This document shows, in pieces, positions 1 through 34,269 of a stretch of DNA of 34,269 bases (the stretch's first letter is position 1; the number at the start of each line of letters is the position of its first letter). The DNA is from Bacilli bacterium. GTDB lineage: Bacteria > Bacillota_I > Bacilli_A > RF39 > UBA660. Below the pieces are notes generated by a model that was given only the letters and a program-made list of their open reading frames with translations, ran no database searches and was not told the origin of the DNA. The stretch lies in the NCBI GenBank assembly GCA_017617435.1, contig JAFZWF010000019.1, positions 1-34,269 on the forward strand, read 5' to 3'. The position numbers were made by a program, and so were the translations under genes.

Positions 1-51
1 GCACGGCTGTTAACCGTTAGGTCGTAGGTTCGAGTCCTACATCAGGCGCCA
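1..51 (+). tRNA. tRNA-Asn (anticodon GTT), 5' end cut off by the window edge
   Basis: The window opens inside the anticodon arm region. The anticodon stem ACGG/CCGT encloses loop CTGTTAA with anticodon GTT (Asn). The T arm is GTAGG-TTCGAGT-CCTAC (24-40). The acceptor 3' strand ATCAGGC (41-47), discriminator G48 and an encoded CCA (49-51) follow. The D arm and 5' acceptor strand lie outside the window, so the identity rests on the anticodon alone. Confidence 0.93.
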
Positions 52-61
52 TTTAAAAATT

Positions 62-88
62 ACTAGTAATTTTTTTACTAGTTTTTTT
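62..88 (+). terminator. Rho-independent terminator of tRNA-Asn
   Basis: A perfect 8-bp stem ACTAGTAA/TTACTAGT (62-69 and 75-82) with a five-T loop is followed by a run of T to 88. It lies 10 nt after the tRNA CCA. Confidence 0.85.
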
Positions 89-100
89 GTGCCTTAATTC

Positions 101-129
101 TTGATATTTTATATCTCATATGTTAGTAT
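101..129 (+). promoter_or_regulatory. Sigma-A-type promoter for the gene at 159
   Basis: The -35 is TTGATA (101-106). A 17-nt spacer ending in TGT leads to the -10 TAGTAT (124-129), so this is an extended -10 promoter. It sits between the tRNA terminator and the first gene. Confidence 0.6.
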
Positions 130-158
130 AAATGACACATTTTTAGGAGATGGTTTAC

Positions 159-893
159 ATGTCAGATTTTGAAGCACTAAGAAATTTATATTACGCACAA
201 AAAAGAGCAAATTATAAATTACTAGATTTTGTAAGAGATTTTGTTATGATTCCAGGTATGTGTTCTAATAAAGTTGAACAAATTCTTAATCATCCAATTG
301 ATAATGATGAGATAAATTTTTGTTTTAGTTTTTTAGAATTAAGTAAAAGATTATACAAAATTTTTAGTGAATTAGATGATCCGAGTAAATTTAATCCGTA
401 TGAATCTGAAGGTTATGAATTTATTTTAAGAAATTCAATTTCATTTTTAAATGATTTGGGAGTAGATTCACTAGATAATCGTAAGAATGATAATAAATCT
501 TCAATTTGCCAAGCATCACTTAATCAAACCTTACAAACAAGGTTTGATATGATTAATACATGTGGTGAAGATCGAAATAAATATTATAAATTATGTGTTG
601 AAATTAATATTTTATATCGAGTTTATTTTAATGAAATTATAAGTAACATAATAAGTAAAAATTTTAACGTTAATTATTCAGAAATATACAAAACTAAAAG
701 TGGAGAGAATAAGTTAAAATACTATGAAACTGTTACAAAATATTCTGCTGTTGGAGTATGTTGCGTTCCATTTGAAAGTGAAAAAATAATCGGAAACCAG
801 GATACATTTTGTGATAACGATGTTAAAAGAGCTAATGACTATTTATCATATTATAAACGATATGTATCACATTTAAATTTAGGTAGAAAATAA
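159..893 (+). CDS. Hypothetical protein, 244 aa, soluble
   Basis: I do not recognise a family. The protein is rich in Lys, Asn and Tyr, has no signal peptide or membrane segment, and looks mostly helical with a Cys pair near residues 200-201. I chose the ATG at 159 because AGGAGA (145-150) sits 8 nt upstream; the in-frame ATG at 150 overlaps that ribosome binding site. It has its own promoter and its own terminator, so it is a single-gene unit. No function can be assigned from sequence; a cytoplasmic lineage-specific protein is the safest description. Confidence 0.75.
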   Translation: MSDFEALRNLYYAQKRANYKLLDFVRDFVMIPGMCSNKVEQILNHPIDNDEINFCFSFLELSKRLYKIFSELDDPSKFNPYESEGYEFILRNSISFLNDLGVDSLDNRKNDNKSSICQASLNQTLQTRFDMINTCGEDRNKYYKLCVEINILYRVYFNEIISNIISKNFNVNYSEIYKTKSGENKLKYYETVTKYSAVGVCCVPFESEKIIGNQDTFCDNDVKRANDYLSYYKRYVSHLNLGRK

Positions 894-902
894 AGGATAA
901 AT

Positions 903-925
903 AACAATGCTTAGCATTGTTTTTT
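903..925 (+). terminator. Rho-independent terminator
   Basis: Stem AACAATGC/GCATTGTT (903-910 and 914-921) with loop TTA is followed by T to 925. It ends the transcript of the gene at 159. Confidence 0.85.
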
Positions 926-945
926 ATTTTCTTTATTGTTATAAT
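917..945 (+). promoter_or_regulatory. Extended -10 promoter for the AAA+/dehydrogenase pair
   Basis: TGT followed by TATAAT (-10 at 940-945). A weak -35 TTGTTT (917-922) is 17 nt upstream and overlaps the tail of the preceding terminator. Confidence 0.55.
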
Positions 946-969
946 TTTATATAGAAAATAGGTGATAGT

Positions 970-1884
970 GTGAATCCAAATTTTAGTTTACTAGAAACTT
1001 ATGGTGAATGTTTAACAGATAAAGAATATGTAACTAATCCTGCAATTGCAAGAGATGAAGAAATTAAACAAATGATACTTACATTACTTACTCCTGAAAA
1101 AAGTGCATTACTTGTAGGTAAACCTGGTATTGGTAAAACAGCTATTGTAGAGGGACTTGCTTACAGAATTAAAAATGGTAATGTTCCTAATGCTTTACTT
1201 GGTTGGAAAATATATAAACTTAATATTACATCACTTCTAGGAAGTAATACCATTAATGGTCAAAATGAAAACAGACTTGATTTAATTTTGAAAGAAATAG
1301 CAAATAAAAAGAATATAATTCTTTTTATTGATGAAACTCACTTACTTGTTAATAAATCAGGTGGTATTGATTTTGCAAATCAATTAAAAGCTGGTCTTGA
1401 TAGAGGAACTATTAAGATGATTGGTGCAACAACGACTGAAGAGTATGAGCAATACATTTTAAGAGATAGAGCTTTTTTAAGACGTTTTCAGAAGATAGAG
1501 GTATTAGAGGCTGATAAACCTACCGTTGTACAAATATTAATGGGTACATATCCAAAACTTGAAAAACAAATTGGTGTTAAACTTGAATACACTGATTTTA
1601 TAAAAGAGAAGCTTTTTGCTTTTATAGTTGAAATGACTGATGAATATAAAAGAGTATATGAAGTTGCAAGTAGATATCCTGATATTTGTTTAACAATTCT
1701 TGCAAATGCATTTACATTTGCTTTATATGATAATGAAAAGTCAGTTAAAATTAAACACTTTTATAAAGCTATTTGTAATGCAAGAAATATATATGATGAT
1801 GCAAAAGTAAAAGAAGTCGAAAGGTTTAAGGAAGAATTTAAAGATCTAATTGATCAAGAGGGTGGACTAGATGAACAAAATTAA
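970..1884 (+). CDS. Stand-alone AAA+ ATPase resembling the Clp D1 module
   Basis: This is a single AAA+ module of 304 aa. Walker A is GKPGIGKT (residues 50-57) and Walker B is ILFIDETH (117-124). An IGATTTEEY stretch (151-159) and an RDRAFLRRF arginine-finger segment (165-173) follow; both are hallmarks of the first ATPase domain of ClpA/ClpB/ClpC. The N-terminal Clp domain, the middle domain and the second ATPase domain (which carries the ClpP-docking loop) are all absent. It probably remodels a specific partner rather than feeding ClpP (inference). The start is GTG at 970 after AGGTGA. Its 3' end overlaps the next gene by 14 nt, implying translational coupling. The substrate is unknown. Confidence 0.85.
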
Positions 1885-2923
1885 ATTTATTCAAGTAGGT
1901 TGCGGAAAAATGAGTCGCTACACTATGAGATATGCTATTGAAAAGGGATATGAATTAGTAGGCGCTTATGACATAAATAAAAATATTATTAACAAAACAG
2001 TTAATAATATTTTTCCTGATGTAAAAAGTGATGTAGAGATTTTAAATGTTGATAAACTAACAGACATAAAAGAAGGTTGTGCTGATATTGCTATTGTAAC
2101 AACTATGAGTTTACTTAATGATATTAAGGATGTATCTAGAACTTTATTATCTAAAAAAATAAATGTTATTACAACTTGTGAAGAAGCATTCTTTTCATCA
2201 AATAGTAACCCAACACTTTATAAAGAATTAGATGTTGTTGCAAAAGCTAATAATGTTACTATAACTGGTTGTGGTTATCAAGATGTGTTCTGGGGAAATT
2301 TAATATATACACTTGCCGGATCAACTCATAGGATAACTAAAATTAAAGGTTCTTCATCATATAATGTCGAAGAATATGGTATTGCCTTAGCTGATGCTCA
2401 TGGTGTTGGTCTTGACCCTGAGGAATTCGATAAAAAAATTGCATCTGTTGATAATATAAGTGATGAAAAAAGAAATATTTTAATTAATCAAAGAGAATTT
2501 TTACCATCTTACATGTGGAATACTGTTGGCTGGCTTGCTGATAAGTTTAATTTACATATAACTGATATCAAACAAAGATGTGTCCCAATTATTGCTAAAG
2601 AAGATGTTTATTCATCTACTTTAGGAAAGGAAATAAAAGCGGGTTGTTCACTTGGAATGAGTGCAATTGTTACAGCTGATACATCAGAAAAAATAAGACT
2701 TGAAGCAGAATGTATTGGTAAAGTATATGTTGATGATGATATTGATTTAAATGAATGGACTATTTTTGGTGAACCTGATACATCAGTAATAATTAAAAAA
2801 CCTCAAACAGTTGAACTTACTTGTGCCGATATAGTAAATCGATTAATCGATGTTATTAATTCGAAATCTGGTTTTGTTCCAACAAGTCAAATGGGAACAC
2901 CAAATTATATTTTAGAAAAATAA
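1871..2923 (+). CDS. DapB-like NAD(P)-dependent dehydrogenase, 2,4-diaminopentanoate dehydrogenase-type
   Basis: The N-terminal Rossmann motif is VGCGKMSRY (residues 8-16), with an acidic residue ending strand 2 (GAYD). A central [10 protein letters not shown] segment and a C-terminal region ending [10 protein letters not shown] follow. At 350 aa it matches the 2,4-diaminopentanoate dehydrogenase family of DapB-fold amine dehydrogenases better than true DapB, which is about 240-270 aa. That family oxidises a diamino acid to an amino-keto acid in anaerobic ornithine breakdown. The rest of that pathway is not seen here, so the substrate is uncertain. It overlaps the AAA+ gene by 14 nt with a ribosome binding site (GAGGG) inside it, and both probably share a transcript that ends at the hairpin at 2924. 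Confidence 0.7.
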
Positions 2924-2950
2924 AAAATAAGTTTAAAACTTATTTTTTTT
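2924..2950 (+). terminator. Rho-independent terminator
   Basis: Stem AAATAAG/CTTATTT around a TTTAAAA loop, followed by eight T (2943-2950). It separates the AAA+/dehydrogenase pair from the next pair of genes. Confidence 0.75.
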
Positions 2951-2977
2951 GTGTTAAATTATTTACAGGTGAATTTT

Positions 2978-3721
2978 ATGGATAAAAGAACTGTTATTGT
3001 AACTGGTGGATCTAGAGGAATAGGGGCTGCTATTTCAACAAGATTTGCAAAAGAAGGTTATAACGTTGTTATTAATTATGTAAAAAATAGTGATAAAGCT
3101 TTAAAACTAAAAACAGAATTAGAGAATAAATATAATGCTAATGTATTACTTGTGAAAGCTGATGTATCTAATGAAGAAGATGTTAAAAGTTTAATTAATC
3201 AAACAATCGATATGTTCGGTCATATTAATTGTTTAGTAAATAATGCTGGTATTGATATTGATAAACCATTTTTAGATAAAACACCTGATGAATTTAGAAA
3301 AACTTTGGATGTAAACTTAGTTGGCCCTTTTATGACAAGTAAATATGCATATAACTTTTTAATTAATGCAGACAATGCATCAATTATTAACATATCTTCA
3401 ACAAATGGAATTGACACACTTTATCCAGAAAGCATAGATTATGATGCATCTAAAGCTGGAGTTATTTCCTTAACTAAAAATTTAGCTTCAGTGTATGCAC
3501 CAAATGTACGAGTTAATTCTGTTGCACCTGGTTGGGTAAAAACAGATATGAATAGTGAACTTGATAAAGATTTTATGAAAGATGAAGAGGATAAGATAAT
3601 GCTTGGTAGATTTGCTGAACCTAATGAAATTGCAAATGTTGTTTACTTTTTAGCATCAAAAGAATCATCTTATATAAATGGAGAGGTAATTATTGTTGAT
3701 GGTGGATATTATGGAAATTAA
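2978..3721 (+). CDS. Short-chain dehydrogenase/reductase, FabG-like
   Basis: This is a classical SDR. The TGGSRGIGAA cofactor loop lies near the N terminus, NNAG follows strand 4, a catalytic Ser lies in IINISS, YDASK supplies the Tyr/Lys pair, and the C terminus GEVIIVDGGY is typical of 3-oxoacyl-ACP reductases. It is 247 aa from the ATG at 2978, chosen because AGGTGA (2966-2971) lies 6 nt upstream; the longer frame from GTG 2951 has no such site. It overlaps the next gene by 11 nt. No other fatty-acid genes are near, so a role in another carbonyl reduction linked to the YnbB-type partner is as likely as fatty acid synthesis. Confidence 0.85.
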   Translation: MDKRTVIVTGGSRGIGAAISTRFAKEGYNVVINYVKNSDKALKLKTELENKYNANVLLVKADVSNEEDVKSLINQTIDMFGHINCLVNNAGIDIDKPFLDKTPDEFRKTLDVNLVGPFMTSKYAYNFLINADNASIINISSTNGIDTLYPESIDYDASKAGVISLTKNLASVYAPNVRVNSVAPGWVKTDMNSELDKDFMKDEEDKIMLGRFAEPNEIANVVYFLASKESSYINGEVIIVDGGYYGN

Positions 3722-4934
3722 CAATCTTATAATTGGTTCAGAAAACAAGCTAAAAGATATATATAAAGATATAGATGATAAATCATATCAATTTAGTGAA
3801 AAAGTTTTAAATGCTTTTCATAAATATAATATAAGTGAATCATGTTTTAATTCAACAACGGGTTATGGTTATGGAGATTTGGGCAGAGAAAAAATAGAAT
3901 GTGTATTTGCTGATATATTTGATGCAGAAAAAGCTTTAGTTAGAAATCAATTTATTTCTGGATCTCATGCTCTTAATGTTTGTTTTTTTGCACTTTTAAG
4001 ACCAAATGATTTACTTTTATCTATATCTGGAACTCCATATGATACACTTCATGAAGTAATTGGTATAAAAGATAATCCTAGTAGTTTGAAATCATTTGGT
4101 ATTAAATATGATGAAATTGATTTGGTTAATGATGATTTTGATTATGAAAAAATAAAAGAATATTTAAGTGTTAATAAAGTTAAAGTGATTGAAATTCAAA
4201 GAAGCAAAGGTTATTCAATAAGAAAAAGTATATCTATTGATAAAATAGAAAAAGTAGTTAAATTAATTAAAGAAATTGATAAAGATATAATCGTAATGGT
4301 TGATAACTGCTACTGTGAATTTGTTGAAGAAAAAACTCCAACAGGTGTTGGAGTAGACATAATGGTTGGTTCTTTAATTAAAAATCCTGGAGGTTTTATT
4401 GCACCTAATGGAGCTTATATTGTTGGAAAAGAAAATTTAATTAATTTATGTGGTGAAAGACTTACTTTACCTGGTGAAGGAGTAGAGGTAGGTCCAACAC
4501 TTGGAATAAATAAATCTATTTTACAGGGAATTTATCTAGCTCCATCAGTTGTGGCATCAAGTTTAAAGACTGCTATTTTAACTTCTAAAGTATTAGAAGA
4601 ACTAGGCTTCGATGTTGAACCAAAATATAATGATAACAGAGTAGATATTGTTCAAACTATTATTTTTAAAGATAAATTAAAATTAATTAAATATGTTCAA
4701 GGAATTCAGATGGGTAGTGCGGTTGATTCAAATGCACTTCCTGAGCCCTCTGATATGCCAGGTTATGATGATAAAATTATTATGGCATCTGGATCCTTTA
4801 CACAAGGTTCTTCAATAGAAATATCATGTGATGGACCACTAAGAGATCCATATGTTGCATATCAACAAGGATCCGTTACATATGAATATGGGAAACTTGC
4901 TTTAAAAAGAGCAATAGAATATTTAATCAAGTAG
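3711..4934 (+). CDS. ynbB: PLP-dependent methionine gamma-lyase-like protein (YnbB / 'aluminium resistance' family)
   Basis: This is a fold-type I PLP enzyme of the family of Bacillus YnbB. An N-terminal TTGYGYGDLGRE segment and RNQFISGSHAL, a VMVDNCYCEFVE segment (PLP Asp) and GSLIKNPGG carrying the probable Schiff-base Lys all fit that family. The length of 407 aa is normal. It probably cleaves C-S or C-N bonds of an amino acid in the cytoplasm; the physiological substrate of the family is not settled. The start is ATG 3711 after GGTGG (3701-3705). The upstream in-frame TTG 3693 and ATG 3699 lack a ribosome binding site. The start overlaps the SDR stop, so the two are co-translated. The stop codon lies in the terminator stem. 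Confidence 0.85.
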   Translation: MEINNLIIGSENKLKDIYKDIDDKSYQFSEKVLNAFHKYNISESCFNSTTGYGYGDLGREKIECVFADIFDAEKALVRNQFISGSHALNVCFFALLRPNDLLLSISGTPYDTLHEVIGIKDNPSSLKSFGIKYDEIDLVNDDFDYEKIKEYLSVNKVKVIEIQRSKGYSIRKSISIDKIEKVVKLIKEIDKDIIVMVDNCYCEFVEEKTPTGVGVDIMVGSLIKNPGGFIAPNGAYIVGKENLINLCGERLTLPGEGVEVGPTLGINKSILQGIYLAPSVVASSLKTAILTSKVLEELGFDVEPKYNDNRVDIVQTIIFKDKLKLIKYVQGIQMGSAVDSNALPEPSDMPGYDDKIIMASGSFTQGSSIEISCDGPLRDPYVAYQQGSVTYEYGKLALKRAIEYLIK

Positions 4935-4953
4935 CATAACTACTTGATTTTTT
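4925..4953 (+). terminator. Rho-independent terminator overlapping the ynbB stop codon
   Basis: A perfect 10-bp stem AATCAAGTAG/CTACTTGATT with loop CATAA is followed by T. The TAG stop (4932-4934) is part of the left arm. Confidence 0.85.
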
Positions 4954-4988
4954 AATGCTTTTTTGTTATTCTATTTAAGTCAAGACAT

Positions 4989-5065
4989 GGCGGTATTGGT
5001 GAAGTGGTTAACACGCTAGATTGTGGCTCTAGTATGCGTGGGTTCGATTCCCACATCCCGCCCCA
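4989..5065 (+). tRNA. tRNA-His (anticodon GTG)
   Basis: A complete cloverleaf. Anticodon stem CTAGA/TCTAG surrounds loop TTGTGGC with anticodon GTG. T arm GTGGG-TTCGATT-CCCAC. The 5' end carries the extra G(-1) facing C73 that marks tRNA-His. CCA is encoded (5063-5065). One U-C mismatch is seen in the acceptor stem (position 5 against 68). Confidence 0.97.
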
Positions 5066-5079
5066 TATATTGAATTAAT

Positions 5080-5105
5080 CGAACCCACGAATGGTTCGTT
5101 TTTTT
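5080..5105 (+). terminator. Terminator of tRNA-His, with T-arm complementarity
   Basis: Stem CGAACC/GGTTCG (5080-5085 and 5093-5098) is followed by seven T. The left arm belongs to a 13-nt segment AATCGAACCCACG (5077-5089) that is the exact reverse complement of the tRNA-His T-arm stretch 5037-5049. Confidence 0.8.
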
Positions 5106-5107
5106 AT

Positions 5108-5136
5108 TTTCAATTTAATTATATATATTGTATAAT
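5108..5136 (+). promoter_or_regulatory. Sigma-A-type promoter for the gene at 5156
   Basis: TTTCAA (5108-5113), 17-nt spacer, TATAAT (5131-5136). It lies directly after the tRNA-His terminator. Confidence 0.5.
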
Positions 5137-5155
5137 TATATTGGAGGATAAAATT

Positions 5156-5602
5156 ATGGATGAATTTAATACAATTGACAAAGTTAAAAAACTATTTAAA
5201 GATAAGGGATTAGATGATAGTGGTATTTATTTAGCTCTTTTAAAGGATTTTAGGAAGTATTCTGGTATGGTTGCTGGTATGGATTATCCTTATGGTGGCT
5301 TACTACTTAATATAAGAGATGATGGAGTTGGATATTTCTATTTAAATCAACCAAAATTTTCTTTAAAAGTAACACTTGAAAAGCTAGTTGTTGATAAAGA
5401 TTCTTATACATTTCTTTCAAATGACAATATAGCAAGCATTCAAGTTAAGAATTTTGCTCTACTTAACAAAAAAAGAAAAGAATTAATTATTAAAACTAAA
5501 GATAAAAAAACACATTATGTTTTTGGAGCTGTTGAAGATTCAACACTTCCTTATCATAATGAAAACATGGCTAAACTAATTGATAAATATTTTGTAAAGT
5601 AA
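5156..5602 (+). CDS. Hypothetical small soluble protein, 148 aa
   Basis: The N-terminal third is helical and charged. The remainder alternates beta strands (LLLNIRDDGVGYFYL, KVTLEKLVV, IASIQVKNFALL, ELIIKTKDKK) and ends in a helix (NENMAKLIDKYF). That pattern resembles a pleckstrin-homology-like bacterial domain, but this is a fold guess. There is no signal peptide or membrane segment. The start is ATG 5156, 7 nt after GGAGGA (5143-5148); the earlier TTG at 5141 lies before that site. It is a single-gene unit between the tRNA-His terminator and the hairpin at 5631. Confidence 0.75.
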   Translation: MDEFNTIDKVKKLFKDKGLDDSGIYLALLKDFRKYSGMVAGMDYPYGGLLLNIRDDGVGYFYLNQPKFSLKVTLEKLVVDKDSYTFLSNDNIASIQVKNFALLNKKRKELIIKTKDKKTHYVFGAVEDSTLPYHNENMAKLIDKYFVK

Positions 5603-5630
5603 TATAAATAAAGTCAAAACAGTGTCATAA

Positions 5631-5663
5631 AAGTGAAGAACTCAAGTATTCTTCACTTTTTTT
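5631..5663 (+). terminator. Rho-independent terminator
   Basis: Perfect 10-bp stem AAGTGAAGAA/TTCTTCACTT (5631-5640 and 5649-5658) with an 8-nt loop, then T to 5663. A long frame through this hairpin (from 5633) is not the start of the next gene. Confidence 0.88.
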
Positions 5664-5695
5664 GTGATAATATATTATTGAAAGAGTGGTTAAAA

Positions 5696-6061
5696 ATGTT
5701 ATTTATAGAATATCCAAAATGTTCAACATGTAAAAAAGCTAAAGCTTTTTTAGATGATAATAAAGCTGAATATATTGATCGAGATATAAAACTTGATAGA
5801 CCAAGCAAGAAAGAACTTGATGAATGGATTAAAGTATCAGGTAAAGATATATATAGTTTTTTTAATACAAGTGGAATTAAATATCGTGAACTTAATTTAA
5901 AAGAAACATTAAAAGAATTAAGTTATGAAGAAAAACTTGATATTTTATCATCTGATGGCATGCTCGTTAAAAGACCAATTTTAATATTTAATAAAAATGT
6001 ATTAATAGGTTTTAAAGTAAAAGAGTGGGAAAGTTTACTTAAAGGAAAGGATAATAAATAA
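5696..6061 (+). CDS. ArsC/Spx-family thioredoxin-fold protein (YusI-like)
   Basis: The product is 121 aa from ATG 5696 (AAAGAGTGG upstream). It starts with MLFIEYPKCSTCKKAK, giving the CxxC pair C9/C12, and has the conserved KRPILIF cis-proline region near residue 94 and a GFKVKEW end, as in the YusI-type branch of the ArsC/Spx family. Relatives are either glutaredoxin-type arsenate reductase-like enzymes or RNA polymerase-binding Spx regulators. The C-terminal GFK..EW rather than the Spx ending favours the enzyme-like branch, although no ars genes are nearby. It is separated from the next SDR gene by only one base, so the two are probably co-transcribed and may act in thiol or redox stress (inference). 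Confidence 0.82.
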   Translation: MLFIEYPKCSTCKKAKAFLDDNKAEYIDRDIKLDRPSKKELDEWIKVSGKDIYSFFNTSGIKYRELNLKETLKELSYEEKLDILSSDGMLVKRPILIFNKNVLIGFKVKEWESLLKGKDNK

Positions 6062-6062
6062 T

Positions 6063-6815
6063 ATGAAAGTATTAATAACTGGTGCATCTTCTGGAATAGG
6101 TAAAGATTTAACAAAATTATTAATTAATAAATATGATGAATTAGTTTTAGTTGCGAGAAATGATGAAAGATTAAAATTGCTTAAAGAAGAACTAAATAAA
6201 ATTCCTAATAAAAGAATAATTGTTATTGCACTTGATTTAAGTAAATTTGAAAACTGCAAAAAATTATTTGAAGAACATAAAGATATTGATTTACTTATAA
6301 ATAACGCTGGTTTTGGAGATTGTGGATATTTTGAAAAGACAGATTTAGATAAAGATATAAGTATGATCAACACAAATATTATTGCGGTTCATACTTTAAC
6401 AAAATTTTATTTAGCTGAAATGTTAAAAAATAATAAAGGTCATATTCTAAATGTAGCATCAATTGCAGGTTTTATGCCAGGGCCTTTAATGGCAACATAT
6501 TATGCATCTAAATCATATGTTGTTAAGCTTTCTGAATCTATTCGTGAAGAATTAAAACATAAAAAAACAAATGTAAAAATAAGTATTTTATGTCCTGGAC
6601 CTGTAAAAACTAATTTTGAAAAAACAGCTAATGTTGAGTTTCAAATTAGTAAAGCAAGCAGTTATGATGTTGCTAATTATGCTATTAAACATCTTAATAG
6701 ATTTTATATTGTTCCGGGATTTAAAAATAAACTTGCAAGAATAGGAGCTAAAATACTTCCTAACTTTATTATTGCAAAATCTGTATATAAGGTTCAAAAG
6801 AAAAGAATTCACTAA
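6063..6815 (+). CDS. Short-chain dehydrogenase, DltE/YqjQ-like
   Basis: This is a 250-aa SDR with TGASSGIGKD near the N terminus, NNAGFGD, IASIAG with the catalytic Ser, YYASKSYV with the Tyr/Lys pair, and CPGPVKTNF. The C terminus is longer and more basic than in FabG and fits the subfamily that includes YqjQ and DltE. The substrate is unknown. The ribosome binding site is AAGGAAAGG within the end of the ArsC-like gene, at a rather long distance from ATG 6063. It is the second gene of a pair and ends at a bidirectional terminator shared with the convergent metallophosphoesterase. Confidence 0.83.
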   Translation: MKVLITGASSGIGKDLTKLLINKYDELVLVARNDERLKLLKEELNKIPNKRIIVIALDLSKFENCKKLFEEHKDIDLLINNAGFGDCGYFEKTDLDKDISMINTNIIAVHTLTKFYLAEMLKNNKGHILNVASIAGFMPGPLMATYYASKSYVVKLSESIREELKHKKTNVKISILCPGPVKTNFEKTANVEFQISKASSYDVANYAIKHLNRFYIVPGFKNKLARIGAKILPNFIIAKSVYKVQKKRIH

Positions 6816-6842
6816 AAAAAGAGTTTTTATAAACTCTTTTTT
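6815..6842. terminator. Bidirectional terminator between convergent genes
   Basis: Stem AAAAAAGAGTTT/AAACTCTTTTTT (6815-6826 and 6831-6842) with loop TTAT. It has a T run on the plus strand and a matching run on the minus strand. The stop codons of both flanking genes fall in or beside it. Confidence 0.8.
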
Positions 6843-7759
6843 TTACGAGATTTTGAATGCGGTAAAAATGATTGTACTATACCATTTGTATATGGCATTA
6901 GTTTTTTATTAATTTCCATTAGTGGATTTATAGTGCAAGTTTTTATGTATCCTTCTTCTATATTTAAGTTTAATTCAAGTGCTCCTGGGAATTCATTACC
7001 AATTTCACATAATCCTGGTACTGTTATGTAGTATGTATTATTTTCATAGTTTGTACTAAGTAAATGTCTATGACCATAGATATTTATTTTTGAATTAATG
7101 ATATCATTTTTATTATACATGTGTCTTAAAGTTATAGAATCATTACCTAGATTGATTAAACTATTGTTATAGCTATCAACAAATATATCTAAACGTCTTT
7201 GATTAATGATAACTGATGGGTCAAAGTGAATCTTTTTTAGAATTGTAAAATCATGGTTACCTAAAACAGCGATGGTTACAATGTTTTTATCATAAGGATA
7301 GATTTTAACAAATGTTTCAATTTGTTTAAAACAATTCTTTTTAAAATCTTCATCTTGATAATATCCGCCTTCAAGAATATCACCACAACAAAATATAATA
7401 TGGATATTGTTTTGAACGCAGTATTCATAAACTGAATCAAGAAGATCAGCTCTGGAGTGTTCACTTCCAATATGTAAGTCTGCAATTGCCATTGCTTTAA
7501 AACACTCATTATTTGGATTAGTGATAATGTCTATGCCTTCATCAAATTTTTTAAGTTTGCAATTATATCCTGAGTTATAATAATCAAATAAGATATTTCC
7601 GTCATCTTTAAATAAGGTTTTATAACAAACTCCATGGTTTTTTAATATGTTTAAATAGTAATTAAGTTGTTTGGGTGTAATATTAAGTTCATCACATATT
7701 TCATTTGCTGTTTTTTTCTCGCCGATTTTGTTAAATATCTCATCTAAAATATTGCTCAT
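6827..7759 (-). CDS. Winged-helix / calcineurin-like metallophosphoesterase fusion (paralogue 1)
   Basis: Residues 1-50 form a predicted helix-turn-helix (KKTANEICDELNITPKQLNY). From residue 88 a calcineurin-like phosphoesterase domain shows all metal motifs: ADLHIGSEH (D94, H96), CCGDILEGG (D127), LGNHD (167-170), H213 and YGHRH (228-232). Such folds hydrolyse phosphomonoesters, phosphodiesters or nucleic acids using two metals. The fusion to a DNA-binding-type domain suggests a nucleic-acid-linked or ligand-sensing role (inference). The C terminus is basic (SRKKKSL). A near-consensus promoter drives it leftward, divergent from the aquaporin. A second protein with the same layout lies at 15490. 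No family name with known function was recognised. Confidence 0.83.
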   Translation of the reverse strand: MSNILDEIFNKIGEKKTANEICDELNITPKQLNYYLNILKNHGVCYKTLFKDDGNILFDYYNSGYNCKLKKFDEGIDIITNPNNECFKAMAIADLHIGSEHSRADLLDSVYEYCVQNNIHIIFCCGDILEGGYYQDEDFKKNCFKQIETFVKIYPYDKNIVTIAVLGNHDFTILKKIHFDPSVIINQRRLDIFVDSYNNSLINLGNDSITLRHMYNKNDIINSKINIYGHRHLLSTNYENNTYYITVPGLCEIGNEFPGALELNLNIEEGYIKTCTINPLMEINKKLMPYTNGIVQSFLPHSKSRKKKSL

Positions 7760-7783
7760 AAATTGTACCTCTTACTATATTTA

Positions 7784-7812
7784 ATTCTAGATGGTTATGA
7801 TTTTTTTGTCAA
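7784..7812 (-). promoter_or_regulatory. Sigma-A promoter of the leftward metallophosphoesterase
   Basis: On the minus strand, TTGACA (7812-7807), a 17-nt spacer and TAGAAT (7789-7784) lie about 25 nt before the ATG at 7759. Confidence 0.75.
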
Positions 7813-7838
7813 ATAATATAGTGATTTATATAGATAAA

Positions 7839-7867
7839 TTCAATAAAAATTATATATTTTTATTGAA
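7839..7867. repeat. 12-bp perfect inverted repeat between divergent genes
   Basis: TTCAATAAAAAT (7839-7850) and ATTTTTATTGAA (7856-7867) flank TATAT. The right arm overlaps the -35 of the aquaporin promoter, so it could be an operator. It lacks a T tail in either direction, so it does not look like a terminator. Confidence 0.6.
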
Positions 7868-7891
7868 ATATCTTTAAATAAAGAATAAAAT
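7863..7891 (+). promoter_or_regulatory. Aquaporin promoter
   Basis: TTGAAA (7863-7868), 17-nt spacer, TAAAAT (7886-7891), 25 nt before the start codon. Confidence 0.65.
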
Positions 7892-7915
7892 TATATATAG
7901 AAAGGATATGTGTAC

Positions 7916-8599
7916 ATGAAAAAATATATCGCAGAATTTATTGGAACCTTTACATTAGTTTTATTTGGTACTGGAATTGCTGTTATTACTGGTGGACATC
8001 TTATTGCAACTGCTTTAGCATTTGGACTTGCAATTATTGCATCTGCTTATGTTATTGGAAATATTTCAGGTTGTCATGTTAACCCAGCTGTATCACTTTC
8101 TATGTTACTAAATGGTAAAATTACTGTTAAAGAATTTATTGGCTATGTAATTGGCCAAGTAGCTGGTGCATTTGCTGCAACTGGAGTTCTATATTATATT
8201 TTATCAACTACAATAATTGGAACTTCTTCACTTGGTGCAAACGGCTACGGTGAATTATCACTTGCTAATATTTCTTTATTAGGTGCATTTATTACTGAAA
8301 TCATTTTAACATTCATTTTCATTTATGCTGTTATTGGTGTTACAAGTGATGAAAAGAAATCAAATGTAGCTGGTATTGTAATAGGTATTACTTTAATGTT
8401 TGTACATTTACTTGGTATTGCTTTAACAGGAACATCTGTTAACCCAGCTAGAAGCTTAGCTCCAGCTGTAATCCAAGGTGGTGAAGCACTTAAACAAGTA
8501 TGGTTATTTATTCTTGCACCATTTGTTGGTTCTTTACTAGCAACTGTTGTATATAGATATTTAAATACTTCTGATACAAGTGCAAAAAAATCTAAATAA
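7916..8599 (+). CDS. aqpZ: Aquaporin Z-type water channel
   Basis: A 227-aa MIP-family channel with six membrane segments and both half-helix motifs, SGCHVNPAVS and GTSVNPARS. Residues that form the selectivity filter of water-specific AqpZ are present by alignment to its known sequence: Phe in TALAFGLA, His in FVHLLG, Thr and Arg around TSVNPAR. The loop residues that widen glycerol facilitators are not seen. It should pass water across the cytoplasmic membrane. The start is ATG 7916, 9 nt after AAAGGA; the GTG at 7910 is too close to that site. Synonymous codon choice is slightly less AT-rich than in its neighbours. It is a single-gene unit with two terminators. Confidence 0.95.
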   Translation: MKKYIAEFIGTFTLVLFGTGIAVITGGHLIATALAFGLAIIASAYVIGNISGCHVNPAVSLSMLLNGKITVKEFIGYVIGQVAGAFAATGVLYYILSTTIIGTSSLGANGYGELSLANISLLGAFITEIILTFIFIYAVIGVTSDEKKSNVAGIVIGITLMFVHLLGIALTGTSVNPARSLAPAVIQGGEALKQVWLFILAPFVGSLLATVVYRYLNTSDTSAKKSK

Positions 8600-8623
8600 A
8601 AAAGTGTTTTAAACACTTTTTTA
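8598..8623 (+). terminator. First terminator after aqpZ
   Basis: Stem AAAAAAGTG/CACTTTTTT with loop TTTTAAA, T-rich tail. Confidence 0.8.
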
Positions 8624-8630
8624 TTTTGCT

Positions 8631-8657
8631 AAAAAAATAGATGAAAATCTATTTTTT
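8631..8657 (+). terminator. Second, tandem terminator after aqpZ
   Basis: Stem AAAAAATAGAT/ATCTATTTTTT with loop GAAA, T tail. Tandem terminators suggest that read-through into the next gene is actively limited. Confidence 0.7.
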
Positions 8658-8679
8658 CTTTATTTACTTTATAGAATAA

Positions 8680-8688
8680 TGATATACT
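8680..8688 (+). promoter_or_regulatory. Extended -10 for the HerA-like gene
   Basis: TGA followed by TATACT (8683-8688), about 30 nt before the start. No good -35 is visible. Confidence 0.4.
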
Positions 8689-8717
8689 AGATATATAAAT
8701 AGTTAAGAGGTAATGTT

Positions 8718-10061
8718 ATGTTAAAAGACGGTAAAATTTTATTAGGAAAGAATAGTAAAAAAGAAGTGTATTTATATCCTTCAATGGCACAAAGACATGG
8801 TCTTATCACTGGAGCATCTGGTACAGGAAAAACTATTACATCTAAAGTAATGGCAGAAAGTTTTTCATCTCTTGGTGTTCCTGTATTTATGGCAGATGTA
8901 AAAGGTGACATAGCTGGAACTGCTGTTATTGGTGAGATGAATGAAAACATTTCTAAAAGAGTTAATGATTTAAAATTAAATGATTTTGAAGTTCAAGAAT
9001 TTCCTGTTAGATTTTTTGATGTGTTTGGGGATAAAGGGCATCATATAAGAGCTAGAATTCAAGATATAGGACCTGATATATTATCTATGATGCTTGGTTT
9101 AACTGAAGCTCAAGAAGGTATATTAAATATTATCTTTAGAATTGCTGAAGCTGAAAATATCGACATCGATGATTTAAAAGATTTAGAAAAATTCTTAAAC
9201 TATATAAGTGAACATAGAAAAGACTATATTTCTGATTATGGAAATATTACAACTCAAAGTGTTGGAGTAATTTTAAGAAGTTTAAATGTTCTTAAAAATC
9301 AAGGGGGAGAAAAGTTCTTTGGTGAACCAAGTTTTGATGTTAAAGATTTTGTTGCTAAAGACGTAAATGGAAAAGGTATTATTAATATACTTGATGCTGT
9401 TGAACTTTATAAGTCTCCTGATTTATATGCATCAGTTATGTTATTTTTAATGACATCACTATATAATTCTATGCCTGAAGTTGGAGATGTTGATGTACCA
9501 AAGATTGTTTTCTTCTTTGATGAATCATACTTCTTATTTAGAGAGATGCCATCTTATAGATTAAAACAAGTTGATAAAATTGTAAGACTTATAAGATCTA
9601 AAGGAATAGGTTTATATTTTATAAGTCACTATACAGTAGATATTCCTGAAACAATATTAAGTCAATTAAGTAACAGGGTACAGCATAATTTAAAAGCATA
9701 TACTCCAGCTGATCAAAAAATTGCCAAGTCTGCTGCAGATGCTTTTAGAGCAAACCCATCTTTTAAAACTTATGATGCTATTTTAGAACTTGCAACTGGT
9801 GAAGCACTAGTAAGTTGTTTAACTGAAAAAGGAGATCCTGAAGTAGTCGAAAGAGTTATGATCCTTCCACCACAAAGTAGAATTGGTGTTATTGATGATA
9901 TGACAAGAACTAAAATAATTAATCAAAGCCCACTTTGTGAAAAATATGATGGTGAAGTTGAAGACGACGAATCAGCTTATGAAGTTCTTGGCAAAAGATT
10001 AGATGAAGAAAAAGCTGAAAAAGAAAGAATAGAGCAAGAAAAAGAACAGTTATGGTTATAA
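8718..10061 (+). CDS. HerA/DUF853-type P-loop ATPase, C terminus shifted out of frame
   Basis: The product is 447 aa in this frame. It has Walker A GASGTGKT (about residues 33-40), a DVKGD motif, a Walker B FFFDESYFLF (about 264-273) and the sensor-like ISHYTVDIPETIL. These mark the DUF853 branch of HerA/FtsK-type ATPases (E. coli YjgR relatives), probable DNA-translocating or helicase-like enzymes of unsettled function. The family usually reads FFFDEAHLLF; here Ala-His is Ser-Tyr. The charged tail EKERIEQEKEQ then meets a stop. The next 28 codons of the family's C-terminal signature follow in the +1 frame (10060-10146) right up to the terminator, so the gene carries either a one-base insertion or a recoding event. 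The start is ATG 8718 after AAGAGGTAA. Confidence 0.85.
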   Translation: MLKDGKILLGKNSKKEVYLYPSMAQRHGLITGASGTGKTITSKVMAESFSSLGVPVFMADVKGDIAGTAVIGEMNENISKRVNDLKLNDFEVQEFPVRFFDVFGDKGHHIRARIQDIGPDILSMMLGLTEAQEGILNIIFRIAEAENIDIDDLKDLEKFLNYISEHRKDYISDYGNITTQSVGVILRSLNVLKNQGGEKFFGEPSFDVKDFVAKDVNGKGIINILDAVELYKSPDLYASVMLFLMTSLYNSMPEVGDVDVPKIVFFFDESYFLFREMPSYRLKQVDKIVRLIRSKGIGLYFISHYTVDIPETILSQLSNRVQHNLKAYTPADQKIAKSAADAFRANPSFKTYDAILELATGEALVSCLTEKGDPEVVERVMILPPQSRIGVIDDMTRTKIINQSPLCEKYDGEVEDDESAYEVLGKRLDEEKAEKERIEQEKEQLWL

Positions 10062-10146
10062 AACAAGCAAAAGAGTTTCTAATAGAGTTCAAAGTTTCTT
10101 CTTAACAAAAGCTCTTAATTCTTTATGGAAAAAAATATTTAAATAA
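10033..10146 (+). other. +1-frame continuation of the HerA-like gene
   Basis: After the stop at 10059-10061, the +1 frame encodes KTSKRVSNRVQSFF and a further 14 residues before TAA at 10144-10146. Basic, Ser/Arg-rich ends of this type (KTSKRV... then a hydrophobic amphipathic stretch) are characteristic of DUF853 proteins. In that frame the nearest upstream stop is at 10030-10032, so the shift must happen between 10033 and 10059. The five-A run in CAAGAAAAAGAAC (10037-10049) is the simplest site: one A fewer would join the frames. Confidence 0.75.
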
Positions 10147-10175
10147 GAAAGTGAATTAACACTTTCTTTTATTTT
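10147..10175 (+). terminator. Terminator of the HerA-like gene
   Basis: Stem GAAAGTG/CACTTTC (10147-10153 and 10160-10166) with loop AATTAA and a T-rich tail. It begins one base after the stop of the +1 frame, supporting that frame as the true end. Confidence 0.8.
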
Positions 10176-10184
10176 TGGTATAAT
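10157..10184 (+). promoter_or_regulatory. Promoter of the XRE/DUF4097 operon
   Basis: TTAACA (10157-10162), 16-nt spacer, TATAAT (10179-10184). It overlaps the preceding terminator and leaves a leader of about 100 nt before the start codon. Confidence 0.55.
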
Positions 10185-10215
10185 ATACCTATAAAATATA
10201 TAAAATGTAAACTAT

Positions 10216-10254
10216 AGTTGCGTAATTTCCAATGTTAATTGGTAGTGCGCAACT
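10216..10254 (+). promoter_or_regulatory. Structured leader hairpin upstream of the XRE regulator
   Basis: Outer arms AGTTGCG (10216-10222) and CGCAACT (10248-10254) enclose inner arms CCAAT and ATTGG with a GTTA loop. Six T follow shortly after (10259-10264). It may be a leader attenuator or an operator for a dimeric regulator. Confidence 0.5.
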
Positions 10255-10295
10255 GATATTTTTTGTATGATGTTGGCATGAAAGGAGAAAAAATT

Positions 10296-10952
10296 ATGAC
10301 ATTAGGTGAAAGACTAGCGAAGTTAAGAAAGGAAAAAGGTTTATCTCAAGAAGATGTAGCAGATAGAATTAATGTTACTAGACAAACAGTATCAAAGTGG
10401 GAGCTTGATCAATCACTTCCTGATTTTGATAAAATTATTCCACTTTGTAAACTATATAATATATCTTCTGATGAACTATTAACTGGTAATATTGAAAAGC
10501 AAGAAGAAGGAGATTTAAGTGATGTTAATAGTGAAAGAGCTATTGAGGTAAGAAGAAAGAAAGCTATTACTGTTAGTATAAGTTTATTACTTTTTGTTTT
10601 GTCAATTATATGGGTTATAGCTATTGATGAACTTTTTGATGCTTCAGATGCATTATTAGTTGGAGGATTCTTTATATTAGGAATATTAGGTGTTATCAAT
10701 TTAATAATTGGTTTTGCATCTTTACCTAAATTAAATTATAAAGAAAAAGAAAAAATCAAAAAAAGTAAGAGTAAAGAACATGCAGCAATTGATAGTATAC
10801 TTTGTTTGTTAACTTTAACAATATATTTACTTGTAAGTTTTAAAACTGGTGCATGGGGTATTACTTGGATCATTTGGATTATATTTGCTTTAGTAAAACA
10901 AATAATTCATTTGATTTTAGGATTTGATGATGGAGATGAATGTGATGAATAA
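10296..10952 (+). CDS. XRE-family regulator with C-terminal membrane domain
   Basis: Residues 1-65 form a Cro/C1-type helix-turn-helix (LGERLAKLRKEKGLSQ, then VTRQTVSKWE). The remainder holds about four hydrophobic segments in two pairs, the first around ITVSISLLLFVLSIIWVIAI, with a charged linker rich in Lys between them and an acidic end. This is a membrane-bound one-component regulator. The start is ATG 10296 with AAAGGAG just upstream; earlier in-frame starts fall before that site. Its stop overlaps the next start by 8 nt. Together with the DUF4097 partner this resembles envelope-stress modules in which a membrane sensor is made with a LiaG/DUF4097-type surface protein (inference). Confidence 0.85.
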   Translation: MTLGERLAKLRKEKGLSQEDVADRINVTRQTVSKWELDQSLPDFDKIIPLCKLYNISSDELLTGNIEKQEEGDLSDVNSERAIEVRRKKAITVSISLLLFVLSIIWVIAIDELFDASDALLVGGFFILGILGVINLIIGFASLPKLNYKEKEKIKKSKSKEHAAIDSILCLLTLTIYLLVSFKTGAWGITWIIWIIFALVKQIIHLILGFDDGDECDE

Positions 10953-11766
10953 TAAAGCAAGTACAGTAGTATTAATATGTTTACTTTCCATTTTAATATT
11001 TGTTTTAGGATATATATTAATATATGGAATTAAAGAAGGTGGATTTAAAAATAAAAAAGCTAAGTTACTACTTAGTGAAACTTATTCACTTGATGAAATT
11101 GAAAAAATAAGTGTTACAACAAGATCTAGTGATATTATTTTTAAAGAATCTGAAGATGATAAAGTTTATGTTGATATTTATGCTGTTAAAAAAGATGATG
11201 TTTCTTCTACTATTGAAGATGGAGAATTAAAAATTGTATCTAAAGCTAAATTAAATTTCTGTTTTATGTGCTTTAGATCTGGAAGTCAAAAAGTTGAAAT
11301 TAAACTTCCTAAATCTTTTGAAGGTTCTATTAAAACATCAGCAAAAAGTGGAGATTTAATAATCCCAAGTTATAAAAATGTTAATTTAACTGCTGATGCA
11401 AAAAGTGGAGATGTTTCAATTGGAAATGTTAAAAATGCAACAATAAATCTTACTTCTGGTGATATTGAAATTAAGAAAGTTCAAACTGCAAATATCAGAA
11501 CAACAAGTGGAGATATTGAAATTGACAATGTTGAAAATAAAGTAGATATCAAAGTAACTAGTGGAGATGTTGATATTGATAATTTTGATATTAAAGCTAA
11601 CTCATCTATAAAAGCAACAAGTGGAGATATAGAGATAAGAAATCTTTCCAATGCATTTGTTAACACTAGTGTTAAGTCAGGTGATGTAAAAGTAAATGGT
11701 TCAGATCGAACTGCTGAATACGAACTTGATATAACAGTAACTTCTGGTGATATAAAAATAAATTAA
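10945..11766 (+). CDS. DUF4097 (LiaG-like) membrane-anchored beta-repeat protein
   Basis: The product is 273 aa. An N-terminal signal anchor (VVLICLLSILIFVLGYILI) is followed by an extracytoplasmic domain that builds into eight copies of a [KT]SGD[ILV]xI motif (KSGDLII, KSGDVSI, TSGDIEI twice, TSGDVDI, TSGDIEI, KSGDVKV, TSGDIKI). Such repeats form a right-handed beta-helix in DUF4097 'putative adhesin' proteins. A CFMCF cysteine pair precedes the repeats. The start ATG 10945 overlaps the regulator stop. The role is probably in sensing or buffering envelope stress with the upstream regulator. The protein stops right after the last repeat, with no extra cap. Confidence 0.87.
   Translation: MNNKASTVVLICLLSILIFVLGYILIYGIKEGGFKNKKAKLLLSETYSLDEIEKISVTTRSSDIIFKESEDDKVYVDIYAVKKDDVSSTIEDGELKIVSKAKLNFCFMCFRSGSQKVEIKLPKSFEGSIKTSAKSGDLIIPSYKNVNLTADAKSGDVSIGNVKNATINLTSGDIEIKKVQTANIRTTSGDIEIDNVENKVDIKVTSGDVDIDNFDIKANSSIKATSGDIEIRNLSNAFVNTSVKSGDVKVNGSDRTAEYELDITVTSGDIKIN
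11341..11766 (+). repeat. In-gene repeats encoding [KT]SGD[ILV]xI
   Basis: Eight degenerate copies of a short motif (DNA core AGTGGAGATATTGAAATT) spaced mostly 15-22 codons apart. They reflect the protein beta-helix and are diverged at DNA level, so recent slippage is unlikely. Confidence 0.8.
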
Positions 11767-11792
11767 GTAGGTTATAATAACTTACTTTTTTT
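11764..11792 (+). terminator. Terminator of the XRE/DUF4097 operon
   Basis: An imperfect stem AAGTAGGTTAT/ATAACTTACTT (one mismatch) is followed by T to 11792. Confidence 0.65.
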
Positions 11793-11849
11793 AATATATT
11801 TTTTATATAAAACATATATTATTAAAACGAATATTTATACGAGTTTTAA

Positions 11850-11879
11850 TTGACAATTAATACTTAAAGTAAGTATAAT
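11850..11879 (+). promoter_or_regulatory. Full-consensus sigma-A promoter
   Basis: TTGACA (11850-11855), 18-nt spacer, TATAAT (11874-11879): both hexamers match consensus exactly. This is the best promoter in the window by that criterion. Confidence 0.85.
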
Positions 11880-11912
11880 AAATGTATAAAAATGAAATTG
11901 GAGGAGTAAGTT

Positions 11913-12416
11913 ATGGCTGAAAGCAAAAAATCAAAATTAGAATTCAAAATTGAGAAAGGAAGATTTTTCGCAATCCTATTTGCAGCATTCACAATCATGA
12001 TGATGCTATATGACTGGCTTAAATTTGAAGCTTGGGGATCTAGCATTAAATATGGTATTTTCCATTCAAATATGTTTGATGCAAATGCATGTTTAGGACT
12101 TGCTAAAGTATTTACAATTATTGGTTTAGTTGTTGGTATTTTATATATCATTGCTTTAGTAATTAATTTTGAAAAATTAGTTCCAGGTCTTAAAAAATTC
12201 AAATTTGGATTCTATAGATTATTTGGTCTTGTTTACTACGGATTAATTTGTTTAGCTGGATTATTCTATATTATTGGATGCATTTCAGAAAGCGGAGTTG
12301 TTCCAACATTCTCTGGAATCGTTCTATTCATTATGATGATCTTCGCTGTTCTTAAATATGCTGTACCAGCAATGTTTAAAGTAGTAGAAAAGAAATTTAC
12401 ATTCACTATTGAATAA
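11913..12416 (+). CDS. Four-helix integral membrane protein of unknown function, probably highly expressed
   Basis: The product is 167 aa. A short charged N terminus (MAESKKSKLEFKIEKG) is followed by four predicted membrane helices around residues 18-34, 65-83, 101-122 and 131-152, with a hydrophilic loop after the first. I do not recognise the family. A full-consensus promoter, a strong GGAGGAG site and codons ending in C (TTC, ATC) more often than in neighbouring genes suggest high expression. It is a single-gene unit with a strong terminator. No catalytic motif is visible; a structural or small-molecule-handling role cannot be told apart from sequence. Confidence 0.8.
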   Translation: MAESKKSKLEFKIEKGRFFAILFAAFTIMMMLYDWLKFEAWGSSIKYGIFHSNMFDANACLGLAKVFTIIGLVVGILYIIALVINFEKLVPGLKKFKFGFYRLFGLVYYGLICLAGLFYIIGCISESGVVPTFSGIVLFIMMIFAVLKYAVPAMFKVVEKKFTFTIE

Positions 12417-12424
12417 TAGATAAT

Positions 12425-12454
12425 AAAAAACAAGTTTTAAAACTTGTTTTTTTT
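12425..12454 (+). terminator. Rho-independent terminator
   Basis: Stem AAAAAACAAGTT/AACTTGTTTTTT with loop TTAA, T tail. Confidence 0.85.
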
Positions 12455-12489
12455 ATGCCTGTATGAAATAATTTAAAAGGTGGATATAT

Positions 12490-13197
12490 ATGAAAAAAAA
12501 TTTATTATTAATGTGTTTGTTTATAATTTTGATTTGTGGGTGCGATACAAAAAAAGAAAAACAAATTAAAAAGGATGATATAAGTAAAATAGAAGAAAAA
12601 ACTGAAATAATTGAAGAACCAAAATACGTTGATGATAATCCGATAAAAATTGCCTTTTATAATAAAAATGGTTATGTTTTATCACTTGCAAAAGGATATA
12701 GTGGACCAATAAATATAAAAAAGGACATAACTACATTTCAAGTATTCTTTTCTAATGATGAAGAAGTTAGATTTTCTAATATGAAATTTGGTGAATATTT
12801 TTATAATACATTTAATGAGATTAATCCAGAAAAAAAATATAAAATAGGTTTTAATTTATCTTATGATTTAAATGATGGAACTCATATTTCGCAAAATATT
12901 TTTGGCCCTTCAACGACTCAAACTAATTATGATTATATTGAAGTATATTTATATGATTCATATAAACATAGAAATGATTCGTTTTATTCTCACATTGAAG
13001 AGTATGAATTTAATGACGAAACATTAATGACATCTATTAAACTTACTGCAGGAAGCAAATTTAATGATATATCATCCAAAGTAATCTTAACTGTTTTTAC
13101 TTATGATGAAGATGATTTTGATGAAGAAACTAATGAGTATCGTGGAATTAGTAAATATTCTCTAGAGATTAGTAATTCAAACAAAAGTTATGAATAA
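12490..13197 (+). CDS. Putative lipoprotein of unknown function
   Basis: The product is 235 aa. A lysine start and hydrophobic core (NLLLMCLFIILI) end in a lipobox-like ICGC, with Cys18 the likely lipidated residue; C16 at position -2 is unusual but tolerated. A charged linker (KKEKQIKKDDISKIEEK) leads to a domain of about 170 residues rich in aromatic and beta-strand patterns, with an acidic stretch DEDDFDEETNEY near the end. No known fold was recognised. It should be anchored on the outer face of the cytoplasmic membrane. The ribosome binding site is AAGGTGG. It stands alone between two terminators. Confidence 0.78.
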   Translation: MKKNLLLMCLFIILICGCDTKKEKQIKKDDISKIEEKTEIIEEPKYVDDNPIKIAFYNKNGYVLSLAKGYSGPINIKKDITTFQVFFSNDEEVRFSNMKFGEYFYNTFNEINPEKKYKIGFNLSYDLNDGTHISQNIFGPSTTQTNYDYIEVYLYDSYKHRNDSFYSHIEEYEFNDETLMTSIKLTAGSKFNDISSKVILTVFTYDEDDFDEETNEYRGISKYSLEISNSNKSYE

Positions 13198-13198
13198 T

Positions 13199-13229
13199 AA
13201 AATTGATGTAAAGCACATCAATTTTTTTT
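13199..13229 (+). terminator. Rho-independent terminator
   Basis: Stem AAAATTGATGT/ACATCAATTTT with loop AAAGC, then T. Confidence 0.85.
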
Positions 13230-13237
13230 GTGCTTCA

Positions 13238-13246
13238 TGATATACT
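13238..13246 (+). promoter_or_regulatory. Extended -10 for tex
   Basis: TGA followed by TATACT (13241-13246), 27 nt before the tex start. No clear -35. Confidence 0.45.
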
Positions 13247-13273
13247 TAAAAGGTATGATGAAAGGATTTTTAT

Positions 13274-15415
13274 ATGAACGAAGTAATAATTAATGAAGTT
13301 AGTAATATATTAAATATCAAACCAAAACAGATAGAAGCTGTTATTAAACTTTTAAGTGAGGGAGCAACTATACCTTTTATAGCAAGGTACCGTAAAGAGG
13401 TAACTGGTTATTTAAATGAAGACGAAATAAGAACTATTCATGAGTCTTATGATTATCAAGTTAATTTAGCTGATAGAAAAGAAAATGTTATAAAATTAAT
13501 TGATGAGAAGAAAATGTTAACTGATGAGATAAAACAAGCTATCTTAGCATGTACAAAAATAAGTGAAGTTGATAATATTTACGAACCATTTAAAGAAGAA
13601 AGAAAAACCAAAGGAACAGAAGCTATAAAATTAGGATTAGAACCACTTGCTAATTTGATTATGAAATTTCCAAAGGAAAATAAAGATGTACTTGCAAAAC
13701 CTTTCTTAACTGATAAGGTTAAAACTATAGATGAAGCTATTACAAATGCAGGATATATTATTGCGGATAAAATTAATACTAATATTGCATTTAGAGACTA
13801 TATAACAGAAAATACGAAAAAATTTGGTTTTGTTGAAACTAAAGTTAAGAAGAATGCAGAAGACGAAAATAAATTATATGAAATTTACTATAATTTTAAA
13901 GAAAAAATATCAAAAATAAAAAGTTATCAAGTTCTAGCAATAAATCGTGCAACAAAAGAAAAAGTTATTACTTATAATATTGAAAATGATCATAATAGAA
14001 TGATAGATTATTTAAAAAGTAAAATACTTGGTAATAAAGAATTTCCATTAAGAAGTGATTATGAAATTTTTATTGAAGATGCATATAAGAGGTTAATGTT
14101 TCCAAGTATAGAAAGAAATATTAAATCTGAATTATTTGATAAAGCTAGTCAAGATGGAATAAAAGAGTTTGGTATAAACCTTGAAAATTTATTACTAACT
14201 CCACCTATTAAAGAAGCTGTTGTTTTAGGATTTGATCCAGCATTTAGAACAGGTTGTAAACTTGCTGTTGTTTCTCCACAAGGATCTGTTTTAGAAATCG
14301 GTGTTATATATCCACATGAACCAAAAAATGACAAGGATGGTTCTGAGAAAAAACTTTTAGAATTAATAAAAAAACATAATGTATCTATAATAGCTATTGG
14401 TAACGGAACCGCATCTAGAGAAAGTGAAAGTTTTGTTGCTGAGGTAATAAAGAAAAACAATTTAGATACAAAGTTTGTTATTGTTAGTGAAGCTGGTGCT
14501 TCAGTATATTCTGCATCAGAACTTGCAAAAAAAGAATTCCCAGATTATTCTGTTGAACAAAGAAGCGCAGTTTCGATTGCAAGAAGACTTCAAGATGCAT
14601 TATCAGAGCTTGTTAAAATTGATCCAAAATCTATTGGTATAGGCTTATACCAACACGATTTAAAACCTAAAGAACTTGATGAAGAACTTGATTATGTTGT
14701 AAGTAAAATTGTTAACCAAGTAGGAGTTAATATAAATAATGCAAGTGAGAGTTTGCTTTCACATGTCTCTGGTTTAGATAAAAAAGCAATAAAAGGAATT
14801 CTTGAATATAAAAACGAGAAAGGTAAGATTGTAGAAAGAAAAGAACTTGAGAAAATTAAAGGGATAAACTCACATGTTTATGAACAGTGTGCTGGTTTCT
14901 TAAGAGTTCTTGAAGGTAATAATCCACTTGATAAAACAAATATTCATCCAGAAGATTATGAACTTGTTAATAATATAATTAAAGATATAAATTTTGATTT
15001 ATCATTAATAGGTAAAGAAGAGGGAAAAGAAATACTTGACAAAATTGATGATAAATTAATACTTAATAAATATAATATTTCTGAAGATAAACTTAATATG
15101 ATAAAAGAAAATTTAATTAGTGGAATAATTGATCCAAGAAGTGAAATTAAAAAAGTCACTTTAAAAGGTGATGTTCTTTCAATTGATGATTTAGAAGAAG
15201 GAATGGAACTCGAAGGTACAGTTAGAAACGTTCTTCCATTTGGTGCATTTATAGATATTGGTCTTCATGATGATGCACTACTACATATATCAAAAATGAG
15301 TAAAGAATTTGTATCACACCCTAATGAAATATTAAAAGTAGGGGACATAATTCAGGTATATGTTTCTGATATTGATAAAGAAAAACAAAGGGTAGGTTTA
15401 AGTTTAATAAAATAA
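13274..15415 (+). CDS. tex: Tex transcription accessory / RNA-binding protein
   Basis: The 713-aa product has the full Tex layout. An N-terminal helical region contains the conserved IPFIARYRKE. A central YqgF/RNase H-like fold begins near residue 316 (LGFDPAFRTGCK, NGTASRE). Helix-hairpin-helix segments lie around residues 480-560 (VNNASESLLSHVSGL-type, here VNINNASESLLSHVSGLD). A C-terminal S1 RNA-binding domain (about 640-713) has PFGAFIDIG and LLHIS. Tex binds nucleic acids and is linked to transcription and stress survival. The length is close to other Tex proteins. The start is ATG 13274 after GAAAGGA. It is probably a single-gene unit. Confidence 0.96.
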   Translation: MNEVIINEVSNILNIKPKQIEAVIKLLSEGATIPFIARYRKEVTGYLNEDEIRTIHESYDYQVNLADRKENVIKLIDEKKMLTDEIKQAILACTKISEVDNIYEPFKEERKTKGTEAIKLGLEPLANLIMKFPKENKDVLAKPFLTDKVKTIDEAITNAGYIIADKINTNIAFRDYITENTKKFGFVETKVKKNAEDENKLYEIYYNFKEKISKIKSYQVLAINRATKEKVITYNIENDHNRMIDYLKSKILGNKEFPLRSDYEIFIEDAYKRLMFPSIERNIKSELFDKASQDGIKEFGINLENLLLTPPIKEAVVLGFDPAFRTGCKLAVVSPQGSVLEIGVIYPHEPKNDKDGSEKKLLELIKKHNVSIIAIGNGTASRESESFVAEVIKKNNLDTKFVIVSEAGASVYSASELAKKEFPDYSVEQRSAVSIARRLQDALSELVKIDPKSIGIGLYQHDLKPKELDEELDYVVSKIVNQVGVNINNASESLLSHVSGLDKKAIKGILEYKNEKGKIVERKELEKIKGINSHVYEQCAGFLRVLEGNNPLDKTNIHPEDYELVNNIIKDINFDLSLIGKEEGKEILDKIDDKLILNKYNISEDKLNMIKENLISGIIDPRSEIKKVTLKGDVLSIDDLEEGMELEGTVRNVLPFGAFIDIGLHDDALLHISKMSKEFVSHPNEILKVGDIIQVYVSDIDKEKQRVGLSLIK

Positions 15416-15428
15416 TTTAATATATATA

Positions 15429-15457
15429 TTTACAACTTAAAGTATCTTTATTATAAT
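15429..15457 (+). promoter_or_regulatory. Promoter of the second HTH-metallophosphoesterase
   Basis: TTTACA (15429-15434), 17-nt spacer, TATAAT (15452-15457). A second TATAAT lies at 15470-15475, too near the start to be the main -10. Confidence 0.65.
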
Positions 15458-15489
15458 GAAAATGTAGGTATAATCTTGGCGGGGGATTT

Positions 15490-16494
15490 ATGAAAAATAA
15501 AGTGCTAGATAAATCATTAGAAAATAAAATTCAACTAGTAAAAAAGCTTGTGTTGGAAAATACCGTTATTCCTGAATTTTACTACAAGACTGGTTTAAGT
15601 GAAGAACAAGTAACCCAAATTTTTCACGCTTTACGACGTCAAGGTTTTCGTGTGTTTGTCGGATTAAATCAAGATCACGAATCTTTTTGTACTTTTGCAA
15701 AATATAAATCTCTTCAAGGTTATAGTGATATCATTAAAACTCATGCTAGTTCTTTAGGTGTTGCTATATGTGCAGATCTACATCTTGGTAGTTTTGATGA
15801 TAATATTAATTATGTAAATGGCATGATAAATTATTGTATCAAAAATAATATTTCAAATATTATTATTTTAGGAGATTTAATTGAAGGTACTGAGTATTTT
15901 AAATGTCATAATAACAGTGGCTTACTTCGAATTGAAGCTGATATATATAAACAACTTGAATATGTAAATGAAGTTTTACCAAAAGTTCCCGGCATTACGT
16001 ATCATATGTTATATGGTAATCATGATCTTTTTTCTGAAAGTGGTATTTCATACGATATTATAAAAGATTTAATTGAAGTTTATGGAAGAAATGACTTCAA
16101 AGTAATTGGTTGTGAACACGGTAAACTTCAAATTAATCGTGATCATTTTAAGTTTATACATAGTTGTATGTCTGGTTTAAACCAAACAAGAAATAAACAT
16201 AAACAAAATCTATCATTTTATGGTGGAGGTCATAGATCAGAATATATTACTGATTTAAAGGAAGTATCATTTTATAAATCAGTACCACCACTTAGTAATA
16301 AGAAATCTAATAAACCTTTAAAAAATGGCATAATGGTTTTTCCAGGGTTTATTGATTTTAGATTGGTGTTTGCAAGTGATGGTACAGTACAAGATCTTTA
16401 CATAAATGATATGGCTTTTGTTAATTCCAGCAATATGTCATATTGTCAATGTTTTGATTCTAAACCAATATATAATTATCGTGCTAGAAAATAA
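15490..16494 (+). CDS. Helix-turn-helix / calcineurin-like metallophosphoesterase fusion (paralogue 2)
   Basis: The product is 334 aa. Residues 10-58 look like a helix-turn-helix (IPEFYYKTGLSEEQVTQIF, basic HALRRQGFR). The phosphoesterase domain has ADLHLGS (D96, H98), LGDLIEG (D129), YGNHD (175-179) and H224. The last motif reads GGGHRSE (245-251), where the family normally has GHxH, so the second His metal ligand is replaced by Ser. The same two-domain layout occurs at 6827, but sequence similarity outside the motifs is low. It may be an enzyme with altered metal binding or a sensor. The start ATG 15490 follows GGCGGGGG. The terminator overlaps its 3' end. Confidence 0.82.
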   Translation: MKNKVLDKSLENKIQLVKKLVLENTVIPEFYYKTGLSEEQVTQIFHALRRQGFRVFVGLNQDHESFCTFAKYKSLQGYSDIIKTHASSLGVAICADLHLGSFDDNINYVNGMINYCIKNNISNIIILGDLIEGTEYFKCHNNSGLLRIEADIYKQLEYVNEVLPKVPGITYHMLYGNHDLFSESGISYDIIKDLIEVYGRNDFKVIGCEHGKLQINRDHFKFIHSCMSGLNQTRNKHKQNLSFYGGGHRSEYITDLKEVSFYKSVPPLSNKKSNKPLKNGIMVFPGFIDFRLVFASDGTVQDLYINDMAFVNSSNMSYCQCFDSKPIYNYRARK

Positions 16495-16507
16495 CACGAT
16501 TTTTTTT
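16478..16507 (+). terminator. Terminator overlapping the end of the metallophosphoesterase gene
   Basis: Stem ATCGTG/CACGAT (16478-16483 and 16495-16500) with an 11-nt loop that contains the stop codon, then eight T. Confidence 0.7.
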
Positions 16508-16545
16508 ATTCTTTAAATATGTTAATATATTATAGGTGAAGTAAA

Positions 16546-17799
16546 ATGAAAAAAATTATTATTACTTTTATTATTACATTGTTATTAATAGCATCTTTAG
16601 GATTTGTATATTTTTTTCTTTTGAAGAAAGATACTGAAGATAAAACCAAATATGTTGTTACATATACAGATGCAAGTTTAGATAAAAATATAAAAGTTGA
16701 AAAAAAACTAGATATTGAATATGGTAGAATTAGAAGTTTAAGTGACTTTGTTTCTATTGAAAATGGAACTTTGAATGATTTTGATATTGTTTATGATGAA
16801 CTTGGAAAGTTAAAAGTTGAATTTTCTTATATAAATAATTTTGGTTTAAATCATCGTTATATAACTCTAAATATTGTTGATACGACGGCACCTTATGTTT
16901 CAGTTCCAACATATAAAACAGTACTTATAAATTCTGATATTGAATTTATAAGAGGATTTTTTTGTGCTGACAATCACGATAAAATTGTTGAAAGGTCACT
17001 TGAAGGTGATTATGATTTTAGTACTATTGGAACTTATAATGCTAAATACGTTGCAAAAGATATTTCAGGTAATAAGTCAGAAAGAAATATAACTATAAAT
17101 GTTGTTGAAAAAATGCCTAGTTCAAACAATAATTCTAATCAAAATACACCTATAAATTATTTAGATTATCAATCTTTATATAACCAATATAAAACTAAAA
17201 ATACAAAAATAGGTATTGATATATCTAGATGGCAGGGTGATGTTGATTTTGCCAAACTAAAAGAAAGTAATGTAGAATTTATTATGATTCGTCTTGGAGG
17301 TCAAGATGGAATTGATGGTGAGTATTATACTGATTCTAAGTTTAAAAGAAATATGGATGAAGCAAAGAAATATGGCTTTGATGTAGGAGTATATTTTTAT
17401 AGTTATGCGTATACAAATGAAGAAGCAATTAATCAAGCAAAATATGTTATAGAAAATTTAAAAGGATATGATTTAAAACTTCCAATTGTGTTTGACTGGG
17501 AGTGCTGGAATAAATTTAATAAAATGAATATTAGTTTATTTGATATCACTAATGTTCAAAATACATTCTTAAATTACGTTGAAGAAAAAGGTTATAAATC
17601 TGCAAGATATGGTAGTAAAAACTACCTAATTAATGCATGGCAAGAATCAAGACATTTAACATGGCTTGCTCACTATATTAACGAAACAAATTATGATGGC
17701 GAATATTTTATGTGGCAAAGATGTGATACAGGTAAAGTTAACGGAATTAATGGAGCTGTTGATGTTGATATATTATATTTAGATAAATACGACTTATAA
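16546..17799 (+). CDS. Membrane-anchored GH25 lysozyme with Ig-like domain
   Basis: The product is 417 aa. A signal anchor occupies residues 1-26 (IIITFIITLLLIASLGFVYFF). An extracellular Ig-like region of DUF5011/HYR type runs to about 190 (DTTAPYVS, DFSTIGTYNAKYVAKD, SGN). An Asn/Ser linker leads to a GH25 catalytic domain at about 220-417. The GH25 signatures are GIDISRWQGD, then FDWECW with the catalytic Asp-x-Glu, and the closing VDVDILY. It should cut the glycan backbone of peptidoglycan (muramidase) from the outer membrane face. A role in wall turnover or spore-cell remodelling is possible. The ribosome binding site is AGGTGA before ATG 16546. It may be co-transcribed with the next gene, as no terminator lies between. 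Confidence 0.93.
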   Translation: MKKIIITFIITLLLIASLGFVYFFLLKKDTEDKTKYVVTYTDASLDKNIKVEKKLDIEYGRIRSLSDFVSIENGTLNDFDIVYDELGKLKVEFSYINNFGLNHRYITLNIVDTTAPYVSVPTYKTVLINSDIEFIRGFFCADNHDKIVERSLEGDYDFSTIGTYNAKYVAKDISGNKSERNITINVVEKMPSSNNNSNQNTPINYLDYQSLYNQYKTKNTKIGIDISRWQGDVDFAKLKESNVEFIMIRLGGQDGIDGEYYTDSKFKRNMDEAKKYGFDVGVYFYSYAYTNEEAINQAKYVIENLKGYDLKLPIVFDWECWNKFNKMNISLFDITNVQNTFLNYVEEKGYKSARYGSKNYLINAWQESRHLTWLAHYINETNYDGEYFMWQRCDTGKVNGINGAVDVDILYLDKYDL

Positions 17800-17826
17800 T
17801 GCATATAATTTATTGGTGATTTATGA

Positions 17827-18336
17827 TTGATAAGAGTATTAATTTCATTTTTAGTTTATAGTATATGTGGAACGATACTTCATTTTACCTATAAACTTTC
17901 GAAGAAAAATATTGTTTTTGCAATATTTTCTGCTGTTAATGAATCTGTATGGGAACATATAAAAATTCTATTTACACCAATATTTTTTTATAACACTATA
18001 TTGTACGAGTTTAAATATCAAAACAATTATTTTTTAATGTTATTTACTCAGTTAATACTTGCAATATTTTTGATTATTATTTTTTATAAAATAAAAACAT
18101 ATTTATTTAAAAATAAATATGGAATATTAAATATTATTTCATTTTATGTTACTTCATTTATTTGTTCATTAATTGGTTATATAATTTCTAATTTAAAACC
18201 ATATAATTTACTTAATTTAATTTCTATATTTGGTGTTATTATGATTTTTATATTTTATATGACTTTTACTATATGTCCTCCTAGATGTGAATTATTTAAA
18301 GATCCTATTACTAAAAAATATGGTATAGAAGTGTAA
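17827..18336 (+). CDS. Small integral membrane protein, DUF6512-like
   Basis: The product is 169 aa with about five membrane helices. The N-terminal NESVWEHIK segment and the C-terminal CPPRCELFKDPITKKYG ending are the two hydrophilic landmarks I associate with the DUF6512 family; the function is unknown. The start is inferred as TTG 17827, 7 nt after GGTGA (17815-17819). The ATG at 17823 is in another frame that stops quickly. It follows the lysozyme gene by 27 nt without a terminator. The two conserved Cys at PPRC/CPP could bind metal (guess). Confidence 0.72.
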   Translation: MIRVLISFLVYSICGTILHFTYKLSKKNIVFAIFSAVNESVWEHIKILFTPIFFYNTILYEFKYQNNYFLMLFTQLILAIFLIIIFYKIKTYLFKNKYGILNIISFYVTSFICSLIGYIISNLKPYNLLNLISIFGVIMIFIFYMTFTICPPRCELFKDPITKKYGIEV

Positions 18337-18383
18337 ATAATATATATATTTATTATACTTTATAGTAAATAATTAACTATATT

Positions 18384-18392
18384 TGTTATACT
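18384..18392 (+). promoter_or_regulatory. Extended -10 for pseudopilin 1
   Basis: TGT followed by TATACT (18387-18392), 25 nt before the start. Confidence 0.45.
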
Positions 18393-18417
18393 ATAAGTAG
18401 ATTACGAGGTAATTATA

Positions 18418-18852
18418 ATGGAAAAAATTAAGAATGGTTTTACATTTGTTGAACTTCTTGCTGTAATTGCTGTTTTAGGTGTTATTATAACTTTGGCAAC
18501 TACGGCGACGGTTTCACTTTTAAATAATTCAAAGAAAAGATCAAGTAAAATATCAGCTAAAAGTTATGTAACAGCGGTAAATGATTATAATAAGATAAGT
18601 AGTGAATCTGAAAGATTTACTACAGGAAGTCCTGGGTGTACAGTTACTGGAGCAAATGTTATAAAATGTAAGGTTGCAAATGTTACACCAAAGATAAAAA
18701 ATTCTATTAGTGGCACACTTCCAACATCAGGTGATGTATACATAGATCTTACTATTAATAAAGTTGTTAGTGCTAATTTAAAAATTAGAGGATACAATGT
18801 ATCTTATACAACAAGTAATAATGGTAATGGAAAATATAGTATTGATAATTAA
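18418..18852 (+). CDS. Type IV pilin-like (pseudopilin) protein 1
   Basis: The product is 144 aa. A class III signal NGFTFVELLAVIAVLG has the prepilin cleavage point after Gly and Glu at +5 of the mature protein. A hydrophobic helix and an amphipathic extension (NNSKKRSSKISAKSYV) lead to a small globular domain with one likely disulfide (GCTVTGANVIKCKV). The C-terminal part is beta-rich (YIDLTINKVVSANLKIRGYNV). Processing needs a prepilin peptidase, and assembly an ATPase and platform protein; none is in the window. It is a single-gene unit: own promoter, and a terminator overlapping its stop. Confidence 0.88.
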   Translation: MEKIKNGFTFVELLAVIAVLGVIITLATTATVSLLNNSKKRSSKISAKSYVTAVNDYNKISSESERFTTGSPGCTVTGANVIKCKVANVTPKIKNSISGTLPTSGDVYIDLTINKVVSANLKIRGYNVSYTTSNNGNGKYSIDN

Positions 18853-18880
18853 TTAAGGCTTCATGCCTTAATTTTTTTTT
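18851..18880 (+). terminator. Terminator of pseudopilin 1
   Basis: Perfect stem AATTAAGGC/GCCTTAATT with loop TTCAT, then T to 18880. Confidence 0.88.
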
Positions 18881-18898
18881 GGAATAATATTTAAAATA

Positions 18899-18907
18899 TG
18901 TTAAAAT
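18899..18907 (+). promoter_or_regulatory. Extended -10 for the cysteine desulfurase operon
   Basis: TGT followed by TAAAAT (18902-18907), 20 nt before the start. Confidence 0.45.
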
Positions 18908-18926
18908 AATTTAGTAGGTGATTTTT

Positions 18927-20033
18927 ATGTATTATTTTGATTATAGTGCTACAACAAAAACTGATAAAGAAGTTCTTGATAGATTTTGTGAAGTTTCACA
19001 AAACTATTTTGGTAACGCGAATTCTGCTTATTCGTTTGCTAAAAAGTGTAAGAGTGTTATAGATCAAAGTAGTGAAATAATCGCTGATTATTTTAATATT
19101 TTACCTAACGAAATTATCTATACAAGCGGAGCTAGTGAAGCTAATAATCTTGCAATAAAAGGTACTGCAGAACTTACTAATAAAAAACATATTATTACAA
19201 CTAAAATAGAGCATTCATCAGTTGTAAGTACGCTTTCATATTTACAATCAAAAGGTTATAAAATTGATTTTGTAAATATGACAAAAGAAGGTACTGTTGA
19301 TATTGAACATTTTAAAAGTTTAATTAATGATGATACTTTTTTAGTTACTATGTGCGGAGTTGATAGTGAACTTGGTATCAAACAACCAATTGACGAAATA
19401 GGAAAAATATTAAAGGATTATGATGATATTATTTTCCATGTTGATATAACTCAGTGTTTAGGTAAAGTACCAATTAATTTAGAAAATATCGATCTTGCAT
19501 CTTTTTCAGGACATAAGATTTATGCTCCAAAAGGAATTGGTGCGTTAATTAAGAAGAATACAGTTAAGTTATCACCACTTATTCATGGTGGAAAATCTAC
19601 AACTGTATATAGAAGTGGAACTCCACAAAATGAACTCATTGCTTCTTTAGGTAAAGCAATAGAGCTTTTATCAGGTAAAGTTGAAGATAACTATAAAAAA
19701 GTAAAAGAATTAAATGATTATTTAAGAGACAGTTTAAAAGATATTGCACTATTTAATTCGACTGAAAAATCTATTCCAAATGTTTTAAACATTAGTTTAC
19801 CTAATGTTTCAAAACAAGAAATACAAGATTATTTAGCATTAAGAGAAATATATGTTTCACTTAATACTGCATGTAGTTTAAATAATGACTATAGTAAAGC
19901 CGTTTACGAATTATATAATGATATGGATCGAGCTAAATCATCAATAAGAATTAGTTTATCATATAAAACAACTAAGGAAGAAATTGATTATTTAGTTGAA
20001 AATATAAGGAAGTTTTTAAATGAAAATAATTAA
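18927..20033 (+). CDS. NifS/IscS-like cysteine desulfurase
   Basis: The product is 368 aa, a class V aminotransferase fold. Landmarks are the YFDYSATT start, TSGASEANN, IEHSS (His96), HVDITQ (Asp173), FSGHKIYAPKG with PLP-binding Lys197, RSGTPQ, and the catalytic Cys316 in NTACS. It should take sulfur from cysteine as an enzyme-bound persulfide. The usual NNEIG/NNETG substrate loop reads VDSELG here, a clear departure. No IscU/SufU scaffold is adjacent, so the sulfur could go to tRNA thiolation or another acceptor. The start is ATG 18927, 6 nt after AGGTGA. It overlaps the following thioredoxin gene by 14 nt, which suggests functional coupling. Confidence 0.92.
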   Translation: MYYFDYSATTKTDKEVLDRFCEVSQNYFGNANSAYSFAKKCKSVIDQSSEIIADYFNILPNEIIYTSGASEANNLAIKGTAELTNKKHIITTKIEHSSVVSTLSYLQSKGYKIDFVNMTKEGTVDIEHFKSLINDDTFLVTMCGVDSELGIKQPIDEIGKILKDYDDIIFHVDITQCLGKVPINLENIDLASFSGHKIYAPKGIGALIKKNTVKLSPLIHGGKSTTVYRSGTPQNELIASLGKAIELLSGKVEDNYKKVKELNDYLRDSLKDIALFNSTEKSIPNVLNISLPNVSKQEIQDYLALREIYVSLNTACSLNNDYSKAVYELYNDMDRAKSSIRISLSYKTTKEEIDYLVENIRKFLNENN

Positions 20034-20274
20034 AATAACAGCTCTTTGGTGTCCTTCATGTTTAATTATGAATGGTATGATAGATGATATTATTTCTAAA
20101 TATAATTTTGAAATGATATCTTACGACTTTGATCTTGATAAAGATGAAGTTGAAAAGTATAATGTTGGAAACATTCTTCCTGTTTTAATTAAAGTTGATG
20201 ATAACTTAAGTGAAATTGCTCGTTTAACTGGAGAACACAAAGAAAAAGAGGTTGAAGAGTTTCTTAAGGAGTAA
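20020..20274 (+). CDS. Small cytosolic thioredoxin-like protein
   Basis: The product is 84 aa, shorter than a classical thioredoxin (about 105). The active site WCPSC sits at residues 10-14 and the cis-proline segment is ILPVL. There is no signal peptide, so it is cytosolic. It overlaps the desulfurase gene by 14 nt and is followed 2 nt later by a membrane thioredoxin-CcdA fusion. It could reduce the desulfurase persulfide or hand electrons to the membrane partner (inference). Confidence 0.88.
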   Translation: MKIIKITALWCPSCLIMNGMIDDIISKYNFEMISYDFDLDKDEVEKYNVGNILPVLIKVDDNLSEIARLTGEHKEKEVEEFLKE

Positions 20275-20276
20275 AT

Positions 20277-21500
20277 ATGAAAAGATTTATAAAAATATTA
20301 TTTATTTTATTTATTTTTCTATTTATGCCTATCTTAACTAATGCTGAATCAAAAGAAATTGATGAAATAAAAACAAAAATATATTTATTTCACCGTGATT
20401 CTTGCCCTCACTGTCAAGAAGAGATAGAGTATCTAGAAAAATTATTACAAAATAAAAAATATAAAAATGTTGTTTTTGAAAAATATGAAGTAGAAAAAAA
20501 CAAAAAGAATTTGGATTTATATACAGAAGCAGTTGATGTTTTAGATAAAAGTATATATGGAGTTCCGCTTTTAGTTATTGGAACTAACTATGTATCTGGT
20601 TACACATCATCATATAATGAACGAATTGAAAATACTATTAGTTTTTATTTAGGTAAGACATATCAAGATCCAGTAGGAGATATTATTCATGGTACTGATA
20701 CTTCTAAAAATGAGTATTTACATTATGATAATGAAAATCCAAATGAATTTGATCTTCCAGTTTTTGGAAAGGTAAATGCAAAAAGTGTATCGCTCCTTCT
20801 TATTTCTATAGTAATAGGTGCAATTGATGGATTTAATCCTTGTGCAATGTGGATTTTGTTATTCTTACTTAGTATACTATTATCGACTAAAGATAGAAAG
20901 AAGATGTGGATTTTAGGTCTAACATTTATTTTAACAAGTGGTTTAGTATATTTAATATTTATGATGTCATGGCTAAATGTTGCAAAATATACTTCTGAAA
21001 TTTTTTTAGTAAGATATTTAATTGGTATATTTGCACTTATATTTGGTCTTATTAATCTATATAGATATATTAAAAGTGTTAAACAAAAAGATGTTGGTTG
21101 TGATGTAACTGATGCTAACAAAAAAAGAAAAATAATGGATAGAATTAGAAAAGTACTAAGTGAAAATAAATTAATATTTGCTATCCTTGGTATTATGCTT
21201 CTTGCAGTTTCAGTTAATCTAATTGAACTACTTTGTTCTTTGGGTTTACCAGTAATGTATACTGAAATTTTAGGTTTAAATAATTTAAATGCTGCACAAT
21301 ATGGTTTTTATTTATTCGTTTATATTTTATTTTTCTTAATTGATGATTTAATAATTTTCTTTATTGCAATGAAGACGCTAAAGATTAAAGGTATATCAAA
21401 TAAATATACGAAGTATTCACATTTAATTGGCGGTTTAATAATGGTTATTATTGGAACTCTTATGATCGTTAAACCTGATTGGATAATGCTTAATTTTTAA
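20277..21500 (+). CDS. Exported thioredoxin domain fused to a CcdA/DsbD-like membrane domain
   Basis: The product is 407 aa. A signal sequence at residues 1-23 ends TNAES. A thioredoxin-fold domain carries CPHC (43-46) and cis-Pro97 (YGVPLLV). After a linker, about six membrane helices carry Cys189 in GFNPCAMW and Cys320 in ELLCSLGLP, matching the pair of membrane cysteines that pass electrons in CcdA/DsbD. It should move reducing power from the cytosol to the outer face. In DsbD the thioredoxin-like domain follows the membrane part; here it precedes it. It lies 2 nt after the small thioredoxin gene, the likely electron donor. The terminator follows at 21506. Confidence 0.87.
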   Translation: MKRFIKILFILFIFLFMPILTNAESKEIDEIKTKIYLFHRDSCPHCQEEIEYLEKLLQNKKYKNVVFEKYEVEKNKKNLDLYTEAVDVLDKSIYGVPLLVIGTNYVSGYTSSYNERIENTISFYLGKTYQDPVGDIIHGTDTSKNEYLHYDNENPNEFDLPVFGKVNAKSVSLLLISIVIGAIDGFNPCAMWILLFLLSILLSTKDRKKMWILGLTFILTSGLVYLIFMMSWLNVAKYTSEIFLVRYLIGIFALIFGLINLYRYIKSVKQKDVGCDVTDANKKRKIMDRIRKVLSENKLIFAILGIMLLAVSVNLIELLCSLGLPVMYTEILGLNNLNAAQYGFYLFVYILFFLIDDLIIFFIAMKTLKIKGISNKYTKYSHLIGGLIMVIIGTLMIVKPDWIMLNF

Positions 21501-21505
21501 TATTT

Positions 21506-21534
21506 ACAGAAATGTTTTACATTTCTGTTTTTTT
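21506..21534 (+). terminator. Terminator of the desulfurase-thioredoxin operon
   Basis: Stem ACAGAAATG/CATTTCTGT with loop TTTTA, then seven T. Confidence 0.88.
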
Positions 21535-21592
21535 ATTGTTGTTAATATTCTAATATGTATATACAATTAATATAGAGAATAGGTGATTGTTT

Positions 21593-22720
21593 ATGGAAAA
21601 TAATGAACTTGATTTTAGCTGGGCAACAACAGTAAATCCTGAACGAGAAAAAAGGATTCAAAGTGAAATGCTTTTAGAAAAAGAACGAGATGATTTTATT
21701 GATAAAATCTTATATGAATTTGATAAAGAAGAAACAAAAGCAGAAGTTCAAGAAGTAAAACATAATGTAAGATCAAAACCTGTTCAGAAATTTAACGTTA
21801 AAAGAAAAAATAAACTTAAAAAAATTATAGTTAGTGCAAATATAACTGTTGTTAGTATTCTTGCAATCACACTTTTAAGTTCACATAAAACCGAAGCTAG
21901 TAAAATAAAATTAGAAAAACTAGCTAGTGATTTGGAAAACAATCCAAAAATCGAGTCTATGGTTGATACTGGTGTAACTTTAGTAGATAATTCAAAGGAT
22001 GAAGTATTTGGCAATTACGTAGATAATATATATCGTAGCATAAATTTAGAAATGTCTGATGCAGCAAACAGATATTTAACATTAATAGATTATGATAAAA
22101 TAATTGTTCCTTTTAGAGATTATATTGAAAAATATTCAAATCTATATGGTGTTGATCCAAATGTAATAGCAGGAATGATTTTAGTGGAATCTCCTGATTA
22201 TGATATAAGTAAAGATAGAGATTTTAATAAAATTGGTTTAGGTCAATACAAGGGTGAATATTTTGACAATGAAGTATTTAAAGCGTATAACTTTGTAACA
22301 GGTCAAAATGACTCTTTTGTTTTCCGAGCTGAAGAATTATATCAAAATCCTGAAGAACAAATTAAATTTTTGTGTATGGATGTTGCAAATACATCAACTA
22401 TGTATGACTATAATTTAGTTGCTATGTTTGAACACCATAATAAGGGTTATGGGTCTGTACAAAGTGTTTTAGATAAGATCAAAAATGAATATGGTTATGA
22501 TTCTAAAAAAAGTGTTTTAGAAAATGCTGATCCAGATTTAATTATTAAAAATATAAATAATATTGGTGATCCAAATTATTCATATAAGGTATTAAGCTGT
22601 GCAAATTTATGTTTAGAAAATAGTGAATTTGGTTATTCTGATTGTGTAAAATTTAAAAATGCAAAAACAAATGAAGTAGTAAATATTAATATAGAGCCTA
22701 TTTCACATAAAAGAGCTTAA
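21593..22720 (+). CDS. Membrane-anchored lytic transglycosylase-like protein
   Basis: The product is 375 aa. A charged cytoplasmic N terminus of about 75 residues (Glu/Lys-rich, then basic KRKNKLKK) precedes one membrane helix (IIVSANITVVSILAITLL). The outer part has an SLT/goose-lysozyme-like segment YGVDPNVIAGMILVES with the candidate catalytic Glu, then IGLGQYKG where SLT proteins usually have GLMQ. It probably cuts peptidoglycan glycan strands. The GLGQ form and the long cytoplasmic tail are unusual, and the tail may couple it to a cytosolic partner. Start ATG 21593 after AGGTGAT. Confidence 0.77.
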   Translation: MENNELDFSWATTVNPEREKRIQSEMLLEKERDDFIDKILYEFDKEETKAEVQEVKHNVRSKPVQKFNVKRKNKLKKIIVSANITVVSILAITLLSSHKTEASKIKLEKLASDLENNPKIESMVDTGVTLVDNSKDEVFGNYVDNIYRSINLEMSDAANRYLTLIDYDKIIVPFRDYIEKYSNLYGVDPNVIAGMILVESPDYDISKDRDFNKIGLGQYKGEYFDNEVFKAYNFVTGQNDSFVFRAEELYQNPEEQIKFLCMDVANTSTMYDYNLVAMFEHHNKGYGSVQSVLDKIKNEYGYDSKKSVLENADPDLIIKNINNIGDPNYSYKVLSCANLCLENSEFGYSDCVKFKNAKTNEVVNINIEPISHKRA

Positions 22721-22730
22721 AAACCATTAA

Positions 22731-22759
22731 TTGCAAATGTATTAATAATTAGATATAAT
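22731..22759 (+). promoter_or_regulatory. Promoter of engB
   Basis: TTGCAA (22731-22736), 17-nt spacer, TATAAT (22754-22759). Confidence 0.7.
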
Positions 22760-22776
22760 TAATAAAGGTGAAAAAA

Positions 22777-23358
22777 ATGCAAATAAACGATGTAACACTT
22801 AAAAGCATTGCTGTTAGAACAAGTCAATATCCAGAAGATAATCTTCCGGAGTTTTTACTTGTTGGTCGTAGTAATGTTGGTAAAAGTAGTTTTATTAATA
22901 CATTAATTGAAAGAAAAAATTATGCTCATACTAGTAGTAAACCTGGTAAAACAACAACATTAAATTTTTATTTAGTTAATAATTTATTTTATATAGTTGA
23001 TGTTCCTGGTTACGGATATGCTATTGGTGGAAAAGAAAAACAAAAAAAGTTTGGAATGATGATAGAAGAGTACTTAAAAACAAGATCATCAATGAGAAAA
23101 GTATTTTTACTTGTTGATTATCGTCATAAACCAACAGAAGATGATATTTTAATGTATAACTTTTTAAAATATTACAATATTAGTGTTGAAATTATTGCAA
23201 CTAAATTTGATAAAGTTAATAAAAATAGTCGTAATAAACAAGATAAATTAATTAGAGAAGCATTTAATTTAACTTCTGAAAATGATTTTATTCATTTTTC
23301 TACAGTTACAAAAAAAGGAAAAGAAGAAGTTTACAAGATTATTGAAGATAATATTTAA
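22777..23358 (+). CDS. engB: Ribosome biogenesis GTPase EngB (YsxC/YihA)
   Basis: The product is 193 aa. G1 is GRSNVGKSS, G3 DVPGYG, and G4 TKFDK (usually TKADK); the KPGKTTTLNF switch I region is typical. It acts in late assembly of the 50S ribosomal subunit and is normally essential. Start ATG 22777 with AAAGGTG upstream; the in-frame GTG 22768 is part of that site. It is followed after 14 nt by pseudopilin 2, probably on one transcript. Confidence 0.95.
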   Translation: MQINDVTLKSIAVRTSQYPEDNLPEFLLVGRSNVGKSSFINTLIERKNYAHTSSKPGKTTTLNFYLVNNLFYIVDVPGYGYAIGGKEKQKKFGMMIEEYLKTRSSMRKVFLLVDYRHKPTEDDILMYNFLKYYNISVEIIATKFDKVNKNSRNKQDKLIREAFNLTSENDFIHFSTVTKKGKEEVYKIIEDNI

Positions 23359-23372
23359 AAGTTGGTGATAGA

Positions 23373-24803
23373 ATGAAAAATAAAAAGGGATTTACTATGA
23401 TAGAATTACTTGCCGTTATTGTTGTACTAGGTGTAATAATTAGTATAGCCTCTTTATCCATATCTAAAATAATGGAAAAAAATAAACAAAAAGCATATGA
23501 AACTAAGGTTGAAGTAATTTTAAAACAAGCGAAACAGTATGCCTATGATAATGAAAATATTTTCTATAATAGTGACAAAAGATTTGGTAATTATGTTTGT
23601 GAAGTTATCTCTGTTCAAGATTTAATTTCAGGTGGATACATTGATGCAAATGATAAAGAATTAGTTGATGATGTTAATGGGGATCAAGTTGTTATTACTA
23701 ATCCCTTAACACAAGAATCCATGACAACTTTAAATATTCTTTTATATATTAAATCTAAAGAAAGTCCAAGTTCACCAAAATATGATTCAGTTGGTATTTA
23801 TAATGGATCTATTGTTAGTGCACTTGACTTAGAAACTTCAGTTTGTAAGGTTGCTACAAATAAAGTTGTAAGTGAATTTGCTGATTCACAAACTGAACAA
23901 ACTATGACAATTGATAAAACTGGTACATACGTTATAGAAGCATGGGGTGCACAAGGTGGTGGAAACACTCAAGAAAACGGTGGATACGGCGCTTATGCTT
24001 ATGCTGAGGTTGATTTAACTGAAGGTCAAGTTTTATATATTAATGTAGGTGGCCAAGGAAACAATAATACAGGTGGATATAATGGTGGTGGAAATGCTGC
24101 TAATTCTGCTAACTATAAAGGTTATGGTGGAGGAGGAGCTACAAGTGTTGCTCTTCGTTCTGGTTTATTATCTACACTATCATCTAATGTAAGCGATATT
24201 TTACTTGTTGCTGCTGGTGGTGGTGGCGGAGGAACTAACGGTGCTGCTAATGGTGGTGCTGGTGGTGGTATCCGTGGAGTTAATGGTATAAATACTAATG
24301 CTGGTTCACAAGGTGGTTATGTTGGAACTGGTGCAAGTCAAACTGAAGCTGGGTATAATGCAACTCATACTGCTCAAAAAGGTTCTTTTGGACAAGGAGC
24401 AAATTACTATCCTACTGTTGATTCAAATAATGTTGCTTTAGGTGGAGCCGGAGGCGGCGGAGGCCTATATGGTGGTGGTGGATCTTGCCGTACTCATGCT
24501 GGTGCTGGTGGTGGATCTAGCTACATTGGAAATAGTGATTTAAGTAATGCAGCAGTATACTGTTATAACTGCGTTACTAGTTCTAATGAAAACACTAAAA
24601 CTATTGTAACAACAACTGTTGAAAATCAACCTGTTTCAAGAGCCGCTAAAATGGGTAATGGTTATGTAAAAATATCTCTTAAAGAAAAAGATTCTATTTT
24701 AACAATATTTGCATCTAATATTAGATATGATAATTCTCAAACTCATGTAAATTGTCAAGATGTACAATGTATGCTTGATCATATTGCAAGGCTTGTTAAA
24801 TAG
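23373..24803 (+). CDS. Pseudopilin 2 fused to an ALK-type glycine-rich domain
   Basis: The product is 476 aa. A class III prepilin signal KKGFTMIELLAVIVVLG is cut after Gly6, with Glu at mature +5. A pilin helix and small domain extend to about residue 168 with Cys76 and Cys158. Residues about 170-437 form a glycine-rich domain (IEAWGAQGGG, VLYINVGGQG, DILLVAAGGGGGG, GGAGGGGGLYGGGGS, GAGGGSSYIG, MGNGYVKISL) of the family also found in the extracellular part of ALK/LTK receptors. A C-terminal tail has Cys461 and Cys466. It is likely carried at the tip or along a short pilus-like fibre as a binding head (inference). It follows engB by 14 nt; the der promoter lies in its 3' end. Confidence 0.87.
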   Translation: MKNKKGFTMIELLAVIVVLGVIISIASLSISKIMEKNKQKAYETKVEVILKQAKQYAYDNENIFYNSDKRFGNYVCEVISVQDLISGGYIDANDKELVDDVNGDQVVITNPLTQESMTTLNILLYIKSKESPSSPKYDSVGIYNGSIVSALDLETSVCKVATNKVVSEFADSQTEQTMTIDKTGTYVIEAWGAQGGGNTQENGGYGAYAYAEVDLTEGQVLYINVGGQGNNNTGGYNGGGNAANSANYKGYGGGGATSVALRSGLLSTLSSNVSDILLVAAGGGGGGTNGAANGGAGGGIRGVNGINTNAGSQGGYVGTGASQTEAGYNATHTAQKGSFGQGANYYPTVDSNNVALGGAGGGGGLYGGGGSCRTHAGAGGGSSYIGNSDLSNAAVYCYNCVTSSNENTKTIVTTTVENQPVSRAAKMGNGYVKISLKEKDSILTIFASNIRYDNSQTHVNCQDVQCMLDHIARLVK

Positions 24804-24812
24804 TTATATAAT
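24784..24812 (+). promoter_or_regulatory. Promoter of der, inside the end of pseudopilin 2
   Basis: TTGCAA (24784-24789), 17-nt spacer, TATAAT (24807-24812). It has the same hexamers and spacing as the engB promoter. Confidence 0.7.
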
Positions 24813-24848
24813 AATTCACTAAATTAATTAAAGAAGGAGGTTTTATAT

Positions 24849-26156
24849 ATGAAAAAGACCATATGTATAATTGGTAAACCAAATGTTGGTAAATCATCAA
24901 TTTTTAATCGTATGATTAAAGATAATAAATCTATTATTATGGATACACCTGGTGTTACTAGAGACAGAATATATGGAACTTGTACATATAATAATAAATC
25001 CTTCTTTGTTATTGATACTGGTGGAATTGAGATTGGTCATAATGATTTTAATGAAGATATAAAAGTACAAGCTGAACTGGCTATCGATGAATCTGATTTA
25101 ATTATGTTTGTTGTTGATGGTAAGAACGGTTTAGATGCTAATGATTATTTAATAAAAGACATGCTACTTAAATCTGGTAAAGACGTTTTATTAGTTGTTA
25201 ATAAAATTGATAATGATTCAAGAAAAGATAATGTTTATGATTTTTATGAACTTGGTTTTGAACATATAATTGCTGTTAGTGCTGAACACAATATTGGTTT
25301 TAAAGAACTATTTGATTATTTAACACTAAATATGAATGAAAATGAAGAACCTGATGAAGGTATTTTAAAGTTTACAATTATTGGAAGACCTAATGTTGGA
25401 AAATCAAGTTTAATAAATGCTCTACTAAACGAAGATAGAGTAATTATTGGTGATGTTGCTGGTACTACAAGAGATGCTGTTGATACAAGATTTACTTATG
25501 ATAAAGAAGATTATATTGCTATTGATACAGCAGGAATGAGAAAAAAAGGTAAAATATACGAGGAAATTGAAAAGTACAGTTTAATTAGAACTTTAAAAGC
25601 TATTGAAAGATCTAATGTTTGTGTCTTAGTTATTGATGCTAAAGAGGGAATAATTGAACATGATAAACATATCGCAAGTTACGCTATTGATGCTGGTAAA
25701 GGTTTAGTTCTTGTTGTAAACAAATGGGATACTGTAAAAAATCCTGATCAAGAAATAAAAAAATGGAAGGATTTAATTGCTGCAGAATTTCAATTTATTC
25801 CATATGTAAATATTGTTTTCTTATCAGCACTTAATAAAAAAAGAATACATACATTAATGCCAGAAGTAATTAATGCTTATGAAAATAATAATAAAGAAAT
25901 TCCAACATCAATTTTAAATGACGTTATTACTGAAGCTGTTACTCTTCATCCAGCTCCTTCATATAAGGGTAAAAGACTTAAAATATATTTTGTAAGTCAA
26001 ACAGGAGTTAATCCTCCTAAATTTACTTTTAACGTTAATAACAAGGGCTTAGTTCATTTTAGTTATGAAAGATATTTAGAAAATAAAATACGTGAGAGTT
26101 TTGATCTTTCAGGTACACCAATTATTTTACAGTTTAAAAATAAAAGTGATCGATAA
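24849..26156 (+). CDS. der: GTPase Der (EngA)
   Basis: The product is 435 aa with two tandem G domains: GKPNVGKSS near the N terminus and GRPNVGKSS near residue 180, each with DTPG/DTAG-type G3 and NKxD G4 motifs (NKID, NKWD). A C-terminal KH-like domain follows. It is needed for 50S subunit assembly. The ribosome binding site is a strong AAGGAGG. Its position upstream of spoIVA and hbs agrees with Bacillus gene order, although gpsA, which normally lies between, is absent. Confidence 0.97.
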   Translation: MKKTICIIGKPNVGKSSIFNRMIKDNKSIIMDTPGVTRDRIYGTCTYNNKSFFVIDTGGIEIGHNDFNEDIKVQAELAIDESDLIMFVVDGKNGLDANDYLIKDMLLKSGKDVLLVVNKIDNDSRKDNVYDFYELGFEHIIAVSAEHNIGFKELFDYLTLNMNENEEPDEGILKFTIIGRPNVGKSSLINALLNEDRVIIGDVAGTTRDAVDTRFTYDKEDYIAIDTAGMRKKGKIYEEIEKYSLIRTLKAIERSNVCVLVIDAKEGIIEHDKHIASYAIDAGKGLVLVVNKWDTVKNPDQEIKKWKDLIAAEFQFIPYVNIVFLSALNKKRIHTLMPEVINAYENNNKEIPTSILNDVITEAVTLHPAPSYKGKRLKIYFVSQTGVNPPKFTFNVNNKGLVHFSYERYLENKIRESFDLSGTPIILQFKNKSDR

Positions 26157-26188
26157 AAATTTACTTATTTACTTAAGTAAATTTTTTT
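26157..26188 (+). terminator. Terminator of der
   Basis: Perfect stem AAATTTACTTA/TAAGTAAATTT with loop TTTACT, then T. Confidence 0.85.
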
Positions 26189-26195
26189 ATGTTTA

Positions 26196-26223
26196 ACTTT
26201 TTTGTGTTATTTATCATAGTATT
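26196..26223 (+). promoter_or_regulatory. Possible mother-cell (sigma-K-like) promoter for spoVIF
   Basis: AC (26196-26197), 17 nt, then CATAGTATT (26215-26223), close to the sigma-K pattern AC-N16/17-CATANNNTA. No good sigma-A pair is visible. The match is weak because the region is AT-rich. Confidence 0.3.
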
Positions 26224-26242
26224 AATTAGGGTGAATTTTTAA

Positions 26243-26485
26243 ATGTCTCTAAATGATAATTTTTTTGAAAAAGTTAAACAAAAAACTAATGTTGATAAAA
26301 ACACTATCTATAGATTAGCTGAAAAATTAAATAACGGTCATATGAAAGATGAAAACACAATAAAGGAAATTATTGATACTCTTAGTAAGATGACAGGAAA
26401 AAGTGTTTCAAAAGAAACAAGTGATAAAATAATATCTAAAATACAAAACGATAATATTCCAAAAGGAATAGATAAAATGTTTTAA
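26243..26485 (+). CDS. spoVIF: Stage VI sporulation protein F-like (SpoVIF)
   Basis: The product is 80 aa. FFEKVKQKTNVDKNTIYRLA, then KDENTIKEIIDTLSKMTGK and a PKGIDKMF-type end, follow the SpoVIF family (small soluble proteins acting in spore coat maturation, made in the mother cell). Start ATG 26243 after GGGTGA. It is transcribed alone or with pseudopilin 3, 77 nt downstream. Its place between der and spoIVA supports the assignment. Short proteins give limited signal, so the family call is good but not certain. Confidence 0.78.
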   Translation: MSLNDNFFEKVKQKTNVDKNTIYRLAEKLNNGHMKDENTIKEIIDTLSKMTGKSVSKETSDKIISKIQNDNIPKGIDKMF

Positions 26486-26562
26486 TTGACACTATTATTG
26501 TTTAGCACACTTTTATATTTTTTAAAATATATGGTATTATATAAATGATAATAGGTGATGGT

Positions 26563-27042
26563 ATGAAGAAAAATGGATTTACATTAATAGAACTTTTAGG
26601 TGTAATTGTTATTTTGGGTATAATTATTACAATAACAATAACAAAAGTTGTACCTATCATGAATAGATCAAAATCTAAGGCATTTATAAATGATGCAATT
26701 ATTTTTTCTGAAGCTGGGAGAAATAAGTACTCAGATAATAAAATGAATCAGGTGGATACAGGGAATTTATTTAGTGGAACATCTAATGTAAATACTAAGT
26801 GTTATTCAATAGAAAGTTCTTTAATAGGACCTTACGCATCAACTGGAAATGATAATATAGTTGGTTCTGTTGAGGTGTGTGCAACTTCTGCTTGTAATTT
26901 TACTTCAAAGATATGGGTTTCTAACGGAAAATACAATATAGCTGCAGTTGAATACGAAAACTTAAAAAGTTTAAATAAATCTGTACTTGAAAGTACAACA
27001 TATTCAGAAAATTTCTTAACATGTGGAGTTGATGTAAGTTAA
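26563..27042 (+). CDS. Type IV pilin-like (pseudopilin) protein 3
   Basis: The product is 159 aa. The class III signal is KNGFTLIELLGVIVILG with Glu at mature +5, followed by a long hydrophobic helix and amphipathic region. The globular part has four Cys (CYSIESS, VEVCATSAC, LTCGVD) that could form two disulfides. Start ATG 26563 after AGGTGATG; the upstream in-frame ATG 26545 precedes that site. It lies between two sporulation genes and ends at its own terminator. Whether it is used in vegetative cells or in sporulation cannot be told. Confidence 0.87.
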   Translation: MKKNGFTLIELLGVIVILGIIITITITKVVPIMNRSKSKAFINDAIIFSEAGRNKYSDNKMNQVDTGNLFSGTSNVNTKCYSIESSLIGPYASTGNDNIVGSVEVCATSACNFTSKIWVSNGKYNIAAVEYENLKSLNKSVLESTTYSENFLTCGVDVS

Positions 27043-27071
27043 AACAATATATAAAAATATATTGTTTTTTT
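27041..27071 (+). terminator. Terminator of pseudopilin 3
   Basis: Perfect 12-bp stem AAAACAATATAT/ATATATTGTTTT with loop AAAA, then T. Confidence 0.85.
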
Positions 27072-27078
27072 ATTTTTG

Positions 27079-27107
27079 TAATATAGATATCTATATATTC
27101 ATATATT
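27079..27107 (+). promoter_or_regulatory. Candidate sigma-E promoter of spoIVA
   Basis: TAATATA (27079-27085), 14-nt spacer, CATATATT (27100-27107). This fits the sigma-E consensus (-35 KMATATT, -10 CATACAnT) at the expected spacing, 23 nt before the start. No sigma-A -35 at 17 nt is seen. Confidence 0.5.
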
Positions 27108-27130
27108 TAACTAGATGAAAGAGGTTATAT

Positions 27131-28609
27131 ATGAAGAAGAAGGATATTATTGAAGCTATATCAGCTCGTGGTGGGGGAGAAATATACTTAGGTGTTGTAG
27201 GTCCTGTTAGAGTAGGTAAGTCAACATTTATAAAAAGATTTATTGAAAACTTAGTTGTACCTAATATATCTGATGAGTTTACAAAAAAGAAATGTTTAGA
27301 TGAAATACCACAAACTGCAGAAGGTAAAACTATTATGACAACTGAACCTAAATTTGTTCCTTCAAATGGTGCTGTGATTTCGATTGATAAATTTGAAACA
27401 AATATAAAGCTAGTTGATTGTGTTGGTTATGTTATAAAAGACGCTAATGGTTATGAAGATGAAAATGGAAATCCTAGAATGGTTAAAACTCCGTGGTTTC
27501 CTGATTCAATACCTTTTATTGAAGCGGCTGAAATTGGAACTCAAAAGGTTATTGAAGATCATGCTACTATTGGTATAGTTGTAACAACTGATGGTTCATT
27601 TGGTGAACTTAATAGATCATCATATATTGAAGCAGAAGAAAAAATTGTAGAAGAGTTAACACAAATAAATAAACCATTTATTGTTCTTTTAAATTCTAAA
27701 ACTCCAAATGCTGATAAAACAATAGAACTAAAGGATGAACTTGAATCTAAGTATCAAGTTCCTGTTGTTCCACTTGATATCGAAAACATGCGCGAAGCAG
27801 ATATCATGAACGTATTAAGAATTTCACTTGATGAGTTTCCAGTTATAGACATTGAATTTAATATGCCAAAATGGATTAGCGCACTTCCAAATTCAAGTGA
27901 TATAAAACTATCTTATATTTCTAGTATTAAAAATACTGTTACTACCGTAAATAAACTTAAAGATGTGAACGATGTCATAAAGAATTTTGAGAATAATGAT
28001 TATATAAAAGAGGCATATATAAGTGAACTAAATCCATCTACTGGAATAGTAAAGATTAATATTTGCGAGAAAGATAATTTATTTAGTGATGTTTTATCAA
28101 GTATCATTGGTGATGAACAAATGACTAGATCTCGTGTTATTAATATCTTTACAACTTATAAAGAAACAAAAGAAGAATACGAATCTGTTAAAAAAGCTAT
28201 GGTTATGGCTGATACTACAGGATACGGTATTTTATATCCGACTCTTAAAGATATGAGACTTCAAACTCCAGAAGTAATTAAACAAGGTTCAAGATATGGA
28301 GTTAAACTAAAAGCTATTGCATCAAGCTTTCACTTAATTAAAGTTGATGTTGAATCTACATTTGAACCGATAATAGGTTCTGAGACCCAAAGTAAAGAAT
28401 TAATTGATTACATTATGAAAGATTATGAAACTAATCCAGAAGAAATATGGCATAGTGAAATATTTGGTAGAAGTTTAGATGCTATAGTTAAAGAAGGCAT
28501 TCAAGCTAAACTATCTTTAATGCCTGATCATACAAGAAATAAACTTTCACAAACTGTTACAAAAATAGTAAATAAAGGAGCTAATAATTTAATAGCTATA
28601 GTCATCTAG
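27131..28609 (+). CDS. spoIVA: Stage IV sporulation protein A, spore coat ATPase
   Basis: The 492-aa product is full length and close to Bacillus SpoIVA throughout. It has ISARGGGEIYLGVVGPVR with Walker A GPVRVGKST, GKTIMTTEPKFVP, LVDCVGY, the middle domain, and a C terminus with EGIQAKLSLMPDH and a hydrophobic end LIAIVI. It polymerises by ATP hydrolysis on the forespore surface to form the coat basement layer in the mother cell. Start ATG 27131 after AAAGAGG. Its presence is strong evidence for a genuine sporulation pathway. No clear terminator follows, so read-through into HU is possible. Confidence 0.98.
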   Translation: MKKKDIIEAISARGGGEIYLGVVGPVRVGKSTFIKRFIENLVVPNISDEFTKKKCLDEIPQTAEGKTIMTTEPKFVPSNGAVISIDKFETNIKLVDCVGYVIKDANGYEDENGNPRMVKTPWFPDSIPFIEAAEIGTQKVIEDHATIGIVVTTDGSFGELNRSSYIEAEEKIVEELTQINKPFIVLLNSKTPNADKTIELKDELESKYQVPVVPLDIENMREADIMNVLRISLDEFPVIDIEFNMPKWISALPNSSDIKLSYISSIKNTVTTVNKLKDVNDVIKNFENNDYIKEAYISELNPSTGIVKINICEKDNLFSDVLSSIIGDEQMTRSRVINIFTTYKETKEEYESVKKAMVMADTTGYGILYPTLKDMRLQTPEVIKQGSRYGVKLKAIASSFHLIKVDVESTFEPIIGSETQSKELIDYIMKDYETNPEEIWHSEIFGRSLDAIVKEGIQAKLSLMPDHTRNKLSQTVTKIVNKGANNLIAIVI

Positions 28610-28682
28610 TTAAGTAAATGTATAGATAAAGTAAACATAGTGTTATATATAGTAAAAAAACGCATATATATCATGATTTTTC

Positions 28683-28711
28683 TTGATTTTAAATAAAGTT
28701 TTTGCTAATCT
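28683..28711 (+). promoter_or_regulatory. Promoter of the HU gene
   Basis: TTGATT (28683-28688), 17-nt spacer ending TGC, TAATCT (28706-28711). The leader contains a small hairpin AAGGG/CCCTT (28720-28734) with no T tail. The rest of 28610-28766 shows nothing else. Confidence 0.55.
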
Positions 28712-28766
28712 TAATATGTAAGGGTAAAGCCCTTCGTGATAATAATTCTATGGGAGGTATTAGATT

Positions 28767-29039
28767 ATGTCAAAAGCTGAATTAGTTGAAATTATTGCTT
28801 CAAAAGCTGGTCTTACTAAAGCTGACGCTGCTCGTGCTTTAGATGCTACTATTGAAGGTATTACAACTGGTCTTAAAAAACAAGGAAAGGTTGCTTTAGT
28901 TGGATTCGGAACTTTCTCTGCTAAAAAAAGAGCTGCTAGAGAAGGAATTAATCCATTAACTAAAAAAGCTATTAAAATTCCTGCTAAGACTGTTGCATCT
29001 TTCAAAGCTGGAAGCAAATTAAAAGACGCATTAAATTAA
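28767..29039 (+). CDS. hup: DNA-binding protein HU
   Basis: The product is 90 aa, the normal HU size. The N-terminal helix pair KAELVEIIASKAGLTKADA, GFGTFSAKKRAAREGINP on the beta arm, and the KIPAKTVASFKAGSKLK end are diagnostic. It bends and compacts DNA as a dimer. The coding sequence is richer in GCT/AAA codons than its neighbours, as expected for a highly expressed gene. The ribosome binding site is GGGAGG. Placement after spoIVA matches Bacillus (hbs). Confidence 0.97.
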   Translation: MSKAELVEIIASKAGLTKADAARALDATIEGITTGLKKQGKVALVGFGTFSAKKRAAREGINPLTKKAIKIPAKTVASFKAGSKLKDALN

Positions 29040-29048
29040 TCTAATCAT

Positions 29049-29075
29049 AAAAAACTGACATTTGTCAGTTTTTTA
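29049..29075 (+). terminator. Terminator of the HU gene
   Basis: Stem AAAACTGACA/TGTCAGTTTT, T tail. Confidence 0.88.
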
Positions 29076-29174
29076 TTTGCTCTAAATTTACACATATTTA
29101 CGTGTATAATAATATATATTTATATATAATGTATATGTCCATATATAATAGAGATAGAAAAAGGAGTATTTGTA

Positions 29175-31184
29175 ATGAAAAAGAAAGAAATACAAAGAGA
29201 AGATATTAATGATGTAAACGAATCTAATTCTTTAGGTAGTGATATTAACGTTACTAACGGAAAGAAAGTTTGTTTTTTAAAAAGATTATCAAGGAAAAAG
29301 AAAATAATACTAGGTATTATTTGTTTACTTATTATGGTTGCAGCTGCAGTTTTAATTGTTCTTTTAGTTAATAAAGATAAAGATGATTCTAGCGATTCAA
29401 GTATTAAATATAAGGAATTATCTACAGCTGAATACCAAAAAAGGGTTAACGAATACGGTGAATTTGTTAAATCCGTAATGCTTGATTATTATGATAAAAA
29501 TAATAAATATCCTGTTGCTTTAGATATTATGGATTTAATTGAATCTGATAAAATAGATTGTGATGTATATATAAATAACAGTGTTGGTTATTTATTTGTT
29601 AATAAGTGCGTTATAAAAGGTTATACATATGATGGTGGTATATCTTATAGTTATGGTGAAGAGAAAAAAGATATTCCTACTATAATACCTGATGATAATG
29701 ATGAAGAAGGTATTTTAGTTGTTGATAAAAAGACTATTAATGATAACTTAAAGTATGATGGTAAGAATTATAATGCAAACGGTGAATATAAAATCAAAGA
29801 TAATAGTTTAAGCGATTTTGATTTATATTTTTTAAAAAGATCAAATAATAAACAAAACATGATTTATAGTCCACTTGCTGCTAAGTATGCTTTATCTATG
29901 CTTGATGATGGAGCAGATGGTGATTCAAAAACTCAGCTTGATAATGTTATAGGAAGTTATAAAGCTAAAAAATATACGAATAATAAAAATATGTCTGTTG
30001 CTAATGCTTTATTTATAAAGAATTCATTTAAAAATGATATTAACGAATCTTATATAAATAATGTTTCTCAGAAATATGATGCAGATGTTAAGTTTGATTC
30101 TTTTGAAAGTGCAGATGTAGTTAATTCGTATGTTTCTGATAAAACTTATGATTTAATTAAAAATGTTGCAGATGATATTTCATCTTTAGATTATATACTT
30201 CTTAATACAGTTGCAATTGATATGGAATGGGTAAAAACCATTAAACCTGTAAAACTTGATTATCTTGTTACTTTTAGTCATGAAGATTTCAGAGAGTATG
30301 TAAGTTCTTTACATTTAAGTGACTATATTGGCATTAAATTTGAAGGTTTATCAAATAAAGTTACAACAAGTGATTTTAAAGCTGTTGCAAATAAATATGA
30401 TATTGTTAAAACTCTTGGTGAAGATAACATTAGAAAAACTGTTAAAGAAGATTATTCTAAATTTTTAGAAGAAAATAGATGTGAATATTCTGATAAAGAA
30501 TTAAAAGAAGCAAAAGATAATATTGATTCATATATTGATACATATATTAGTGAAATAGATAAAGGCTATAAATATATTAGTAGTTCAACTGATTTTAATT
30601 TTTATGAAGACTCTAGCGTTAAAGTGTTTGCAAAAGATTTAAAAACATATAATGGTATAACACTACAGTATGTCGGTATCATGCCAAAAGTAAGTAGTTT
30701 ATCTGACTATGTTAAAAAAATAAATGCTTCAGAATTAAATGATATAATCAAGAATATTAAACCTATTGAATTAAGTAGTTTTGAAGAAGGCTATATAACT
30801 GTTATAACTGGTTATGCACCTTTATTTGCATTTAACTATAACATGGATTTAACAAATTATTTTAAAAGTTTAGGTATTACTGATGTATTTGATTCAACTA
30901 AGTCAAATCTATCTAAACTATCAAGTTCTTCTTATATAAGCTCTGCAAAACAAAGTACTACTATAGAATTTTCAAACGAAGGAATTAAAGCTGCTTCAGC
31001 TGTTATGATTGGAGGAGCTGGAGATGCTGGTTGTGGCTATGATTACTTATATAAAGTTCCTGTTAAAAATATAGATTTAACATTTAATAGACCTTATATG
31101 TTTATTATAAGAGATAAGAGTTCTGGTGAGGTTTGGTTTGCTGGAACAGTATACCAACCAAATGAATATACTGAAAAATATTAA
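29175..31184 (+). CDS. Membrane-anchored serpin with an extra N-terminal domain
   Basis: The product is 669 aa. A cytoplasmic head (1-41) and a membrane anchor (42-66) precede an outer domain (84-160) with a helix, KYPVALDIMDLIESDKIDC and a two-Cys beta part that resembles pseudopilin globular domains. A serpin fold occupies about 205-664: IYSPLAAKYALSMLDDGA, ANALFI, LNTVAIDMEW, LTNYFKSLGITDVFDSTKSN, hinge NEGIKAASAV (601-610), then LTFNRPYMFIIRD and FAGTVYQP. The core is longer than the usual 370-400 residues because of an insert around 360-480. The hinge has small residues at P12-P9, as in inhibitory serpins, but Ile at P14. The target protease is unknown. The ribosome binding site is AAGGAG. 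Confidence 0.88.
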   Translation: MKKKEIQREDINDVNESNSLGSDINVTNGKKVCFLKRLSRKKKIILGIICLLIMVAAAVLIVLLVNKDKDDSSDSSIKYKELSTAEYQKRVNEYGEFVKSVMLDYYDKNNKYPVALDIMDLIESDKIDCDVYINNSVGYLFVNKCVIKGYTYDGGISYSYGEEKKDIPTIIPDDNDEEGILVVDKKTINDNLKYDGKNYNANGEYKIKDNSLSDFDLYFLKRSNNKQNMIYSPLAAKYALSMLDDGADGDSKTQLDNVIGSYKAKKYTNNKNMSVANALFIKNSFKNDINESYINNVSQKYDADVKFDSFESADVVNSYVSDKTYDLIKNVADDISSLDYILLNTVAIDMEWVKTIKPVKLDYLVTFSHEDFREYVSSLHLSDYIGIKFEGLSNKVTTSDFKAVANKYDIVKTLGEDNIRKTVKEDYSKFLEENRCEYSDKELKEAKDNIDSYIDTYISEIDKGYKYISSSTDFNFYEDSSVKVFAKDLKTYNGITLQYVGIMPKVSSLSDYVKKINASELNDIIKNIKPIELSSFEEGYITVITGYAPLFAFNYNMDLTNYFKSLGITDVFDSTKSNLSKLSSSSYISSAKQSTTIEFSNEGIKAASAVMIGGAGDAGCGYDYLYKVPVKNIDLTFNRPYMFIIRDKSSGEVWFAGTVYQPNEYTEKY

Positions 31185-31191
31185 AAAATAG

Positions 31192-31224
31192 AAACATGAT
31201 TATTCACTGATAATCATGTTTTTT
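31192..31224 (+). terminator. Terminator of the serpin gene
   Basis: 12-bp stem AAACATGATTAT/ATAATCATGTTT with loop TCACTG, then T. Confidence 0.88.
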
Positions 31225-31231
31225 AAATTTA

Positions 31232-31260
31232 TTGATAAAAAATTTAAATGGTGATATATT
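31232..31260 (+). promoter_or_regulatory. Promoter of the gene at 31289
   Basis: TTGATA (31232-31237), 17-nt spacer ending TGA, TATATT (31255-31260). Confidence 0.65.
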
Positions 31261-31288
31261 TTATACATGATAAGGAGAGTTAAATAGA

Positions 31289-32203
31289 ATGGAAGAAAAC
31301 TTAAACGTTGAACAAAATATGAGTGTTGAACCAAGTAATATTGAAACTAATACATCTAATAATCTAAATAATAAAGGTTCTAACAAAGGATTAATAATTG
31401 TTATTGCATTATTAATATTAGTTATTGCAGGTTTGCTTGTTTATATGTTTGTTATTAGAGGTGATGACAAAGATAAAAGTAAAAATAATTCTAATAACAA
31501 CAATAACAATAATTCTAATGAAGTAATAAATACTGATGGAAATGAAAATGAAAGTAAACAAGATGTAACAGAATTATCTGCTGATGTAAAAAATGAAATA
31601 TATTCATTTATTGATAAGTATGAACTATATTCATTTGCAGGTAAACAAAATGGAGTTTTTACTAAAGATAATGATCGACTAGTTTTAAATGCAATCTATT
31701 ATCTACAAGATGTAAATGACTCATTTGATGACTATAAAGGTGAGGATATTAGAAATTATTTAAAAGATGCTTTTGGAATTCAAAATATTGAATTAAAAGA
31801 CATTATATGTCAACTTGATGATGAAGTATTATATAAATACTTAGCTGATGAAGATAAATATGTTTTAAGTGAAGATCATCCAGGTCATGGTGGAGAGGCT
31901 ATAGTAAATGATTTAGCACATAAAATTGTTAATGCGTATTCTGATGGTGATAAATATGTAATTGATGTTGTGTATCTATGGGGTGGTGTATTAGAACCAG
32001 GTATATTTATTAACGACACGGCAATTGATGAAGAAACTGCTGGTATATCTGGAGAATTAGATTCTGAGCAAACTATAAGTAAATATATTGAATATTTTAA
32101 TGCTCATTATAGTGAATACACTGATAAAAATTTATATGAATTTACTATAAAGAAAAATAATGGCAAATTTTATTTATATTCATTAAAAACCGTAAAAAAA
32201 TAA
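31289..32203 (+). CDS. Single-pass membrane protein with an extracellular domain of unknown function
   Basis: The product is 304 aa. An acidic, Asn-rich cytoplasmic head of about 34 residues precedes one membrane helix (LIIVIALLILVIAGLLVYMFVI). A low-complexity Asn/Ser linker and a charged outer domain from about residue 92 follow. The domain contains GHGGEAIVNDLAHKIVNAY and VIDVVYLWGGVLEPG, and ends in GKFYLYSLKTVKK. I do not recognise the domain. The layout (head, anchor, disordered spacer, surface domain) matches the neighbouring serpin and the GH25 protein. Start ATG 31289 after AAGGAGA. It has its own promoter. Confidence 0.78.
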   Translation: MEENLNVEQNMSVEPSNIETNTSNNLNNKGSNKGLIIVIALLILVIAGLLVYMFVIRGDDKDKSKNNSNNNNNNNSNEVINTDGNENESKQDVTELSADVKNEIYSFIDKYELYSFAGKQNGVFTKDNDRLVLNAIYYLQDVNDSFDDYKGEDIRNYLKDAFGIQNIELKDIICQLDDEVLYKYLADEDKYVLSEDHPGHGGEAIVNDLAHKIVNAYSDGDKYVIDVVYLWGGVLEPGIFINDTAIDEETAGISGELDSEQTISKYIEYFNAHYSEYTDKNLYEFTIKKNNGKFYLYSLKTVKK

Positions 32204-32218
32204 TAATAAATTTAAGTA

Positions 32219-32247
32219 TTGTTTAATTTATATATATTTAGTATAAT
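32219..32247 (+). promoter_or_regulatory. Promoter of ybxB
   Basis: TTGTTT (32219-32224), 17-nt spacer, TATAAT (32242-32247). Confidence 0.55.
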
Positions 32248-32280
32248 GAAAGGGAATTCCAAAAAGAAATGGTGAAGCCC

Positions 32281-32901
32281 TTGGAACATTACTTTACAAA
32301 TAATGATAATTTAAAAAGTGAAATAAAAAAACTTAGTTATTCATGGGATAACTATGTTTTTTCGTTTTTAAGTGATAATGGCGTATTTTCAAAAATGAAG
32401 ATCGATTATGGGAGTTTATTTTTACTTGAAACTTATTTAAAAAATAAAAAAGAGGATCCTCCACATGATTTTTTAGATGTAGGTTGTGGTTATGGATATA
32501 TCGGAATAGTTCTATCAAAAGTGTTTAATATAAAAGGAACTATGATAGATGTTAATAAAAGAGCTGTCCATTTAACAAAAAGAAATATTGATTTAAATAA
32601 AGTTGATTGTGAAGCATTTGTTAGTGATACTTATGAAAACGTTAAAAACAAATACGATCTTATAATAACGAATCCTCCAATTAGAGCGGGTAAAAAAGTA
32701 TTACTTGATATTTTAAGGGGAGCAATTAACTATTTAAATGATGATGGCGAGTGCTGGTTTGTAATGCGTGTTGATCATGGCGTTAAAACAATGATTAAAA
32801 ACTTAGAAGACGTATATAATTGTGAAGTAATTGACAAAAGTAAAGGTTTTTATGTCGTTTCTTTAAAAATAAAGAAAAATGCGTTGACAAACAATATATA
32901 A
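32281..32901 (+). CDS. ybxB: Class I SAM methyltransferase YbxB (RsmC-like)
   Basis: The product is 206 aa. Like Bacillus YbxB it begins EHYF, then SDNGVFSK, SAM motif I FLDVGCGYGYIG, IDVNKRAV, catalytic motif NPPIRAGKK and a KGFYVVSLK end. Relatives methylate guanine N2 in small-subunit rRNA (RsmC type). I chose TTG 32281 because GGTGA (32271-32275) is 5 nt upstream and the product then aligns with the YbxB start; ATG 32269 in the same frame has only a distant AAGGG. It sits before rpoB as in Bacillus, but rplJ-rplL are not upstream. Confidence 0.92.
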   Translation: MEHYFTNNDNLKSEIKKLSYSWDNYVFSFLSDNGVFSKMKIDYGSLFLLETYLKNKKEDPPHDFLDVGCGYGYIGIVLSKVFNIKGTMIDVNKRAVHLTKRNIDLNKVDCEAFVSDTYENVKNKYDLIITNPPIRAGKKVLLDILRGAINYLNDDGECWFVMRVDHGVKTMIKNLEDVYNCEVIDKSKGFYVVSLKIKKNALTNNI

Positions 32902-32912
32902 ACTGATAAAAT
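32884..32912 (+). promoter_or_regulatory. Strong rpoB promoter inside the end of ybxB
   Basis: TTGACA (32884-32889, exact consensus), 17-nt spacer ending TGA, TAAAAT (32907-32912). It predicts a leader of about 65 nt before rpoB. Confidence 0.78.
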
Positions 32913-32984
32913 CTTAAGTTGGTGACGTATTTGTTTTTTTAGGAAAAATGAATTAATCAAAAAATTAGATATTGGGGTGAAATC

Positions 32985-34269
32985 GTGGCTTATAAATTTC
33001 AAAAATTTGGAGATTACACAGAAAGAAAGAATTTTTCAAAAACAAAGAATACTTTAGAGTTACAGGATTTATTAGAGGTTCAAAAGAAATCTTATCAAGA
33101 CTTCCTTGAAAAGGGCATAAAGGAAGTTTTTGATGAGCTTTTTCCAGTTGAAAGTTTTACTGGAAATATTTCACTAGAATTTGGTGATTATGCTTTTGAT
33201 GAACCTAGATATTCTGTAAAAGAAGCTAAGGAAAGAATGGTAAACTATGCTGCACCTTTAAAGGTTCAAGCTCGTTTATTTATTCATGAAACAGGTGAAG
33301 TTAAAGAGCAAGAAATCTTCTTAGGAGATATGCCTTTAATGACGGAATCTGGTACATTCATTATTAATGGTGCAGAACGTGTTATCGTTTCACAACTAGT
33401 AAGATCACCATCTATTTATTTCAAAAAAGAAATAGATAAAAATGGTAGATTAATTGTATCTGGTGAAGTTATACCTAATAAAGGTACTTGGCTTGAATAT
33501 GAACTAGATGCAAGAGATGTTGTATATGTAAGAATTGATAGAACAAGAAAAGTTCCTGTTACAACATTCTTAAGAGCATTAGGTTTATCTAATGATGAAG
33601 ACATCATTAGTGTTTTTGGTGACAATAAATATATCCAAAATACTATTGAAAAGGATTCAACAAAAAATACAGATGAAGCCCTAATTGAAATATATGAAAA
33701 ATTAAGACCTGGTGAACCAGCTACTTTAGATTCTGCTAAGAACCAATTAGTAACTAGATTCTTTGATAGATTTAGATATGATTTAGCTAAAGTTGGTCGT
33801 TACAAATTTAATAAAAAATTAAACGTAACTGACCGTTTACTTGGTTGTACTTTAGCTGAAGATATTAAAGATGGTAAAAAGATTGTTGCTAAAAAAGGTA
33901 CGTTAGTAACTAAAGATATTTTAGCTGAATTAAAACCTGTGTTTGCAAATGGTTATAATTTAAAAGAAACAATTACTAATGAAGAATTAGATGAATATAA
34001 TAAAATTCAAACAGTTAAAGTGTTTAGTAAAGAAAATCCAGAAGAAGTTATTACTATTATAGGTAATGATCAATCAACTGATACTAAACGTTTAACTATT
34101 CCAGATGTATATGCATCTGTATCATATTATTTAGATTTACTTTCTGATATTGGTAATATTGATGAAATCGATAACTTAGGAAATAGACGTGTTCGTCAAG
34201 TTGGTGAGTTAATCCAAACTCAATTTAGAGTAGGTATGGCTCGTATGGAAAGAGTAATCAGAGAAAGAA
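32985..34269 (+). CDS. rpoB: RNA polymerase beta subunit, 3' part beyond the window
   Basis: Translation from GTG 32985 (GGGGTGA just upstream) stays open to the window end, giving 428 codons. The beginning [17 protein letters not shown], then [37 protein letters not shown] and [18 protein letters not shown] are unmistakable for bacterial beta. The visible part covers the protrusion and lobe regions and stops just before the rifampicin-binding region, so drug-site residues cannot be read. The gene is expected to continue with rpoC after it. No in-frame TGA or CGG was seen in this portion. Confidence 0.98.

Follow-up and report, generated by a model that had tools for sequence, protein, structure and literature searches.

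A modular prepilin with an ALK/LTK-type glycine-rich head at a conserved locus in a family of uncultivated Bacilli

Introduction

Modular type IV pilins are an established kind of protein, 264 architectures of which have been counted in InterPro (PMC8179133), and PilB and PilC of S. sanguinis are adhesive representatives (PMC8179133, PMC9934059). Among phage fibres, the tail fibre gp24 of Pam3 has a conserved stem and a hypervariable distal tip, and a likeness to the extracellular domain of ALK (7LIR) has been reported for it (PMC9608196); gp38 of S16/PP01 is a polyglycine-II sandwich with receptor loops at the phage fibre tip (PMC12892980).

Here we describe a prepilin gene whose pilin module is followed by a glycine-rich domain (GRD) of the ALK/LTK type, a variant that appears to be new: our literature search found no report of a GRD head on a pilin (the supplementary architecture list of PMC8179133 may contain one), of same-locus pilin orthologues with and without a head, of pili in the host family, or of an assigned function for bacterial homologues of the ALK/LTK GRD. 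By name, PF12810 was found in a single paper, on a fungal genome.

Results

Architecture of the gene and its product

The window, that is the whole 34,269-nt stretch that was analysed, belongs to a genome assembly of 0.93 Mb (24 contigs, 71% complete), whose uncultivated host, a member of Bacilli, probably lives in the gut; the family is uncultivated and small-genomed, with relatives from gut and rumen metagenomes. As the initial annotation stated, the gene lies between two GTPase genes, YsxC/EngB-like and Der/EngA, a position referred to below as slot A. All features of the window listed here are on the forward strand:

18418..18852, +: plain prepilin, the third of the window
22768..23358, +: ysxC/engB GTPase, flanking slot A upstream (Pfam)
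23373..24803, +: gene of the modular prepilin (476 aa), in which an ALK/LTK-type glycine-rich domain follows the pilin module at the C-terminus
23373..23390, +: MKNKKG, leader peptide belonging to the class III prepilin signal (sequence; N_methyl PF07963; TIGR02532)
23391..23849, +: small, complete pilin module, residues 7-159 (predicted helix 9-59 and short strands; alignment)
23850..23861, +: graft junction VATN, residues 160-163 (alignment; plain orthologues end here, ..SLCH-stop or ..SQCH-stop)
23862..24695, +: glycine-rich head, spanning residues 164-441 and matched by Pfam at 182-436 (Pfam, AlphaFold2, Foldseek, alignment)
24696..24800, +: C-terminal tail, residues 442-476, with CQDVQC (low-confidence prediction)
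24849..26156, +: der/engA GTPase, flanking slot A downstream (Pfam)
26563..27042, +: plain prepilin of slot B (spoVIF-pilin-spoIVA), whose orthologues in two sister genomes bear a GRD

The intact 476-aa open reading frame begins with MKNKKG followed by FTMIELLAVIVVLGVIIS and thus carries a class III prepilin signal (MKNKKG/FTMIE), with predicted cleavage after G6 and a Glu at mature position 5. N_methyl (PF07963) matches it with 31.2 bits against a Pfam cut-off of 21.2, TIGR02532 with 30.6 bits, and since PF12810 likewise exceeds its curated cut-off, the fusion of prepilin signal, pilin and ALK-type GRD that had been proposed from the sequence is upheld. The pilin module aligns end to end with plain pilins of 152-158 aa encoded at the same locus in sister genomes, and the extra, non-pilin domain is joined to it by a short linker, the junction falling after C158-K159 and the GRD starting at residue 164. 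Pilin region and GRD form one continuous frame, and this architecture recurs in related genomes. A frameshift or assembly chimera is ruled out by the intact frame and by the sister genomes that share the architecture. For the C-terminal tail, no convincing homologue was found among the loci compared (best partial match E 0.025).

Elsewhere in the window, positions 29175-31184 encode a membrane-anchored protein of 669 aa that has a domain of the serpin type (protease inhibitor; PF00079, E 2e-40).

Homology and predicted fold of the head

ALK_LTK_GRD (PF12810) matches residues 182-436 with 116.6 bits (cut-off 24.5; E 2.4e-33) over nearly the whole profile (positions 6-242 of 243), and gives zero matches in 14 control genomes. 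When a profile built from 19 related GRDs was compared with the sequences of the PDB, ALK, LTK and scd-2 were retrieved at 1e-11 to 1e-9 (best match 1.4e-11 over about 212 positions); all other matches were short, low-scoring glycine linkers at 0.002 or worse, so that the resemblance of the head to ALK/LTK does not come down to glycine content.

AlphaFold2, supplied with a 52-sequence alignment that excluded animal sequences and with no template, predicts a single long N-terminal helix (residues 9-59), a small body and a head that is folded, not disordered, with pLDDT mostly 92-98. In a Foldseek search of the PDB with this model, all 21 matches with E<=1e-3 are ALK, LTK or scd-2 and the next match stands at 0.12. 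Identity to ALK/LTK is low (17-26%), and the full-length model reaches modest TM-scores (0.3-0.46 by target length), for which the lack of a counterpart to the pilin part is at least partly responsible. The head is accordingly predicted, on a model and not a solved structure, to share the fold of the solved ALK/LTK GRDs. A glycine-composition artefact is ruled out by the blank control genomes and by PDB-profile and Foldseek matches that are specific to ALK, LTK and scd-2. Neither an EGF-like module, nor a transmembrane segment after the GRD, nor a kinase was found, Pfam giving only N_methyl and GRD in the frame; judged by this domain content, the 476-aa protein is not an ALK receptor.

Across an alignment of 144 heads, 11 conserved glycine-rich blocks (0.6-1.6 bits) are nearly invariant and almost free of insertions, and the intervening loops are hypervariable (3.1-3.7 bits) and also differ in length; the block and loop boundaries behind these scores were placed once the profile had been inspected, and variable loops are common to most proteins anyway. 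A YCYNC (CxxC) pair in the head (window 24558-24572), possibly a disulphide or metal site, is kept in genus-type heads and missing from most heads of other genera. Against phage records, tblastn with the head gave zero matches at 1e-5; PHROGs match the head, and among the viral structures that the model matches are virion proteins, minor tail proteins and tail-fibre proteins.

Filament machinery and other prepilins of the genome

The genome encodes a single ATPase of the PilB/GspE type, a single PilC/GspF platform protein with two domains, and a single A24 prepilin peptidase, clustered at 26-30 kb of contig C5, so that the processing and assembly genes whose presence the initial annotation had left to be checked are all there:

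C5, L012: assembly ATPase
C5, L014/L015: platform
C5, L016/L017: prepilin peptidase

ATPase and platform score highest against GspE and GspF. PilT was not found in the genus, where only PilB-like and CpaF-like ATPases rise above the cut-off, an absence that is provisional because the genomes are incomplete; a retracting adhesive pilus is for this reason unsupported. ComEC, found in four of five genus members, accompanies what is a minimal type IV filament machinery with no PilT. With regard to the label "pseudopilin" given to the product before, pseudopilin and pilin are indistinguishable here.

At 31000-39000 of contig C17 (L097), a CpaF-like ATPase, two TadB/C-like membrane proteins and small MREATGELN pilin-like proteins make up what is probably a second type IV filament locus, of the Tad/Flp type, in which Pfam supports only the ATPase.

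At least 16 prepilin genes are spread over many contigs of the genome. Another GRD pilin, of 878 aa and with two GRDs, adjoins a 230-aa pilin on contig C1, an arrangement that recalls the PilA-PilC pair of S. sanguinis (PMC9934059); other prepilins bear List/Bact repeats, DUF285/LRR repeats or unrecognised heads, in a frame of up to 2322 aa. Giant prepilin-signal frames of 2322, 1154 and 1088 aa (respectively L019, at 5902-12867 of contig C12 of this genome; L182:10248-13709; and L185:617-3880) show no head domain that could be recognised, and behind each of them a protein of 369-387 aa is encoded.

Orthologous pilins with and without a head

The gene orders ysxC-pilin-der (slot A) and spoVIF-pilin-spoIVA (slot B) are kept in four genus members: the present genome (G000), G217, G243 and G244. 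The slot-A pilin is headed in G000 and G244 and plain in G217 and G243; in slot B it is plain in G000 and G243, and headed in G217 and in G244, where it is tripled. Alignment places the slot-A junction at ..SLCH-stop or ..SQCH-stop in plain proteins versus ..SVCK/VATNKVV.. in headed ones, and the slot-B junction at ..TCGVDVS-stop versus ..TCGVDLV/TSNIMYTF... Since the junction coincides in both slots with the last residues of the plain pilin, the whole pilin is kept and the domain has been added or cleanly lost.

Shaft and head trees are incongruent, shafts grouping by locus and heads largely by genome. In the pilin-module tree, shafts sort by chromosomal slot with four changes, the minimum possible, and the slot-A shaft of G000 is sister to that of the headless G217 protein (100/94); in the head tree, the slot-A head of G000 is sister to slot-C heads of the same genome (95/96), and the slot-C head of the sister genome G094 falls with the heads of the G094 cluster (100/100). 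A single origin of the slot-A heads of G000 and G244 is disfavoured, marginally and on long branches (p-AU 0.043).

Within the family, a prepilin lies directly upstream of der in 22 of the 67 der loci examined. Nearly all of these 22 are 126-238 aa long, and only that of the present genome carries a GRD; in the other sampled genera with a pilin at this place, the pilins have none. From these comparisons of sequence and gene order, the pilin at ysxC-pilin-der appears to be an old resident and the head a mobile newcomer, added to or lost from subunits. The essential flanks, from which the initial annotation had concluded that the gene was unlikely to be a recent acquisition, for that reason argue for the age of the shaft only: the conclusion holds for the pilin gene and fails for the head, the GRD being missing from slot A in two of the four genus members.

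Distribution of glycine-rich domains

When genome contigs were searched with this protein alone, there were zero matches; the 19-sequence alignment offered no conserved stretch, and seven closer sequences gave 80 loci. Of the 243 family genomes sampled, 114 have a GRD, as do 15 of 296 sampled genomes of the class, 14 of these 15 belonging to this family. That the prepilin-GRD fusion recurs there, which the initial annotation had proposed to survey, is evident from the 41 GRD frames with a visible start: 20 open with a canonical prepilin signal, and at least six more with a prepilin-like KGF(A/V).. start lacking Glu5. Because GRD carriers span several pilin types, the fusion probably arose repeatedly. 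In G094, eight to nine GRD prepilins form an adjacent run. The family also bears GRDs on non-pilin membrane anchors and in giant frames of 3000-6000 aa, and the GRD head therefore does not need a pilus.

Several further observations concern these and similar arrays. GRD proteins with prepilin-like starts lacking Glu5, opening like NNKGFAISSIMYSILVVFL, are found at L043, L048, L052, L055, L259, L262 and L094:3811-6027; GspK-type tip subunits likewise lack Glu5, and the proteins are possibly GspK-like tip subunits themselves. Frames of 3000-6000 aa with many GRDs occur in small-genome gut Bacilli (G223, contigs C17 (L099) and C23 (L100); G177; G212; G038). In G217, tandem arrays at about 250-263 kb and 323-336 kb of contig C1 (L095 and L096) consist of prepilins, seven to eight in number and 330-695 aa long, that have near-identical N-termini but are free of GRDs; these pilins with large heads form an expanded family. 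Segatella/Prevotella contigs (L147, L151, L155, L170 and L172) carry arrays of stand-alone GRD frames (about 200-310 aa) on alternating strands, which have in common, in the form of inverted repeats, 84 nt of almost the same sequence (up to 94%) on their 5' side; with one array lies a tyrosine recombinase (L155:5014-6192, Phage_integrase 8e-28), and the whole looks like an invertible-cassette (shufflon-like) system that switches GRD heads.

Discussion

The reading that we favour, and hold to be moderately probable, is that of a modular type IV pilin that displays an interchangeable, ligand-binding adhesin head on a pilus, of which we infer the processing, assembly, tip position, adhesion and class of ligand. 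The leader would be cut after G6 by the single A24 prepilin peptidase of the genome, and the long helix would let the subunit enter a filament built by the PilB-like ATPase and the PilC-like platform. Carried at the C-terminus of an otherwise complete pilin, the GRD would be displayed at the surface; the bulk of the head makes a place at or near the tip the most likely. There, a rigid glycine-rich scaffold with hypervariable loops may bind either a glycoprotein or glycan of the host mucosa or a neighbouring cell. Such a ligand-binding head would make the pilus an adhesin, and would probably let the fibre grip different targets. Heads would be interchangeable, with gain, loss or recombination having taken place among the pilin genes of conserved chromosomal slots. 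Given the adhesive pilins of S. sanguinis as a precedent and a head anatomy like that of phage fibre tips, a pilus-borne recognition head is the economical reading; of the surface binding or signalling first suggested, surface recognition is the better description and signalling is without support.

The same apparatus would also suit other tasks. Because it is Com-like, with a single extension ATPase and no PilT as in Com pili, and ComEC in those four genus members, the filament could be a competence pilus whose GRD head is a DNA-capturing tip module, and a modular pilin of DNA uptake, ComZ, is cited in PMC8179133. Most heads are, however, near-neutral or acidic (that studied here has a pI of 5.1, with 13 K+R versus 17 D+E), which is unusual for a DNA receptor, and several parallel GRD pilins per genome together with tandem expansion better fit ligand diversity, so that we regard DNA capture as unlikely. 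A role of the subunit as a secretion pseudopilin, with a head that selects or pushes a cargo protein, would agree with the GspE- and GspF-like scores of ATPase and platform and with short, PilT-less filaments; it seems improbable to us in view of the headless pilins at the same locus in sister genomes, the many different heads in one genome and the lack of a linked, dedicated cargo gene.

Two further explanations start from the domain itself. The GRDs of neighbouring fibres and surface proteins might pack into a matrix on the cell surface or into cell-cell aggregates with no specific foreign ligand, a structural, homotypic role to which the several kinds of GRD anchor in the same genomes, giant multi-GRD frames included, would lend themselves; homotypic packing would nevertheless favour conserved surfaces, and with loops hypervariable between paralogues and species there is little chance that this is what the head does. 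Mimicry of a host receptor, in which the bacterial GRD would bind ALKAL-type cytokines or otherwise disturb ALK/LTK signalling, has in its favour the homology to the ligand-binding GRD of these receptors. Considering that GRDs occur in bacteria and phages unconnected with animals, that Pfam finds no EGF-like module and that identity is so low, it is very improbable indeed.

Beyond the adhesin reading, it is a tentative and rather doubtful proposition that a set of conserved pilin shafts, each at its fixed locus, repeatedly acquires glycine-rich heads, and that these heads recombine between the loci of one genome and disappear again; if true, the adhesive specificity of a pilus would be diversified by intragenomic module exchange and not by point mutation alone. 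Modular pilins were previously inferred from domain lists, and here there are natural orthologues with and without a head at two separate loci, the head being joined on where the plain protein ends. This set at fixed loci should be the most useful part to the specialist, the natural pairs making the grafting of a module onto a pilin, and assembly afterwards, directly testable. One fold moreover links gut-bacterial pili, phage tail-fibre tips and ALK/LTK receptors.

Comparison with known systems

The protein resembles S. sanguinis PilB and PilC in its class III signal, small pilin module, short linker, bulky C-terminal module and monoderm host. It differs from them in that the heads of the latter are a vWA domain and a lectin instead of an ALK/LTK-type GRD, and in that orthologous pilins with and without a head are found here at the same loci. 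The minimal Com pilus of monoderms likewise has one extension ATPase, a platform and a peptidase, is PilT-less and is accompanied by ComEC, but here at least 16 prepilins with large, varied heads are scattered over the genome. With the GRDs of ALK, LTK and scd-2 (7LRZ, 7NX1, 7LIR and others), the head has in common both the sequence profile (1.4e-11) and the predicted fold; unlike these receptors, the protein lacks an EGF-like domain, a transmembrane receptor architecture and a kinase, and the carrier is a pilin. Finally, like Pam3 gp24 and S16/PP01 gp38, the head combines a glycine-rich scaffold, part of it conserved, with hypervariable recognition loops at what would be the end of a fibre, a likeness of anatomy; the phage proteins are trimeric fibres or fibre-tip proteins and not pilins.
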